From a virus: a stretch of 33,216 nucleotides of DNA. The DNA lies in the IMG/VR virus record IMGVR_UViG_3300028840_001872, positions 1 through 33,216 of that record; one strand, given 5' to 3'. The translations under genes were made by a program, and so were the position numbers. The notes beneath the pieces are model-generated. The model was given only the letters and a program-made list of their open reading frames with translations. It made no database searches and was not told the origin of the DNA. This document shows, in pieces, positions 1 through 33,216 of the stretch (position 1 is the stretch's first letter; each line of letters begins with the position of its first letter).

Positions 1-69
1 AGCTTGGCGCAACCCGCTCCCGGCCCTGTTCAAGAAGGACCCGTGAACGAGTCTTTGAATATATCTCAT
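1..69 (-). CDS. Start of an unknown gene, cut by the left edge
   Basis: An ATG at 69-67 overlaps the TGA of the preceding 38-codon gene in a TGATG arrangement. The frame stays open for 23 codons to the edge of the window. The visible protein is basic, beginning M-R-Y-I-Q-R-L-V-H-G. This is too little to assign a family. The stop/start overlap is the same coupling used by most genes here, which is the main reason to believe the start. The rest of the gene lies outside the window. Confidence 0.5.
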   Translation of the reverse strand, partial: MRYIQRLVHGSFLNRAGSGLRQA

Positions 70-185
70 CAATCTTCATCCTTCTCTCCGAATATCAACG
101 CCACCGCACCCAATACAATCCTCAACACCGTGAACACTACGATGAGTATCAATTCCGCCCCGAGGATATACACGAGCTCTCTCAT
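69..185 (-). CDS. Small membrane protein, 38 aa
   Basis: The ATG at 185 overlaps the TAA of the upstream gene (TAATG), and its own TGA overlaps the next start (TGATG). The protein is one hydrophobic stretch (about residues 4-32, rich in L, I, V, A) with an acidic tail ending E-K-D-E-D. This predicts a single membrane-spanning helix. No family is recognisable. A tiny holin-like or membrane-anchoring role is possible, but its position away from the endolysin gives no support. The tight overlap on both sides argues for a real translated gene. Confidence 0.55.
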   Translation of the reverse strand: MRELVYILGAELILIVVFTVLRIVLGAVALIFGEKDED

Positions 186-925
186 TATCGAGCCGTCCTC
201 AGAGCTTGTAGCATCGAATAGCGCATCACCCGAACGTAGTTGGCGCGAACGACCTCCTGTACAGCTGGATGGAAGCGCCAACGCGCCGGTATCCGCGCCT
301 CGGGGACTAGTACGTACAGAATCTCCAACGGATACCGAGCGCCCCGTTTCGCACTCCTCCTCCTCACGACTAGCAGCTGCCCCGAGGAGCTAGACCGTAG
401 GAGGAACGGGGTGCGAGGGTTGAAGCGGGAGCGTTGGCCCTGAGCTCTAGCAGCCTCTCGGGGATTCAGCTGATTGTACCACTTTAGGAGCTCCGATATC
501 CGATAGCGCTTCTTGACCTTGCCGGAGCGGGTCTGATAGGCCTGTTTCCGAAGGTCACGCCCCGGAATAGCCAGCATTCGGCCCTTGTCCGAAGCTCCGC
601 TATAGGCTCCAGGAGTCTTCAGCGCGGAGAACTCGTGCGCCGGCATAAACGTGCTGATCCGGGGCTTCGTGAGGACGTAGGCATTGGTGCGAGCCCTTGT
701 CCGAAGCTCCGACTTCCGAGCGGCCTGGATGGTGATGCCTTGGGGGATGAACTCCGTCTTCAGGTCAAACTCCGCGCGAGTCCTCCGCTGCGCCGCCAAC
801 CGTCCCATCTTCGCCAGCGTAGTCAACCCACGAGCGAAGGCGAACGGGAACTGACGCTCGGAGATTCGCGCCATCGCTCGGAGCGTCGCACTGTTGTCCA
901 CCCGCAACATCGGTCCCCGCATCAT
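185..925 (-). CDS. Arginine-rich possible phage minor tail/virion protein, 246 aa
   Basis: The start codon is preceded by GGGAGGGTGAT. The protein is strongly basic, with little hydrophobic character and no predicted membrane segment. The layout resembles minor tail (gpZ-like) or completion proteins of phages: an N-terminal alpha-helical stretch (A-T-L-R-A-M-A-R...), a middle part with K-T-P-G-A-Y-S-G, an arginine-rich loop region near 170-200, and a C-terminal helix. I infer a virion-associated role from this layout only; no catalytic motif is visible. A profile search against gpZ-like and HK97 gp10-like families would decide. If it is structural, the late genes may continue to the left of this window. 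Confidence 0.5.
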   Translation of the reverse strand: MMRGPMLRVDNSATLRAMARISERQFPFAFARGLTTLAKMGRLAAQRRTRAEFDLKTEFIPQGITIQAARKSELRTRARTNAYVLTKPRISTFMPAHEFSALKTPGAYSGASDKGRMLAIPGRDLRKQAYQTRSGKVKKRYRISELLKWYNQLNPREAARAQGQRSRFNPRTPFLLRSSSSGQLLVVRRRSAKRGARYPLEILYVLVPEARIPARWRFHPAVQEVVRANYVRVMRYSMLQALRTAR

Positions 926-975
926 ATCACCCTCCCTCGATCATGCCCATCTTTGCCCGCCTCCTGTCCTATATA

Positions 976-1230
976 CTACTGTTTTCGGGGCCGCGACGCA
1001 ACCCATTCACGATACGCCACGCAGGAGCGCCGACGCTTCCGACTCCGACACCTCTCCCGGTATCGACATCGCGCGCACGGCTTCCTCCTCTCATGAATCA
1101 TCGCCGCGAACTCCGCTCCCGACATCGTCACACGCTTCGTCCCCGCTATCTCCCGGATCTTCTCCAACTCCGGCACGAACTCCAATCGAGGAGAGGCGGA
1201 GCGCTTCCGGAACGGCCACAACCAGTTCAT
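976..1230 (-). CDS. Small basic cysteine-rich protein, 84 aa
   Basis: The start at 1230 has a clear GGGGAGGTGAAGT ribosome site overlapping the stop of the gene before it. The N-terminal half holds a predicted helix with the pattern F-V-P-E-L-E-K-I-R-E-I-A-G. The C-terminal half has four cysteines in C-A-R-C-R-Y-R-E-R-C followed by R-S-C within an arginine-rich run, suggesting one zinc ion and nucleic-acid contact. Its family is not recognisable. It belongs to a set of at least four small zinc-binding proteins in this window and lies downstream of the clamp-like gene. Confidence 0.6.
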   Translation of the reverse strand: MNWLWPFRKRSASPRLEFVPELEKIREIAGTKRVTMSGAEFAAMIHERRKPCARCRYRERCRSRKRRRSCVAYREWVASRPRKQ

Positions 1231-1233
1231 ACT

Positions 1234-1392
1234 TCACCTCCCCGGTAACAACGGCTCCATCAATCCGGTTTTCCCCCGCTCCGCACACAACGGGCAATAC
1301 TTCGCCGCGCGGTGTACCTTCTGAGTTGTACGGCAACGGCGGCATCGCTTCCAAACGCGCTTCAAGTGTCTATCCCTCGGTAGTCTGTGCAT
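1234..1392 (-). CDS. Tiny zinc-ribbon protein, 52 aa
   Basis: The ATG at 1392 lies just after a run of GGAGGAGGAG, an excellent ribosome binding site placed inside the end of the clamp-like gene (23-base overlap). The 52-residue product begins M-H-R-L-P-R-D-R. It carries two knuckles, C17-R-R-C20 and Y-C33-P-L-C36-A, thirteen residues apart, which is the typical zinc-ribbon form. Its TGA lies four bases before the next ATG. It is highly basic, so nucleic-acid binding is likely. No family name can be given. Longer open frames in the same stretch lack both the ribosome site and the cysteine pattern. Confidence 0.65.
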   Translation of the reverse strand: MHRLPRDRHLKRVWKRCRRCRTTQKVHRAAKYCPLCAERGKTGLMEPLLPGR

Positions 1393-2077
1393 TGCGGCTC
1401 CTCCTCCTCCTTGGTTTGTGTTTCGCTCCGGTCCACATCGACTGTTCCCAGAAAGTCGCCGGAGGCTGACGGGCTCCCTCCTCCCGATACGCCGACATAT
1501 ACCCCAAGACGCTTCGCCCCGTCGCCCAATCTAGACACCTCAGCGCCACATCCCCCCCCTCCCCGAGCCCTATCCACACCGGGGACTCCTCGGTGGCATC
1601 CTCAGCCACTCGCTCCATCGCCTCTAACAGCAGCAAGAGCCGCTTCCGGTTGAGACATAGGACGGTGCCCCGATCGAGCACCCCGAGTATCCGCGACACC
1701 ATCGGCTTCGGGTCCATTCTCCTCCCTGCCGCCCTACAATGTATCGTTCGGCTCCGTCGGCCGTCGGTAGTCTCCGCAGTGAAGTCTCCCTCTCCCTCCA
1801 CCGTCACGTCCAAGTGCTCCAGTATTCCCCGGAACAGCTTATCACGCGGAACGTTCTTCAGTATCTCCCGCGCCGTCCCGTCCGACATAGACACCGCTTC
1901 CATCCCGAGCTCCTCACCCTTCAGCGGGACGTTCACCCGTTCCTTGTACCCTACACCCTCCACCGCCATAAACACTTTCTTGTTCGTCGCCACAGCGGAG
2001 CCGTCTCGGTTCAACTGTAACATCCCATCGTCGCTCACCACCCGCTCCAGCAACAAGTGCTTCCGATTGATAATCAT
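1370..2077 (-). CDS. DNA sliding clamp-like protein, 235 aa
   Basis: This may be a processivity clamp for the phage DNA polymerase. The C-terminal half has the feel of the last beta-clamp domain: a strand plus helix L-C-L-N-R-K-R-L-L-L-L-L-E-A-M (about residue 140), then V-W-I-G-L and a final strand ending in G-Y-M-S-A-Y, near where bacterial clamps have MPMR. The N-terminus (I-I-N-R-K-H-L-L-L-E-R-V) resembles the matching strand-helix of an earlier domain. At 235 residues it would be a two-domain protein, against about 366 in bacteria. The ATG at 2077 is chosen over a GTG at 2098 because it forms an ATGA overlap and has GGAG upstream. The C-terminus is a basic tail. Assignment is by pattern only. 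Confidence 0.5.
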   Translation of the reverse strand: MIINRKHLLLERVVSDDGMLQLNRDGSAVATNKKVFMAVEGVGYKERVNVPLKGEELGMEAVSMSDGTAREILKNVPRDKLFRGILEHLDVTVEGEGDFTAETTDGRRSRTIHCRAAGRRMDPKPMVSRILGVLDRGTVLCLNRKRLLLLLEAMERVAEDATEESPVWIGLGEGGDVALRCLDWATGRSVLGYMSAYREEGARQPPATFWEQSMWTGAKHKPRRRRSRNAQTTEG

Positions 2078-2214
2078 CTTCGCCGCTCTCCTTTCCACTC
2101 AGCCATCCGCCAGGCGAACCGCCACAACACCCGGACGGGAACCGTAGGATAGAACGCCCCAGAGATCACCGCGTACCGCCAGAACAACCAGAGCGCCTTC
2201 AATACGCGCTTCAT
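2074..2214 (-). CDS. Small hydrophobic/basic protein, 46 aa
   Basis: This short gene joins two others by ATGA overlaps at both ends: its ATG at 2214 overlaps the previous TGA, and its TGA overlaps the clamp-like ATG at 2077. GGGAGG lies eight bases before the start. The product begins M-K-R-V-L-K-A-L-W-L-F-W-R-Y-A-V and is rich in W, V, L and R, with a positively charged C-terminus. It could be an amphipathic membrane-associated peptide. No function is recognisable. Perfect coupling on both sides is good evidence that it is translated. Confidence 0.6.
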   Translation of the reverse strand: MKRVLKALWLFWRYAVISGAFYPTVPVRVLWRFAWRMAEWKGERRR

Positions 2215-2522
2215 CGTATCAACCTCCCGAGCGAGGTGACCTGCTCAATGATGAATCCGGAGTCCCGTAACTGCTTCAACGCCTCTCCAAGCTCCGCCCT
2301 TCGTATCCTCATCCGATAGATACAACGTCCCTTCCCCGTCCACTTCGCCGCTCCCGCCGACTTCCTCAATCCCTCCTCGATCACCGTCTCCATCGCCGCC
2401 GCGTCCCTCCCGTACCCCACCACCTCCGCCGTCCCCCATAGCCTTCGCACGGCGTTATCGGGTTTGAATCGAATCCCGAAAACCAGCGATCCCGCATCCG
2501 TTATGGCAAACCGCTCTATCAA
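2211..2522 (-). CDS. Unknown protein, 103 aa, TTG start
   Basis: It starts with TTG at 2522, nine bases after GGGAGG; no ATG fits. The protein is alpha/beta in appearance, with short strands (S-L-V-F-G-I-R-F, C-I-Y-R-M-R-I) and two helices (A-A-M-E-T-V-I-E-E-G and L-G-E-A-L-K-Q-L-R). No motif allows a functional call. It is the first gene after the inverted-repeat region at 2565-2703 and probably the first gene of the leftmost transcript, followed by the 46-residue protein and the clamp-like protein. A role linked to replication is a guess from position only. Confidence 0.6.
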   Translation of the reverse strand: MIERFAITDAGSLVFGIRFKPDNAVRRLWGTAEVVGYGRDAAAMETVIEEGLRKSAGAAKWTGKGRCIYRMRIRRAELGEALKQLRDSGFIIEQVTSLGRLIR

Positions 2523-2564
2523 CGTCCCCTACCTCCCGGCGCTTTCAACCACTTACCAAAACGC

Positions 2565-2582
2565 ACGCCGTAAAAACGTTCG
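2565..2582. repeat. Left arm of an 18-bp perfect inverted repeat
   Basis: The plus strand reads ACGCCGTAAAAACGTTCG here, and its exact reverse complement occurs at 2686-2703. The arm lies 42 bases before the TTG start of the 103-residue gene, between the putative promoter and that start. Confidence 0.85.
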
Positions 2583-2632
2583 ACCTTATACAGTGCTACT
2601 ACCCCTAAGTGACTGTTACTCTACTTACTTAT

Positions 2633-2660
2633 ATTCTACTTAGTAAAGAAAACATAACAA
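2633..2660 (-). promoter_or_regulatory. Possible sigma70-type promoter for the leftmost genes
   Basis: Read on the minus strand, TTGTTA (2660-2655) and TAGAAT (2638-2633) are separated by 16 bases, a fair match to the bacterial consensus. It lies in the AT-rich centre between the inverted-repeat arms and points at the gene starting at 2522. It lacks the 21-bp upstream box found at the two early promoters, so it may be controlled differently. Prediction only. Confidence 0.35.
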
Positions 2661-2685
2661 GATATATGTACCCCCATTCTGATAC

Positions 2686-2703
2686 CGAACGTTTTTACGG
2701 CGT
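2686..2703. repeat. Right arm of the 18-bp inverted repeat
   Basis: The plus strand reads CGAACGTTTTTACGGCGT, an exact reverse complement of 2565-2582. The spacer is 103 bases. The arm lies 32 bases beyond the stop of the radical SAM gene, and the other arm precedes the next gene. Confidence 0.85.
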
Positions 2704-2735
2704 CAATCCGCGTAACCCCCAGCGCTTCCACAACT

Positions 2736-4025
2736 TCACTGGTCCCCATAACCACGATACACATACACCACGTCTCCCTCTGAATCTACCCCACTCGGCC
2801 ACAGCGCACCGCCAAAGTACCGATACGGAGACTTGGCCTCGTTGGGGCTGTTCCAGTAGTACCGGATCAGGTCGAACATCGTGTAGTGGTAGAACCGCGC
2901 ACGCTGGGACGGGGAGCCCCGCACGAGGTTCACCGCCTCCACCGCACGCAGCGTCCGGAAGCACGGCAGGATGTGATCGCGGATATCGCTGAAGTGTACC
3001 TCTCCGCACCGCCGCGCTATTACGATCGCCTCAGTGAACTGGCCCCGGTGATACTTCGCCGTCTCCGGGAGCCCACAGCACGAGCCGTTGAAACACCGGT
3101 CCTTGTGATGGGCGTCGGAGACGTAAAACCGGAGCCGGAGCCGTCGGCAAAGCGCTTCCATCTTGTCGACGTAGGGTTGTTTGATCTTCGGGTTGAGCCG
3201 CATATAGCCAGTCGCGTTCGGGGTGTTCCGGCGGTAGAAGTCGACGATATCAATTCCCAGCGCCTCCGATATCCGATCGAACCGCGCACGACCGTCCTTC
3301 GTCATCCGCCGCTCCACGCAGAAGAACTCCGTAGAGACGGCCCGAGCTCCCGCCGCCGCCGCGCGGCGTATCAGCTCCAGGTATTCGTCCCCTACGTCCG
3401 ACAGCCCAATGATGAACGGTCGGAGCCGAAGCGTTACCGGGACCCCTACCGCCGCCAGCGTCTCCAGCGCCTCCAACCGCTCCTCCGGCGACGGACAGCC
3501 CATCTCAATCGCGCGGGAGCGGTCCCGATCGAGATTGATGATGCTGTATTTCATATTCCAAATATCCCGGTTCCGCGCAAATAGCGTCATATACCGATCG
3601 TCCTCTGTCCACCAAGTGCCCTTCGTGCTGAAGCAGACCGGATACCGGAGCTCCGCGAACAGCTCCAGCAGCTGGAGCCCAACGCCCATCTGACGTTCAA
3701 ACTCATCAAACGGGTCCGAGAGCCCACCCCACTGCATCCAGTACCGATCCGCAATGTACTGGCTGAACATGTTGTTGGTCTCTCCCCGGAACAGCTTGCC
3801 CAGTGCTTCCACGTTGACCGGGTCCGGCCTCTCCTCCGTGTACAGCTTGCGAGTGCCCCCGCTGTTCAGGAGCCAGTTCAGGTGCCGGATGCCCCGTTGG
3901 AAAAAGCTGAAGCAGTACAGGCAGTTGTAGCTGCACCGGGAGTATTGGTCAAACGTCATCGGCATTGAACAGTCCAGCACTTCCCCGGTCCATCTCGGTG
4001 AGCCGTAGAATCTCTGTTTGGTCAT
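2736..4025 (-). CDS. Radical SAM protein, first of two (hypermodification candidate)
   Basis: It has the radical SAM cluster motif C31-S-Y-N-C35-L-Y-C38-F (CxxxCxxC), which binds a [4Fe-4S] cluster and S-adenosylmethionine to start radical chemistry. Later parts resemble the spore photoproduct lyase/COG1533 group: the strand K-Y-S-I-I-N-L near 161 and the F-I-I-G-L-S-D loop near 213. The C-terminal third has more cysteines (D-R-C-F-N-G-S-C-C near 315), possibly an auxiliary cluster. The ATG at 4025 follows GGGAGGACTGA and overlaps the kinase stop. It shares a string with a kinase and a base-transferase candidate, so I infer a step in thymine hypermodification. DNA photoproduct repair is the main alternative. 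Confidence 0.8.
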   Translation of the reverse strand: MTKQRFYGSPRWTGEVLDCSMPMTFDQYSRCSYNCLYCFSFFQRGIRHLNWLLNSGGTRKLYTEERPDPVNVEALGKLFRGETNNMFSQYIADRYWMQWGGLSDPFDEFERQMGVGLQLLELFAELRYPVCFSTKGTWWTEDDRYMTLFARNRDIWNMKYSIINLDRDRSRAIEMGCPSPEERLEALETLAAVGVPVTLRLRPFIIGLSDVGDEYLELIRRAAAAGARAVSTEFFCVERRMTKDGRARFDRISEALGIDIVDFYRRNTPNATGYMRLNPKIKQPYVDKMEALCRRLRLRFYVSDAHHKDRCFNGSCCGLPETAKYHRGQFTEAIVIARRCGEVHFSDIRDHILPCFRTLRAVEAVNLVRGSPSQRARFYHYTMFDLIRYYWNSPNEAKSPYRYFGGALWPSGVDSEGDVVYVYRGYGDQ

Positions 4026-4597
4026 TCAGTCCTCCCTGCAAATATGAAAGTGGCACACAGGCCAATCACCCGCTCAAAATCGGCCTCGGTGTCAAACCGG
4101 ACCGTGGTGATGTCGCCCCGGCTCCGTATCATGTTCATGTATTTAGTGTCCCGGCCGCGCAGGAATGTTTCTGTCTGATTCACGGAGCCTCTTGCGGCCC
4201 TCCGCGCAGCCAGCACTGAGGGAGTCACCCACAGGACCAAGTGCAACCGCTCCTGCGCCTGCAGCCCATCCAAGAATGAATCGCAGAACAGCCGGTCACC
4301 CTCAAACACCACGGTGTCATCGGCATTGCTGAGCCCATTCAGAAAGTACAGCGCATCCTCGTGGACGGCCATGGACAGCCGATCGGTCCCGGCGAACTCT
4401 CCCGCCTCCGGATCGTAGCGTCCAAGGAAGTAGATGAGATGGCCCTGGGCGGGGCCGTTCGTCACCTCGGCCATATGGAACTCCAGCGCTCTCATCTTCC
4501 GGACCGTCCCGACCGCCGCACAACGCTTCACGAGCTCCGCCACCAGTGTCGTTTTTCCCGTCGCCGGGGCTCCCCCGATCGCCAGTAGTCTAGGCAT
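4022..4597 (-). CDS. P-loop kinase, possible 5-hydroxymethyluracil DNA kinase
   Basis: A Walker A loop G-G-A-P-A-T-G-K-T lies at residues 8-16. The middle has G-R-Y-D with G-T-D-R-L-S-M, then V-V-F-E-G-D-R-L-F as a Walker B-like strand, and a later R-x3-R-R-A-A-R lid-like stretch. This is the build of small nucleotide or polynucleotide kinases (AAA_33/HMUD-kinase-like). In phages with hypermodified thymine, a P-loop kinase phosphorylates 5-hydroxymethyluracil in DNA so that a transferase can replace the phosphate. The neighbouring transferase-like gene makes this a good fit, but it remains inferred. The start has GGGAG eight bases upstream, and the stop overlaps the radical SAM gene by four bases. 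Confidence 0.7.
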   Translation of the reverse strand: MPRLLAIGGAPATGKTTLVAELVKRCAAVGTVRKMRALEFHMAEVTNGPAQGHLIYFLGRYDPEAGEFAGTDRLSMAVHEDALYFLNGLSNADDTVVFEGDRLFCDSFLDGLQAQERLHLVLWVTPSVLAARRAARGSVNQTETFLRGRDTKYMNMIRSRGDITTVRFDTEADFERVIGLCATFIFAGRTE

Positions 4598-4826
4598 TGG
4601 TTTGTCTCCCTCGATAGAGAACGATCAACAAGAACAACGCTTCCTTGTAACTCCCGAAGCCGACCCGCTGGACGTTCCGGGGACAGAGTATCTCAACGCC
4701 CAACGGCACCCGATACCAACGCCGCACGCCCTTCCTTACTATACCGGTCCGCGCCTTCCCCCATAGCCAGAACCAACCGCGAATCCCCGGACGGCGTATG
4801 ACTTTGAACTTAGTGATTGGCTTCAA
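4590..4826 (-). CDS. Small basic protein, 78 aa, TTG start
   Basis: The TTG at 4826 overlaps the TGA of the transferase-like gene (TTGA) with GGAGGG just upstream; an upstream ATG in this frame lies inside that gene without such coupling. The product begins M-K-P-I-T-K-F-K-V-I and is rich in R, K, W and G, with a hydrophobic helix A-L-F-L-L-I-V-L-Y near the end. No family is recognised. Its location between kinase and transferase suggests an accessory or partner protein of the same pathway; that is inference from context. Confidence 0.55.
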   Translation of the reverse strand: MKPITKFKVIRRPGIRGWFWLWGKARTGIVRKGVRRWYRVPLGVEILCPRNVQRVGFGSYKEALFLLIVLYRGRQTNA

Positions 4827-5740
4827 GCAATCCCTCCCTCCATCGGACAAGCGGACGGCGGAACGTTATGTTCAACTTTTACTCCTCTCAACGTTCCCTT
4901 CAACTTATTGCGAACTCCACTCCAGCCCATCACCTCTCCGAGATACGATCGAGGGAAAGCGAAGCGCCGCGCCTCCCAATACACTCGGGGACAGGCGCTC
5001 AGATCCTCCATCTGTTTGTCGATGTCGTGCCCCACGTAGTACCGGCCGTGTACCAGGCTGTTGAAATCGCAAAGCGCCGTCTCCATCTCCTCCCACCCCT
5101 CCCACGGCACCTCGCACCGAAGGCAGTAGTTGTAAAACTCCTCCTGAAGCGCTCGGGACTTCGCGCACTCCCCCCACGGCCGTCCCGTCAACAGGGAGAG
5201 TCCTGGGACGGGTCCCGCGCATTTCCCCCCGCCGCCCAATCCGATATCCGGGGACGTGATCGAGCAGCCAAGGACGTTCCGCGACAGATCACACCACTTG
5301 AACGCCGCCCAACTCCCACAGTGAGGGAACGTCTGTACGTCTCGGTACAACGCCTCCCACCCGGCCATTCCTCCCGGCGCGGTCACCTCCTCCAGCCACT
5401 GGGAGAATGGCTTACGGTTCTGGATCATCCAATTCAGGAACTCCGCCGCCCTCTCCGCTCCACCCATACCCCGGAATCCCCGCCGTTCAACTCCCGTCGG
5501 CAGCGCTCTCAGCGAAGGGAACAATACCGCGTCCCTATTCACGCAAATCACAAGCTCTGCCGACCCGAGGTGATACCACGTCAGATAGAGCAGCGTGTGC
5601 CAGATGGCTTGTTCTCGGGTCATCGCCCGCATCCGCTGTACGTGATACAGGACGGGGTAGACCGGATCGATATCGCCGGACTCCTTGTGCTCGATGGCGA
5701 AGCGGATGAACGCCGGCATCAACGTTTCGTGGTACTTCAT
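4823..5740 (-). CDS. Putative thymine pyrophosphorylase/amino acid:DNA transferase, clade 2-like
   Basis: The first third, D-P-V-Y-P-V-L-Y-H-V-Q then E-Q-A-I-W-H-T-L-L-Y-L-T-W-Y-H-L-G-S-A, matches my recollection of the phage alpha-glutamyl/putrescinyl thymine pyrophosphorylase family, clade 2. Those proteins have a DNA-glycosylase-like fold and swap the pyrophosphate on 5-hydroxymethyluracil for an amino acid or amine. The rest holds a conserved-looking block H-C-G-S-W-A-A-F-K-W-C-D-L (about 140-152) and several more cysteines. ATGA coupling to the radical SAM gene upstream and the kinase gene two positions downstream support the role. I have not searched a database; an unrelated phage hypothetical is possible. 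Confidence 0.5.
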   Translation of the reverse strand: MKYHETLMPAFIRFAIEHKESGDIDPVYPVLYHVQRMRAMTREQAIWHTLLYLTWYHLGSAELVICVNRDAVLFPSLRALPTGVERRGFRGMGGAERAAEFLNWMIQNRKPFSQWLEEVTAPGGMAGWEALYRDVQTFPHCGSWAAFKWCDLSRNVLGCSITSPDIGLGGGGKCAGPVPGLSLLTGRPWGECAKSRALQEEFYNYCLRCEVPWEGWEEMETALCDFNSLVHGRYYVGHDIDKQMEDLSACPRVYWEARRFAFPRSYLGEVMGWSGVRNKLKGTLRGVKVEHNVPPSACPMEGGIA

Positions 5741-7074
5741 CGTGTCCTCCAGTACTCCCGCCGATAGTCCTCCGGCTTCAACGCGTGAGCCTCAGCTAGA
5801 TACGGCACACCGCAAGGAATATCCGATCCGCACGCCTCCCGACAGTACAGACAACCGCTCGGAGGACAGACGTCCCACGGGACAAATCGCCCCTCGTGCT
5901 TGATATGGATCGGGACCCGCTGCCCGTGACACTGATCGGCCGTCAAGAACCGAGGACCCATATTGACGCCGGTCTTGTCCATGATGTTCCCGGCCGCGTC
6001 ACGCTCATAGCAGAACTCAAAGCACAGCGACATTGTCACGCCGTTCATCTCGCACGCGTGCTTGTAGAGATTCAAACTCTCTACGCGGTAGCTCTCCCGG
6101 ATGTTGCGGACGTTCCCAATGTTCTCACACCAGAGCTCCGCGAACCGCTCCCAGCGATCCGGAAACAACCGCTTCATCCGGTACATCATCACTGGCGCGG
6201 CGCTCTCCACCATCTCCACGAACTTGAAGATCAAGTGATGAGCTCCGGCTCTCGCCAGCTGTCCGATGAGCTCCACGACCTGCTCCTGAGAGGTGATACC
6301 TGGGATGATCGGATCGACCTGAATGGAGATGTAGATGCCCTGATCGCGGAGCTCTCGGATCGATCGATACGTATCATCGAGGAGCGCCGCCCGGGGGCAG
6401 ATCTTCCGATGATCCTCCTGGTCGCAGGTGATGATACTGTATTGCATATAGCTGAACCGGCTCCGCTTCAGATACTTCACAGCCCAGTCCGGGGGAATCC
6501 GTCGCGTGAGATAGAAGATCGGAAGCCCGTAGGAGGTCAACACCTCACTGAGTTGCTCCACGTTGTGGTACACCTCCTCCAATGGCTGGAACGGCTCCGT
6601 GTATCCCGAGATATACGCCGCCCACCCAAAGTTCATCTCGCTCAGCTGTTTCTCGATCTTCACCGGATACTCCGGATCGACTACCGAGATACCTTGTCCC
6701 CGGTAGCCACGAACGCCGTTGTTGATGTAGCACATCACGCAGTTCAACGGGCAACGTCCACCGTAAGGCTGAGTGAGAAGCGCCTCAGTGTAGCAGGGAC
6801 GGGGCCGAACACCCTTGGGCTCTACTTTCGACTTGTACCAGCCACGCAGCGGAACGTTCTGATCCCGGATGACGTGGGGGGTGGGCTTGAGATACACGCG
6901 CATCGGCTTTCGATTTTCCGGCCGCGCGTTCCTCACCATCCCAATCAACCACTCCTCCCACACACCCTTCTCCGGATCGATCCCGCACTCTCCGGTTTTC
7001 ATCGGCAGCTCCGCACGGCAGAACTTTCGATACTTCCCGTCATCCCAAACGTCAATCGATTTGATAACAGGCAT
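5737..7074 (-). CDS. Radical SAM protein, second of two
   Basis: The cluster motif is C108-P-L-N-C112-V-M-C115-Y, after an unusually long N-terminal region of about 100 residues. The core then follows the COG1533/spore photoproduct lyase style: G-Y-T-E-P-F-Q-P-L-E near 150, Y-L-T-R-R, M-Q-Y-S-I-I-T and Q-V-D-P-I-I-P-G. Near the end a dense cysteine group (V-C-P-P-S-G-C-L-Y-C-R-E-A-C, then C-G) may hold an auxiliary iron-sulfur cluster, seen in several radical SAM enzymes that act on large substrates. The ATG at 7074 has GGAGGG five bases upstream; a GTG three bases earlier is possible. It lies next to the transferase-like gene, so the same pathway is inferred. Confidence 0.8.
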   Translation of the reverse strand: MPVIKSIDVWDDGKYRKFCRAELPMKTGECGIDPEKGVWEEWLIGMVRNARPENRKPMRVYLKPTPHVIRDQNVPLRGWYKSKVEPKGVRPRPCYTEALLTQPYGGRCPLNCVMCYINNGVRGYRGQGISVVDPEYPVKIEKQLSEMNFGWAAYISGYTEPFQPLEEVYHNVEQLSEVLTSYGLPIFYLTRRIPPDWAVKYLKRSRFSYMQYSIITCDQEDHRKICPRAALLDDTYRSIRELRDQGIYISIQVDPIIPGITSQEQVVELIGQLARAGAHHLIFKFVEMVESAAPVMMYRMKRLFPDRWERFAELWCENIGNVRNIRESYRVESLNLYKHACEMNGVTMSLCFEFCYERDAAGNIMDKTGVNMGPRFLTADQCHGQRVPIHIKHEGRFVPWDVCPPSGCLYCREACGSDIPCGVPYLAEAHALKPEDYRREYWRTR

Positions 7075-7289
7075 CACTTCCCTCCCCGAGTCTTGCGGAG
7101 CCGGACCATATACTTGTGGAACCGATCGTACACCTCCTCCGGAAATGTAGAGGTGAACCGCATCGCATTCTTGTCCGTGAGCCGCGTGTGCTTTTCGATC
7201 TCCAACAGGAGCGCTTGAGCCTCATCGCGTTCCGCTTCGGCCCTGACTACGTCCTGCTGTAAGAGATCAATCGCTTCCTCATATTTCAT
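7074..7289 (-). CDS. Small coiled-coil protein, 71 aa
   Basis: The ATG at 7289 follows GGAGGTGAGGA. The first half is a charged helix with heptad character (A-I-D-L-L-Q-Q-D-V-V-R-A-E-A-E-R-D-E-A-Q) and the second half is basic (F-H-K-Y-M-V-R-L-R-K-T-R). Its stop overlaps the start of the radical SAM gene. No known domain is apparent. It may be a small adaptor or regulator of the cluster, or simply an early accessory protein. Confidence 0.6.
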   Translation of the reverse strand: MKYEEAIDLLQQDVVRAEAERDEAQALLLEIEKHTRLTDKNAMRFTSTFPEEVYDRFHKYMVRLRKTRGGK

Positions 7290-7292
7290 TCC

Positions 7293-8000
7293 TCACCTCC
7301 ATCGCGTAGTAGTCAACTCTCCGCGATATCCAAGTTGGAGTAACACGTAAGACGCCTCGTGTGTATAGGCGACGTGCCGTATGGTATAACCTTCCGGCCG
7401 TCCCAGAACGTCCGACAGGAGGCGGTAATAGTCACCGGGGCTCCGGACGCTGCGAGAGAAGGCGGAGGAGTACCACCCCGCGTTCAGATGGAGTCGATAT
7501 ATAGCGGAGTCGGTCAACACGAAATAGCCACATCCTTGGCGCAGGTAGGATTGGACGCAACGCGCCTTCTCGGACTCCCGTAGGACATCGAGCACGGTGA
7601 ACTGATAGAAGTCCCCGAGGACTAGATCGGCTCCCGGCTCCCGACCGTTGATCGAATCACAACAACGGAACGATACGCCGTTGAAATTGCGTTGTACAAT
7701 CTTTCCACTCACCGGATCGATATCCCGCGCCCTCACCTCCGCTCCCGGCCAGAGCCTCCCGACCGCTCGCAGACAGACGCCCACCCCAGTGAACAGATCC
7801 AATACCGTCTCCGGTTGACGATCGATACGGCCGAACACGTCCAACATGCAGATGTACTTCCGAGCGGCACGTTGGGGGCGTGCGAAGGTCTTGAGGAGAT
7901 AGCTGTTGTCGGACCACTTGTCGTGGAAAAGACGTTCGGCGTACCACGCTGTATCAATCTCCAGCGCCGCCATCCCCTCTATCTCTATCGTCCTCCGCAT
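7293..8000 (-). CDS. Rossmann-fold SAM methyltransferase-like protein, 235 aa
   Basis: A classic motif I is seen, V-L-D-L-F-T-G-V-G-V (about residues 68-76), then an acidic strand end A-R-D-I-D-P for the ribose of S-adenosylmethionine. Where amino-methylating DNA enzymes have D/N-P-P-Y/W, this protein reads L-V-L-G-D-F-Y-Q-F, so it is not a standard adenine or N4-cytosine DNA methyltransferase. It could modify a small molecule, protein or RNA, or another position on the base. The ATG at 8000 has GGGGAG seven bases upstream and is preferred to a TTG at 8006. It lies between the ParB-domain gene and the hypermodification candidates and may belong to either set. Confidence 0.65.
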   Translation of the reverse strand: MRRTIEIEGMAALEIDTAWYAERLFHDKWSDNSYLLKTFARPQRAARKYICMLDVFGRIDRQPETVLDLFTGVGVCLRAVGRLWPGAEVRARDIDPVSGKIVQRNFNGVSFRCCDSINGREPGADLVLGDFYQFTVLDVLRESEKARCVQSYLRQGCGYFVLTDSAIYRLHLNAGWYSSAFSRSVRSPGDYYRLLSDVLGRPEGYTIRHVAYTHEASYVLLQLGYRGELTTTRWR

Positions 8001-8012
8001 AGACAAACTCCC

Positions 8013-8711
8013 CTAGATCGAGAGATTGAGTTTGGAGAAGTCGATTGCGCGTTCAAACTTCCCCATCCCGAACTTCAACTTGAACCGACTCAACTGCTGG
8101 GAGTCATCGAACCGGACTATGACGAACTCCCCTTGGCCCTTAATCGCGCCGGATACCTCTACCGTCTGTAACTCCTCCGGCGGTGCGTCGGACAGCTGGA
8201 GCCCTTTCCACTCCTTATCATTGAACCCCACGGACTCCTGAGAGGGCATCTGCCCTGAGGACATCAGCGCCTGAAGTACCTCCTGATCCCAACCGCTGAA
8301 CTCGTGGGCTTTGTTGTCGCTGAGGGAGTAGGCGATCGCCGCCGTCTCCGACTCAAACGCATTCACCACCACCGGGATAACCGACATCCCGAGGAGCTTA
8401 CACGCTTTCCAGGTCGTGTTCCCGGCGCGGATCACGTTGTCCTGATCCACAACGATCGGCTTCCGCATTCCGTTGATGCGGATCAGCTTCGCCAACTTCG
8501 GCACCGCCTTCTCGTTCACCCGCGCGTTCCGGGGATCGAGCTTTACGGAGTCGATCGGGACGCACAGCTGTTCCATCATTCCCGCCGGAACGAACGGGAA
8601 CCGGCCGGAGCCTTGAAACGTCTCCGGGGACTTACGTTCAAACGTTGCAGCCTCCGCTCTCTCAGTTCGTGGGAACGCTGTCGATCCCGGCGCTACCTTC
8701 TTGATCGCCAT
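8013..8711 (-). CDS. ParB/sulfiredoxin-domain protein, 232 aa
   Basis: Residues about 50-140 match the ParB-like nuclease domain: V-P-I-D-S-V-K-L-D-P-R-N-A-R, L-I-R-I-N-G-M-R-K-P-I-V-V, then I-R-A-G-N-T-T-W-K-A, which stands where the usual G-H-R/T-R loop lies, followed by L-G-M-S-V-I-P-V-V and S-D-N-K. No helix-turn-helix DNA-binding part typical of plasmid ParB follows; the C-terminal 90 residues are of a different, unknown kind. Such stand-alone ParB domains are common in phages, often near methyltransferases, where they may act as nucleases or NTP-using switches. The start has GGGAGGACCCAG directly upstream. It overlaps the primase gene by 19 bases. Confidence 0.75.
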   Translation of the reverse strand: MAIKKVAPGSTAFPRTERAEAATFERKSPETFQGSGRFPFVPAGMMEQLCVPIDSVKLDPRNARVNEKAVPKLAKLIRINGMRKPIVVDQDNVIRAGNTTWKACKLLGMSVIPVVVNAFESETAAIAYSLSDNKAHEFSGWDQEVLQALMSSGQMPSQESVGFNDKEWKGLQLSDAPPEELQTVEVSGAIKGQGEFVIVRFDDSQQLSRFKLKFGMGKFERAIDFSKLNLSI

Positions 8712-10795
8712 CTGGGTCCTCCCTTTGTGTGAGTGTAGAATACTTTGGACTCCTCGGTGAGTTTCCGGAACGCATCAGACAGCCGATACTTGTACGTGCT
8801 GCGCAAGCCCTTCAATCCTCGCTCCTGTTTCAGCACCTTCAGCATTGATAACGTCTCCGCCGTCCGTTCGCATAGCGGCGATCGCGGCAATCCCGTCGCT
8901 TCTGCTATCTCCGCCGTGGTCCAACCCTCCTGTCGCCGCCACACGGTCCGGACTATCTGCCGGCGCTCCGTCTGTATCGTACTGAGCGCCACTTCCCTGA
9001 TTTCAGCGTATTCCGCCTCTCCGATCCTATCCAGGCGCTTGAATCGTCCGATCCCGTCAATCAGCTTCGTGTATTGCTTCACCAGCCGCGTTCCGAGCTC
9101 CCAATACGGCTGGTTGACGACTTCCTTATGTATCCCGAAGCGCTCCCTGGGGACGGTTCCCCGCATCATCGAGCTCCACAGCGCCAAGTCCTGTATCCGT
9201 TCCGCAATCCCTTCCGGTATCTCTGGAACTACGTCGAATGGATGAGTGAGACAGCGCTGAGCCGTCTCGGAAAGCTCCTTGCGCATCTCCGTCTCCCGGC
9301 CGCGATTCGCTTGGGCTTTCCGGAGAAACACCCTGCGGCCGTCTATATCATCCGGGATTCTCGGTGCGTAGTGTAGGAAACGGGGACCGAGGGAGGCCAG
9401 GAGCTCCGCGTTGTGCTCGATGGCGGGAGTCACCCCGGTGATCATACCAAAGTGGCACTCGATATTCACGTAACGTCCGTTGCCGTAATCTCGTTCAAAC
9501 TTCCCATTGAACGCCGCCCGCAGTACTCCGAATATCTCCTCCCGGTAGACCGGCGGGAGCGACATCAGCGTGGTCCAATCCTCGATAGCCAACAACCGTT
9601 CATGAAGTCTTGGCAACAGCGAGGGATCCGCACCTCCCGCCGCGATCTGACCGCTGATGAGGCTCTTGGCGCTTAGAGTGTTCCGGTAGACCACGTCAGG
9701 AGCTCCGTCCAACGCACGGATCATCTCCGTTTTGGTCGCGCCAGGAGGCGCTACAATGTGGAGCCAGATGGGATCGCCTTCCTGACGGTTGGCGATCACG
9801 GTCCCGAACACCACGTCAATCAGCGTTGTATCCTCCATATGGAGCCACTTGGTGAACCGGCGGTACACTTCCTCCGCCGGAAGTCCGGGACCTTTGTGAC
9901 GGTGTCGGACGTTGTCGGCAACCTCCGCGACCGCCACTCCCTCGGGAGACGGATGAAGACGATTGACAAGGAAGTCAAACGCCTCCGTGCCCCGCTCCCG
10001 GTATAGGTCCCGGAGATCGTAACCATCCCGGACTTCTCCCCAGTGTACGAATTGTAACGCGCCTACACGATTGTGTAGGAGGTTGAACGTGCGGAGAGCT
10101 CCCTGACGTCCGGCTTCATCTGCATCGTAAGCCGCGATCACCTCGTGCTTCTGGAACAGGGGAAGCCATTGAGATCTCATCACCCCCGCTCCCGGTACCC
10201 CCAACGCCAAGTCTCCCTGTATCCCGAGTCTCTGTAGCAACTCCGCGCACGCCATTGCATCCCATTCGCCCTCACAGATCCAAAGCCGTTGGAATGCCGG
10301 GACTTGTTCCCATCCGAGGATTCCCAACTGGCACCCAGCGGTGCTCATCACTTGATAGGACGTTTTCCCGTCCTTTGCAACGTGCCTCACTGCGCGCCGT
10401 ATATCCCACACTTTGGTGTCCCCGGCTTCTTGGTAGTAGACGGGGATCAGATACTCAGAGGTGTTCCGGTTATATCCCACGGTGAACCGTTCCAGAGTCT
10501 CTACCGCGATCCCGCGATCGGCGGAGAGCTCCCCCAGAAGGCTCTCCAACTCGGGGAGCTCTCGGGAGAAACGGATGATCTCCCGCAGGAAGGTCTGGAA
10601 GCCGCCGGACCGACCGCAACGGCCGTCCTTACAGTCCCAGGCTTTGGTTTCTAGGTTCACGTAGAAATGATCCCGCCGTCCGCAGAACGGACAATCACCG
10701 ACCGCTTGAGAGCCGTCCAGGGACTTCTTGCGCTCCCGGAAGCCGTGCTGGCGGAAGGCTAATATGGGATCACTTTGTCGTCGCCGGAGAGGCAT
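8693..10795 (-). CDS. DNA primase with ATPase domain, 700 aa
   Basis: Domains in order: a zinc-binding primase module with C35-P-F-C38, H43, C55 and C60; a TOPRIM catalytic domain with C-E175-G-E-W-D-A and Y-D224-A-D226-E-A-G; a P-loop ATPase part with A-P-P-G-A-T-K-T (349-356) and an acidic strand L-A-I-E-D near 402-406; and a C-terminal winged-helix-like segment (T-T-A-E-I-A-E-A-T-G-L-P near 630). It should make RNA primers and use ATP, like phage primase-helicases, though the ATPase part does not look like a classic DnaB/T7 helicase. It lies just downstream of the DNA polymerase in the same transcript. The ATG at 10795 has GGAG ten bases upstream. Confidence 0.85.
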   Translation of the reverse strand: MPLRRRQSDPILAFRQHGFRERKKSLDGSQAVGDCPFCGRRDHFYVNLETKAWDCKDGRCGRSGGFQTFLREIIRFSRELPELESLLGELSADRGIAVETLERFTVGYNRNTSEYLIPVYYQEAGDTKVWDIRRAVRHVAKDGKTSYQVMSTAGCQLGILGWEQVPAFQRLWICEGEWDAMACAELLQRLGIQGDLALGVPGAGVMRSQWLPLFQKHEVIAAYDADEAGRQGALRTFNLLHNRVGALQFVHWGEVRDGYDLRDLYRERGTEAFDFLVNRLHPSPEGVAVAEVADNVRHRHKGPGLPAEEVYRRFTKWLHMEDTTLIDVVFGTVIANRQEGDPIWLHIVAPPGATKTEMIRALDGAPDVVYRNTLSAKSLISGQIAAGGADPSLLPRLHERLLAIEDWTTLMSLPPVYREEIFGVLRAAFNGKFERDYGNGRYVNIECHFGMITGVTPAIEHNAELLASLGPRFLHYAPRIPDDIDGRRVFLRKAQANRGRETEMRKELSETAQRCLTHPFDVVPEIPEGIAERIQDLALWSSMMRGTVPRERFGIHKEVVNQPYWELGTRLVKQYTKLIDGIGRFKRLDRIGEAEYAEIREVALSTIQTERRQIVRTVWRRQEGWTTAEIAEATGLPRSPLCERTAETLSMLKVLKQERGLKGLRSTYKYRLSDAFRKLTEESKVFYTHTKGGPRWRSRR

Positions 10796-10988
10796 CCGTG
10801 TCTAGCTCCGCGTGTTGTTCCGCTCGATGGATGCGCATCTCCTGATTGTCTACGTGTATCACGAGCTCCGCCAGCTGCTGACGGCTCAAGACATTGACCG
10901 TGCGCTTGCTGGGCGGGAGTCCGCACTTGTCGATGAGCGTGCGGACTAGCTCCCGTGAAGTTGGTTTGCGTTGCTTCCGTCGGTTCAT
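10770..10988 (-). CDS. Small basic unknown protein, 72 aa
   Basis: The ATG at 10988 directly follows GGGAGGAGCG, so it is preferred to an ATG four codons earlier that lies on the ribosome site itself. The protein begins M-N-R-R-K-Q-R-K-P-T-S-R-E-L and has a helical middle (Q-Q-L-A-E-L-V-I-H-V) and a polar tail. It lies between DNA polymerase and primase and overlaps the primase start by 26 bases. A small replication accessory factor is conceivable; no domain is recognised. Confidence 0.6.
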   Translation of the reverse strand: MNRRKQRKPTSRELVRTLIDKCGLPPSKRTVNVLSRQQLAELVIHVDNQEMRIHRAEQHAELDTDASPATTK

Positions 10989-10999
10989 CGCTCCTCCCA

Positions 11000-12838
11000 T
11001 TACACTGCGAGTCGTGTTTGCGCCCCTGGGCGCGGATCGAACTCCTTGGCCTCATTCCAGCGACCTTCCGTGAGCTTCCATTCCACATCAAGCTTCACAT
11101 CGACCTCCGGTATATGGGTCATCAGATTACTTACGGCAAGATACACCTCCAACTGATTCCTGTAGAACGTCTCCGCGTCGAACACGATCAGGATACTGTC
11201 GTGCACGGTCAACACCAACCAGGCTTTCCCCGTCCAACGCCTCCGGAGGTAGTCATCCACGCGAACGATTCCACGTTTGATGACTCCTGCGGCGGTTCCT
11301 TGGATATAGTAGTTGAGCCAAGCGTAGTGCTTCCCGTGAGGAATGCGGAGCGTTCGGCCGAACGGAGTCACGATCTTCTCGGTTCGCCGGACCTCCTCTG
11401 CTCCTCGGTTCGCCAGCTCCGCTATCTCAGGGAACTCACTGCAATACCAATTGTAGGCTCTCTCCGCTTCCCCCATCGGTAGCATTACCGTGGAGGCGAA
11501 AGTCTCCAACTCCCCGCCGTAACAAATACAGAAGTGACCATTCTTCCCCGCATCATACACGTCCTTGTCTTCGGACTTGGAGCGGAAGCGCTCCCCGTAA
11601 AAGCCCCGAACGGCCACCAGATGGGGGTGCTCGCCACGCTGGAGGAGCGTCATCATCTTGCTAGGTCCCGCCGCCTGGATGATCATTCGTATCTCGATCC
11701 CGCTCTGATCCACATCGAGTAACACGCATCCCGACGGAGCGCGGAAGCAACCGCGTGCGGACACTATGTAGGGATTTTTCCTGTTCTTGTCCTTGGAGAC
11801 GTTCTGTAGATTCGGATTCTCTGAGCTGAGTCTCCCGGTCCGGTTCGCTCCGTTGGTATTGATACTGGAGTGAATATAGCCACCGGAATCCGCAAGCTCC
11901 CGGTATCCGCTGATGATACTGTGCCCGCGTTTGTAGGACTTGTAGCGCTGAACAATGTTGAGCGACTCGTGCATATGATTCTCTCGGAGCTCTGCGATGA
12001 CGTCCTTGTCGGCGCAGGGAAGGTTGGTCTTGGTGTACTTGATTATGGGGAGCTTGAAACGCTCAAACAGAAGCCGTCGCACATCGTGATCCGAGCTCAG
12101 GTTGAAATACTCCTCCGGTCCTACCAACAGCGCCAGATCGTCCCGCGCTTTATCTAGCTCCCGCTCACAACGCGCCAACGTATCCCTCACCCCGTCCTCA
12201 TCCAACAGCATCCCTCGTTGTTCCATCCGTTGTACCGCCAGGACTAGATCGATCTCATTCCGGTAGTCCGCCCATAGCTTCGGGTCTTGGCGGAGCTCTG
12301 GGATGAGGGTATGGTACAATAACATCAAGCGGATTCCGTCCGCCGCCTGATACTGACGCATCAGATGCTCGGGGATATTATGATAGCCTCCGTAGGCTTC
12401 ACCCAACCGTTCGATCTTCCGATCTAGCATCATCCAGGTCCCGCCGGGGTCCCCTCCAAGCTCGTGTGTGAGGGTATCGAGCCCGTGCTCACGGGTGAGG
12501 TTTCGGAGGACCTGACTGGCAACCATCGTACAGTGCCACACGGTGTCCTCCGGTATTCGATACCCTCCCACAACGAGCATAGAGTAATCAAACTTCAGGT
12601 GGTGGGCCACCTTCTCGATCGACGTATCATCCAACCAGTCTTGTAACAACTCACTGCGACAACCGATCTTGACCCGCTCGATGTAGACGGACCGCGCCGC
12701 CTCCGTCAATGAGGAGGCGTTCAAGATATCCTTTGCGTCTGCGATACAGAATGAGAATATGCGATCGCCCTGATACGGGTTGAGACCCGTTGTCTCGGTA
12801 TCGAATCCTTGGACGACACGTGATCGGCGCTTTGGCAT
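11000..12838 (-). CDS. Family A DNA polymerase with 3'-5' exonuclease, 612 aa
   Basis: Proofreading domain: D13-T-E15-T-T-G (ExoI), F83-D84 (ExoII), Y163-x3-D167 (ExoIII). Polymerase domain: motif A D377-Q-S-G-I-E-I-R, an O-helix with K432, F436 and Y440-G441, Q513-G-T-A-A-G, and motif C V-H546-D547-S548. No 5'-3' exonuclease domain is present, as is usual for phage enzymes of this size. Motif A has Q-S-G where Y-S-Q is common, motif C has HDS rather than HDE, and the position four residues before K432 is Y428 where family A enzymes usually have arginine. The ATG has no Shine-Dalgarno site next to it; a strong hairpin sits there instead. It is the replicative polymerase of this phage. Confidence 0.95.
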   Translation of the reverse strand: MPKRRSRVVQGFDTETTGLNPYQGDRIFSFCIADAKDILNASSLTEAARSVYIERVKIGCRSELLQDWLDDTSIEKVAHHLKFDYSMLVVGGYRIPEDTVWHCTMVASQVLRNLTREHGLDTLTHELGGDPGGTWMMLDRKIERLGEAYGGYHNIPEHLMRQYQAADGIRLMLLYHTLIPELRQDPKLWADYRNEIDLVLAVQRMEQRGMLLDEDGVRDTLARCERELDKARDDLALLVGPEEYFNLSSDHDVRRLLFERFKLPIIKYTKTNLPCADKDVIAELRENHMHESLNIVQRYKSYKRGHSIISGYRELADSGGYIHSSINTNGANRTGRLSSENPNLQNVSKDKNRKNPYIVSARGCFRAPSGCVLLDVDQSGIEIRMIIQAAGPSKMMTLLQRGEHPHLVAVRGFYGERFRSKSEDKDVYDAGKNGHFCICYGGELETFASTVMLPMGEAERAYNWYCSEFPEIAELANRGAEEVRRTEKIVTPFGRTLRIPHGKHYAWLNYYIQGTAAGVIKRGIVRVDDYLRRRWTGKAWLVLTVHDSILIVFDAETFYRNQLEVYLAVSNLMTHIPEVDVKLDVEWKLTEGRWNEAKEFDPRPGAQTRLAV

Positions 12839-12840
12839 AT

Positions 12841-12884
12841 AGAACGAGAGGAGCCGGATCGCTCCGGCCCCTCTCCTCCGTTCT
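12841..12884 (-). promoter_or_regulatory. Long hairpin between the ssDNA-binding gene and the polymerase gene
   Basis: This stretch forms an imperfect palindrome: outer arms AGAAC/GTTCT, inner arms GAGAGG/CCTCTC-like and GCCGGA/TCCGGC with a four-base loop. On the minus strand there is a four-base bulge GGAG on one side. It begins right after the TAG of the upstream gene and ends two bases before the polymerase ATG, in the place of the usual ribosome site. No U-tract follows, so it is not an ordinary terminator. It probably limits or controls polymerase translation, or marks an RNA processing site. Confidence 0.6.
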
Positions 12885-13778
12885 CTACTTCCGACTGCGC
12901 CGCCTCGGTCCGGCGGCAGCGGCCACCGGCCGTATGATCGCCTCGGAGAGCCCGTGCGACTCCAACAACGCCGCCTCCTCCGTGGTGATCATCGCATCGT
13001 GGTTGATCTCGTCGGACTTGTAGCCGATACCAACCAGCTGCTCATCACTCACGCCGACCATCGGATACTCAAACTCCCCGATCGCCTTCGTGAGTTGATC
13101 CAACGTCATCCCGTCATTCACCTCAACGTTCTGACGATTGGCGAAAGCGATCAGCTCCTCCTTGCCGTCCTCCGGAGCGGGAGCCGCCTTGCGAGCTGCG
13201 GGAGCCTTCCGACCCCGAGCTGCGGGAGCAGGAGCAGGAGCCGGAGCGGGAGCCGCTTCCTCCGGCATCTTCACTTCCAACACATCGGCATCTGCGAACA
13301 CACCGCCCTGTTCCCGAGGACGATGGGTGATCTCAAACCGGTAGACCGGTTGAGCCTCCTCCAGCGCTCGGCAGACCTTCAGGAACAGCTGACCGTAGAT
13401 CAGCTTGCCCTGCGTCTCCGAGGCTTCCAGATCAAACACGTCCTCGGGGCCGACTCCGGTGATGTCCAGCAAGTCGCCGTCCACCGCGACCGCACCGTGC
13501 TTCGCAATGAACTGACAGGCGATCGCCAGCCCAACCTCGTGTTCGAGGTTCATCCAGTCCTTCTGGGACTTGCCGGCATCGTCCCCCTCCGTCACGACAA
13601 TCTCTCGGTATATCTGAGACTTGCCGCTCTTGCGCGCCTCCCTCGGCTCCAGCTTCTGAAGCGCTCCGACGTACACGCCGACGTCCAGCGGAGTGAATCC
13701 GCCGGTGTCGATGTTCTTGCGTGCGGCGGCAACCGTCTGTCGCATCGCCGCGATCCGTTCCTGCATCGTGCTGCTCAT
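12885..13778 (-). CDS. Probable ssDNA-binding/recombination accessory protein, 297 aa
   Basis: It lies between the Sak4-like ATPase and the DNA polymerase, the place where many phages carry a single-strand DNA-binding protein (often DUF669-like). The N-terminal 150 residues look like a DUF669-style core: G-V-Y-V-G-A-L-Q-K-L, S-Q-I-Y-R-E-I-V-V-T-E-G-D-D-A-G-K, then a hydrophilic helix region. An Ala-Pro repeat linker (about 175-200) leads to a separate C-terminal part (about 205-285) with helices and a very basic end R-R-R-S-R-K. The start follows AAAGGAGGCTGCG. The function is inferred from position and general shape. Confidence 0.55.
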   Translation of the reverse strand: MSSTMQERIAAMRQTVAAARKNIDTGGFTPLDVGVYVGALQKLEPREARKSGKSQIYREIVVTEGDDAGKSQKDWMNLEHEVGLAIACQFIAKHGAVAVDGDLLDITGVGPEDVFDLEASETQGKLIYGQLFLKVCRALEEAQPVYRFEITHRPREQGGVFADADVLEVKMPEEAAPAPAPAPAPAARGRKAPAARKAAPAPEDGKEELIAFANRQNVEVNDGMTLDQLTKAIGEFEYPMVGVSDEQLVGIGYKSDEINHDAMITTEEAALLESHGLSEAIIRPVAAAAGPRRRSRK

Positions 13779-13817
13779 CGCAGCCTCCTTTGAGTTGAGA
13801 TGAAGCGGTATCCGCGC

Positions 13818-14864
13818 CTACAGATCTGCATAGGTCTTAGCTTGCTTGTTCTGGAAGGCCAATACCACGTTCGCCCACGCCTCCTCCGCCGACTCTCCCG
13901 CCGGAATCCTCACCACGCGCTCTCCCGCAGGAGTGCGAAAGTGAGTATCCAAGCGGCATTTCGCCTGAGTGTACTCATCACCCCGAATCCTCAACCACCG
14001 TTCCTGTCCCACATACTCAAAGTATGCGATGATGTCGATGATTCCGGCGTAGAACTCCTCAGTGCTTCCCGACATCACAGGAACCGTCTTGTTGAATTTG
14101 GCTCCGTCCCTCCTCTCAATCTCCGCGTCCTTGTCGTGGGCCAGGACGATAAAGCCCATATCCAACGCCGCAATCCGGCCGTGAATCTCTTGGAACTCCG
14201 TGTTCACCCGATCCCAACTGGCACCGTAATCCTTCTGACGTCCTGGGTGAATGATCCCGAGCTCCCGACAGCTGTATTCCAAACAGCGCTTGTAGGCGGT
14301 AGAGCCAGGATCGATCACCACCGTGGTGAATCCCTGCTTGTCCGTCTCCAGCTGGGATACTACGTTCTTGAACTGTGACCAATCGGTGATCACTGGGGTG
14401 GCAAAGATCGACAGATCGCCCTTCCCCGGCTCAAACATACAGAACAGGACCTTGCCGCCTCGGGAGTCCATCTGCGCGGCCAGGGAGGTTTTCCCGATCC
14501 CCTTCGCTCCGTAGATAAGCCATGTGAAGTCCCCGAGTTGTCCCGAGGGGACACAACGCTCCGTCGGCAACGCGAACAACGGCGCAGGAGGTCGCCGCCG
14601 TCTAGCCTCCGTGATCGATGTCCCGCCGGAGATCGTGGACTTCACGGCTGATGAAGTCCCTCCAGCGCTTTTCAACGTTTCCTTTTTCACGATAGCCATT
14701 GCACACCTCCTTGAGTTGGGACAGTAGTAGAACCACTTGGGCCGACCGTCCTCATACCGGTGTTTTGTCGTTCGGCGGAGCCTCATCCGCAGTCCGTGTT
14801 TTGGACAGATCACGGTCCTCGGTTTCCATATCGGTTGGTTGGTCCGAACGATCGCCACGCTCAC
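13818..14864 (-). CDS. Sak4-like RecA-fold ATPase with N-terminal zinc ribbon
   Basis: The ATPase core has Walker A G-A-K-G-I-G-K-T, a Walker B-like strand T-T-V-V-I-D-P-G-S, and F-I-V-L-A-H-D-K-D, as in phage Sak4 single-strand annealing/recombination ATPases. It lies beside a RecB-like nuclease and an ssDNA-binding candidate. The GTG at 14864 overlaps the TGA of the nuclease gene (GTGA); the first 55 residues form a zinc ribbon with C-P-K-H-G and Y-Y-C-P-N-S-R-R-C. The frame then runs on without a stop into a second start, ATG 14699, preceded by a perfect AAGGAGG site. A short form of 293 residues without the ribbon is therefore equally possible and may be the main product. Confidence 0.75.
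   Translation of the reverse strand: MSVAIVRTNQPIWKPRTVICPKHGLRMRLRRTTKHRYEDGRPKWFYYCPNSRRCAMAIVKKETLKSAGGTSSAVKSTISGGTSITEARRRRPPAPLFALPTERCVPSGQLGDFTWLIYGAKGIGKTSLAAQMDSRGGKVLFCMFEPGKGDLSIFATPVITDWSQFKNVVSQLETDKQGFTTVVIDPGSTAYKRCLEYSCRELGIIHPGRQKDYGASWDRVNTEFQEIHGRIAALDMGFIVLAHDKDAEIERRDGAKFNKTVPVMSGSTEEFYAGIIDIIAYFEYVGQERWLRIRGDEYTQAKCRLDTHFRTPAGERVVRIPAGESAEEAWANVVLAFQNKQAKTYADL
14703..14711 (-). promoter_or_regulatory. Internal ribosome binding site in the Sak4-like gene
   Basis: The minus strand reads AAGGAGGTG followed by TGCA and ATG (14699). This near-perfect site lies inside the open frame and itself encodes the last arginine-cysteine residues of the zinc ribbon. It decides whether the short ATPase form is made, so the long and short forms may coexist. 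Confidence 0.6.
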
Positions 14865-15748
14865 CTCAACTCTTTGAACAGCTCTCGCTTGTGATACTTT
14901 CCGCGCTCCCCCGCCACGCACAGATCAACGTAATCACACTGGTAGCAAGAGGACTGATTGCGGAACGGTACCTGATGGCCACAAAGGATTCTCTCCACAT
15001 ACGCCAGTTTCATCAGGAGCTCTGTCTCGAACTCATCCCGATCCCGGATCGTGAACTTGATCGGGAAGCGGTGAAAGAAGTGAGAGCGGTTCCGGCTGAT
15101 CTCCTTTCGGAGCCGTTCCTTGTATTCCAGGAGTCCTTCTCCGAGGTGAGGCCTGGTCCCTGGGTTCCGGATAATATTGTACGTGACGCCTCGGAGCCGT
15201 TGACCCTTCCACGCCTCCCACGCGAGGAGGTAGAGCTGGATCTGGAAGTCGATCGCCAACAACCTCATCAACCGGTCCTCGATGATCTTTCCCCGCGTCT
15301 TGTGTTCCATGATCCACTGAGCACCCTTCTTGTCTACGTAGAGCGCGTCAATCTTCCCCCGGAGTCTGTACCCCATCCAATCGAGTTCAAACACCATCTC
15401 CGCGTCCATCCAGACCTTTCCGCTGAACTCCTCGGGACGCGCAATCACGTATTCATCCATCACGGCTTCGGCTTTCGCCAAATCGAGCTCCACCGCTTCG
15501 TCATCCAGATGGAGCCCCAGCGACAACTCCTCCCGCGCCTCCTCCAGATACGCCGCGACGCACTCCGGCCCCGTTCCCCGGCCCCGGTGCATCTGTTCCA
15601 GGACGTAGTGAACGATGTTCCCGAAGCGCACCCGATCCTCCACGCTGTTCTCCTCCCACTCCAGCGCGAACAGTCCCATCATCGGACAGTTGAGGAAGTT
15701 GTTGATCATCGACTGGGTGATCCCGTCACGGCGCATTGAATACTTCAT
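14861..15748 (-). CDS. Cas4/RecB-like PD-(D/E)XK nuclease with iron-sulfur cysteines
   Basis: The nuclease core shows D134 in R-G-K-I-D-A-L and E148-H-K150 after W-I-M, the D...ExK catalytic set. Q169-I-Q-L-Y matches the QxxxY motif of the RecB/AddB/Cas4 family. Four cysteines, C21 near the N-terminus and C268, C271 and C277 near the C-terminus, are placed to hold a [4Fe-4S] cluster as in Cas4 and AddB. It likely resects DNA ends to feed the Sak4-like ATPase and ssDNA-binding protein encoded directly downstream. The start has AGGAGG ten bases upstream; its TGA overlaps the next GTG. Confidence 0.85.
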   Translation of the reverse strand: MKYSMRRDGITQSMINNFLNCPMMGLFALEWEENSVEDRVRFGNIVHYVLEQMHRGRGTGPECVAAYLEEAREELSLGLHLDDEAVELDLAKAEAVMDEYVIARPEEFSGKVWMDAEMVFELDWMGYRLRGKIDALYVDKKGAQWIMEHKTRGKIIEDRLMRLLAIDFQIQLYLLAWEAWKGQRLRGVTYNIIRNPGTRPHLGEGLLEYKERLRKEISRNRSHFFHRFPIKFTIRDRDEFETELLMKLAYVERILCGHQVPFRNQSSCYQCDYVDLCVAGERGKYHKRELFKELR

Positions 15749-16262
15749 GGCGCTCCAACCTCCTGTGAACCGCCTCCAGCATCCGGATCGCCTTCCACCA
15801 GTCAGGGGAAGTCTCCGATCCGGTCCGGAGAAGGTATGAGGGATGATAGCATTTCACTGCGTAAGGAAACTCACGGCCGTAGTACCGTTGCGCGATCTCC
15901 CCGAGGAGCACCACCGCTTTCGGCCGCGCCTCCTCGATCACGCATCGCACGTTCGCCATACACATCAGTACTTCCTCAGACAACGGCTCTCGGTTCGGCG
16001 CGATTCTCCCTTCGCACGGCCGACACATTACAACGTTCGTAATGTACAAGCGGTACCGATCGAGGTTCGCTGCTAGGTTCATCCGGTCCAAGAGCTTTCC
16101 CGCGCGGCCGTGGAACGCTATTCCAGTCAGATTCTCCGTCCGGCCGGGAGCCTCACCGATCTCCAACACATCGCACGGCAGCTCTCCCCGTCCCCGCACG
16201 ACATAGCGCCGGAACTCCCAGAGCCCGCACCGCCGGCAATGCTCCAATCGTCTACGTTTCAC
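15726..16262 (-). CDS. Uracil-DNA glycosylase, family 4, 178 aa
   Basis: It removes uracil from DNA. Motifs: N-terminal C9-R-R-C12 and later C80 and C101 for the iron-sulfur cluster; G-E-A-P-G (36-40) with G-x-A-F-H-G-R-A-G; Y-I-T-N-V-V with C-R-P; V-V-L-L-G; and the leucine loop H140-P-S-Y-L-L. The GTG at 16262 follows GGAGGTGTT and overlaps the previous TGA (GTGA), so a longer upstream frame is rejected. Having a uracil glycosylase in a phage that may carry modified thymine is notable, since uracil or 5-hydroxymethyluracil intermediates may occur. Confidence 0.9.
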   Translation of the reverse strand: MKRRRLEHCRRCGLWEFRRYVVRGRGELPCDVLEIGEAPGRTENLTGIAFHGRAGKLLDRMNLAANLDRYRLYITNVVMCRPCEGRIAPNREPLSEEVLMCMANVRCVIEEARPKAVVLLGEIAQRYYGREFPYAVKCYHPSYLLRTGSETSPDWWKAIRMLEAVHRRLERHEVFNAP

Positions 16263-16735
16263 AACACCTCCAACAACGAGAGTCCCAACCCAACCGCCTC
16301 CCGCGTATGCTCCGGGAACCGGACCCCGTTGCCCAGTGCGCGCTCGATCCGGAGCTCCAGCGCCTTCTTGTTGAGTCCGCCCTTCCACTCCCTCGGCATC
16401 CGGATAATGAACGCTGGGGAGAGCGCCGCGTATCCTCCGACCAGATACGACAACAGCTGGAGAGCTCCGGAGGCGGAGGAGACGCGCGATTGCGCCGTGC
16501 CCCAATCCTCAGTTCCCTCGATGATGACGAAGTTGAGAGGCTTGCACCACTCAACGAGGCGTTGGAACTGGCTGTACATCTCCTTCAGCCGTTGCTCCAA
16601 TCCCATCTCAGCCTTCGGCGCATGGAAGATTCCGGTGAACTTCGGATCCAGCTGATCTCCCTCTCCCCAGTAGGCCCATCCCGTATTCACACCGGGATCG
16701 ATCGCCAGGAAATTATGAATGAACTGCCGAGCCAT
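16259..16735 (-). CDS. RuvC-like Holliday junction resolvase, 158 aa
   Basis: It has the RNase H fold signature L-A-I-D13-P-G-V-N-T-G-W at the N-terminus, the second acidic strand F-V-I-I-E73-G, and a C-terminal motif E-H-T-R-E146-A-V-G-L-G resembling the H-x2-D-A-x-G of RuvC. The length suits RuvC-like phage resolvases. It would cut branched DNA during recombination or before packaging. The start has GGAGGAGGG close upstream; it overlaps the SNF2-like gene by 23 bases and its TGA overlaps the glycosylase GTG. Confidence 0.8.
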   Translation of the reverse strand: MARQFIHNFLAIDPGVNTGWAYWGEGDQLDPKFTGIFHAPKAEMGLEQRLKEMYSQFQRLVEWCKPLNFVIIEGTEDWGTAQSRVSSASGALQLLSYLVGGYAALSPAFIIRMPREWKGGLNKKALELRIERALGNGVRFPEHTREAVGLGLSLLEVL

Positions 16736-18137
16736 ACACCCTCCTCCGCGCGTCCCGAACGATCCGAAGCATCATTGCGTTGGAGCGCTCCTTGCGTCTC
16801 AAGCTCTCCAGTATCGACTCCTCCACCGAGTCCTCCACCACCCAATCGACGTAGAGCGCAACCCGCTCCAGATCGAGATTGATGAGCCGATCCTCCGTCT
16901 GCTGTCGCGTCTCCAGCCCCGTGGGAGTGCTGAAGTAGTGAGCACTATCGGCCGCGCTCAAATCCGTCCCGTGACGAAATGTCTCCGGCTGAGCGACGAT
17001 CCACTGGAGCTTGTCTTGTTGGAAGTCGCGGCGGATCGACTCTCGTTGGGCGGGGGACACGCCACTGTAGATCGGGGCGGAGCGGGACCCGAGGAGCCGT
17101 GTAATGACGCGAATCTCCTGAATGAACGAGCACCATACGACCGCCTTCTGTCCGTGGAGCTCCGTGTCTAGGTACTCGATCAGGTCCCGTATCTTTCTGT
17201 CCCAGAGCAGCTTCCCGTCCACCACTCCGGCGCAAAGGTTCCGGAGCCAGATGTAGCGTTGCATCGGCCAGATCGTCCGCTTCTCCTCCCCGAGCTCCGG
17301 GACTTCCAATACAAACTCCTCCTCCACCGTGCGGTACCGCTCTCGGAGCTTCGGCGGCATCGGCACCTTCCGCACCAAGTATACCTTTTCGTTTGAACGA
17401 AGGTCGGAGCGCTTGATGAAGAGACAACTACGCGCCAGCACGTGTCCGAGCGCTTCCCGGTAGGCGGACTGGATGTACCAACGGCGCGATCGCGCTGATT
17501 GTACGAAGTGCCGATCGCGCCACCGGTAGTAATTGTCTTCGTGTATGAGGGTGCGATCGAGGAAACGGAGCTGTTGATAGTATTCCAATTCGCTCTCCGG
17601 CGCAGGAGTCCCGGAGAGGACCGCGCGGAATCGAGCATCACGGAACTCCCGGACAAAGAAGCTGCTGACCTTACTCCGGGGATTCTTCAGGAACGTAGAT
17701 TCATCGACCACTACCGCGTCCCATTTCACATCCGCGATCTCCCGGAGATAGTCCCAACCCTCTTTATTGATCAAGCACCATCGCGTTCGGTTCTGGAGCC
17801 GTTCCAGGCGCTTCGCCCGTTTCCCGATCAGATACACTACATCTTCCTCCCCGATTGATCTCAGCGTAGTCTCCCAACCATACAGACAGCTATATGGTCC
17901 GGCGATTAGGCAGAAGCCGATCGGAGGCCAGAACTGCTTGATGCGCATACAGACGGGGAGTGTCTTACCGATGCGAGGATCCACAAATAGAGCCGCGTGC
18001 TGAACTTGATACATATAGCTCAGCATCTGGACCTGGGGAGCGCGGAGTATGGGCCGGTGAGAACCCGCGAGTGGAGCCCTCACCGGCCGCTCCGCAGCGG
18101 GAGCGGAGGCACGCTTGCTCACTTTCCCGCTGCTCAC
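16713..18137 (-). CDS. SNF2-type DEAD/DEAH helicase, 474 aa
   Basis: Superfamily 2 motifs: a modified Walker A, F-V-D-P-R-I-G-K58-T, like the D-E-M-G-L-G-K-T of SNF2 proteins; D145-E-S-T as motif II; S-G-T-P-A-P (175-180) as motif III; A-V-V-W-C-S-F as motif IV; and a late motif Q-T-E-D-R as motif VI. Such proteins in phages use ATP to move along duplex DNA and help replication or recombination. The GTG start overlaps the previous TGA. The starting region is a tandem 15-base duplication giving a second GTG at 18122, so the exact start is unsure. Confidence 0.85.
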   Translation of the reverse strand: MSSGKVSKRASAPAAERPVRAPLAGSHRPILRAPQVQMLSYMYQVQHAALFVDPRIGKTLPVCMRIKQFWPPIGFCLIAGPYSCLYGWETTLRSIGEEDVVYLIGKRAKRLERLQNRTRWCLINKEGWDYLREIADVKWDAVVVDESTFLKNPRSKVSSFFVREFRDARFRAVLSGTPAPESELEYYQQLRFLDRTLIHEDNYYRWRDRHFVQSARSRRWYIQSAYREALGHVLARSCLFIKRSDLRSNEKVYLVRKVPMPPKLRERYRTVEEEFVLEVPELGEEKRTIWPMQRYIWLRNLCAGVVDGKLLWDRKIRDLIEYLDTELHGQKAVVWCSFIQEIRVITRLLGSRSAPIYSGVSPAQRESIRRDFQQDKLQWIVAQPETFRHGTDLSAADSAHYFSTPTGLETRQQTEDRLINLDLERVALYVDWVVEDSVEESILESLRRKERSNAMMLRIVRDARRRVYGSAVHS

Positions 18138-18146
18138 TTTCCCGCT
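18117..18146. repeat. Tandem 15-bp duplication at the helicase start
   Basis: The plus strand carries GCTCACTTTCCCGCT twice in a row (18117-18131 and 18132-18146). Each copy holds a GTG that can serve as a start for the SNF2-type gene with GGGAAA before it. The duplication also covers the last codons of the upstream gene. Confidence 0.85.
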
Positions 18147-18856
18147 GCTGCCTTCTTCTGTGCTGCCTCCGCTTTGCTGGCGGGGACGTTCGCGCGGCCC
18201 ACGCGCACCATCCGCTCGATCGTCGCCCCGTCCTTCAGTCCGAACTTCTCCCGCGCAAGCTTGAAGCGACCCCGGTTGAGTTCGGAGCGGTTGATGCTGA
18301 TAGCGCTCTTGATGGACTTCTCGGAGCGCGTCGATCCCGAGGCCACGACCTTCTTCAGTATTTCCTCATCGGTCCACTTCTGCTCACAGAGGAGCCGGAC
18401 TACCATCCCGCACGCGCTCTCTCCGCGCTTCTCCTTGGCCTTCTTGGTGGCGGCGGGTGTGGTCTTGGCCTTGGGTTCCGGCTTCGGCTTGGCCGGAGGC
18501 TCCTTGGCCTTCTTGGTGGCTTTCTGTTGGCGAGGGAGCTTGGGTGGTTTCTTCGGCTTCGCCTTCGGCTCCGGCTTCTGAGCCGGGGACCGCTTCCGGG
18601 GCTTCGGCTTCGACGCGGTGGCGGTGGTGGTGCTCTCCGGAGCCTGAGCACTCCCCGAGCCCTGGGCAGGGGAGCGACGGCGCGGTTGGGACTTCGGCGG
18701 GGACTCTCCGGCCGAAGGCGTAGAGCTCTCCGCCGGAGCACTCCCCGAGGCGCAGTTGGCGTGGTAGAACTCACCACCCTTGATTGCGAAGTCATCCCCC
18801 TTCTTTATGGGTTTCTTGCAAGCGGTGCAAGGCCCATAGTCACGCGTTGCTTTCAT
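18134..18856 (-). CDS. Zinc-finger protein with Lys/Pro-rich linker, 240 aa
   Basis: The N-terminal 36 residues form a treble-clef or LIM-like finger: C10-T-A-C13 with H32-A-N-C35. Residues about 37-145 are a low-complexity linker of K, P, A and S repeats such as K-P-K-P-E-P-K-A-K. The C-terminal 90 residues are folded in appearance (W-T-D-E-E-I-L-K-K-V, S-I-K-S-A-I-S-I-N-R-S-E-L-N), perhaps a winged helix. It is strongly basic, so DNA or RNA binding is likely. The start follows ACGGAGGTAGTACG with an ATGA overlap. Its family is not recognised. Confidence 0.7.
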   Translation of the reverse strand: MKATRDYGPCTACKKPIKKGDDFAIKGGEFYHANCASGSAPAESSTPSAGESPPKSQPRRRSPAQGSGSAQAPESTTTATASKPKPRKRSPAQKPEPKAKPKKPPKLPRQQKATKKAKEPPAKPKPEPKAKTTPAATKKAKEKRGESACGMVVRLLCEQKWTDEEILKKVVASGSTRSEKSIKSAISINRSELNRGRFKLAREKFGLKDGATIERMVRVGRANVPASKAEAAQKKAAAGK

Positions 18857-19398
18857 CGTACTACCTCCGTAGGTAAATGGACTGTGCTCTGGACTTCATC
18901 ACCCCAACGTTCCCACCCCGGCCGCTCCTCCCGCGCGAACAGTTCAACTCGGGGACTTGGCGCCACCGGATCGATCATCTCCCAGAATCGGTCCGGCTTG
19001 CGTGAGTGTTGCTTTGATCGCTCTCGGATGATATTGCGTGATTGGGAGCCGAACGGACGCGGATGGCCCCGAACCCCGACCAGACAGAGCTCCACCTGGC
19101 CCCGAAACCAGAAGCCCATCCCAAGGCGCTCCTTGTCCCAGAACAGCGCTGTCTTGTACCGGAATCCCCAAGCCTCTACCACACCCAGCGTCTCGTTGAG
19201 AATCGGAACAGTGACCCAGAGGAACAGCAATGCGTCCGCCGCGACGATCGACGGGACCGGGAGGCGCTTCACCTCCTCGGTTGTCATCGTCCGATACTGT
19301 TGGGCCGCGCCGCTTCGATGCGTTCCGCCGGTTGAACGGTTCCGGTAACGCCAGGGAGGGTCAGCCACAACAGTCCGAAAGCGGACCGCGCGGATCAT
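18853..19398 (-). CDS. MT-A70 family adenine methyltransferase, 181 aa
   Basis: It opens with R-T-V-V-A-D13-P-P-W16-R-Y, the catalytic DPPW of MT-A70/N6-adenine methyltransferases, followed by L-L-F-L-W-V-T and G-F-x3-K-T-A-L-F-W, all family marks. It would methylate adenine in phage DNA, perhaps to avoid host restriction. The ATG at 19398 overlaps the previous stop (ATGA). A much longer upstream frame exists but lies over the neighbouring gene and lacks a ribosome site there, so it is rejected. Confidence 0.9.
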   Translation of the reverse strand: MIRAVRFRTVVADPPWRYRNRSTGGTHRSGAAQQYRTMTTEEVKRLPVPSIVAADALLFLWVTVPILNETLGVVEAWGFRYKTALFWDKERLGMGFWFRGQVELCLVGVRGHPRPFGSQSRNIIRERSKQHSRKPDRFWEMIDPVAPSPRVELFAREERPGWERWGDEVQSTVHLPTEVVR

Positions 19399-19670
19399 TC
19401 CTCGGGAATGAATGGATTGAAGACGAACGGCGCGGTGATCGTCATGTCCCCCCGGTAGCGGCACGGGGTATCCGCGTCCGCTCCGCACAACCCGATCACT
19501 CCATCCGTTTCGTCCTCCATGCCCTGCTTCCCCTTGTTGCCCTTCGCAGGGGTCAGAGCCCGAGCGAACACGTTGGTGCGTTCGCTGCAAGCGACGGAGC
19601 CCGACGCCGTGTCCAGTCCGCAAGTGAGGATGCGGACCTTTTCCGCCTTCTGGGCGACGGAGAGTTTCAT
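19395..19670 (-). CDS. Unknown early protein, 91 aa
   Basis: It starts 8 bases after GAGGAGG and directly downstream of the promoter at 19709-19737, which makes it the first gene of that transcript. The product begins M-K-L-S-V-A-Q-K-A-E-K-V. It contains four cysteines (C17, C28, C62, C70) and a small, beta-rich pattern with many G, T and D residues. Being first after a strong promoter suggests an early function such as host interaction. No family is recognised. Confidence 0.6.
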   Translation of the reverse strand: MKLSVAQKAEKVRILTCGLDTASGSVACSERTNVFARALTPAKGNKGKQGMEDETDGVIGLCGADADTPCRYRGDMTITAPFVFNPFIPEE

Positions 19671-19708
19671 GCGTGCCTCCTCGGTTGTTGGTTAAGTGAG
19701 CCGAATAA

Positions 19709-19737
19709 AACATACTGTGCGTCCCGTCGAAAGTCAA
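19709..19737 (-). promoter_or_regulatory. Early promoter P2 (sigma70 type)
   Basis: On the minus strand TTGACT (19737-19732) and TATGTT (19714-19709) are 17 bases apart. The core matches promoter P1 at 19 of 29 positions, including the spacer end GCNCAGTAT. A 21-bp box lies 52 bases upstream. It drives the 91-residue gene and the MT-A70 gene. Confidence 0.65.
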
Positions 19738-19770
19738 GCCGCTTTTCTTGAATCGTTCGCGTCTCTCCCC

Positions 19771-19950
19771 TTATCCATTGATCTCCGTACAGTTACCGTC
19801 CGCAGATTTTCTACGAATGCCCTGCTGAGGCGTGCGATCGGGATTGTGTAGATAGGTCGAACCGCACCGCCGGCAACGCCTCCACTCCGATCGACCGTCC
19901 CCGCGCCCAAGCACAGTGTGATCGTCGGAGTAGCAGATCGGACAATCCAT
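19771..19950 (-). CDS. Small zinc-ribbon protein, 59 aa
   Basis: The ATG at 19950 follows GAGAGGAGGTTGAT. The product begins M-D-C3-P-I-C6-Y-S-D-D and has a second knuckle R-R-C26-R-R-C29-G-S-T-Y-L, a standard two-knuckle zinc ribbon, then a polar tail. It likely binds nucleic acid or a partner protein. Another, longer frame over the same bases has no ribosome site and no domain and is rejected. The codons for its last dozen residues overlap the 21-bp upstream box of promoter P2, so coding and control sequences share this stretch. Confidence 0.7.
   Translation of the reverse strand: MDCPICYSDDHTVLGRGDGRSEWRRCRRCGSTYLHNPDRTPQQGIRRKSADGNCTEING
19790..19810 (-). promoter_or_regulatory. 21-bp upstream box of promoter P2
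   Basis: The minus strand reads AAAATCTGCG followed by GACGGTAACTG. The same 21-mer with two changes lies upstream of P1. Both sit exactly 52 bases before their -35 element. It is a likely binding site for an activator or repressor. Confidence 0.6.
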
Positions 19951-19951
19951 A

Positions 19952-20536
19952 TCAACCTCCTCTCTCTGCGCGTTTGGCGCACTCAGGACCGATCCCGCTC
20001 TCGATACTCTCCGGGACCGTCAAGCGCCGTCCGCAACGACAGCAGCGCCCCTCGTGCTGTATGATGTATCCCACCGGCAGCATCCCGCCCCAAACCACAC
20101 GACTCACTCCCCAATCGAACACTCGCACCGGCTTGCTGTCCGCTGGGAGGCGAGAGCCCTTTGTGAGTCGAAGTTTCCCCGCGTCCGGCCGATACGCTCC
20201 GAGGTAGGTGAAGGAGCTGGTGTTGTCGGGACCGGTGAGAAGATGAACAAAGTAGCTGGGGCCATAAATCCGGTTGAAGCCGGTGTTATTGACCTTCTGG
20301 ATACGGTAGGTATAGTGTTCGCCGCGAGGGTTGCTGATCGTGAAGACGGCGTGACCGCCGGTGAAGAACTCCCGGTTGGTGGTGATCTCGTGCTTCATGA
20401 AGACTCCTCTCCCCTCGGAGCTCCGGCGGAGCGCTTCCCGCGCTCCGTCCAGAGTCATCCCCTTATGAACAACGGCGTAAGCCAGGTTGCCGAGGACCCG
20501 ATCCCGAATCCCCGGATCGGTGATGATGAGATTCAT
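19952..20536 (-). CDS. DUF6011-type zinc-finger protein, 194 aa
   Basis: The C-terminal part, C-C-R-C-G-R-R-L then S-I-E-S-G-I-G-P-E-C-A-K, is the DUF6011 signature, a small zinc-binding module common in phages and actinobacterial proteins; its function is unknown. The middle (about 45-150) has beta-strand patterns (H-Y-T-Y-R-I-Q-K-V, S-Y-F-V-H-L-L-T-G) as in uncharacterised phage proteins. The ATG at 20536 follows GGAG and overlaps the stop of the tiny leader gene (ATGA), so it is chosen over a start 14 codons earlier. It is one of the first early genes. Confidence 0.75.
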   Translation of the reverse strand: MNLIITDPGIRDRVLGNLAYAVVHKGMTLDGAREALRRSSEGRGVFMKHEITTNREFFTGGHAVFTISNPRGEHYTYRIQKVNNTGFNRIYGPSYFVHLLTGPDNTSSFTYLGAYRPDAGKLRLTKGSRLPADSKPVRVFDWGVSRVVWGGMLPVGYIIQHEGRCCRCGRRLTVPESIESGIGPECAKRAERGG

Positions 20537-20592
20537 GCTATCTCCATATGGCGGAAAACGTCCGTGAGATGATCCCACATCTTCCGGTTCAC
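20533..20592 (-). CDS. 19-codon leader gene
   Basis: A GTG at 20592 follows AAAGGAGGCGGAC, the best ribosome site in the region, about 20 bases after the expected start of transcription from P1. It encodes M-N-R-K-M-W-D-H-L-T-D-V-F-R-H-M-E-I-A and its TGA overlaps the DUF6011 ATG (ATGA). It may only load ribosomes for the next gene, or act as a tiny regulator. Confidence 0.5.
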   Translation of the reverse strand: MNRKMWDHLTDVFRHMEIA

Positions 20593-20619
20593 CGTCCGCC
20601 TCCTTTCCTCTACACTCTA

Positions 20620-20648
20620 ATTATACTGCGCGCCTGTTCAAACTTCAA
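20620..20648 (-). promoter_or_regulatory. Early promoter P1 (sigma70 type)
   Basis: On the minus strand TTGAAG (20648-20643) and a perfect TATAAT (20625-20620) are 17 bases apart, and a strong ribosome site follows about 20 bases after the expected transcript start. It should drive the leader, DUF6011 and further early genes. Host RNA polymerase can read it. Confidence 0.75.
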
Positions 20649-20700
20649 GAACTATTTTACAGAAAGTCCGGGCGATCCGTATAACTGTATGTTATTGTAT

Positions 20701-20721
20701 CAGTTACCGTGAGCAGATTTT
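20701..20721 (-). promoter_or_regulatory. 21-bp upstream box of promoter P1
   Basis: The minus strand reads AAAATCTGCT followed by CACGGTAACTG, 19 of 21 bases as at P2, and lies 52 bases before the -35 element. It is in non-coding DNA here, which argues that the match at P2 is not due to protein coding. Confidence 0.6.
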
Positions 20722-20779
20722 TACAGATAGTTGATAGCATCAAGGAAACACAGATCGCCGGCCCCAATTTCCTGTGCGG

Positions 20780-20827
20780 AAAACAAAGGAGCCGGGACCA
20801 CCCCGAGGGGTGGCTGCCCCGGCTCCC
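20780..20827 (-). terminator. Rho-independent terminator of the late module
   Basis: On the minus strand GGAGCCGGG pairs with CCCGGCTCC, with an inner stem CCACCCC/GGGGTGG, followed by TTTGTTTT. It stands 26 bases after the last lysis-module gene and ahead of the early promoter. Confidence 0.85.
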
Positions 20828-20852
20828 GGAGGCAGCACGATGGCTGCGGGAA

Positions 20853-21080
20853 CTACAGATCGTCTATGACGGCCCCAATGGCCTCCACGAGTGCGTCATA
20901 CAGCTGATTGAACAGCTTTTCCTCCTCGGCCTCTGTCAGCTTCGGGAGGTTGACACGCTTGTTGATGGTATCGACCAGCTTGCCCTTCACCCCCTCATCC
21001 TTCAGCTTGCGCTGGATGAGCGGCACGAGGACACGCTTGGCGATCCTCGCAATGAACCCCAGCTTCACCTTCTTGCCCAT
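20853..21080 (-). CDS. Small basic helical protein after the endolysin, 75 aa
   Basis: The start follows AGGAGGCGAGC. The product is helical and amphipathic, beginning M-G-K-K-V-K-L-G-F-I-A-R-I-A-K-R, with an acidic second half (L-T-E-A-E-E-E-K-L-F) and no membrane segment long enough for a holin. It is the last gene of the late transcript and follows the endolysin, so a lysis or virion role is possible. No family is recognised. Confidence 0.6.
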   Translation of the reverse strand: MGKKVKLGFIARIAKRVLVPLIQRKLKDEGVKGKLVDTINKRVNLPKLTEAEEEKLFNQLYDALVEAIGAVIDDL

Positions 21081-21089
21081 GCTCGCCTC

Positions 21090-21542
21090 CTATGGTTTGA
21101 AGAGATGGATGCCGTGGTGGTGTACGTTGGCCACATCGAAATGAACCCAGTTCACGTCATCCTCCAGCCGCCGGATCCACGGGAACTCCGCCTGGTGATT
21201 CATGATGACGTCCCGCACCTCCGTCGCGGTCACTCCCTCGATCGTACAATCGAGAGCGCGACCGAACCGGTGCTGGGAACCGGACTTGTAGGCGGAGAGC
21301 TGTTGCTGATCGTAGTAGTTGTCCGGCCGGTATCCTCGGTTGCGGAACCGTCCGCCCCATTTCCAATCGTTCGCCGTCACCCGCTTCCCGAAAAACTCCC
21401 GAATCCGATCCGCCGTGATAAGGACACGGATGTCCATGAACAGATACATCCCTTGCTCGCCCCACTGGTTGAACTCTCGGGGCGGCAAGAACTCCTGCGC
21501 AATGAAATGCGTCGGCCGATAGTGTTGTGGGAGCTCGATCAT
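21090..21542 (-). CDS. M15-type peptidase endolysin, 150 aa
   Basis: It should cut peptide links of the host cell wall. The zinc-site motif is S-x-H-R-F-G-R-A-L-D (about residues 88-97), followed by W-V-H-F-D near 132-136, the histidine/aspartate set of M15 D,D- or L,D-peptidases such as Ply500-like and VanY-like enzymes. No signal peptide is seen, so it depends on the membrane protein encoded just upstream for release. The ATG at 21542 follows GGGAAGTGAT; a longer frame over the previous gene is rejected. Confidence 0.8.
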   Translation of the reverse strand: MIELPQHYRPTHFIAQEFLPPREFNQWGEQGMYLFMDIRVLITADRIREFFGKRVTANDWKWGGRFRNRGYRPDNYYDQQQLSAYKSGSQHRFGRALDCTIEGVTATEVRDVIMNHQAEFPWIRRLEDDVNWVHFDVANVHHHGIHLFKP

Positions 21543-21543
21543 A

Positions 21544-21846
21544 TCACTTCCCGATGAAGTGTTTGGCAACTTCGATGAGCACCGTAGCCAAAGCTGTAAC
21601 CACCGCAACCACTCCAGCGATCTTCCCCGAGAGTCCCGCAAGAGACTTCTCAACCGCTCCCATCTGTTTTGCATTCTCCCCTACCAGCGTGAACAACTTG
21701 GTGATGTCCTCCTCGTTTCGTTCTGTCTTTGATTCTTGCACGGCAACTCGCTCCCCGAGATCGCGTTCCATCTCGTTGATACGTATTCCGAAGCAATTCA
21801 CCTCTCCGTGAGAGGCGTATTCCGGGTGACTATGTTGTTCCGTCAT
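21544..21846 (-). CDS. XhlA-like holin-associated membrane protein, 100 aa
   Basis: The first 70 residues form a charged helix with coiled-coil pattern (R-I-N-E-M-E-R-D-L-G-E-R-V, E-R-N-E-E-D-I-T-K-L-F). Then one hydrophobic segment follows, I-A-G-V-V-A-V-V-T-A-L-A-T-V-L-I, with a short basic end. This is the layout of XhlA/hemolysin-type proteins that pair with phage endolysins. The ATG at 21846 is used; a GTG one codon earlier is equally near the weak ribosome site. It lies directly before the endolysin gene. Confidence 0.65.
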   Translation of the reverse strand: MTEQHSHPEYASHGEVNCFGIRINEMERDLGERVAVQESKTERNEEDITKLFTLVGENAKQMGAVEKSLAGLSGKIAGVVAVVTALATVLIEVAKHFIGK

Positions 21847-21853
21847 CACGTGC

Positions 21854-22606
21854 CTAGCTGTTCAGATCGTACAGGAATGAAGCCCCCACGTAGTGAAAGT
21901 CACCCGTGGACTTCAGAGGGAACACCGTTGATGCCGGGAGATCGTCGAAGTTCTCCGACAACAACTCTGCTCCCGAGAACATCACCACGTTTCGGACCGA
22001 AGCGGAGATCGTTGCTCGCATTGCCGCCGCGTACAACTTGATCGGCATATCCGATTGCTCCGGCGTTTCACTCGTGTCATACAGTATCCCCATCGCCGGA
22101 ACGACTCCCGAAGGCTGAGCCGCTTGATACGCTGGGCGGAACGCCGTCGGGAGCTCCCACGCCACCCAGTTGTAGGCGGATACGTCGGCCGGAATCCTCA
22201 TATGTACGGATACAACGGCCAGGTGCGGTGTTGCTAGTTTCTGTAGATGGGCGTGGAATCCTCCCGCGAGTGTCAACGCTCCGACGTTGGTCCAGAAGCT
22301 CTGCCCACTCACCGAGGTGTAATGAGTTGCGTCCGGGACTTTGGCGACGATCGCCGCATCCCGCGCCGTGGCCTCATCGGATACCTTCTTGTTGATCGCG
22401 GTGTTGAGCTGAATCATCTCCGAGATTCCCTCAGACGCAGCATTCAGGCTGTAGCCTTCCGCCGTGATGACGTTGGCGATCTCCTCCTGGAGTGCATTCA
22501 TCGAGTCATACGTCACCTGGGTCGCATCGTAGGTCCCTGGGCTCTCCTGACGAAAGATGTTCTTGCCGCTCTCGGTCCCGTAGCTATCTCCGATTGTCCT
22601 GTGCAT
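21854..22606 (-). CDS. Tail fibre-like protein, 250 aa
   Basis: It follows the YmfQ-type genes in the place of Mu gene 49 and carries an N-terminal segment with helices typical of fibre or fibre-attachment proteins (T-Y-D-S-M-N-A-L-Q-E-E-I-A-N-V, L-N-T-A-I-N-K-K-V). The rest is beta-rich with many small residues and no catalytic motif. It may bind the host surface or join a longer fibre to the baseplate. It is short for a full receptor-binding fibre. The start follows GAGGGGGACGCA. Confidence 0.65.
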   Translation of the reverse strand: MHRTIGDSYGTESGKNIFRQESPGTYDATQVTYDSMNALQEEIANVITAEGYSLNAASEGISEMIQLNTAINKKVSDEATARDAAIVAKVPDATHYTSVSGQSFWTNVGALTLAGGFHAHLQKLATPHLAVVSVHMRIPADVSAYNWVAWELPTAFRPAYQAAQPSGVVPAMGILYDTSETPEQSDMPIKLYAAAMRATISASVRNVVMFSGAELLSENFDDLPASTVFPLKSTGDFHYVGASFLYDLNS

Positions 22607-22617
22607 TGCGTCCCCCT

Positions 22618-23154
22618 CTATGGTGCCGGGAAGATATTGAACTCAACGACTGTATGGGCAGGTTTCAACTTGTTGAACAGACACTGAATGGTCTCGATAT
22701 TCGGCTGATCGTCCCGGATATCGACGATCCAAACGCTCAACCGCGCCACGCTCCATACGCGCCCCGCCGGATTGCTCGCTGGGGTGAACGGTCCCACGCG
22801 CGTCTCCTCAATGTCCACAGGGCCGTTCGCGCGGAACGGCGTTCCAATCTCCCCCCCGTAGCGGATTGCGATCGTGGCTCCGAGGGAATAGGCGAGATCG
22901 ATGAAGAACTGTTCAGTGAGTCCGGCGTAGTTGGCGGTGTACTTCGCGTGAACTGCGTCTTGGCGTTCCTTGAGCGTCTGGTCCGGAGGGAAACAGTCCT
23001 CAGGGAGCCCCAGATCCTCCTCCCACTCCGGCAACAGCTCCTCGGAGAGTCCGGGGATGGCGTTGTTGAGTACCTTCACCACGTCGGTTTCTAGCCGTTT
23101 CAATTCCCCGGCGAAACACGACAACAGGAGCCCCAGTGTGCTGTTACTCGCCAT
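22618..23154 (-). CDS. YmfQ/gp48-type baseplate protein, main part, 178 aa
   Basis: The segment L-S-C-F-A-G-E-L-K-R-L-E-T-D, then L-L-P-E-W-E-E-D-L-G-L-P-E-D-C, is the hallmark of DUF2313/YmfQ (Mu gp48), which links baseplate J proteins to the fibre. The usual first motif of this family (Y-L-x2-L-x2-L-L-P-x-G-x2-W) is missing here but is present at the end of the preceding short frame, which overlaps by 11 bases. The ATG at 23154 has GGAGAG a little far upstream. The gene order (J, YmfQ, fibre) agrees. Confidence 0.8.
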   Translation of the reverse strand: MASNSTLGLLLSCFAGELKRLETDVVKVLNNAIPGLSEELLPEWEEDLGLPEDCFPPDQTLKERQDAVHAKYTANYAGLTEQFFIDLAYSLGATIAIRYGGEIGTPFRANGPVDIEETRVGPFTPASNPAGRVWSVARLSVWIVDIRDDQPNIETIQCLFNKLKPAHTVVEFNIFPAP

Positions 23155-23368
23155 AGTCGCTCGGCTCTCCGATCGGGAACCGCCAGATGTGTCCGAAGGG
23201 CAACAGCTTCCGAAGCATCTTCAAGTAGTCGAACAGCTGGAACCGCTGTATGGCCTTGAGATGATCGTAGTTGTTCCCCTGACCGGACGCGGGAGCGAAC
23301 GGAGAATACAAACTCTCCCAGACAAAGTCCGCTTCCCAAATGTCTACACTCGTGAACGTTCCTATCAT
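23144..23368 (-). CDS. N-terminal piece of the split YmfQ gene, 74 aa
   Basis: The end of this frame, F-D-Y-L-K-M-L-R-K-L-L-P-F-G-H-I-W-R-F-P, is the opening motif of YmfQ proteins, whose remaining motifs lie in the next frame. The two pieces overlap at 23144-23154 in different frames. No Shine-Dalgarno site is seen before the ATG at 23368, which follows the J-gene stop by two bases. It may be a separate coupled subunit, the result of a frameshift mutation or a sequencing error. The first 45 residues have no match I recognise. Confidence 0.6.
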   Translation of the reverse strand: MIGTFTSVDIWEADFVWESLYSPFAPASGQGNNYDHLKAIQRFQLFDYLKMLRKLLPFGHIWRFPIGEPSDYGE

Positions 23369-23370
23369 AT

Positions 23371-24423
23371 CTACAGACTCAGGAAAGTGAGATCATCCAA
23401 TACGCCGTATTCAAAATCCTCGAACACGATATCGCTGTTCACCGGCCGCGATCCACCATCGACCGTTATGATATAGATCACGTAGTTGTCTACACCACTT
23501 GTACTGATCGCGTTCCGAACGGCGCTGATGAGAATATTCTCGCCAGGGGCCGCCACTTCCTCAAACAGCTGAGTAAGGTTCGCAGTGATAGCATCGCGGA
23601 ACGCCTGGGTGTTCGGGGTGATACCGATCTGGAAGTCCACATCCAAATCGTCTGTGCCTTGTACCGTGAGATCGGTAGTCACCGGCATCCGCGCTTCCAG
23701 ATACTCCTGTACTGTAGCGATCGCGGCGGTTCCCTTATACACTACGGTGACCTGTCCGGGACCGGGGAACGCCGGGAAACACCACGCGTTGTCCACGCCG
23801 GAAACCTCCTTGGCCCAACGGACGAAGTCAGCCGCCGTCCCTCCGGCCGGGGGAGTCTGGATGCGGAGGAGGATACGTGCGCGGTAATCATCGTCAGATT
23901 CCTCATCCTCCCCTCCCTGGAACAACGTGGTGATGTTTACCGAGTCTACCCCAACGATCGGCTCCACGAGATCTACCGTCTGTCCGGGAGAGGCGTTCCC
24001 AGAGGTTCCCGCCTCCACTGCGATTCCGTCCACCTCAACGAAACCGCCGGAGATCGTCCCTTCCTCGGTGGTTTCGTATTCAATCCCATCCTCCCGGATC
24101 ACACGCGTTCCCTCGGGGATCACCGTAGAGTCGTCGCCATCGAACGTGAGCGTGCCCTCCGCGAATGACGCCGCTTTGCGCGTCACCCCGAACATCAGAC
24201 CGATCCGATTCAGATAGGTGAGCTCCGCTGTCGTGGCGAACAGCTGCTCCGACAGATACTCAAGATATCCGTACAGAATGTGGACTGCTCCAGCGAACAC
24301 CCGAGCCAGAACGCGGAGAATCCCCCGCCGCAACAGCGAGATGTTCCCCGTTAACCGGCTCTCCATATCGGATTCAATCCTGGAGACAATCGTATCAATG
24401 GTTGGTCGTTCGTAAGCCATCAT
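23371..24423 (-). CDS. Baseplate J-like protein (Mu gp47), 350 aa
   Basis: Family features: an N-terminal helical part with R-I-E-S-D-M-E-S-R, the block G-N-A-S-P-G-Q-T-V-D-L-V, and E-S-D-D-D-Y-R-A-R-I-L-L-R-I-Q-T-P-P-A-G-G-T-A-A-D-F-V-R-W-A, the strongest J signature. Its length fits Mu gp47. It forms the wedge part of the baseplate. The start, ATG-ATG with AAGGAG before it, overlaps the gp46-like stop. Confidence 0.95.
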   Translation of the reverse strand: MMAYERPTIDTIVSRIESDMESRLTGNISLLRRGILRVLARVFAGAVHILYGYLEYLSEQLFATTAELTYLNRIGLMFGVTRKAASFAEGTLTFDGDDSTVIPEGTRVIREDGIEYETTEEGTISGGFVEVDGIAVEAGTSGNASPGQTVDLVEPIVGVDSVNITTLFQGGEDEESDDDYRARILLRIQTPPAGGTAADFVRWAKEVSGVDNAWCFPAFPGPGQVTVVYKGTAAIATVQEYLEARMPVTTDLTVQGTDDLDVDFQIGITPNTQAFRDAITANLTQLFEEVAAPGENILISAVRNAISTSGVDNYVIYIITVDGGSRPVNSDIVFEDFEYGVLDDLTFLSL

Positions 24424-24908
24424 CCGCTCCTTGCCGCCTGTTCCACCCAGTTGTAGTAGTAGGTGTAGAACTCCGGACGATCGATCTCCGGACGTACAAC
24501 CTCGATCGCTATCCGAATAGTATCACGACTGTAACGAGTCGCCGTGACGTTGATCTCACTCGCCGCTCCGTCATCAATCATCCATTGAAGCGCTTCCTTC
24601 ACGTATTGCTGAGCTCTGGGGAGGAGCCGCGCAGGCACGATCTTCTCTCTCCCGAGGAGCCACAGCTTGGAGCCGTGGGGCTCCGCGCCTTCCAGCGAAT
24701 CCGCCCACCAACCCTCTCGTGAGCTGTCCTGATCCGGGAGCGCATCGCCTTCCTCTGCTCTCCGATTGCTGAACAACGAGACAATCACCGCTGTCTCTAG
24801 CCCCGGATCGCGCTCCAGATCATGATCCTTCTCCACCAAGTCGCCGTAACCCACTTGGGCGTCAAAGACCATTCTGATGTCGCCGTTCGTTTGATAGCCT
24901 GTCGCCAT
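24420..24908 (-). CDS. Baseplate protein gp46 family, 162 aa
   Basis: It contains the family pattern L-E-R-D-P-G-L-E-T-A-V-I-V-S-L-F-S-N-R-R-A, then R-E-G-W-W-A-D and G-S-K-L-W-L-L, known from Mu gp46-like (GP46) proteins, wedge components similar in role to T4 gp25. It lies between spike and J genes as expected. The ATG at 24908 has GGCGGAG just upstream. Confidence 0.9.
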   Translation of the reverse strand: MATGYQTNGDIRMVFDAQVGYGDLVEKDHDLERDPGLETAVIVSLFSNRRAEEGDALPDQDSSREGWWADSLEGAEPHGSKLWLLGREKIVPARLLPRAQQYVKEALQWMIDDGAASEINVTATRYSRDTIRIAIEVVRPEIDRPEFYTYYYNWVEQAARSG

Positions 24909-24909
24909 C

Positions 24910-25542
24910 TTACTCCGCCTGTGTCTTTGACGTCTTGTGCGTGTCGGTCAATCCGTCTCCGAGGAGCCCCGTGGGAGGTACGGCGGGAAATGATCCCGTA
25001 TCCAACGCGCCGGTCCCCGTAGATGATGCCGGCTTCCCCGTCGATCCCACGGTCGGTGTACCAACTCCGGATACCGCGTTGTAGTTGTGTACGTGATTAT
25101 TGAAGAGGCTCTGGAACTCCTCGTTGATGAGCTTCTTTACGGTGGAACCTATCTTGATATTGTCTCCGGAGGCGTACATTTCGATATCACCGTTGGACTT
25201 GAATACGATCTTGTTGCTAACATCGCGCCACACGGCGACCTCTCCGGCCGCGAGTCCTGTGGGTCTTCGGGAGCTCGCACCGACCTGGACGGCGATCGCG
25301 TGTTCCAGATCTCCATTCAACGCCAACACTATCACTTCGTCGCCGTTCTGAGGAACGGAGGTGAGCCCCATCGGCTGTAACCGCTCCAGACGGTCCAGGG
25401 TTTCTCCGTCCCCAGTTACAACCTTCAACACTTGCATCGCACCGGAGTCATCCACCGTATCCACGCTCCCCTTCGTGGCCATTGAGTTGAGGAGAGCTCG
25501 GATCGGTGCAAGCAAGCGGTTGATTTGATCTATCAGCGTCAT
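24910..25542 (-). CDS. Baseplate spike protein (Mu gp45/gpV type), 210 aa
   Basis: The OB-fold region shows G-L-T-S-V-P-Q-N-G-D-E-V-I-V-L-A-L-N-G, and near the C-terminus N-N-H-V-H-N-Y, an H-x-H pattern that can hold metal in spike tips. After that comes a G/T/P/S-rich end. The protein would form the central membrane-piercing spike. The ATG at 25542 is chosen because it overlaps the hub stop in ATGA; a start four codons earlier is possible. Confidence 0.9.
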   Translation of the reverse strand: MTLIDQINRLLAPIRALLNSMATKGSVDTVDDSGAMQVLKVVTGDGETLDRLERLQPMGLTSVPQNGDEVIVLALNGDLEHAIAVQVGASSRRPTGLAAGEVAVWRDVSNKIVFKSNGDIEMYASGDNIKIGSTVKKLINEEFQSLFNNHVHNYNAVSGVGTPTVGSTGKPASSTGTGALDTGSFPAVPPTGLLGDGLTDTHKTSKTQAE

Positions 25543-26597
25543 CTCACCATCCATCCCAAGTTTCGGACCTTCTTGATCGTCCGAGGCGGTTCATCCACGT
25601 ATGCATCCGGCCGCGTGAGCTCCATCGAAGTGATAGAGCCATCCTGATCGTTCTGCCGGTATTCAATCGCGGAGATCAACATTGGTCCCGCCAACAAGAG
25701 CTCCGGCACGTCCACATCAGCTAGCAAGTTCACTTCCCACAGATCGCCGGTTGATTGACGGAATCCGCTCACCTCCACCGTGGCTTTGAAGGACTTCGCT
25801 GCGCGGATTAGCGCTTCCCATCGCGCTTGGTTCTGGGCGTCCTTCACCGTAACAATTCCCTGACCCTTGATATACTTCGGCCGATACCGGATCACTTCAT
25901 CATCATCGGCTTCGCCCTTGATACTGATAGTAGTCGCGCCCCATCCACTTCCTACCGTCCGGCTCTGCCCCTTCACGGTGTAGCGAGAAAACCGATCCGT
26001 ATAATCATAGCCCCCGGAGGCGCTGAGGATATTCCCACGGCTTCCGAGTACCAGACGATCTCCGGCCGAAGTATTACCGGTGTTTGTGATGACGAGATTG
26101 CCCACCCGCCCCGTCAACAGCAACACGTGTCGCTTCCGCGCCGCGCGGGACAGCGCCTCAAACACCGTCTCTCCAATCTCAGCACTGAAGGTTTCGAACG
26201 CCGGACCGGGATCCACCTCAGAGACTACATTGATCCCGAACGGATCGACCATTGACTGAGCGAGACGTAACAACGTCAAGTTGGTCCATCGTCCCGCCGT
26301 CCCGCAATCTACTAGGTCCGCCGTCTTGTCCCGGCCGGACACGGTGATCTCGTGACTGTCTTTGGTGATAGAGGGATTCACACTGTCCACGTACCCCTCC
26401 AGTATTGTATCCCTTCCTATCAGAACGCGACAGAAGCGCCCTGGATAGATCGTCCAGGCCTCCGCATTCAGCGCCCAGCGATCGACCGTGGTCATAGTGA
26501 AGCGGCCGGTCAACGCCTCCATCGAGCGTTGTACAGTAACGGACTTCCAACCACTGTAGTCCGTCCCGTCCACTTGTATCTTGATCGCGTCATACAT
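25539..26597 (-). CDS. Baseplate hub protein (Mu gp44, late control D type), 352 aa
   Basis: The opening strand pattern (I-K-I-Q-V-D-G-T-D-Y-S-G-W-K-S-V-T-V), then L-E-G-Y-V-D-S-V and V-S-G-R-D-K-T-A-D-L-V-D-C, marks the gpD/gp44 hub family. It forms the hub on which the spike sits. Its start overlaps the end of the gp43-like gene by eight bases and has only a weak ribosome site, so translation is probably coupled. Confidence 0.92.
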   Translation of the reverse strand: MYDAIKIQVDGTDYSGWKSVTVQRSMEALTGRFTMTTVDRWALNAEAWTIYPGRFCRVLIGRDTILEGYVDSVNPSITKDSHEITVSGRDKTADLVDCGTAGRWTNLTLLRLAQSMVDPFGINVVSEVDPGPAFETFSAEIGETVFEALSRAARKRHVLLLTGRVGNLVITNTGNTSAGDRLVLGSRGNILSASGGYDYTDRFSRYTVKGQSRTVGSGWGATTISIKGEADDDEVIRYRPKYIKGQGIVTVKDAQNQARWEALIRAAKSFKATVEVSGFRQSTGDLWEVNLLADVDVPELLLAGPMLISAIEYRQNDQDGSITSMELTRPDAYVDEPPRTIKKVRNLGWMVR

Positions 26598-27774
26598 TGA
26601 TCAGTACCTGTATTGGCCGAAGCCCATCCACGAATCCCGGATGGTCGATTCCGTTGCGGCGGAGTATGTCTTGTTCTTGATCGATCGTTCCGTAGAGATT
26701 GTTGGACAACACGAGCGCTGGGAGAGAGTCGGGCAACGTCACCTCACTCAACCGGCTGAGTCGGTCCTCCCGCGATTCAATATCATTACGGATCGCCGCG
26801 CGTATATCCTGGAACCCCTCCAGGAGTTCCGTGTCGTCGATCCCGGAATCCTCGATCGCGTCGATCTTGTCATAAACGAATTGGGCAGCTTCCAGGAGCT
26901 CCTCAAGGCTATCAAACTCTACCTCCGGGATCAACCCTCCCGCCGTCACTACCGCCGCGTTGATGAGTAAGTCATTGTAGGCTTTCACTGGGCTGGTATC
27001 GTCGGTGGGTTCTTCCTCGGTACCGTCAAACAGAAGCCTCATCTCATCAAACATCTGCTTCGCGGTATCCGAGGTGACGCGCACTTCACCCTCAAACGGG
27101 AATGTCCCGAAGGTCAACACGCTCAACGTCTCTGTCGCCAAATCGACCGCGCTGTTGATCAGCGCATTCACATCTTCCCCGATCCCTAGTATCTCACGTT
27201 GGAAAGACGCCACGTTGGCAACGGAGCGCCGCGCCGTCGCTACCAGCGCCGTTCCCTGATCGATCGCGGAGACGAGCTTGTTGACTTCTGCGAGAGGTTT
27301 GTTGACGAGCGTGTAGGCACGGAGGAATGCATCATTCACCGCCGCCAGTGCACTCTTTTTCTTCGCATCAGCGAGAGACTTGGGATTGGCGACGGCGGAA
27401 GGCTCCAACTCCTCTCCCGCCTCCGTGAATTCCAAGTCCATCCGCGTGATCCCGAGCTCATCCGTTGTATCCGATACTCTACACCGCGAACAGACCACGA
27501 ACAGCTGACCGTAGTAGGGGTGGACCAGGAGCCCCGGCCCGTGTGCTTCTACGGCACGCAGAAACGTGTCTTTTTGCTCATAGAAGTCCTCCCCCAGCAG
27601 ATAGCCGTCGATAGCGTAGACCCGTGGCCTACGGCCCAGATCCTCAGCCTCCGGAACATCACGATTAGGGAAGGTATGAATCTGGGTGCGACGGCCGAAC
27701 TCCGTTGCGGCGCGTTTCACGTAGAACGGAACGCCCCGGAAACTTGCCTGTTGGTATTCGTCGCGCCAGCCCAT
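26590..27774 (-). CDS. DNA circulation/N-type tail protein (Mu gp43), 394 aa
   Basis: The N-terminal domain matches DNA_circ_N: A-S-F-R-G-V-P-F-Y-V, G-R-R-T-Q-I-H-T-F-P-N-R-D-V-P-E-A-E-D-L-G-R, and G-L-L-V-H-P-Y-Y-G. The middle is mainly helical and acidic, and the C-terminus ends P-I-Q-V-L-I-N-V. In Mu-like phages this protein joins the hub and tail tube near the tape measure. The start follows GGAGGTTGACCGA. Confidence 0.92.
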   Translation of the reverse strand: MGWRDEYQQASFRGVPFYVKRAATEFGRRTQIHTFPNRDVPEAEDLGRRPRVYAIDGYLLGEDFYEQKDTFLRAVEAHGPGLLVHPYYGQLFVVCSRCRVSDTTDELGITRMDLEFTEAGEELEPSAVANPKSLADAKKKSALAAVNDAFLRAYTLVNKPLAEVNKLVSAIDQGTALVATARRSVANVASFQREILGIGEDVNALINSAVDLATETLSVLTFGTFPFEGEVRVTSDTAKQMFDEMRLLFDGTEEEPTDDTSPVKAYNDLLINAAVVTAGGLIPEVEFDSLEELLEAAQFVYDKIDAIEDSGIDDTELLEGFQDIRAAIRNDIESREDRLSRLSEVTLPDSLPALVLSNNLYGTIDQEQDILRRNGIDHPGFVDGLRPIQVLINV

Positions 27775-27778
27775 TCGG

Positions 27779-29437
27779 TCAACCTCCGGCCGGTAACAGG
27801 CCCAACTCTGTCATCAAATTCACGTTGCCGCCGCTTATGATCTCCGGCCGCATCCCCTCGGGAGCGTTCCGGAAGTTCACATCCACCTGGGTCTTGGAGG
27901 TACCTTCGGCTGCGGATCTCTCCGCCATCACCTGCTCCACGCTCAATCCCCGAGCTCTCGCAGTTACCGCCGCCGCGCTCTGCTCTGCTTCTGAAGGTCC
28001 GACCCGTCCGCCGAATATCACCTTCAGTGTATCCTTGAACAACTTGAAATCCGTGAACATATCGCGGAGATTTTCCCAATGCTCCACCACGAGCCGAATC
28101 ACGTTGGCCCAGATGAGGAACGCTGCGATGATGAGACCCACCGGACTCAATACCATACTCTTCAGCGCCACTCCAACTTTCCCGAGAACCCCGAGAAGGA
28201 ACTTACTGCCGAGGAGCTTGGTGATGAGGCTGATCCCGATCGCTATCTGGCCGAGCGCCATGAGCAACGGACCGATCGCCGCCACTACCGCGATCGCAAT
28301 CACTCCCATCCTCAACAACGCTGGGTTGGACTCGGAGATACGCCGGAAAACGTCCGCCAGCTTGGTGACGAGATTCGTCATGAACTCTAGGATTCCGCTA
28401 TCAGCGATTGCGATCGCCATCTCCTGGAGAGCGCTGATCATCTTCCGGAGCGCTCCGTTGAACCCCTCCATCTGTATCTTTGCGACACGCTCCGCGATCC
28501 CTCCGCTGTTCTTCACAAGCTCCGTCATTGAGCGGAGCTTCGCAGAACCCTGTCCCACGAGTCCCGCGATACCTGGACCAGCACGCTGCCCGAAGATAGC
28601 GAGCATATCCGCCGCACCGGCCCCGGACCTCTCCAACGCCTCCACGACCGCGACCAATGACTTGACGTTACCTTTGGAATCGAGAATATCCTCACGGCGG
28701 ATTCCGAGCCGATTGAGAACAGCTACCGCTTCACGAGCAGGGTTGGCGATCTTGGATAGTGTACCCCTGAGCGCCGTCCCCGCCATCGAGCCCTTCAATC
28801 CCACGTTCCCGAGGATCCCCATCGCAGCGGAAACCTCCTCCACTGGGATGGACATAGAGCGTGCGATAGTCGCAACGTATTTCATCCCTTCCCCAAGGTC
28901 CTCCAACGTGGTGTTGGTGTTCGTGAAGGTAGCTACCAACACATCGTTGACGTCCCCGAGTTTCCCGGCTTCCAATCCGAAGCCCCGGAGGATACTGGCG
29001 GCGATATCTGACGCTTGGGCGAGATCCATCTGACCGGCGGCAGCCAACTGGAGCGTTCCAGGCATTGCGCCTAGTATCTCGTTGGTCTTGAAACCCGCCA
29101 ACGCCAGATTTCCCATTGAGTCCGCCGCCTGAGAGGCGGTGTACTGGGTGGTGGCACCTAGCTGTCGTGCTTGTCCGGTGAGCTGCTCAAGTTGTTCGCC
29201 GGAAGCGCCGGTGATCGCGCGAACGCGATTCATCGACATCTGGAAGTCCCCGGCCGTCTTCATCATTCCGATCCCGAGCGCAACCGCCGGGAGCGTCAGC
29301 CCCAGAGTCATCGAGCGCCCCGCACGCTTCAAGCTCTGACCCATGGAACCAATACGCTTGGACGTGGTGTTCATCACTTTCGTGAATTCATCCACGCCCT
29401 GTATCGGAATACGAATTGCCGGGAGTCTGAAAGCCAT
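27779..29437 (-). CDS. Tail tape measure protein, 552 aa
   Basis: It has the TP901-type core: S-M-N-R-V-R-A-I-T-G-A, L-G-A-T-T-Q-Y-T-A-S-Q-A-A-D-S-M-G-N-L-A-L-A-G-F, and later K-G-S-M-A-G-T-A-L-R-G. Hydrophobic stretches in the second half (A-I-A-V-V-A-A-I-G-P-L-L-M-A-L, L-I-I-A-A-F-L-I-W-A) may pass through the host membrane at injection. It sets tail length and is fairly short. The ATG at 29437 follows AGAGGAAGTG and overlaps the stop of the frameshift product (TGATG). Confidence 0.92.
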   Translation of the reverse strand: MAFRLPAIRIPIQGVDEFTKVMNTTSKRIGSMGQSLKRAGRSMTLGLTLPAVALGIGMMKTAGDFQMSMNRVRAITGASGEQLEQLTGQARQLGATTQYTASQAADSMGNLALAGFKTNEILGAMPGTLQLAAAGQMDLAQASDIAASILRGFGLEAGKLGDVNDVLVATFTNTNTTLEDLGEGMKYVATIARSMSIPVEEVSAAMGILGNVGLKGSMAGTALRGTLSKIANPAREAVAVLNRLGIRREDILDSKGNVKSLVAVVEALERSGAGAADMLAIFGQRAGPGIAGLVGQGSAKLRSMTELVKNSGGIAERVAKIQMEGFNGALRKMISALQEMAIAIADSGILEFMTNLVTKLADVFRRISESNPALLRMGVIAIAVVAAIGPLLMALGQIAIGISLITKLLGSKFLLGVLGKVGVALKSMVLSPVGLIIAAFLIWANVIRLVVEHWENLRDMFTDFKLFKDTLKVIFGGRVGPSEAEQSAAAVTARARGLSVEQVMAERSAAEGTSKTQVDVNFRNAPEGMRPEIISGGNVNLMTELGLLPAGG

Positions 29438-29589
29438 CACTTCCTCTTGAGCGCCTTAGTGATCCAGCTGATTCCCTCCACCCAGTACCTCAATTCCTCT
29501 CCATCCATCGCCAATATCGCCTCGGGAGGGAAATGGAACGTGTACGCTATTGCGTAGGTTGCTCCTCTCCAGTCCTCGGGGAAGTCCCG
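29437..29589 (-). CDS. Frameshift extension of the tail assembly chaperone (gpE' type)
   Basis: This 50-codon frame has no start of its own. It is reached from the chaperone gene by a -1 shift at the slippery site TTTTTTC (29595-29589). Its sequence, R-D-F-P-E-D-W-R-G, A-Y-T-F-H-F-P-P-E-A-I-L-A-M-D and E-L-R-Y-W-V-E-G, is the gpE'/GpE-type tail. The fused product would be 132 residues and its stop overlaps the tape measure start. Such fusions chaperone the tape measure in many phages. Confidence 0.8.
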   Translation of the reverse strand, partial: RDFPEDWRGATYAIAYTFHFPPEAILAMDGEELRYWVEGISWITKALKRK

Positions 29590-29834
29590 AAAAAACCGTT
29601 GATGACCTCCGAAGCCGCCATCATATCCTCCACGTCCAACTCGTTGACCACCGAGGGAGGGATGGCGAACAGCCGACTGATCATCGTCAACATATCATCG
29701 AACTTGATCTCTGTTGACTTGATCCCCCGGAAGTCCTTTGCTTGGAGTCGCCGCTCAGCCACAAGCTCCTTGATCTCCTCGGAGCCGTGACTGACGGGAT
29801 GCTTGAGTGTTACCACTGCTACGCGCTCGGCCAT
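29547..29834 (-). CDS. Tail assembly chaperone (Mu gp41/E type), 95 aa
   Basis: The sequence V-V-T-L-K-H-P-V near the start, a helical middle (L-T-M-I-S-R-L-F) and position between tube and tape measure fit the E/gp41 tail assembly chaperone group. The start has AAGGAGG just before it. Codons 81-82 (TTT TTC) form the slippery site, so a share of ribosomes would make the longer fusion. The unshifted end (G-T-S-P-R-T-G-E-E-Q-P-T-Q) is polar and probably disordered. Confidence 0.88.
   Translation of the reverse strand: MAERVAVVTLKHPVSHGSEEIKELVAERRLQAKDFRGIKSTEIKFDDMLTMISRLFAIPPSVVNELDVEDMMAASEVINGFFGTSPRTGEEQPTQ
29589..29595 (-). promoter_or_regulatory. Programmed -1 frameshift site TTTTTTC
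   Basis: On the minus strand the heptamer T-TTT-TTC is in the correct frame (X XXY YYZ) in the chaperone gene. The -1 frame continues into a recognisable gpE' part. Both facts together make a programmed shift likely, as established for tail assembly genes of many phages. Confidence 0.8.
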
Positions 29835-29874
29835 ATGCTGCCTCCTTTGTCTGAGCTATGGCGCTGGGTAGGGA

Positions 29875-30243
29875 TTAAGCCGGGACCTCCTCCCCGCTCA
29901 TCCCCTCAAACCGGACCTGGATGTTGGCCTCCTCGGTCTGGACATTCCCCTCCGCCGCATACCACGCATCGCGGAGGATGAAGACCTTTCCGTTGGCCAG
30001 CTCCAGTGTGATGGTTTCGTCTTTGAGCTGGGTGAAAGCTGCGAGATCGAGATCGCTTGCGTCGGTGATCTCTCCCTCGATGTAGGGAACCTGGGGCAGC
30101 TCCTTGTAACCGTGGACGCGATCCGCTCCCACGATCGCGTCACGCTTCGGAGAGCCGATGTTGTACGTGAAGTTTCCCTTGGCATCGTACTGCGTGCCGC
30201 TGACCTTCACGAACAGGGTGCCAGAACGTCTGTTGTTGGGCAT
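29875..30243 (-). CDS. Tail tube protein (Mu gp40), 122 aa
   Basis: It lies directly after the sheath gene, as in Mu. The family features are G-T-L-F-V-K-V-S-G near the start, then Y-K-E-L-P-Q-V-P-Y-I-E-G-E-I-T-D, T-I-T-L-E-L-A-N-G-K and L-R-D-A-W-Y-A-A. The protein polymerises into the inner tail tube. The start follows GAGGAGAGGCACA. Confidence 0.92.
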   Translation of the reverse strand: MPNNRRSGTLFVKVSGTQYDAKGNFTYNIGSPKRDAIVGADRVHGYKELPQVPYIEGEITDASDLDLAAFTQLKDETITLELANGKVFILRDAWYAAEGNVQTEEANIQVRFEGMSGEEVPA

Positions 30244-30300
30244 TGTGCCTCTCCTCTATTGAGTGTACGGTTCACGAACGTCGATCGAGATCTCCCCTCC

Positions 30301-31767
30301 TTACGCGGCCGGGCTCTGGAGCAGGAACTGGATCGTGGAGCCGCCGATACGGAACTGGTTGACCAGATCCGGCGGCAACGTCCATTCCAACCGATCCGGA
30401 TCACTCTGCGACCGAACGCACACGAGATCGTTCTTGAACTGGTCGAAGTTCTCCACCAGCCCCAAGAGTTCCCACTGACGGAACTTCGCCAACGCTTCCG
30501 CCTTCCCCGTCTTGGGAGTCATGACGGACTGTCCCGGCGCAACCCGCACGCCATCATCCGCCAGCTTCGCTCTCGGATACTTCGTGAGGATGTGCTGGCG
30601 CCAGTCATAACGGATGTACATCAGGGTCAGGAGCGTGTTCACGTTCAGATAGGCGATATCATCCGCCTGTGACGCATTCTTCTGATACATCGTGATACAA
30701 CGCTCGATCCGAACCTTCCCCGCCTGATCCGCGTAGATCGTAGCGATCCCGTCGAACAATAGACTGTTCCGCTCCACGTAGGTGAAGCGCTCGGTGATCG
30801 GGGCGGGGACAATCCCCTTGAGCTCCAACGTCTGGAACGGACGCGCGGGATCGGTTGAACCTTCCGCCGCGACCTGACCCGCAATCGCGGCCGCTACCTC
30901 ATACGGCGGACTGATGGCGTCTGTCGCTTCCGCCGTCTCCACGTGTGGACTGTTCCGGCCGTTCCCGAACGTGGCGAGATTCGCCAGTGTGTCATCCTTG
31001 GCCGCGAAGTACAACCCGTCGATCATCTCCGTCGGACCGAACCGATCGGACAACTCGGTTTCGATCGCCGTGAGGTTGGTCGCGTCGGTATACGGGGCGA
31101 CAAATATCTGATACCACTCGTCGCCCAGGATATCGATCACGTCCTGGATATCCGGGTTGGTCGCTCCGGAGGCCATAGCAACAACGGCGCAAGAGACTCC
31201 GGCCGGTAGCTCCTCTCCCTCATTGTAGTTCACTCGCAGGTCGATGTCATTCCCCGGCTCACCATCATTCTTCGCCGTACAGGTAACGACTCCCGCCACA
31301 TTGGCTGCCGTCACTGGGAGAGAGGTATCCGCCGTGATCGCCGCCGCCAGCGCATCCCCTACATCCGTCGCCGCATCTCCCGAATCCACCGCCGCCGTCA
31401 CGCGCCGTCCTCCAATGTACGCATAGACGGTTCCCACCGCCGTCGCCGTCCCGGAGAACGTGAACGTGCCGGTTGCGGGGACTCCCGCCGCGTCATCATC
31501 GAGCCCGCACGCATACACCTCGGTGAACTTGTTGTTCTGGAACCACCGCTGTGCCATGTTGTGAAGCTGGGAGCCTTCCCCGAACTTCTCCCCGGCTTCG
31601 TCAGCGCTCGTGATCCGCGTGATTACCGCCTGTGCTACGGACCCTCCGGCCGTCCTCCCGCCGACCAGCAACGCCTTGTACGCCAGCAAAGCCGGACCCT
31701 GGAAGGCACGGCTGCTGTCGAACTCCACCGCAAGGATCGGAGCTCGCAGATTGGTAGGTATGCTCAT
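30301..31767 (-). CDS. Contractile tail sheath protein (Mu gp39/L), 488 aa
   Basis: Its size, its N-terminal part (L-R-A-P-I-L-A-V-E-F-D), the insertion-like domain with many A, T, G and V residues (about 115-210), and the C-terminal conserved region (L-N-V-N-T-L-L-T-L-M-Y-I-R-Y-D-W-R and T-K-Y-P-R-A-K-L-A-D-D-G) fit Mu-like sheath proteins. It shows the phage has a contractile tail. The ATG at 31767 follows GGAGGGAAGTG. Confidence 0.95.
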   Translation of the reverse strand: MSIPTNLRAPILAVEFDSSRAFQGPALLAYKALLVGGRTAGGSVAQAVITRITSADEAGEKFGEGSQLHNMAQRWFQNNKFTEVYACGLDDDAAGVPATGTFTFSGTATAVGTVYAYIGGRRVTAAVDSGDAATDVGDALAAAITADTSLPVTAANVAGVVTCTAKNDGEPGNDIDLRVNYNEGEELPAGVSCAVVAMASGATNPDIQDVIDILGDEWYQIFVAPYTDATNLTAIETELSDRFGPTEMIDGLYFAAKDDTLANLATFGNGRNSPHVETAEATDAISPPYEVAAAIAGQVAAEGSTDPARPFQTLELKGIVPAPITERFTYVERNSLLFDGIATIYADQAGKVRIERCITMYQKNASQADDIAYLNVNTLLTLMYIRYDWRQHILTKYPRAKLADDGVRVAPGQSVMTPKTGKAEALAKFRQWELLGLVENFDQFKNDLVCVRSQSDPDRLEWTLPPDLVNQFRIGGSTIQFLLQSPAA

Positions 31768-31797
31768 CACTTCCCTCCTGTTGAGAGTTGTTGGCTG

Positions 31798-32127
31798 TTA
31801 CTTCCGTTTGCGTTTCTTGTTCTTGCGTTTGGGCTTGGACTCCTCCTCCTCCAGATCCAACGTGGATGGTCCTTCATCGATCCGCACCTCATCTTCCTCC
31901 AGCGGAGCTTCGTCACCCGTGAACTCCGGAGCGGGAGGCGGTGGAGGCGGCGGAGGTGGAGGCAGAGGTGCGGGCTCTATGTCCGGTATCAACAACACAT
32001 CCCCCGCTTTGATCCGGCGGCGCCAGTAGCTGTTGTTGGGAACATTCCGGCCCTTCGCTGGGAGAGGCAGCTTGGTGATCGGATCGCGCACGATCGTTCG
32101 CGGGGTCTTGGGCTTGATTCTCATCAT
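31798..32127 (-). CDS. DUF2635 protein (Mu gp38) with long low-complexity tail, 109 aa
   Basis: The first 50 residues match DUF2635: I-K-P-K, V-R-D-P-I-T-K-L-P-L-P-A-K-G-R-N-V and Y-W-R-R-R-I-K-A-G-D-V. After that comes a run of ten prolines, an acidic stretch and a C-terminus that is almost all K and R. Mu gp38 is normally short, so this tail is an unusual extension, perhaps disordered and used for contact with other virion parts. The ATG overlaps the previous stop (ATGA) with AAGGAG before it. Confidence 0.85.
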   Translation of the reverse strand: MMRIKPKTPRTIVRDPITKLPLPAKGRNVPNNSYWRRRIKAGDVLLIPDIEPAPLPPPPPPPPPPAPEFTGDEAPLEEDEVRIDEGPSTLDLEEEESKPKRKNKKRKRK

Positions 32128-32690
32128 TGGCTCCTTATCGTTTGATCGATCTCGGCAGTTGCTCCGTCCCCGATCTGGGCGGTGATCTCCTTACCGAAGC
32201 TCAGGAACTCATTCAACGTTCCCGGCATATACATCTCAGTCCAGTAATCAACCGCGAAAGTCAACCGGGTGATCCCGCGCGGATGTTCCCCGTCAACGTT
32301 ATCTTGATAAGGTATAACCGTGCGGAGCTCTATCCAATTCACCTCATCCAACCCGAGCGTATGATCCGCGAGAAGGATTATCTCAGATTGCCAAGCCAAC
32401 CGATCCAACTCATCGTCGATCCCCTCCCTCATCATCTGGACGAGATCCACGTTCATGTCCACGGTGCGATCCATCTTGTCCCGAGCGCTTGAGATATCAC
32501 GGATTGTCTCCGAGGCGAAGTACACGAGCGCGATCGGATACTCCGTATCAAACAGCGGTTCCGGCCGCTGGGCGTAGACCCGCCCACCGACGTCCAACTT
32601 CATATACTGAAGCGGATCAGTCCCCAGGATCGGGATTCCCGTCTTGAGGAGCTTGACGACTCGATCGCGTATGTATCGCCGTTTGTGCAT
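32124..32690 (-). CDS. Tail terminator-like protein (Mu gp37 position), 188 aa
   Basis: The N-terminus (I-R-D-R-V-V-K-L-L-K-T-G) and the stretch P-I-A-L-V-Y-F-A-S-E-T-I-R with R-T-V-D-M-N-V-D-L-V resemble gpU/gp37-type tail completion proteins. These cap the tail and fix it to the head. It lies directly before the DUF2635 and sheath genes, as in Mu. The start has GGGAG upstream. Confidence 0.75.
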   Translation of the reverse strand: MHKRRYIRDRVVKLLKTGIPILGTDPLQYMKLDVGGRVYAQRPEPLFDTEYPIALVYFASETIRDISSARDKMDRTVDMNVDLVQMMREGIDDELDRLAWQSEIILLADHTLGLDEVNWIELRTVIPYQDNVDGEHPRGITRLTFAVDYWTEMYMPGTLNEFLSFGKEITAQIGDGATAEIDQTIRSQ

Positions 32691-32696
32691 CGCGCG

Positions 32697-33107
32697 TTAC
32701 TCCCTCAACAACGTCACTACACTCACCCCGGTCCCGTCCGGCAGAATCTCCTTCACCCTGAATGGGCGGTTCCGTATCACCACTGAGTCTCCCTCTCCCG
32801 GCCGTCCCGTGAATAGATGCGTTGGAACGTGTATCTGGGGCTCAGAGAGGATAGCAGGAGCCCCTGTATCTATGTCCTGCCCCGCGTGCTCCTCATCGAA
32901 GATCGCCGGGAGACTCTGGGAGGACCCGTCAGCGTAGCGCCAAGTGATCCCACCCAGCTCCGCAAACTCCTCCTCATTGTAGAACACCTCCTCCAGATCG
33001 GCCCTCATCTGTTGCTGAAAGGTATTCCGGGACACCACAACAACCGAAGCCGCCGCTGCGACGGCTCCGGCCGTATAGGTGGTTGGGGCTATCGTCTGCG
33101 TAGGCAT
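32697..33107 (-). CDS. Head-tail connector-like protein, 136 aa
   Basis: The later half shows L-P-A-I-F-D-E-E-H, then P-Q-I-H-V-P, G-D-S-V-V-I, and F-R-V-K-E-I-L-P-D-G-T-G, the pattern of small neck/attachment proteins (lambda FII- or gp36-like). The first third is helical and alanine-rich, which is less typical. Its position just before the tail terminator agrees with a head-tail joining role. The ATG at 33107 follows the previous stop closely; the ribosome site is weak. Confidence 0.65.
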   Translation of the reverse strand: MPTQTIAPTTYTAGAVAAAASVVVVSRNTFQQQMRADLEEVFYNEEEFAELGGITWRYADGSSQSLPAIFDEEHAGQDIDTGAPAILSEPQIHVPTHLFTGRPGEGDSVVIRNRPFRVKEILPDGTGVSVVTLLRE

Positions 33108-33109
33108 CC

Positions 33110-33216
33110 TCAGGCCTTTGTCTCTGTCTCCGTATTCCCGTTCCCGTCCTGGGTGACGTTCACCGTTTCCTGATTCCCTCCGGTCCCAACCGTGTACTGG
33201 GAGGGTTTCTGGTTGG
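33110..33216 (-). CDS. End of a gene cut by the right edge
   Basis: The frame enters from the right edge and ends at TGA 33112-33110. The visible last 34 residues are polar, rich in T, N, G and Q (Y-T-V-G-T-G-G-N-Q-E-T-V, then T-E-T-E-T-K-A). This is likely the C-terminal tail of another virion protein, since it lies upstream of the connector gene. The family cannot be told. Confidence 0.5.
   Translation of the reverse strand, partial: NQKPSQYTVGTGGNQETVNVTQDGNGNTETETKA

Follow-up and report, generated by a model that had tools for sequence, protein, structure and literature searches.

The window analyzed here, IMG/VR record IMGVR_UViG_3300028840_001872 (33,216 nt; a 33-kb fragment without end repeats), encodes an eight-gene cassette that is well supported as a base-hypermodification set of the kind found in Pseudomonas phage M6. 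Its last gene, rSAM2, is a member of an undescribed radical SAM family that is common in viruses of oxygen-free habitats. In the reading favored here, which is held tentatively, rSAM2 would make a hydroxymethyl or equivalent handle without oxygen, and the kinase, the amino-acid:DNA transferase (ADDT) and the other radical SAM enzyme (rSAM1) would elaborate that handle as in M6.

All eight genes lie on the minus strand (8711-2736) and, according to ORF positions, neighbors overlap or abut; Table 1 lists them in gene order, from ParB to rSAM2. The genes named in the first-pass annotation, made from the sequence alone, were all found as described and tightly coupled, while the ParB-domain gene that opens the cassette, and that is a cassette member in relatives, had been overlooked. 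ParB was present near rSAM2 in 75 of 88 non-redundant relatives, and the actinophage TET cassettes likewise open with ParB. A chance neighborhood was rejected, since L034, L003 and other loci show the same gene order and overlap.

Table 1. Features of the cassette in the window.
Feature	Position	Strand	Basis
ParB-N domain protein, first cassette gene	8013..8711	-	PF02195 2.6e-7
Methyltransferase-like protein	7293..8006	-	DLFTGVGV...ARDIDP...LVLGDF, without NPPY; phrog_363 E 0.001
Small coiled-coil-like protein, 71 aa	7074..7289	-	ORF only
rSAM1, radical SAM enzyme, phage M6 gp53 family	5737..7077	-	phrog_9252 7e-104; Radical_SAM 2.8e-9
ADDT, amino-acid:DNA transferase (aGPT-Pplase2)	4823..5740	-	PF18724 6e-11; GDIDPxY/ERR/ETxLC motifs
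Small basic ORF, 86 aa, pI 11.5, gene status unsure	4590..4850	-	TTG start, overlaps ADDT
P-loop nucleotide kinase, probable hydroxymethyl-base DNA kinase	4022..4597	-	PF18751 2.5e-6
rSAM2, radical SAM enzyme, undescribed widespread family	2736..4025	-	phrog_13321 4e-10; spore photoproduct lyase-like fold

In a profile search the proposed transferase matched PF18724, the family that also includes M6 gp51, at 42.9 bits (cut-off 26.2), confirming the earlier call. Its three motifs are retained in the alignment with relatives, it is 36% identical to Tonitrus gp6, and by homology it would transfer an amino acid onto a phosphorylated hydroxymethyl base in DNA. The kinase match to PF18751 (Ploopntkinase3) was marginal, at 27.6 bits against a cut-off of 27.0, accompanied by phrog_800 at 8e-8 and by a P-loop and EGxRL motif retained in relatives. 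No profile match to HMUDK_HMUD1 (PF18748, 5-hmdU DNA kinase) was obtained for this protein, whereas M6 gp54 matches that family at 7.7e-18. The prediction of a P-loop kinase thus stood and its placement in the HMUD kinase family did not; the protein is probably a kinase for a hydroxymethyl base in DNA. Terminase small subunit, the label given to its family by phrog_800 and GenBank, was rejected. rSAM1 shares 41% identity over its full length with M6 gp53 and Pam3_46, and nine cysteines (C109, C113, C116, C352, C383, C404, C409, C412 and C422) are invariant with M6 and Pam3; whole-length similarity, the CX3CX2C motif and the C-terminal cysteines place it in phrog_9252. The M6 gp53-type enzyme is reportedly an isomerase acting on amino-acid-bearing thymidine. 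Single-protein scans of viral_contigs found no relatives of ADDT or rSAM1, and sequence searches of solved structures with rSAM1, rSAM2 and ADDT returned nothing useful. Transferase, kinase and M6-type radical SAM enzyme together back the initial reading of a hypermodification cluster, with thymine as the likely target base.

The methyltransferase-like protein lacks NPPY, as first described. Its identity as a methyltransferase is weakly supported by the phrog_363 match and by other weak matches to HemK (E 0.09) and Pam3_39 (3e-5); no relative was found in viral_contigs, and a single-sequence structure model reached a pLDDT of only 33, with no usable fold. Homologues of the coiled-coil-like protein and of the small basic ORF were not found in the compared loci.

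rSAM2 scored 3e-4 against the Radical_SAM profile, below cut-off, and its structure model has a confident radical SAM fold; profiles and this fold substantiate both radical SAM enzymes of the first-pass annotation. The CX3CX2C motif is conserved in 78 of 79 relatives, and C19, C31, C35, C38, C316 and C317 are each present in at least 78 of the 79. Among solved structures, spore photoproduct lyase is closest in fold (Z 19.9 over 261 residues, against 16.3 for the next family) and fills the top six rows of the structure search (Z 19.4-19.9); lipoyl synthase folds are also among the matches. This modeled resemblance to the lyase does not fix the reaction. In the lyase, the hydrogen-donor cysteine lies about 43 residues after CX3CX2C (PMC3742179). 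No conserved cysteine occurs at about that distance in the 79 rSAM2 relatives, the spacing being counted by sequence.

rSAM2 is homologous to rSAM1 and belongs to a family distinct from it and widely distributed in its own right, which supports the earlier idea that a pair of unlike radical SAM enzymes points to different chemistry. Relatives were encoded by 273 confirmed IMG/VR stretches and were not detected in 50,697 GenBank phage records. Cellular matches were to anaerobes, the strong ones falling in Bacteroidia, Clostridia, Negativicutes, Coriobacteriia, Spirochaetia and Methanobacteria, with none in Pseudomonadota; the cultured hosts Bacteroides fragilis S82 and Selenomonas ruminantium S137 carry the family. 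Host names of metagenome-assembled genomes on phage contigs can be wrong. TET uses oxygen and cannot work in strict anaerobes, and the cellular distribution of rSAM2 fits an oxygen-free substitute for TET.

The source of the hydroxymethyl group was compared across cassettes. All 12 complete phage genomes with such a cassette and without rSAM2 encode exactly one source each, a thymidylate synthase (TS)-family gene in four and TET in eight, the latter being actinophages that serve as positive controls for the TET search. No TS-family, TET or ThyX gene was found in any of the 14 records with ADDT, kinase and rSAM2; two of these (L058/G025 and L065/G030) have end repeats, and in one of them 20 further proteins included no other oxygenase or hydroxymethylase. 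ThyX was rejected as the missing hydroxymethylase, occurring in only 2 of 45 records. The exclusion is not absolute: TET accompanies rSAM2 in 3 of 44 records (L011, L012 and L036) and a TS-family gene in one (L019), in a set where incompleteness is possible for most IMG/VR records, the window among them, and where common descent of the cassettes means that counts are not independent. Within the 33-kb window, searches found no TS-family, TET or ThyX gene, in agreement with the reported lack of a dUMP hydroxymethylase, and no PLP enzyme/decarboxylase, HMUDK_hel partner or Nmad5. The missing hydroxymethylase had been named as grounds for refutation; rSAM2 relatives with end repeats have none either, so its absence would not refute the hypermodification idea.

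Examination of 88 non-redundant strong rSAM2 loci revealed a TET-associated glycosyltransferase (TAGT) in 35, ADDT and kinase in 25 (one also with TAGT), kinase alone in 6 and none of these in 22, with the rSAM1 and rSAM2 profiles, and those of the window and M6 kinases, overlapping and used only as rough gene labels. ParB and rSAM2 persist across relatives while the acceptor enzyme alternates between ADDT with kinase and TAGT; the rSAM2 tree contains 11 ADDT/TAGT changes, of which at least about nine are forced for ADDT by starred branches. Two loci (L063 and L124) have ParB-GNAT-rSAM2 without any transferase. Retention of rSAM2 while acceptor enzymes are swapped suggests that its step precedes that of the transferase or does not depend on it. 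The order in rSAM2 phages, ParB-ADDT-kinase-GNAT-rSAM2-terminase, may be set beside ParB-TET-ADDT-kinase-terminase in actinophages. The closest relative, L034 (64%), combines the PLP enzyme, rSAM1, ADDT and kinase of M6 with rSAM2, and no TS gene was found in its 39 kb. SAM synthetase-family genes were present near rSAM2 in 21 loci.

In the proposed pathway, a pyrimidine, most likely thymine, would be hypermodified in replicated phage DNA, hiding the DNA from restriction. A thymine methyl radical is an intermediate in the reaction of spore photoproduct lyase (PMC3742179). rSAM2, with SAM and a reduced [4Fe-4S] cluster and perhaps guided by ParB, would remove a hydrogen atom from the C5-methyl group of thymine bases in DNA. 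Oxidation and trapping of the resulting methyl radical would then give 5-hydroxymethyluracil or a reactive handle equivalent to it. TET or dUMP hydroxymethylase does this job elsewhere; rSAM2 would do it without oxygen. Based on their families, the kinase would then phosphorylate the hydroxymethyl group and ADDT would exchange the phosphate for an amino acid, which rSAM1, by analogy with M6, may rearrange. Because the fragment has no PLP decarboxylase, the product may retain a carboxyl group, unlike the 5-(2-aminoethyl)dU of M6. In related phages the same handle would instead pass to a glycosyltransferase.

An alternative considered unlikely is that rSAM2, like rSAM1, tailors an already decorated base, the handle being supplied by the host or by a gene that lies beyond the fragment or went unrecognized. 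Radical SAM enzymes are reported, in the 2021 work of Lee et al., to be tailoring enzymes in these hypermodification pathways, records may be incomplete, and the homology of rSAM2 to the late-acting isomerase family of M6 would count against an entry-step role. Late tailoring is harder to reconcile with the association of rSAM2 with two unrelated transferases adding chemically different groups, or with none, and with the two end-repeat records described above, in which the searches for TS-family, TET and ThyX genes were negative, as was, in one of them, the search for another oxygenase or hydroxymethylase among 20 further proteins. Action on the methyl of 5-methylcytosine or on another base, parallel to a thymine pathway, is improbable. 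It would suit the side-by-side ParB, C5-cytosine methylase and rSAM2 of L133 and, with two targets, the three records with both TET and rSAM2; however, a C5 methylase was found in 6 of 44 records and not in the other 38, including G024 and G025 with end repeats, which leaves thymine as the sole methyl-bearing pyrimidine seen to be supplied by the phage.

More improbable still is a different handle on the base, which rSAM2 would make by, e.g., inserting sulfur or adding one carbon, with an auxiliary cluster bound by C19, C316 and C317. These additional cysteines are conserved in 78 of 79 relatives and lipoyl synthase is among the structural matches, but the spore photoproduct lyase fold is clearly the better match and hydroxyls are the expected targets of the kinase and glycosyltransferase families. 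That same lyase fold, and the annotation of rSAM1-type homologues as DNA repair photolyase, would agree with a repair enzyme merely travelling with the cassette; this is very improbable given that no cysteine is conserved at about the hydrogen-donor spacing of the lyase and that the neighbors are consistently base-modification genes across many lineages.

If the favored oxygen-free handle step is correct, it would explain how phages of strict anaerobes, in which lack of oxygen excludes TET, begin hypermodified pyrimidines. It would also represent a new DNA-acting radical SAM reaction and might supply an enzymatic tool for writing modified bases; to our knowledge, radical SAM hydroxylation on DNA has no precedent. 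Extended to the whole family, and proposed with somewhat less confidence than the pathway in the window, rSAM2 proteins would oxidize the methyl of thymine (or 5-methylcytosine) in DNA to a hydroxymethyl-type handle without using oxygen. They would thus be the anaerobic equivalent of TET/JBP and the entry to interchangeable hypermodification cassettes in many phages that infect anaerobic microbes of the gut, the rumen and other settings. Should the handle step prove wrong, the family would still point to a large group of phages whose DNA is predicted to be modified, and its two cultured carriers make rSAM2 directly testable.

Among known systems, M6/YuA shares with the window an adjacent ADDT, P-loop kinase and gp53-type radical SAM enzyme. 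It differs in having dUMP hydroxymethylase, a PLP enzyme, an HMUDK_hel partner and Nmad5, none of them found in the 33-kb fragment, and a kinase of PF18748 rather than PF18751, while the window adds ParB, the methyltransferase-like protein and rSAM2. Spore photoproduct lyase carries out radical SAM chemistry on DNA thymine and resembles rSAM2 in fold; rSAM2 has only 13-14% identity to it, an extra C-terminal part, no conserved cysteine at the hydrogen-donor spacing and a place in modification cassettes. The ParB-TET-ADDT-kinase cassettes of actinophages (Tonitrus, CaiB, Phelemich and Kozie) also begin with ParB, contain the closest relatives of the window's ADDT (33-38%) and kinase, and adjoin terminase, as do many rSAM2 phages; they rely on oxygen-dependent TET without rSAM2, whereas the window has rSAM2 and rSAM1 without TET. 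The window has no TAGT, unlike the TAGT cassettes, in which ParB and TAGT occur with rSAM2 and TET is replaced, or rarely accompanied, by rSAM2.

The hypermodification cassette proposed in the first-pass annotation proved to be real. Eight minus-strand ORFs, mutually overlapping or almost abutting, run from 8711 down to 2736. ParB-domain and methyltransferase-like proteins come first, followed by a short coiled coil (71 residues), the radical SAM protein rSAM1, an amino-acid:DNA transferase (ADDT), a small basic ORF (86 residues), the P-loop kinase and finally a second radical SAM protein, rSAM2. The suggested transferase was borne out by its profile match, and the ADDT assignment is solid on sequence grounds, with invariant positions D, DPxY, R and ETxLC in a comparison of seven distant members. 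The kinase proposal held for PF18751 but not for PF18748, the M6-type 5-hmdU kinase family, which gave no match in the profile search; the methyltransferase-like ORF stands, while its assignment as a methyltransferase is weak. The main interest of the cassette is the identity of rSAM2, more than the number of radical SAM enzymes. The window is a complete IMG/VR record of 33,216 bases in which no end repeats were found, a fragment of the genome of a phage whose tail sheath gene indicates a contractile tail. An MT-A70 gene lies away from the cassette. PHROGs and GenBank label kinases of these cassettes "terminase small subunit" (phrog_800; M6 gp54; Mycobacterium phage Baee gp5); this label is probably wrong.

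Coordinates of features in the window and in related loci
Feature	Record	Position	Strand	Profile match
rSAM2	window	2736-4025	minus	
P-loop kinase	window	4022-4597	minus	PF18751, narrowly above cut-off
ADDT	window	4823-5740	minus	PF18724, 42.9 bits
rSAM1	window	5737-7077	minus	
MT-A70 adenine methyltransferase	window	18853-19737		PF05063, 7e-27
Tail sheath	window	30301-31770		
Reverse transcriptase	L193 (G025)	5256-6665		
SAM synthetase	L194 (G025)	9018-10043		
rSAM2, apparently split	L027	8719-9597 and 9836-11164		

In a tblastn search of 50,697 phage records, neither rSAM2 nor a central relative found a match; relatives were encoded by 273 matched stretches of IMG/VR, of which the best 80 were retrieved. 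Cys19, the CX3CX2C motif (31, 35, 38) and Cys316-Cys317 were retained in at least 78 of 79 relatives. The confident structure model (pLDDT 94.8, pTM 0.93) was closest to spore photoproduct lyase among solved folds, with Z 19.9 and rmsd 3.0 over 261 residues; the next fold family reached Z 16.3. No description of the family was found in the minority of journals searched, so its novelty is provisional. Varied combinations of hypermodification genes were reportedly already seen in metagenomes by Lee et al. in 2021. In L027 and L028, rSAM2 is apparently split by an intein/Hint domain, the N-terminal part forming a separate ORF. Distant relatives (22-32% identity; L141, L143, L144, L145 and L161, in Clostridium, Faecalibacterium and others) show the order ParB-rSAM2-PLP-like protein with neither ADDT nor glycosyltransferase, and may represent a separate modification system.

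When 84,980 genomes were scanned, 31 strong rSAM2 loci emerged, in Bacteroidia (10), Clostridia (9), Negativicutes (3), Lentisphaeria, Coriobacteriia, Spirochaetia, Methanobacteria and Bacilli (one each), plus one in a Bacillota genome of no assigned class and three that could not be placed, with none in Pseudomonadota. These lineages are largely anaerobic. Two loci belong to cultured isolates, Selenomonas ruminantium S137 (L128) and Bacteroides fragilis S82 (L114), the latter embedded in a 992-kb contig.

Gene order around rSAM2 was modular across 88 non-redundant strong loci, which were also used for the tree. ParB was nearby in 75, the TET-associated glycosyltransferase (TAGT) in 35, ADDT with kinase in 25 (one also with TAGT) and kinase without transferase in six. 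The 22 with no TAGT, ADDT or kinase include L004 and L007, with other glycosyltransferases or radical SAM genes, and L133, with a C5-cytosine methylase; in L063 and L124, rSAM2 is accompanied by just ParB and a GNAT protein. ADDT and TAGT labels change 11 times on the tree, and the swapping of these acceptor enzymes around a constant rSAM2 therefore suggests that the rSAM2 step serves both routes. Only the window and its nearest relative, L034 (64%), carry rSAM1 as well; L034 (ParB, PLP, rSAM1, ADDT, kinase, three small ORFs, rSAM2) is the core M6 set plus rSAM2, with no thymidylate-synthase family (TS) gene in its 39 kb. A glutamine-amidotransferase-like protein (weak PF13522) near ADDT in L003, L020, L037, L115, L116 and L122 may indicate a step that forms an amide or uses ammonia.

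Both kinase and glycosyltransferase are expected to require a hydroxyl group on the base. All 12 complete phage genomes with such cassettes and without rSAM2 carried exactly one source of this handle, a TS-family gene in four M6-type phages and the oxygen-using enzyme TET in eight actinophages, where TET scores were significant yet under the Pfam curated cut-off (the gene is annotated Tet-like in Tonitrus and Wooper). The hosts of these actinophages are soil actinobacteria, which are aerobes. Near-complementarity was observed: TS occurred in one and TET in three of 44 rSAM2 records (either in four), mostly fragments with loci related to each other, and neither occurred in the 14 records with ADDT, kinase and rSAM2. 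TET had no match in 15 whole genomes with rSAM2. TS, TET and ThyX were absent from the three rSAM2 records with end repeats, G025 (54.6 kb) and G030 (56.3 kb), with ADDT and kinase (loci L058 and L065), and G024 (49.5 kb), with TAGT (L056); no C5 methylase was found in G024 or G025. When 20 further G025 proteins were scanned, Pfam matches pointed to integrase and helicases, to a reverse transcriptase and a recombinase domain, and to lysis, structural and similar functions; none was to a hydroxymethylase or oxygenase. The reverse transcriptase is possibly part of a diversity-generating element. A SAM synthetase gene lies directly upstream of the G025 cassette, and 20 other loci have family members within about 6 kb of rSAM2, as S-adenosylmethionine synthetase or shorter, weakly similar relatives (264-301 aa); some may make a SAM derivative.

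We infer that rSAM2 makes the handle; thymine would be the target base, ParB would guide the enzyme, and the order of the cassette steps is likewise a proposal. Less probably, rSAM2 is instead a late tailoring enzyme, a role that its homology to rSAM1 (hhalign, 97.7%) would allow. GenBank relatives of rSAM1 are "DNA repair photolyase" genes of phages M6, YuA and Pam3 and of Bordetella and Rhizobium phages; it aligns full-length with M6 gp53 and Pam3_46 at 41% identity, retaining the motif and six C-terminal cysteines. Lee et al. in 2021 reportedly identified the gp53-type enzyme as a radical SAM isomerase whose substrate is the appended amino acid, which it rearranges.

For rSAM2 as the source of the handle, the comparison is with spore photoproduct lyase, which forms a thymine methyl radical then quenched by cysteine (PMC3742179). 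Unlike the lyase, rSAM2 has no conserved cysteine at the spacing of the quenching residue, which fits, only suggestively, a radical oxidised and hydrated instead of quenched. M6-like phages group a gp53-type radical SAM gene with ADDT, kinase, HMUDK_hel, Nmad5, a PLP enzyme and a hydroxymethylase (PMC9476957 and genome neighbourhoods). Whereas the last four were not found in the window, the hydroxymethylase as the first-pass annotation had noted, ADDT, kinase and rSAM1 are common to both.

Follow-up and report, generated by a model that had tools for sequence, protein, structure and literature searches.

Among the closest described parallels is the phi29 protein p4, a phage-encoded activator that acts from upstream; its sites are inverted repeats, CTTTTT-15 bp-AAAATG, that lie between early and late promoters and partly over the early -35 elements (PMC3100819). 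In Escherichia coli, activator sites are commonest near -70 and -45 (PMC4280137). The coordination of phage promoters by distant upstream sites is a principle known already. The locus described here lies in a record of an uncultured bacterial virus, apparently incomplete, whose whole length of 33,216 bases is hereafter called the window and in which each of two predicted promoters is preceded by a nearly identical 21-bp box. As with phi29 p4, phage promoters would be coordinated by a phage-encoded regulator, here a putative one, placed upstream of the promoter; unlike the p4 sites, the box is asymmetric and lies 52 bp before the -35 element at each of two early promoters that point the same way, and no p4-like protein emerged from the window proteins scanned. 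The fixed distance upstream of a sigma-70 promoter likewise recalls class I activator sites of the CRP/Fis type, whereas the box is centred near -98 and in this differs from the class I sites of E. coli. The box resembles none of the sites with which it was compared by eye, among them the consensus sequences of CRP and FNR. The pair is new in sequence but illustrates a principle already known, and it does not amount to a new type of system.

All recognised genes of the window are carried on the minus strand. Read from right to left, they comprise contractile-tail genes, an endolysin (phrog_894), a terminator, and an early-type block containing the DUF6011 gene, a zinc-ribbon-like ORF, a 91-aa ORF, and genes for an MT-A70 methyltransferase, helicase, nuclease, polymerase, primase, and DNA modification, where the names helicase, polymerase, and primase were given by likeness to such proteins together with the conserved neighbourhood. 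The tail sheath protein shares 53% identity with the sheath of Bordetella phage PBb002 and about 40% with those of Mu-like phages. The box/promoter pair sits at the junction of the lysis/tail genes and the early genes (Table 1), where a strong terminator separates the promoter region from the upstream lysis/tail operon and is followed shortly afterwards by the first box. We infer from this gene content that both promoters are early ones. The first ORF after the upstream promoter encodes only 19 residues; it has a strong ribosome-binding site, overlaps the start of the DUF6011 gene by ATGA, and is possibly a leader peptide for coupled translation.

Table 1. Features of the junction between the lysis/tail genes and the early-type genes, in window coordinates.
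Feature	Position	Strand	Remarks
Intrinsic terminator that ends the lysis/tail operon, ahead of the first box	20785..20840	-	-39.6 kcal/mol, z -4.0
Upstream box of the first promoter, AAAATCTGCTCACGGTAACTG	20701..20721	-	intergenic
52-bp interval from box to -35, first promoter	20649..20700	-	not conserved (17/52)
First predicted promoter core, TTGAAG-17-TATAAT	20620..20648	-	
19-aa GTG-start ORF, VNRKMWDHLTDVFRHMEIA	20533..20592	-	ribosome-binding site AAAGGAGG; overlaps the start of the next gene; coordinates read from sequence
DUF6011 protein (PF19474; phrog_20259)	19952..20536	-	main gene of the first promoter
59-aa zinc-ribbon-like ORF	19771..19950	-	second box in its C-terminal tail; sub-threshold Pfam CPxCG_zf
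Upstream box of the second promoter, AAAATCTGCGGACGGTAACTG	19790..19810	-	inside the 59-aa ORF
52-bp interval from box to -35, second promoter	19738..19789	-	not conserved
Second predicted promoter core, TTGACT-17-TATGTT	19709..19737	-	
91-aa ORF, first gene behind the second promoter	19395..19670	-	no family, no relative found

The two predicted promoters share the strand of the genes, sit in intergenic positions or at the end of a gene, and are each followed by ribosome-binding sites and genes. Their hexamers match the sigma-70 type (16–18 bp spacing) at 9/12 and 10/12 positions with spacers of 17 bp in both cases, and the -35 element is sub-consensus at each. A preliminary description of this DNA had reported that the cores agree at 19/29 bases, which we reproduce; this figure includes 11/17 of the spacer, an agreement beyond what the sigma-70 consensus alone explains. 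When the two regions were compared with the first base of the -35 element as anchor, the 21-bp boxes fell, as described, 52 bp before TTGACT (first base 19737) and TTGAAG (first base 20648), with 19/21 identical positions and a distance of 911 bp between them. Relative to an inferred start set 7 bp after the -10 element, the boxes extend from approximately -108 to -88. One of them had been placed in a coding region, and this applies to the second box, which corresponds to residues 47–54 of the 59-aa ORF, a likely coding region, and falls after its CxxC pairs. No third match to AAAATCTGNNNACGGTAACTG occurs in the window, even when 3 mismatches are allowed. Conservation is confined to these two blocks: the 52-bp intervals agree at 17/52 positions, the one third first noted, and the outer flanks show no homology (31/127 bp upstream of the box and 15/91 bp downstream of the core).

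The claim that the two blocks and their spacing stand out from the sequence between and around them is borne out statistically (19/21 and 19/29 against 17/52). When both upstream regions were dinucleotide-shuffled 3,000 times, the best agreement was 15/21 if the offsets had to be equal and 18/21 if they were free. Of 34,297 promoter pairs taken from 11 contigs of related phages, 9 reached 16/21 and 1 reached 18/21, the highest value, and the next best pair among the window's own 12 promoter-like sites reached 13/21. Two boxes so alike, at one and the same distance from their promoters, are therefore well beyond chance, although the whole finding rests on two copies in one phage. A repeat at a fixed position of co-regulated promoters is the pattern that marks a distal regulator's site, and the boxes present such a repeat, at 19/21 and equal distance.

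Box and core recur in the same order and spacing, as they would after a past duplication of the promoter region, from which both could have been left by chance and without function. When the two 52-bp intervals are aligned with gaps, their similarity is borderline (P = 0.05), so that faint residual homology may persist there. Neutral decay, however, would be even, while identity here is 90% in the box, 33% in the interval, and at background outside. This sharp block structure disfavours a neutral duplication relic, and we regard such an origin as improbable.

A conserved core and a remote box at fixed spacing, with a diverged interval between them, instead fit a box-bound protein that works with RNA polymerase at a fixed helical phase. 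The preliminary description had proposed a regulator site acting at a distance, which is still the most natural reading of the pattern; neither a binding protein nor an independent copy in another phage was found to go with it. Our preferred interpretation, held at somewhat less than even confidence, is that the two early promoters are co-regulated and that the box near -98 is the putative site of one regulator, most likely a class I-type activator. Under this model, two host-type (sigma-70-like) promoters of like orientation would each drive one of two consecutive early gene blocks, and one sequence-specific DNA-binding protein, encoded by phage or host, would bind both boxes and switch both promoters together; as a class I-type activator, it would contact RNA polymerase across DNA of fixed length and phase. 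It is the imperfect -35 elements that make us lean towards activation. Two features speak against this model: the position near -98 is more distant than most activator sites, and the box lacks the dyad typical of most dimeric regulators. Scans of early proteins with Pfam and PHROGs recognised no transcription regulator of the DNA-binding kind; the record apparently lacks part of the genome.

The main rival to activation is that the box serves as a repressor operator, with a protein on both boxes, or on a box and a second site at the promoter, shutting off early transcription later in infection, for example through a DNA loop. CAGWWW hexamers are present in the boxes and at the -10 element of both promoters, and they (or their complement, WWWCTG) cluster around the first promoter at 20623–20729 (6 copies) and around the second at 19712–19808 (3 copies), where chance would give 0.32 in 150 bp; no place in the window is denser than the first of these clusters, as if further half-sites were located there. 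This hexamer pattern is post hoc and consists largely of the conserved blocks themselves. Direct blocking is also unlikely from a box so far beyond the footprint of RNA polymerase. A distant relative, G003 (L055, IMGVR_UViG_3300027790_000042), has operator-like repeats fused to its promoters, which adds some weight to repression. On balance we consider a repressor unlikely, if a serious contender.

The same relative bears on co-regulation more generally. In G003, nearly the same promoter, TTGACA-17-TATACT, occurs three times, at 5515–5575 and 6385–6550, with two of the copies in divergent orientation and with a long common flank, CTCGTTCAACTGTAAATAGAGTATACC, that looks like an operator. A second relative, G019 (L104, IMGVR_UViG_3300031673_000541), has at 18870–19630 two promoters 692 bp apart that have in common an A-rich upstream block, the core, and the spacer. 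Repeated phage-specific promoters are a general habit in this group of relatives, and by analogy only they support the interpretation of the window pair as co-regulated early promoters. As in the window, each of these phages has 2–3 promoters with a common spacer and flanking bases beyond the hexamers; their shared part, however, is continuous with the core, whereas the box of the window is set apart from the core by 52 bp, and the sequences are unrelated.

Two further readings connect the box with a phage polymerase or sigma factor, or with a host regulator. Phage polymerase promoters are about 20 bp long, asymmetric, and highly conserved within one genome, and the box resembles them in its length and asymmetry. 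It could be a second, tandem promoter for a phage RNA polymerase or an alternative sigma factor whose gene lies in the part of the genome that the record lacks. Yet there are two copies only in 33 kb, the proteins scanned yielded neither such an RNA polymerase nor such a sigma factor, and a separate promoter would have no need of an exact 52-bp distance; we think this very improbable. Marginally less probable again is the site of a host regulator used by the phage. Early phage promoters often rely on host factors, and the promoters of the window are host-type in appearance. Nevertheless, no box-plus-promoter match was found in 84,980 prokaryote species genomes, and in 398 Pseudomonadota genomes the box occurs within 1 mismatch at only 3 places, with about 2–3 expected by chance and hence no excess, although the host may be absent from that set or lie outside the phylum.

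The preliminary description had also proposed a search of related phages for the box and its spacing. No copy within 3 mismatches occurs in 15 records that are distant relatives or carriers of a related gene; a 16th record, contig L003, shares 99.98% identity with the window across 13 kb and brings no further information. The relatives to which primase homologues lead are distant phages with only 25–42% protein identity, a divergence at which an operator is not expected to persist, so the absence of the box from them is uninformative and does not refute its function. The shared promoter core was likewise sought in the distant relatives and not found. Queries with the baseplate, helicase, and 91-aa proteins returned no further relatives, and the collections searched, the annotated phage collection included, hold no close relative of this phage. 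Besides L003, exact matches to the box in other viruses are limited to three records of one unrelated lineage, and in these no promoter was found where one would be expected. Relaxing the combined pattern of box and promoter produced 4 more matches in viruses against an estimated chance expectation of roughly 9, and the pattern was rejected as a candidate signal.

If the proposed regulation is real, the 21-bp box as bait together with two natural promoters would provide a handle to the early regulator of a phage lineage for which the databases searched hold no close relative. More specifically, the locus could reveal a phage transcription regulator not described before, which acts on two same-direction early promoters from an asymmetric 21-bp site near -98 and whose recognition sequence differs from all known ones; the lineage, isolated within the collections searched, would probably also have hypermodified DNA. 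We offer this fuller description tentatively, as a possibility that is below even.

The position of the boxes at the lysis/tail-early junction, in the most AT-rich stretch examined, would also suit an element that serves replication or packaging or acts as RNA, and whose place upstream of the promoters is accidental. Such a coincidence leaves the equal distance to two promoters unexplained, and it seems to us the least probable of the explanations considered. A replication origin finds no support in the GC skew, the sign of which is unchanged across the region. A structured RNA element was also rejected: no Rfam match was obtained, and the folds predicted for the two box regions are not alike (z = -2.3 and -0.4).

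Elsewhere in the window, the minus strand at 2736–7077 encodes a radical SAM-like protein (sub-threshold) and a P-loop nucleotide kinase (PF18751), together with an amino acid:DNA transferase (PF18724, E 6e-11) and a radical SAM protein (PF04055). These genes are likely a DNA (thymine) hypermodification cassette. The phage also encodes, at 15726–16505 on the minus strand, a protein of the Uracil-DNA-glycosylase superfamily (PF03167, E 5e-26), which is of interest beside a possible modified-thymine pathway.
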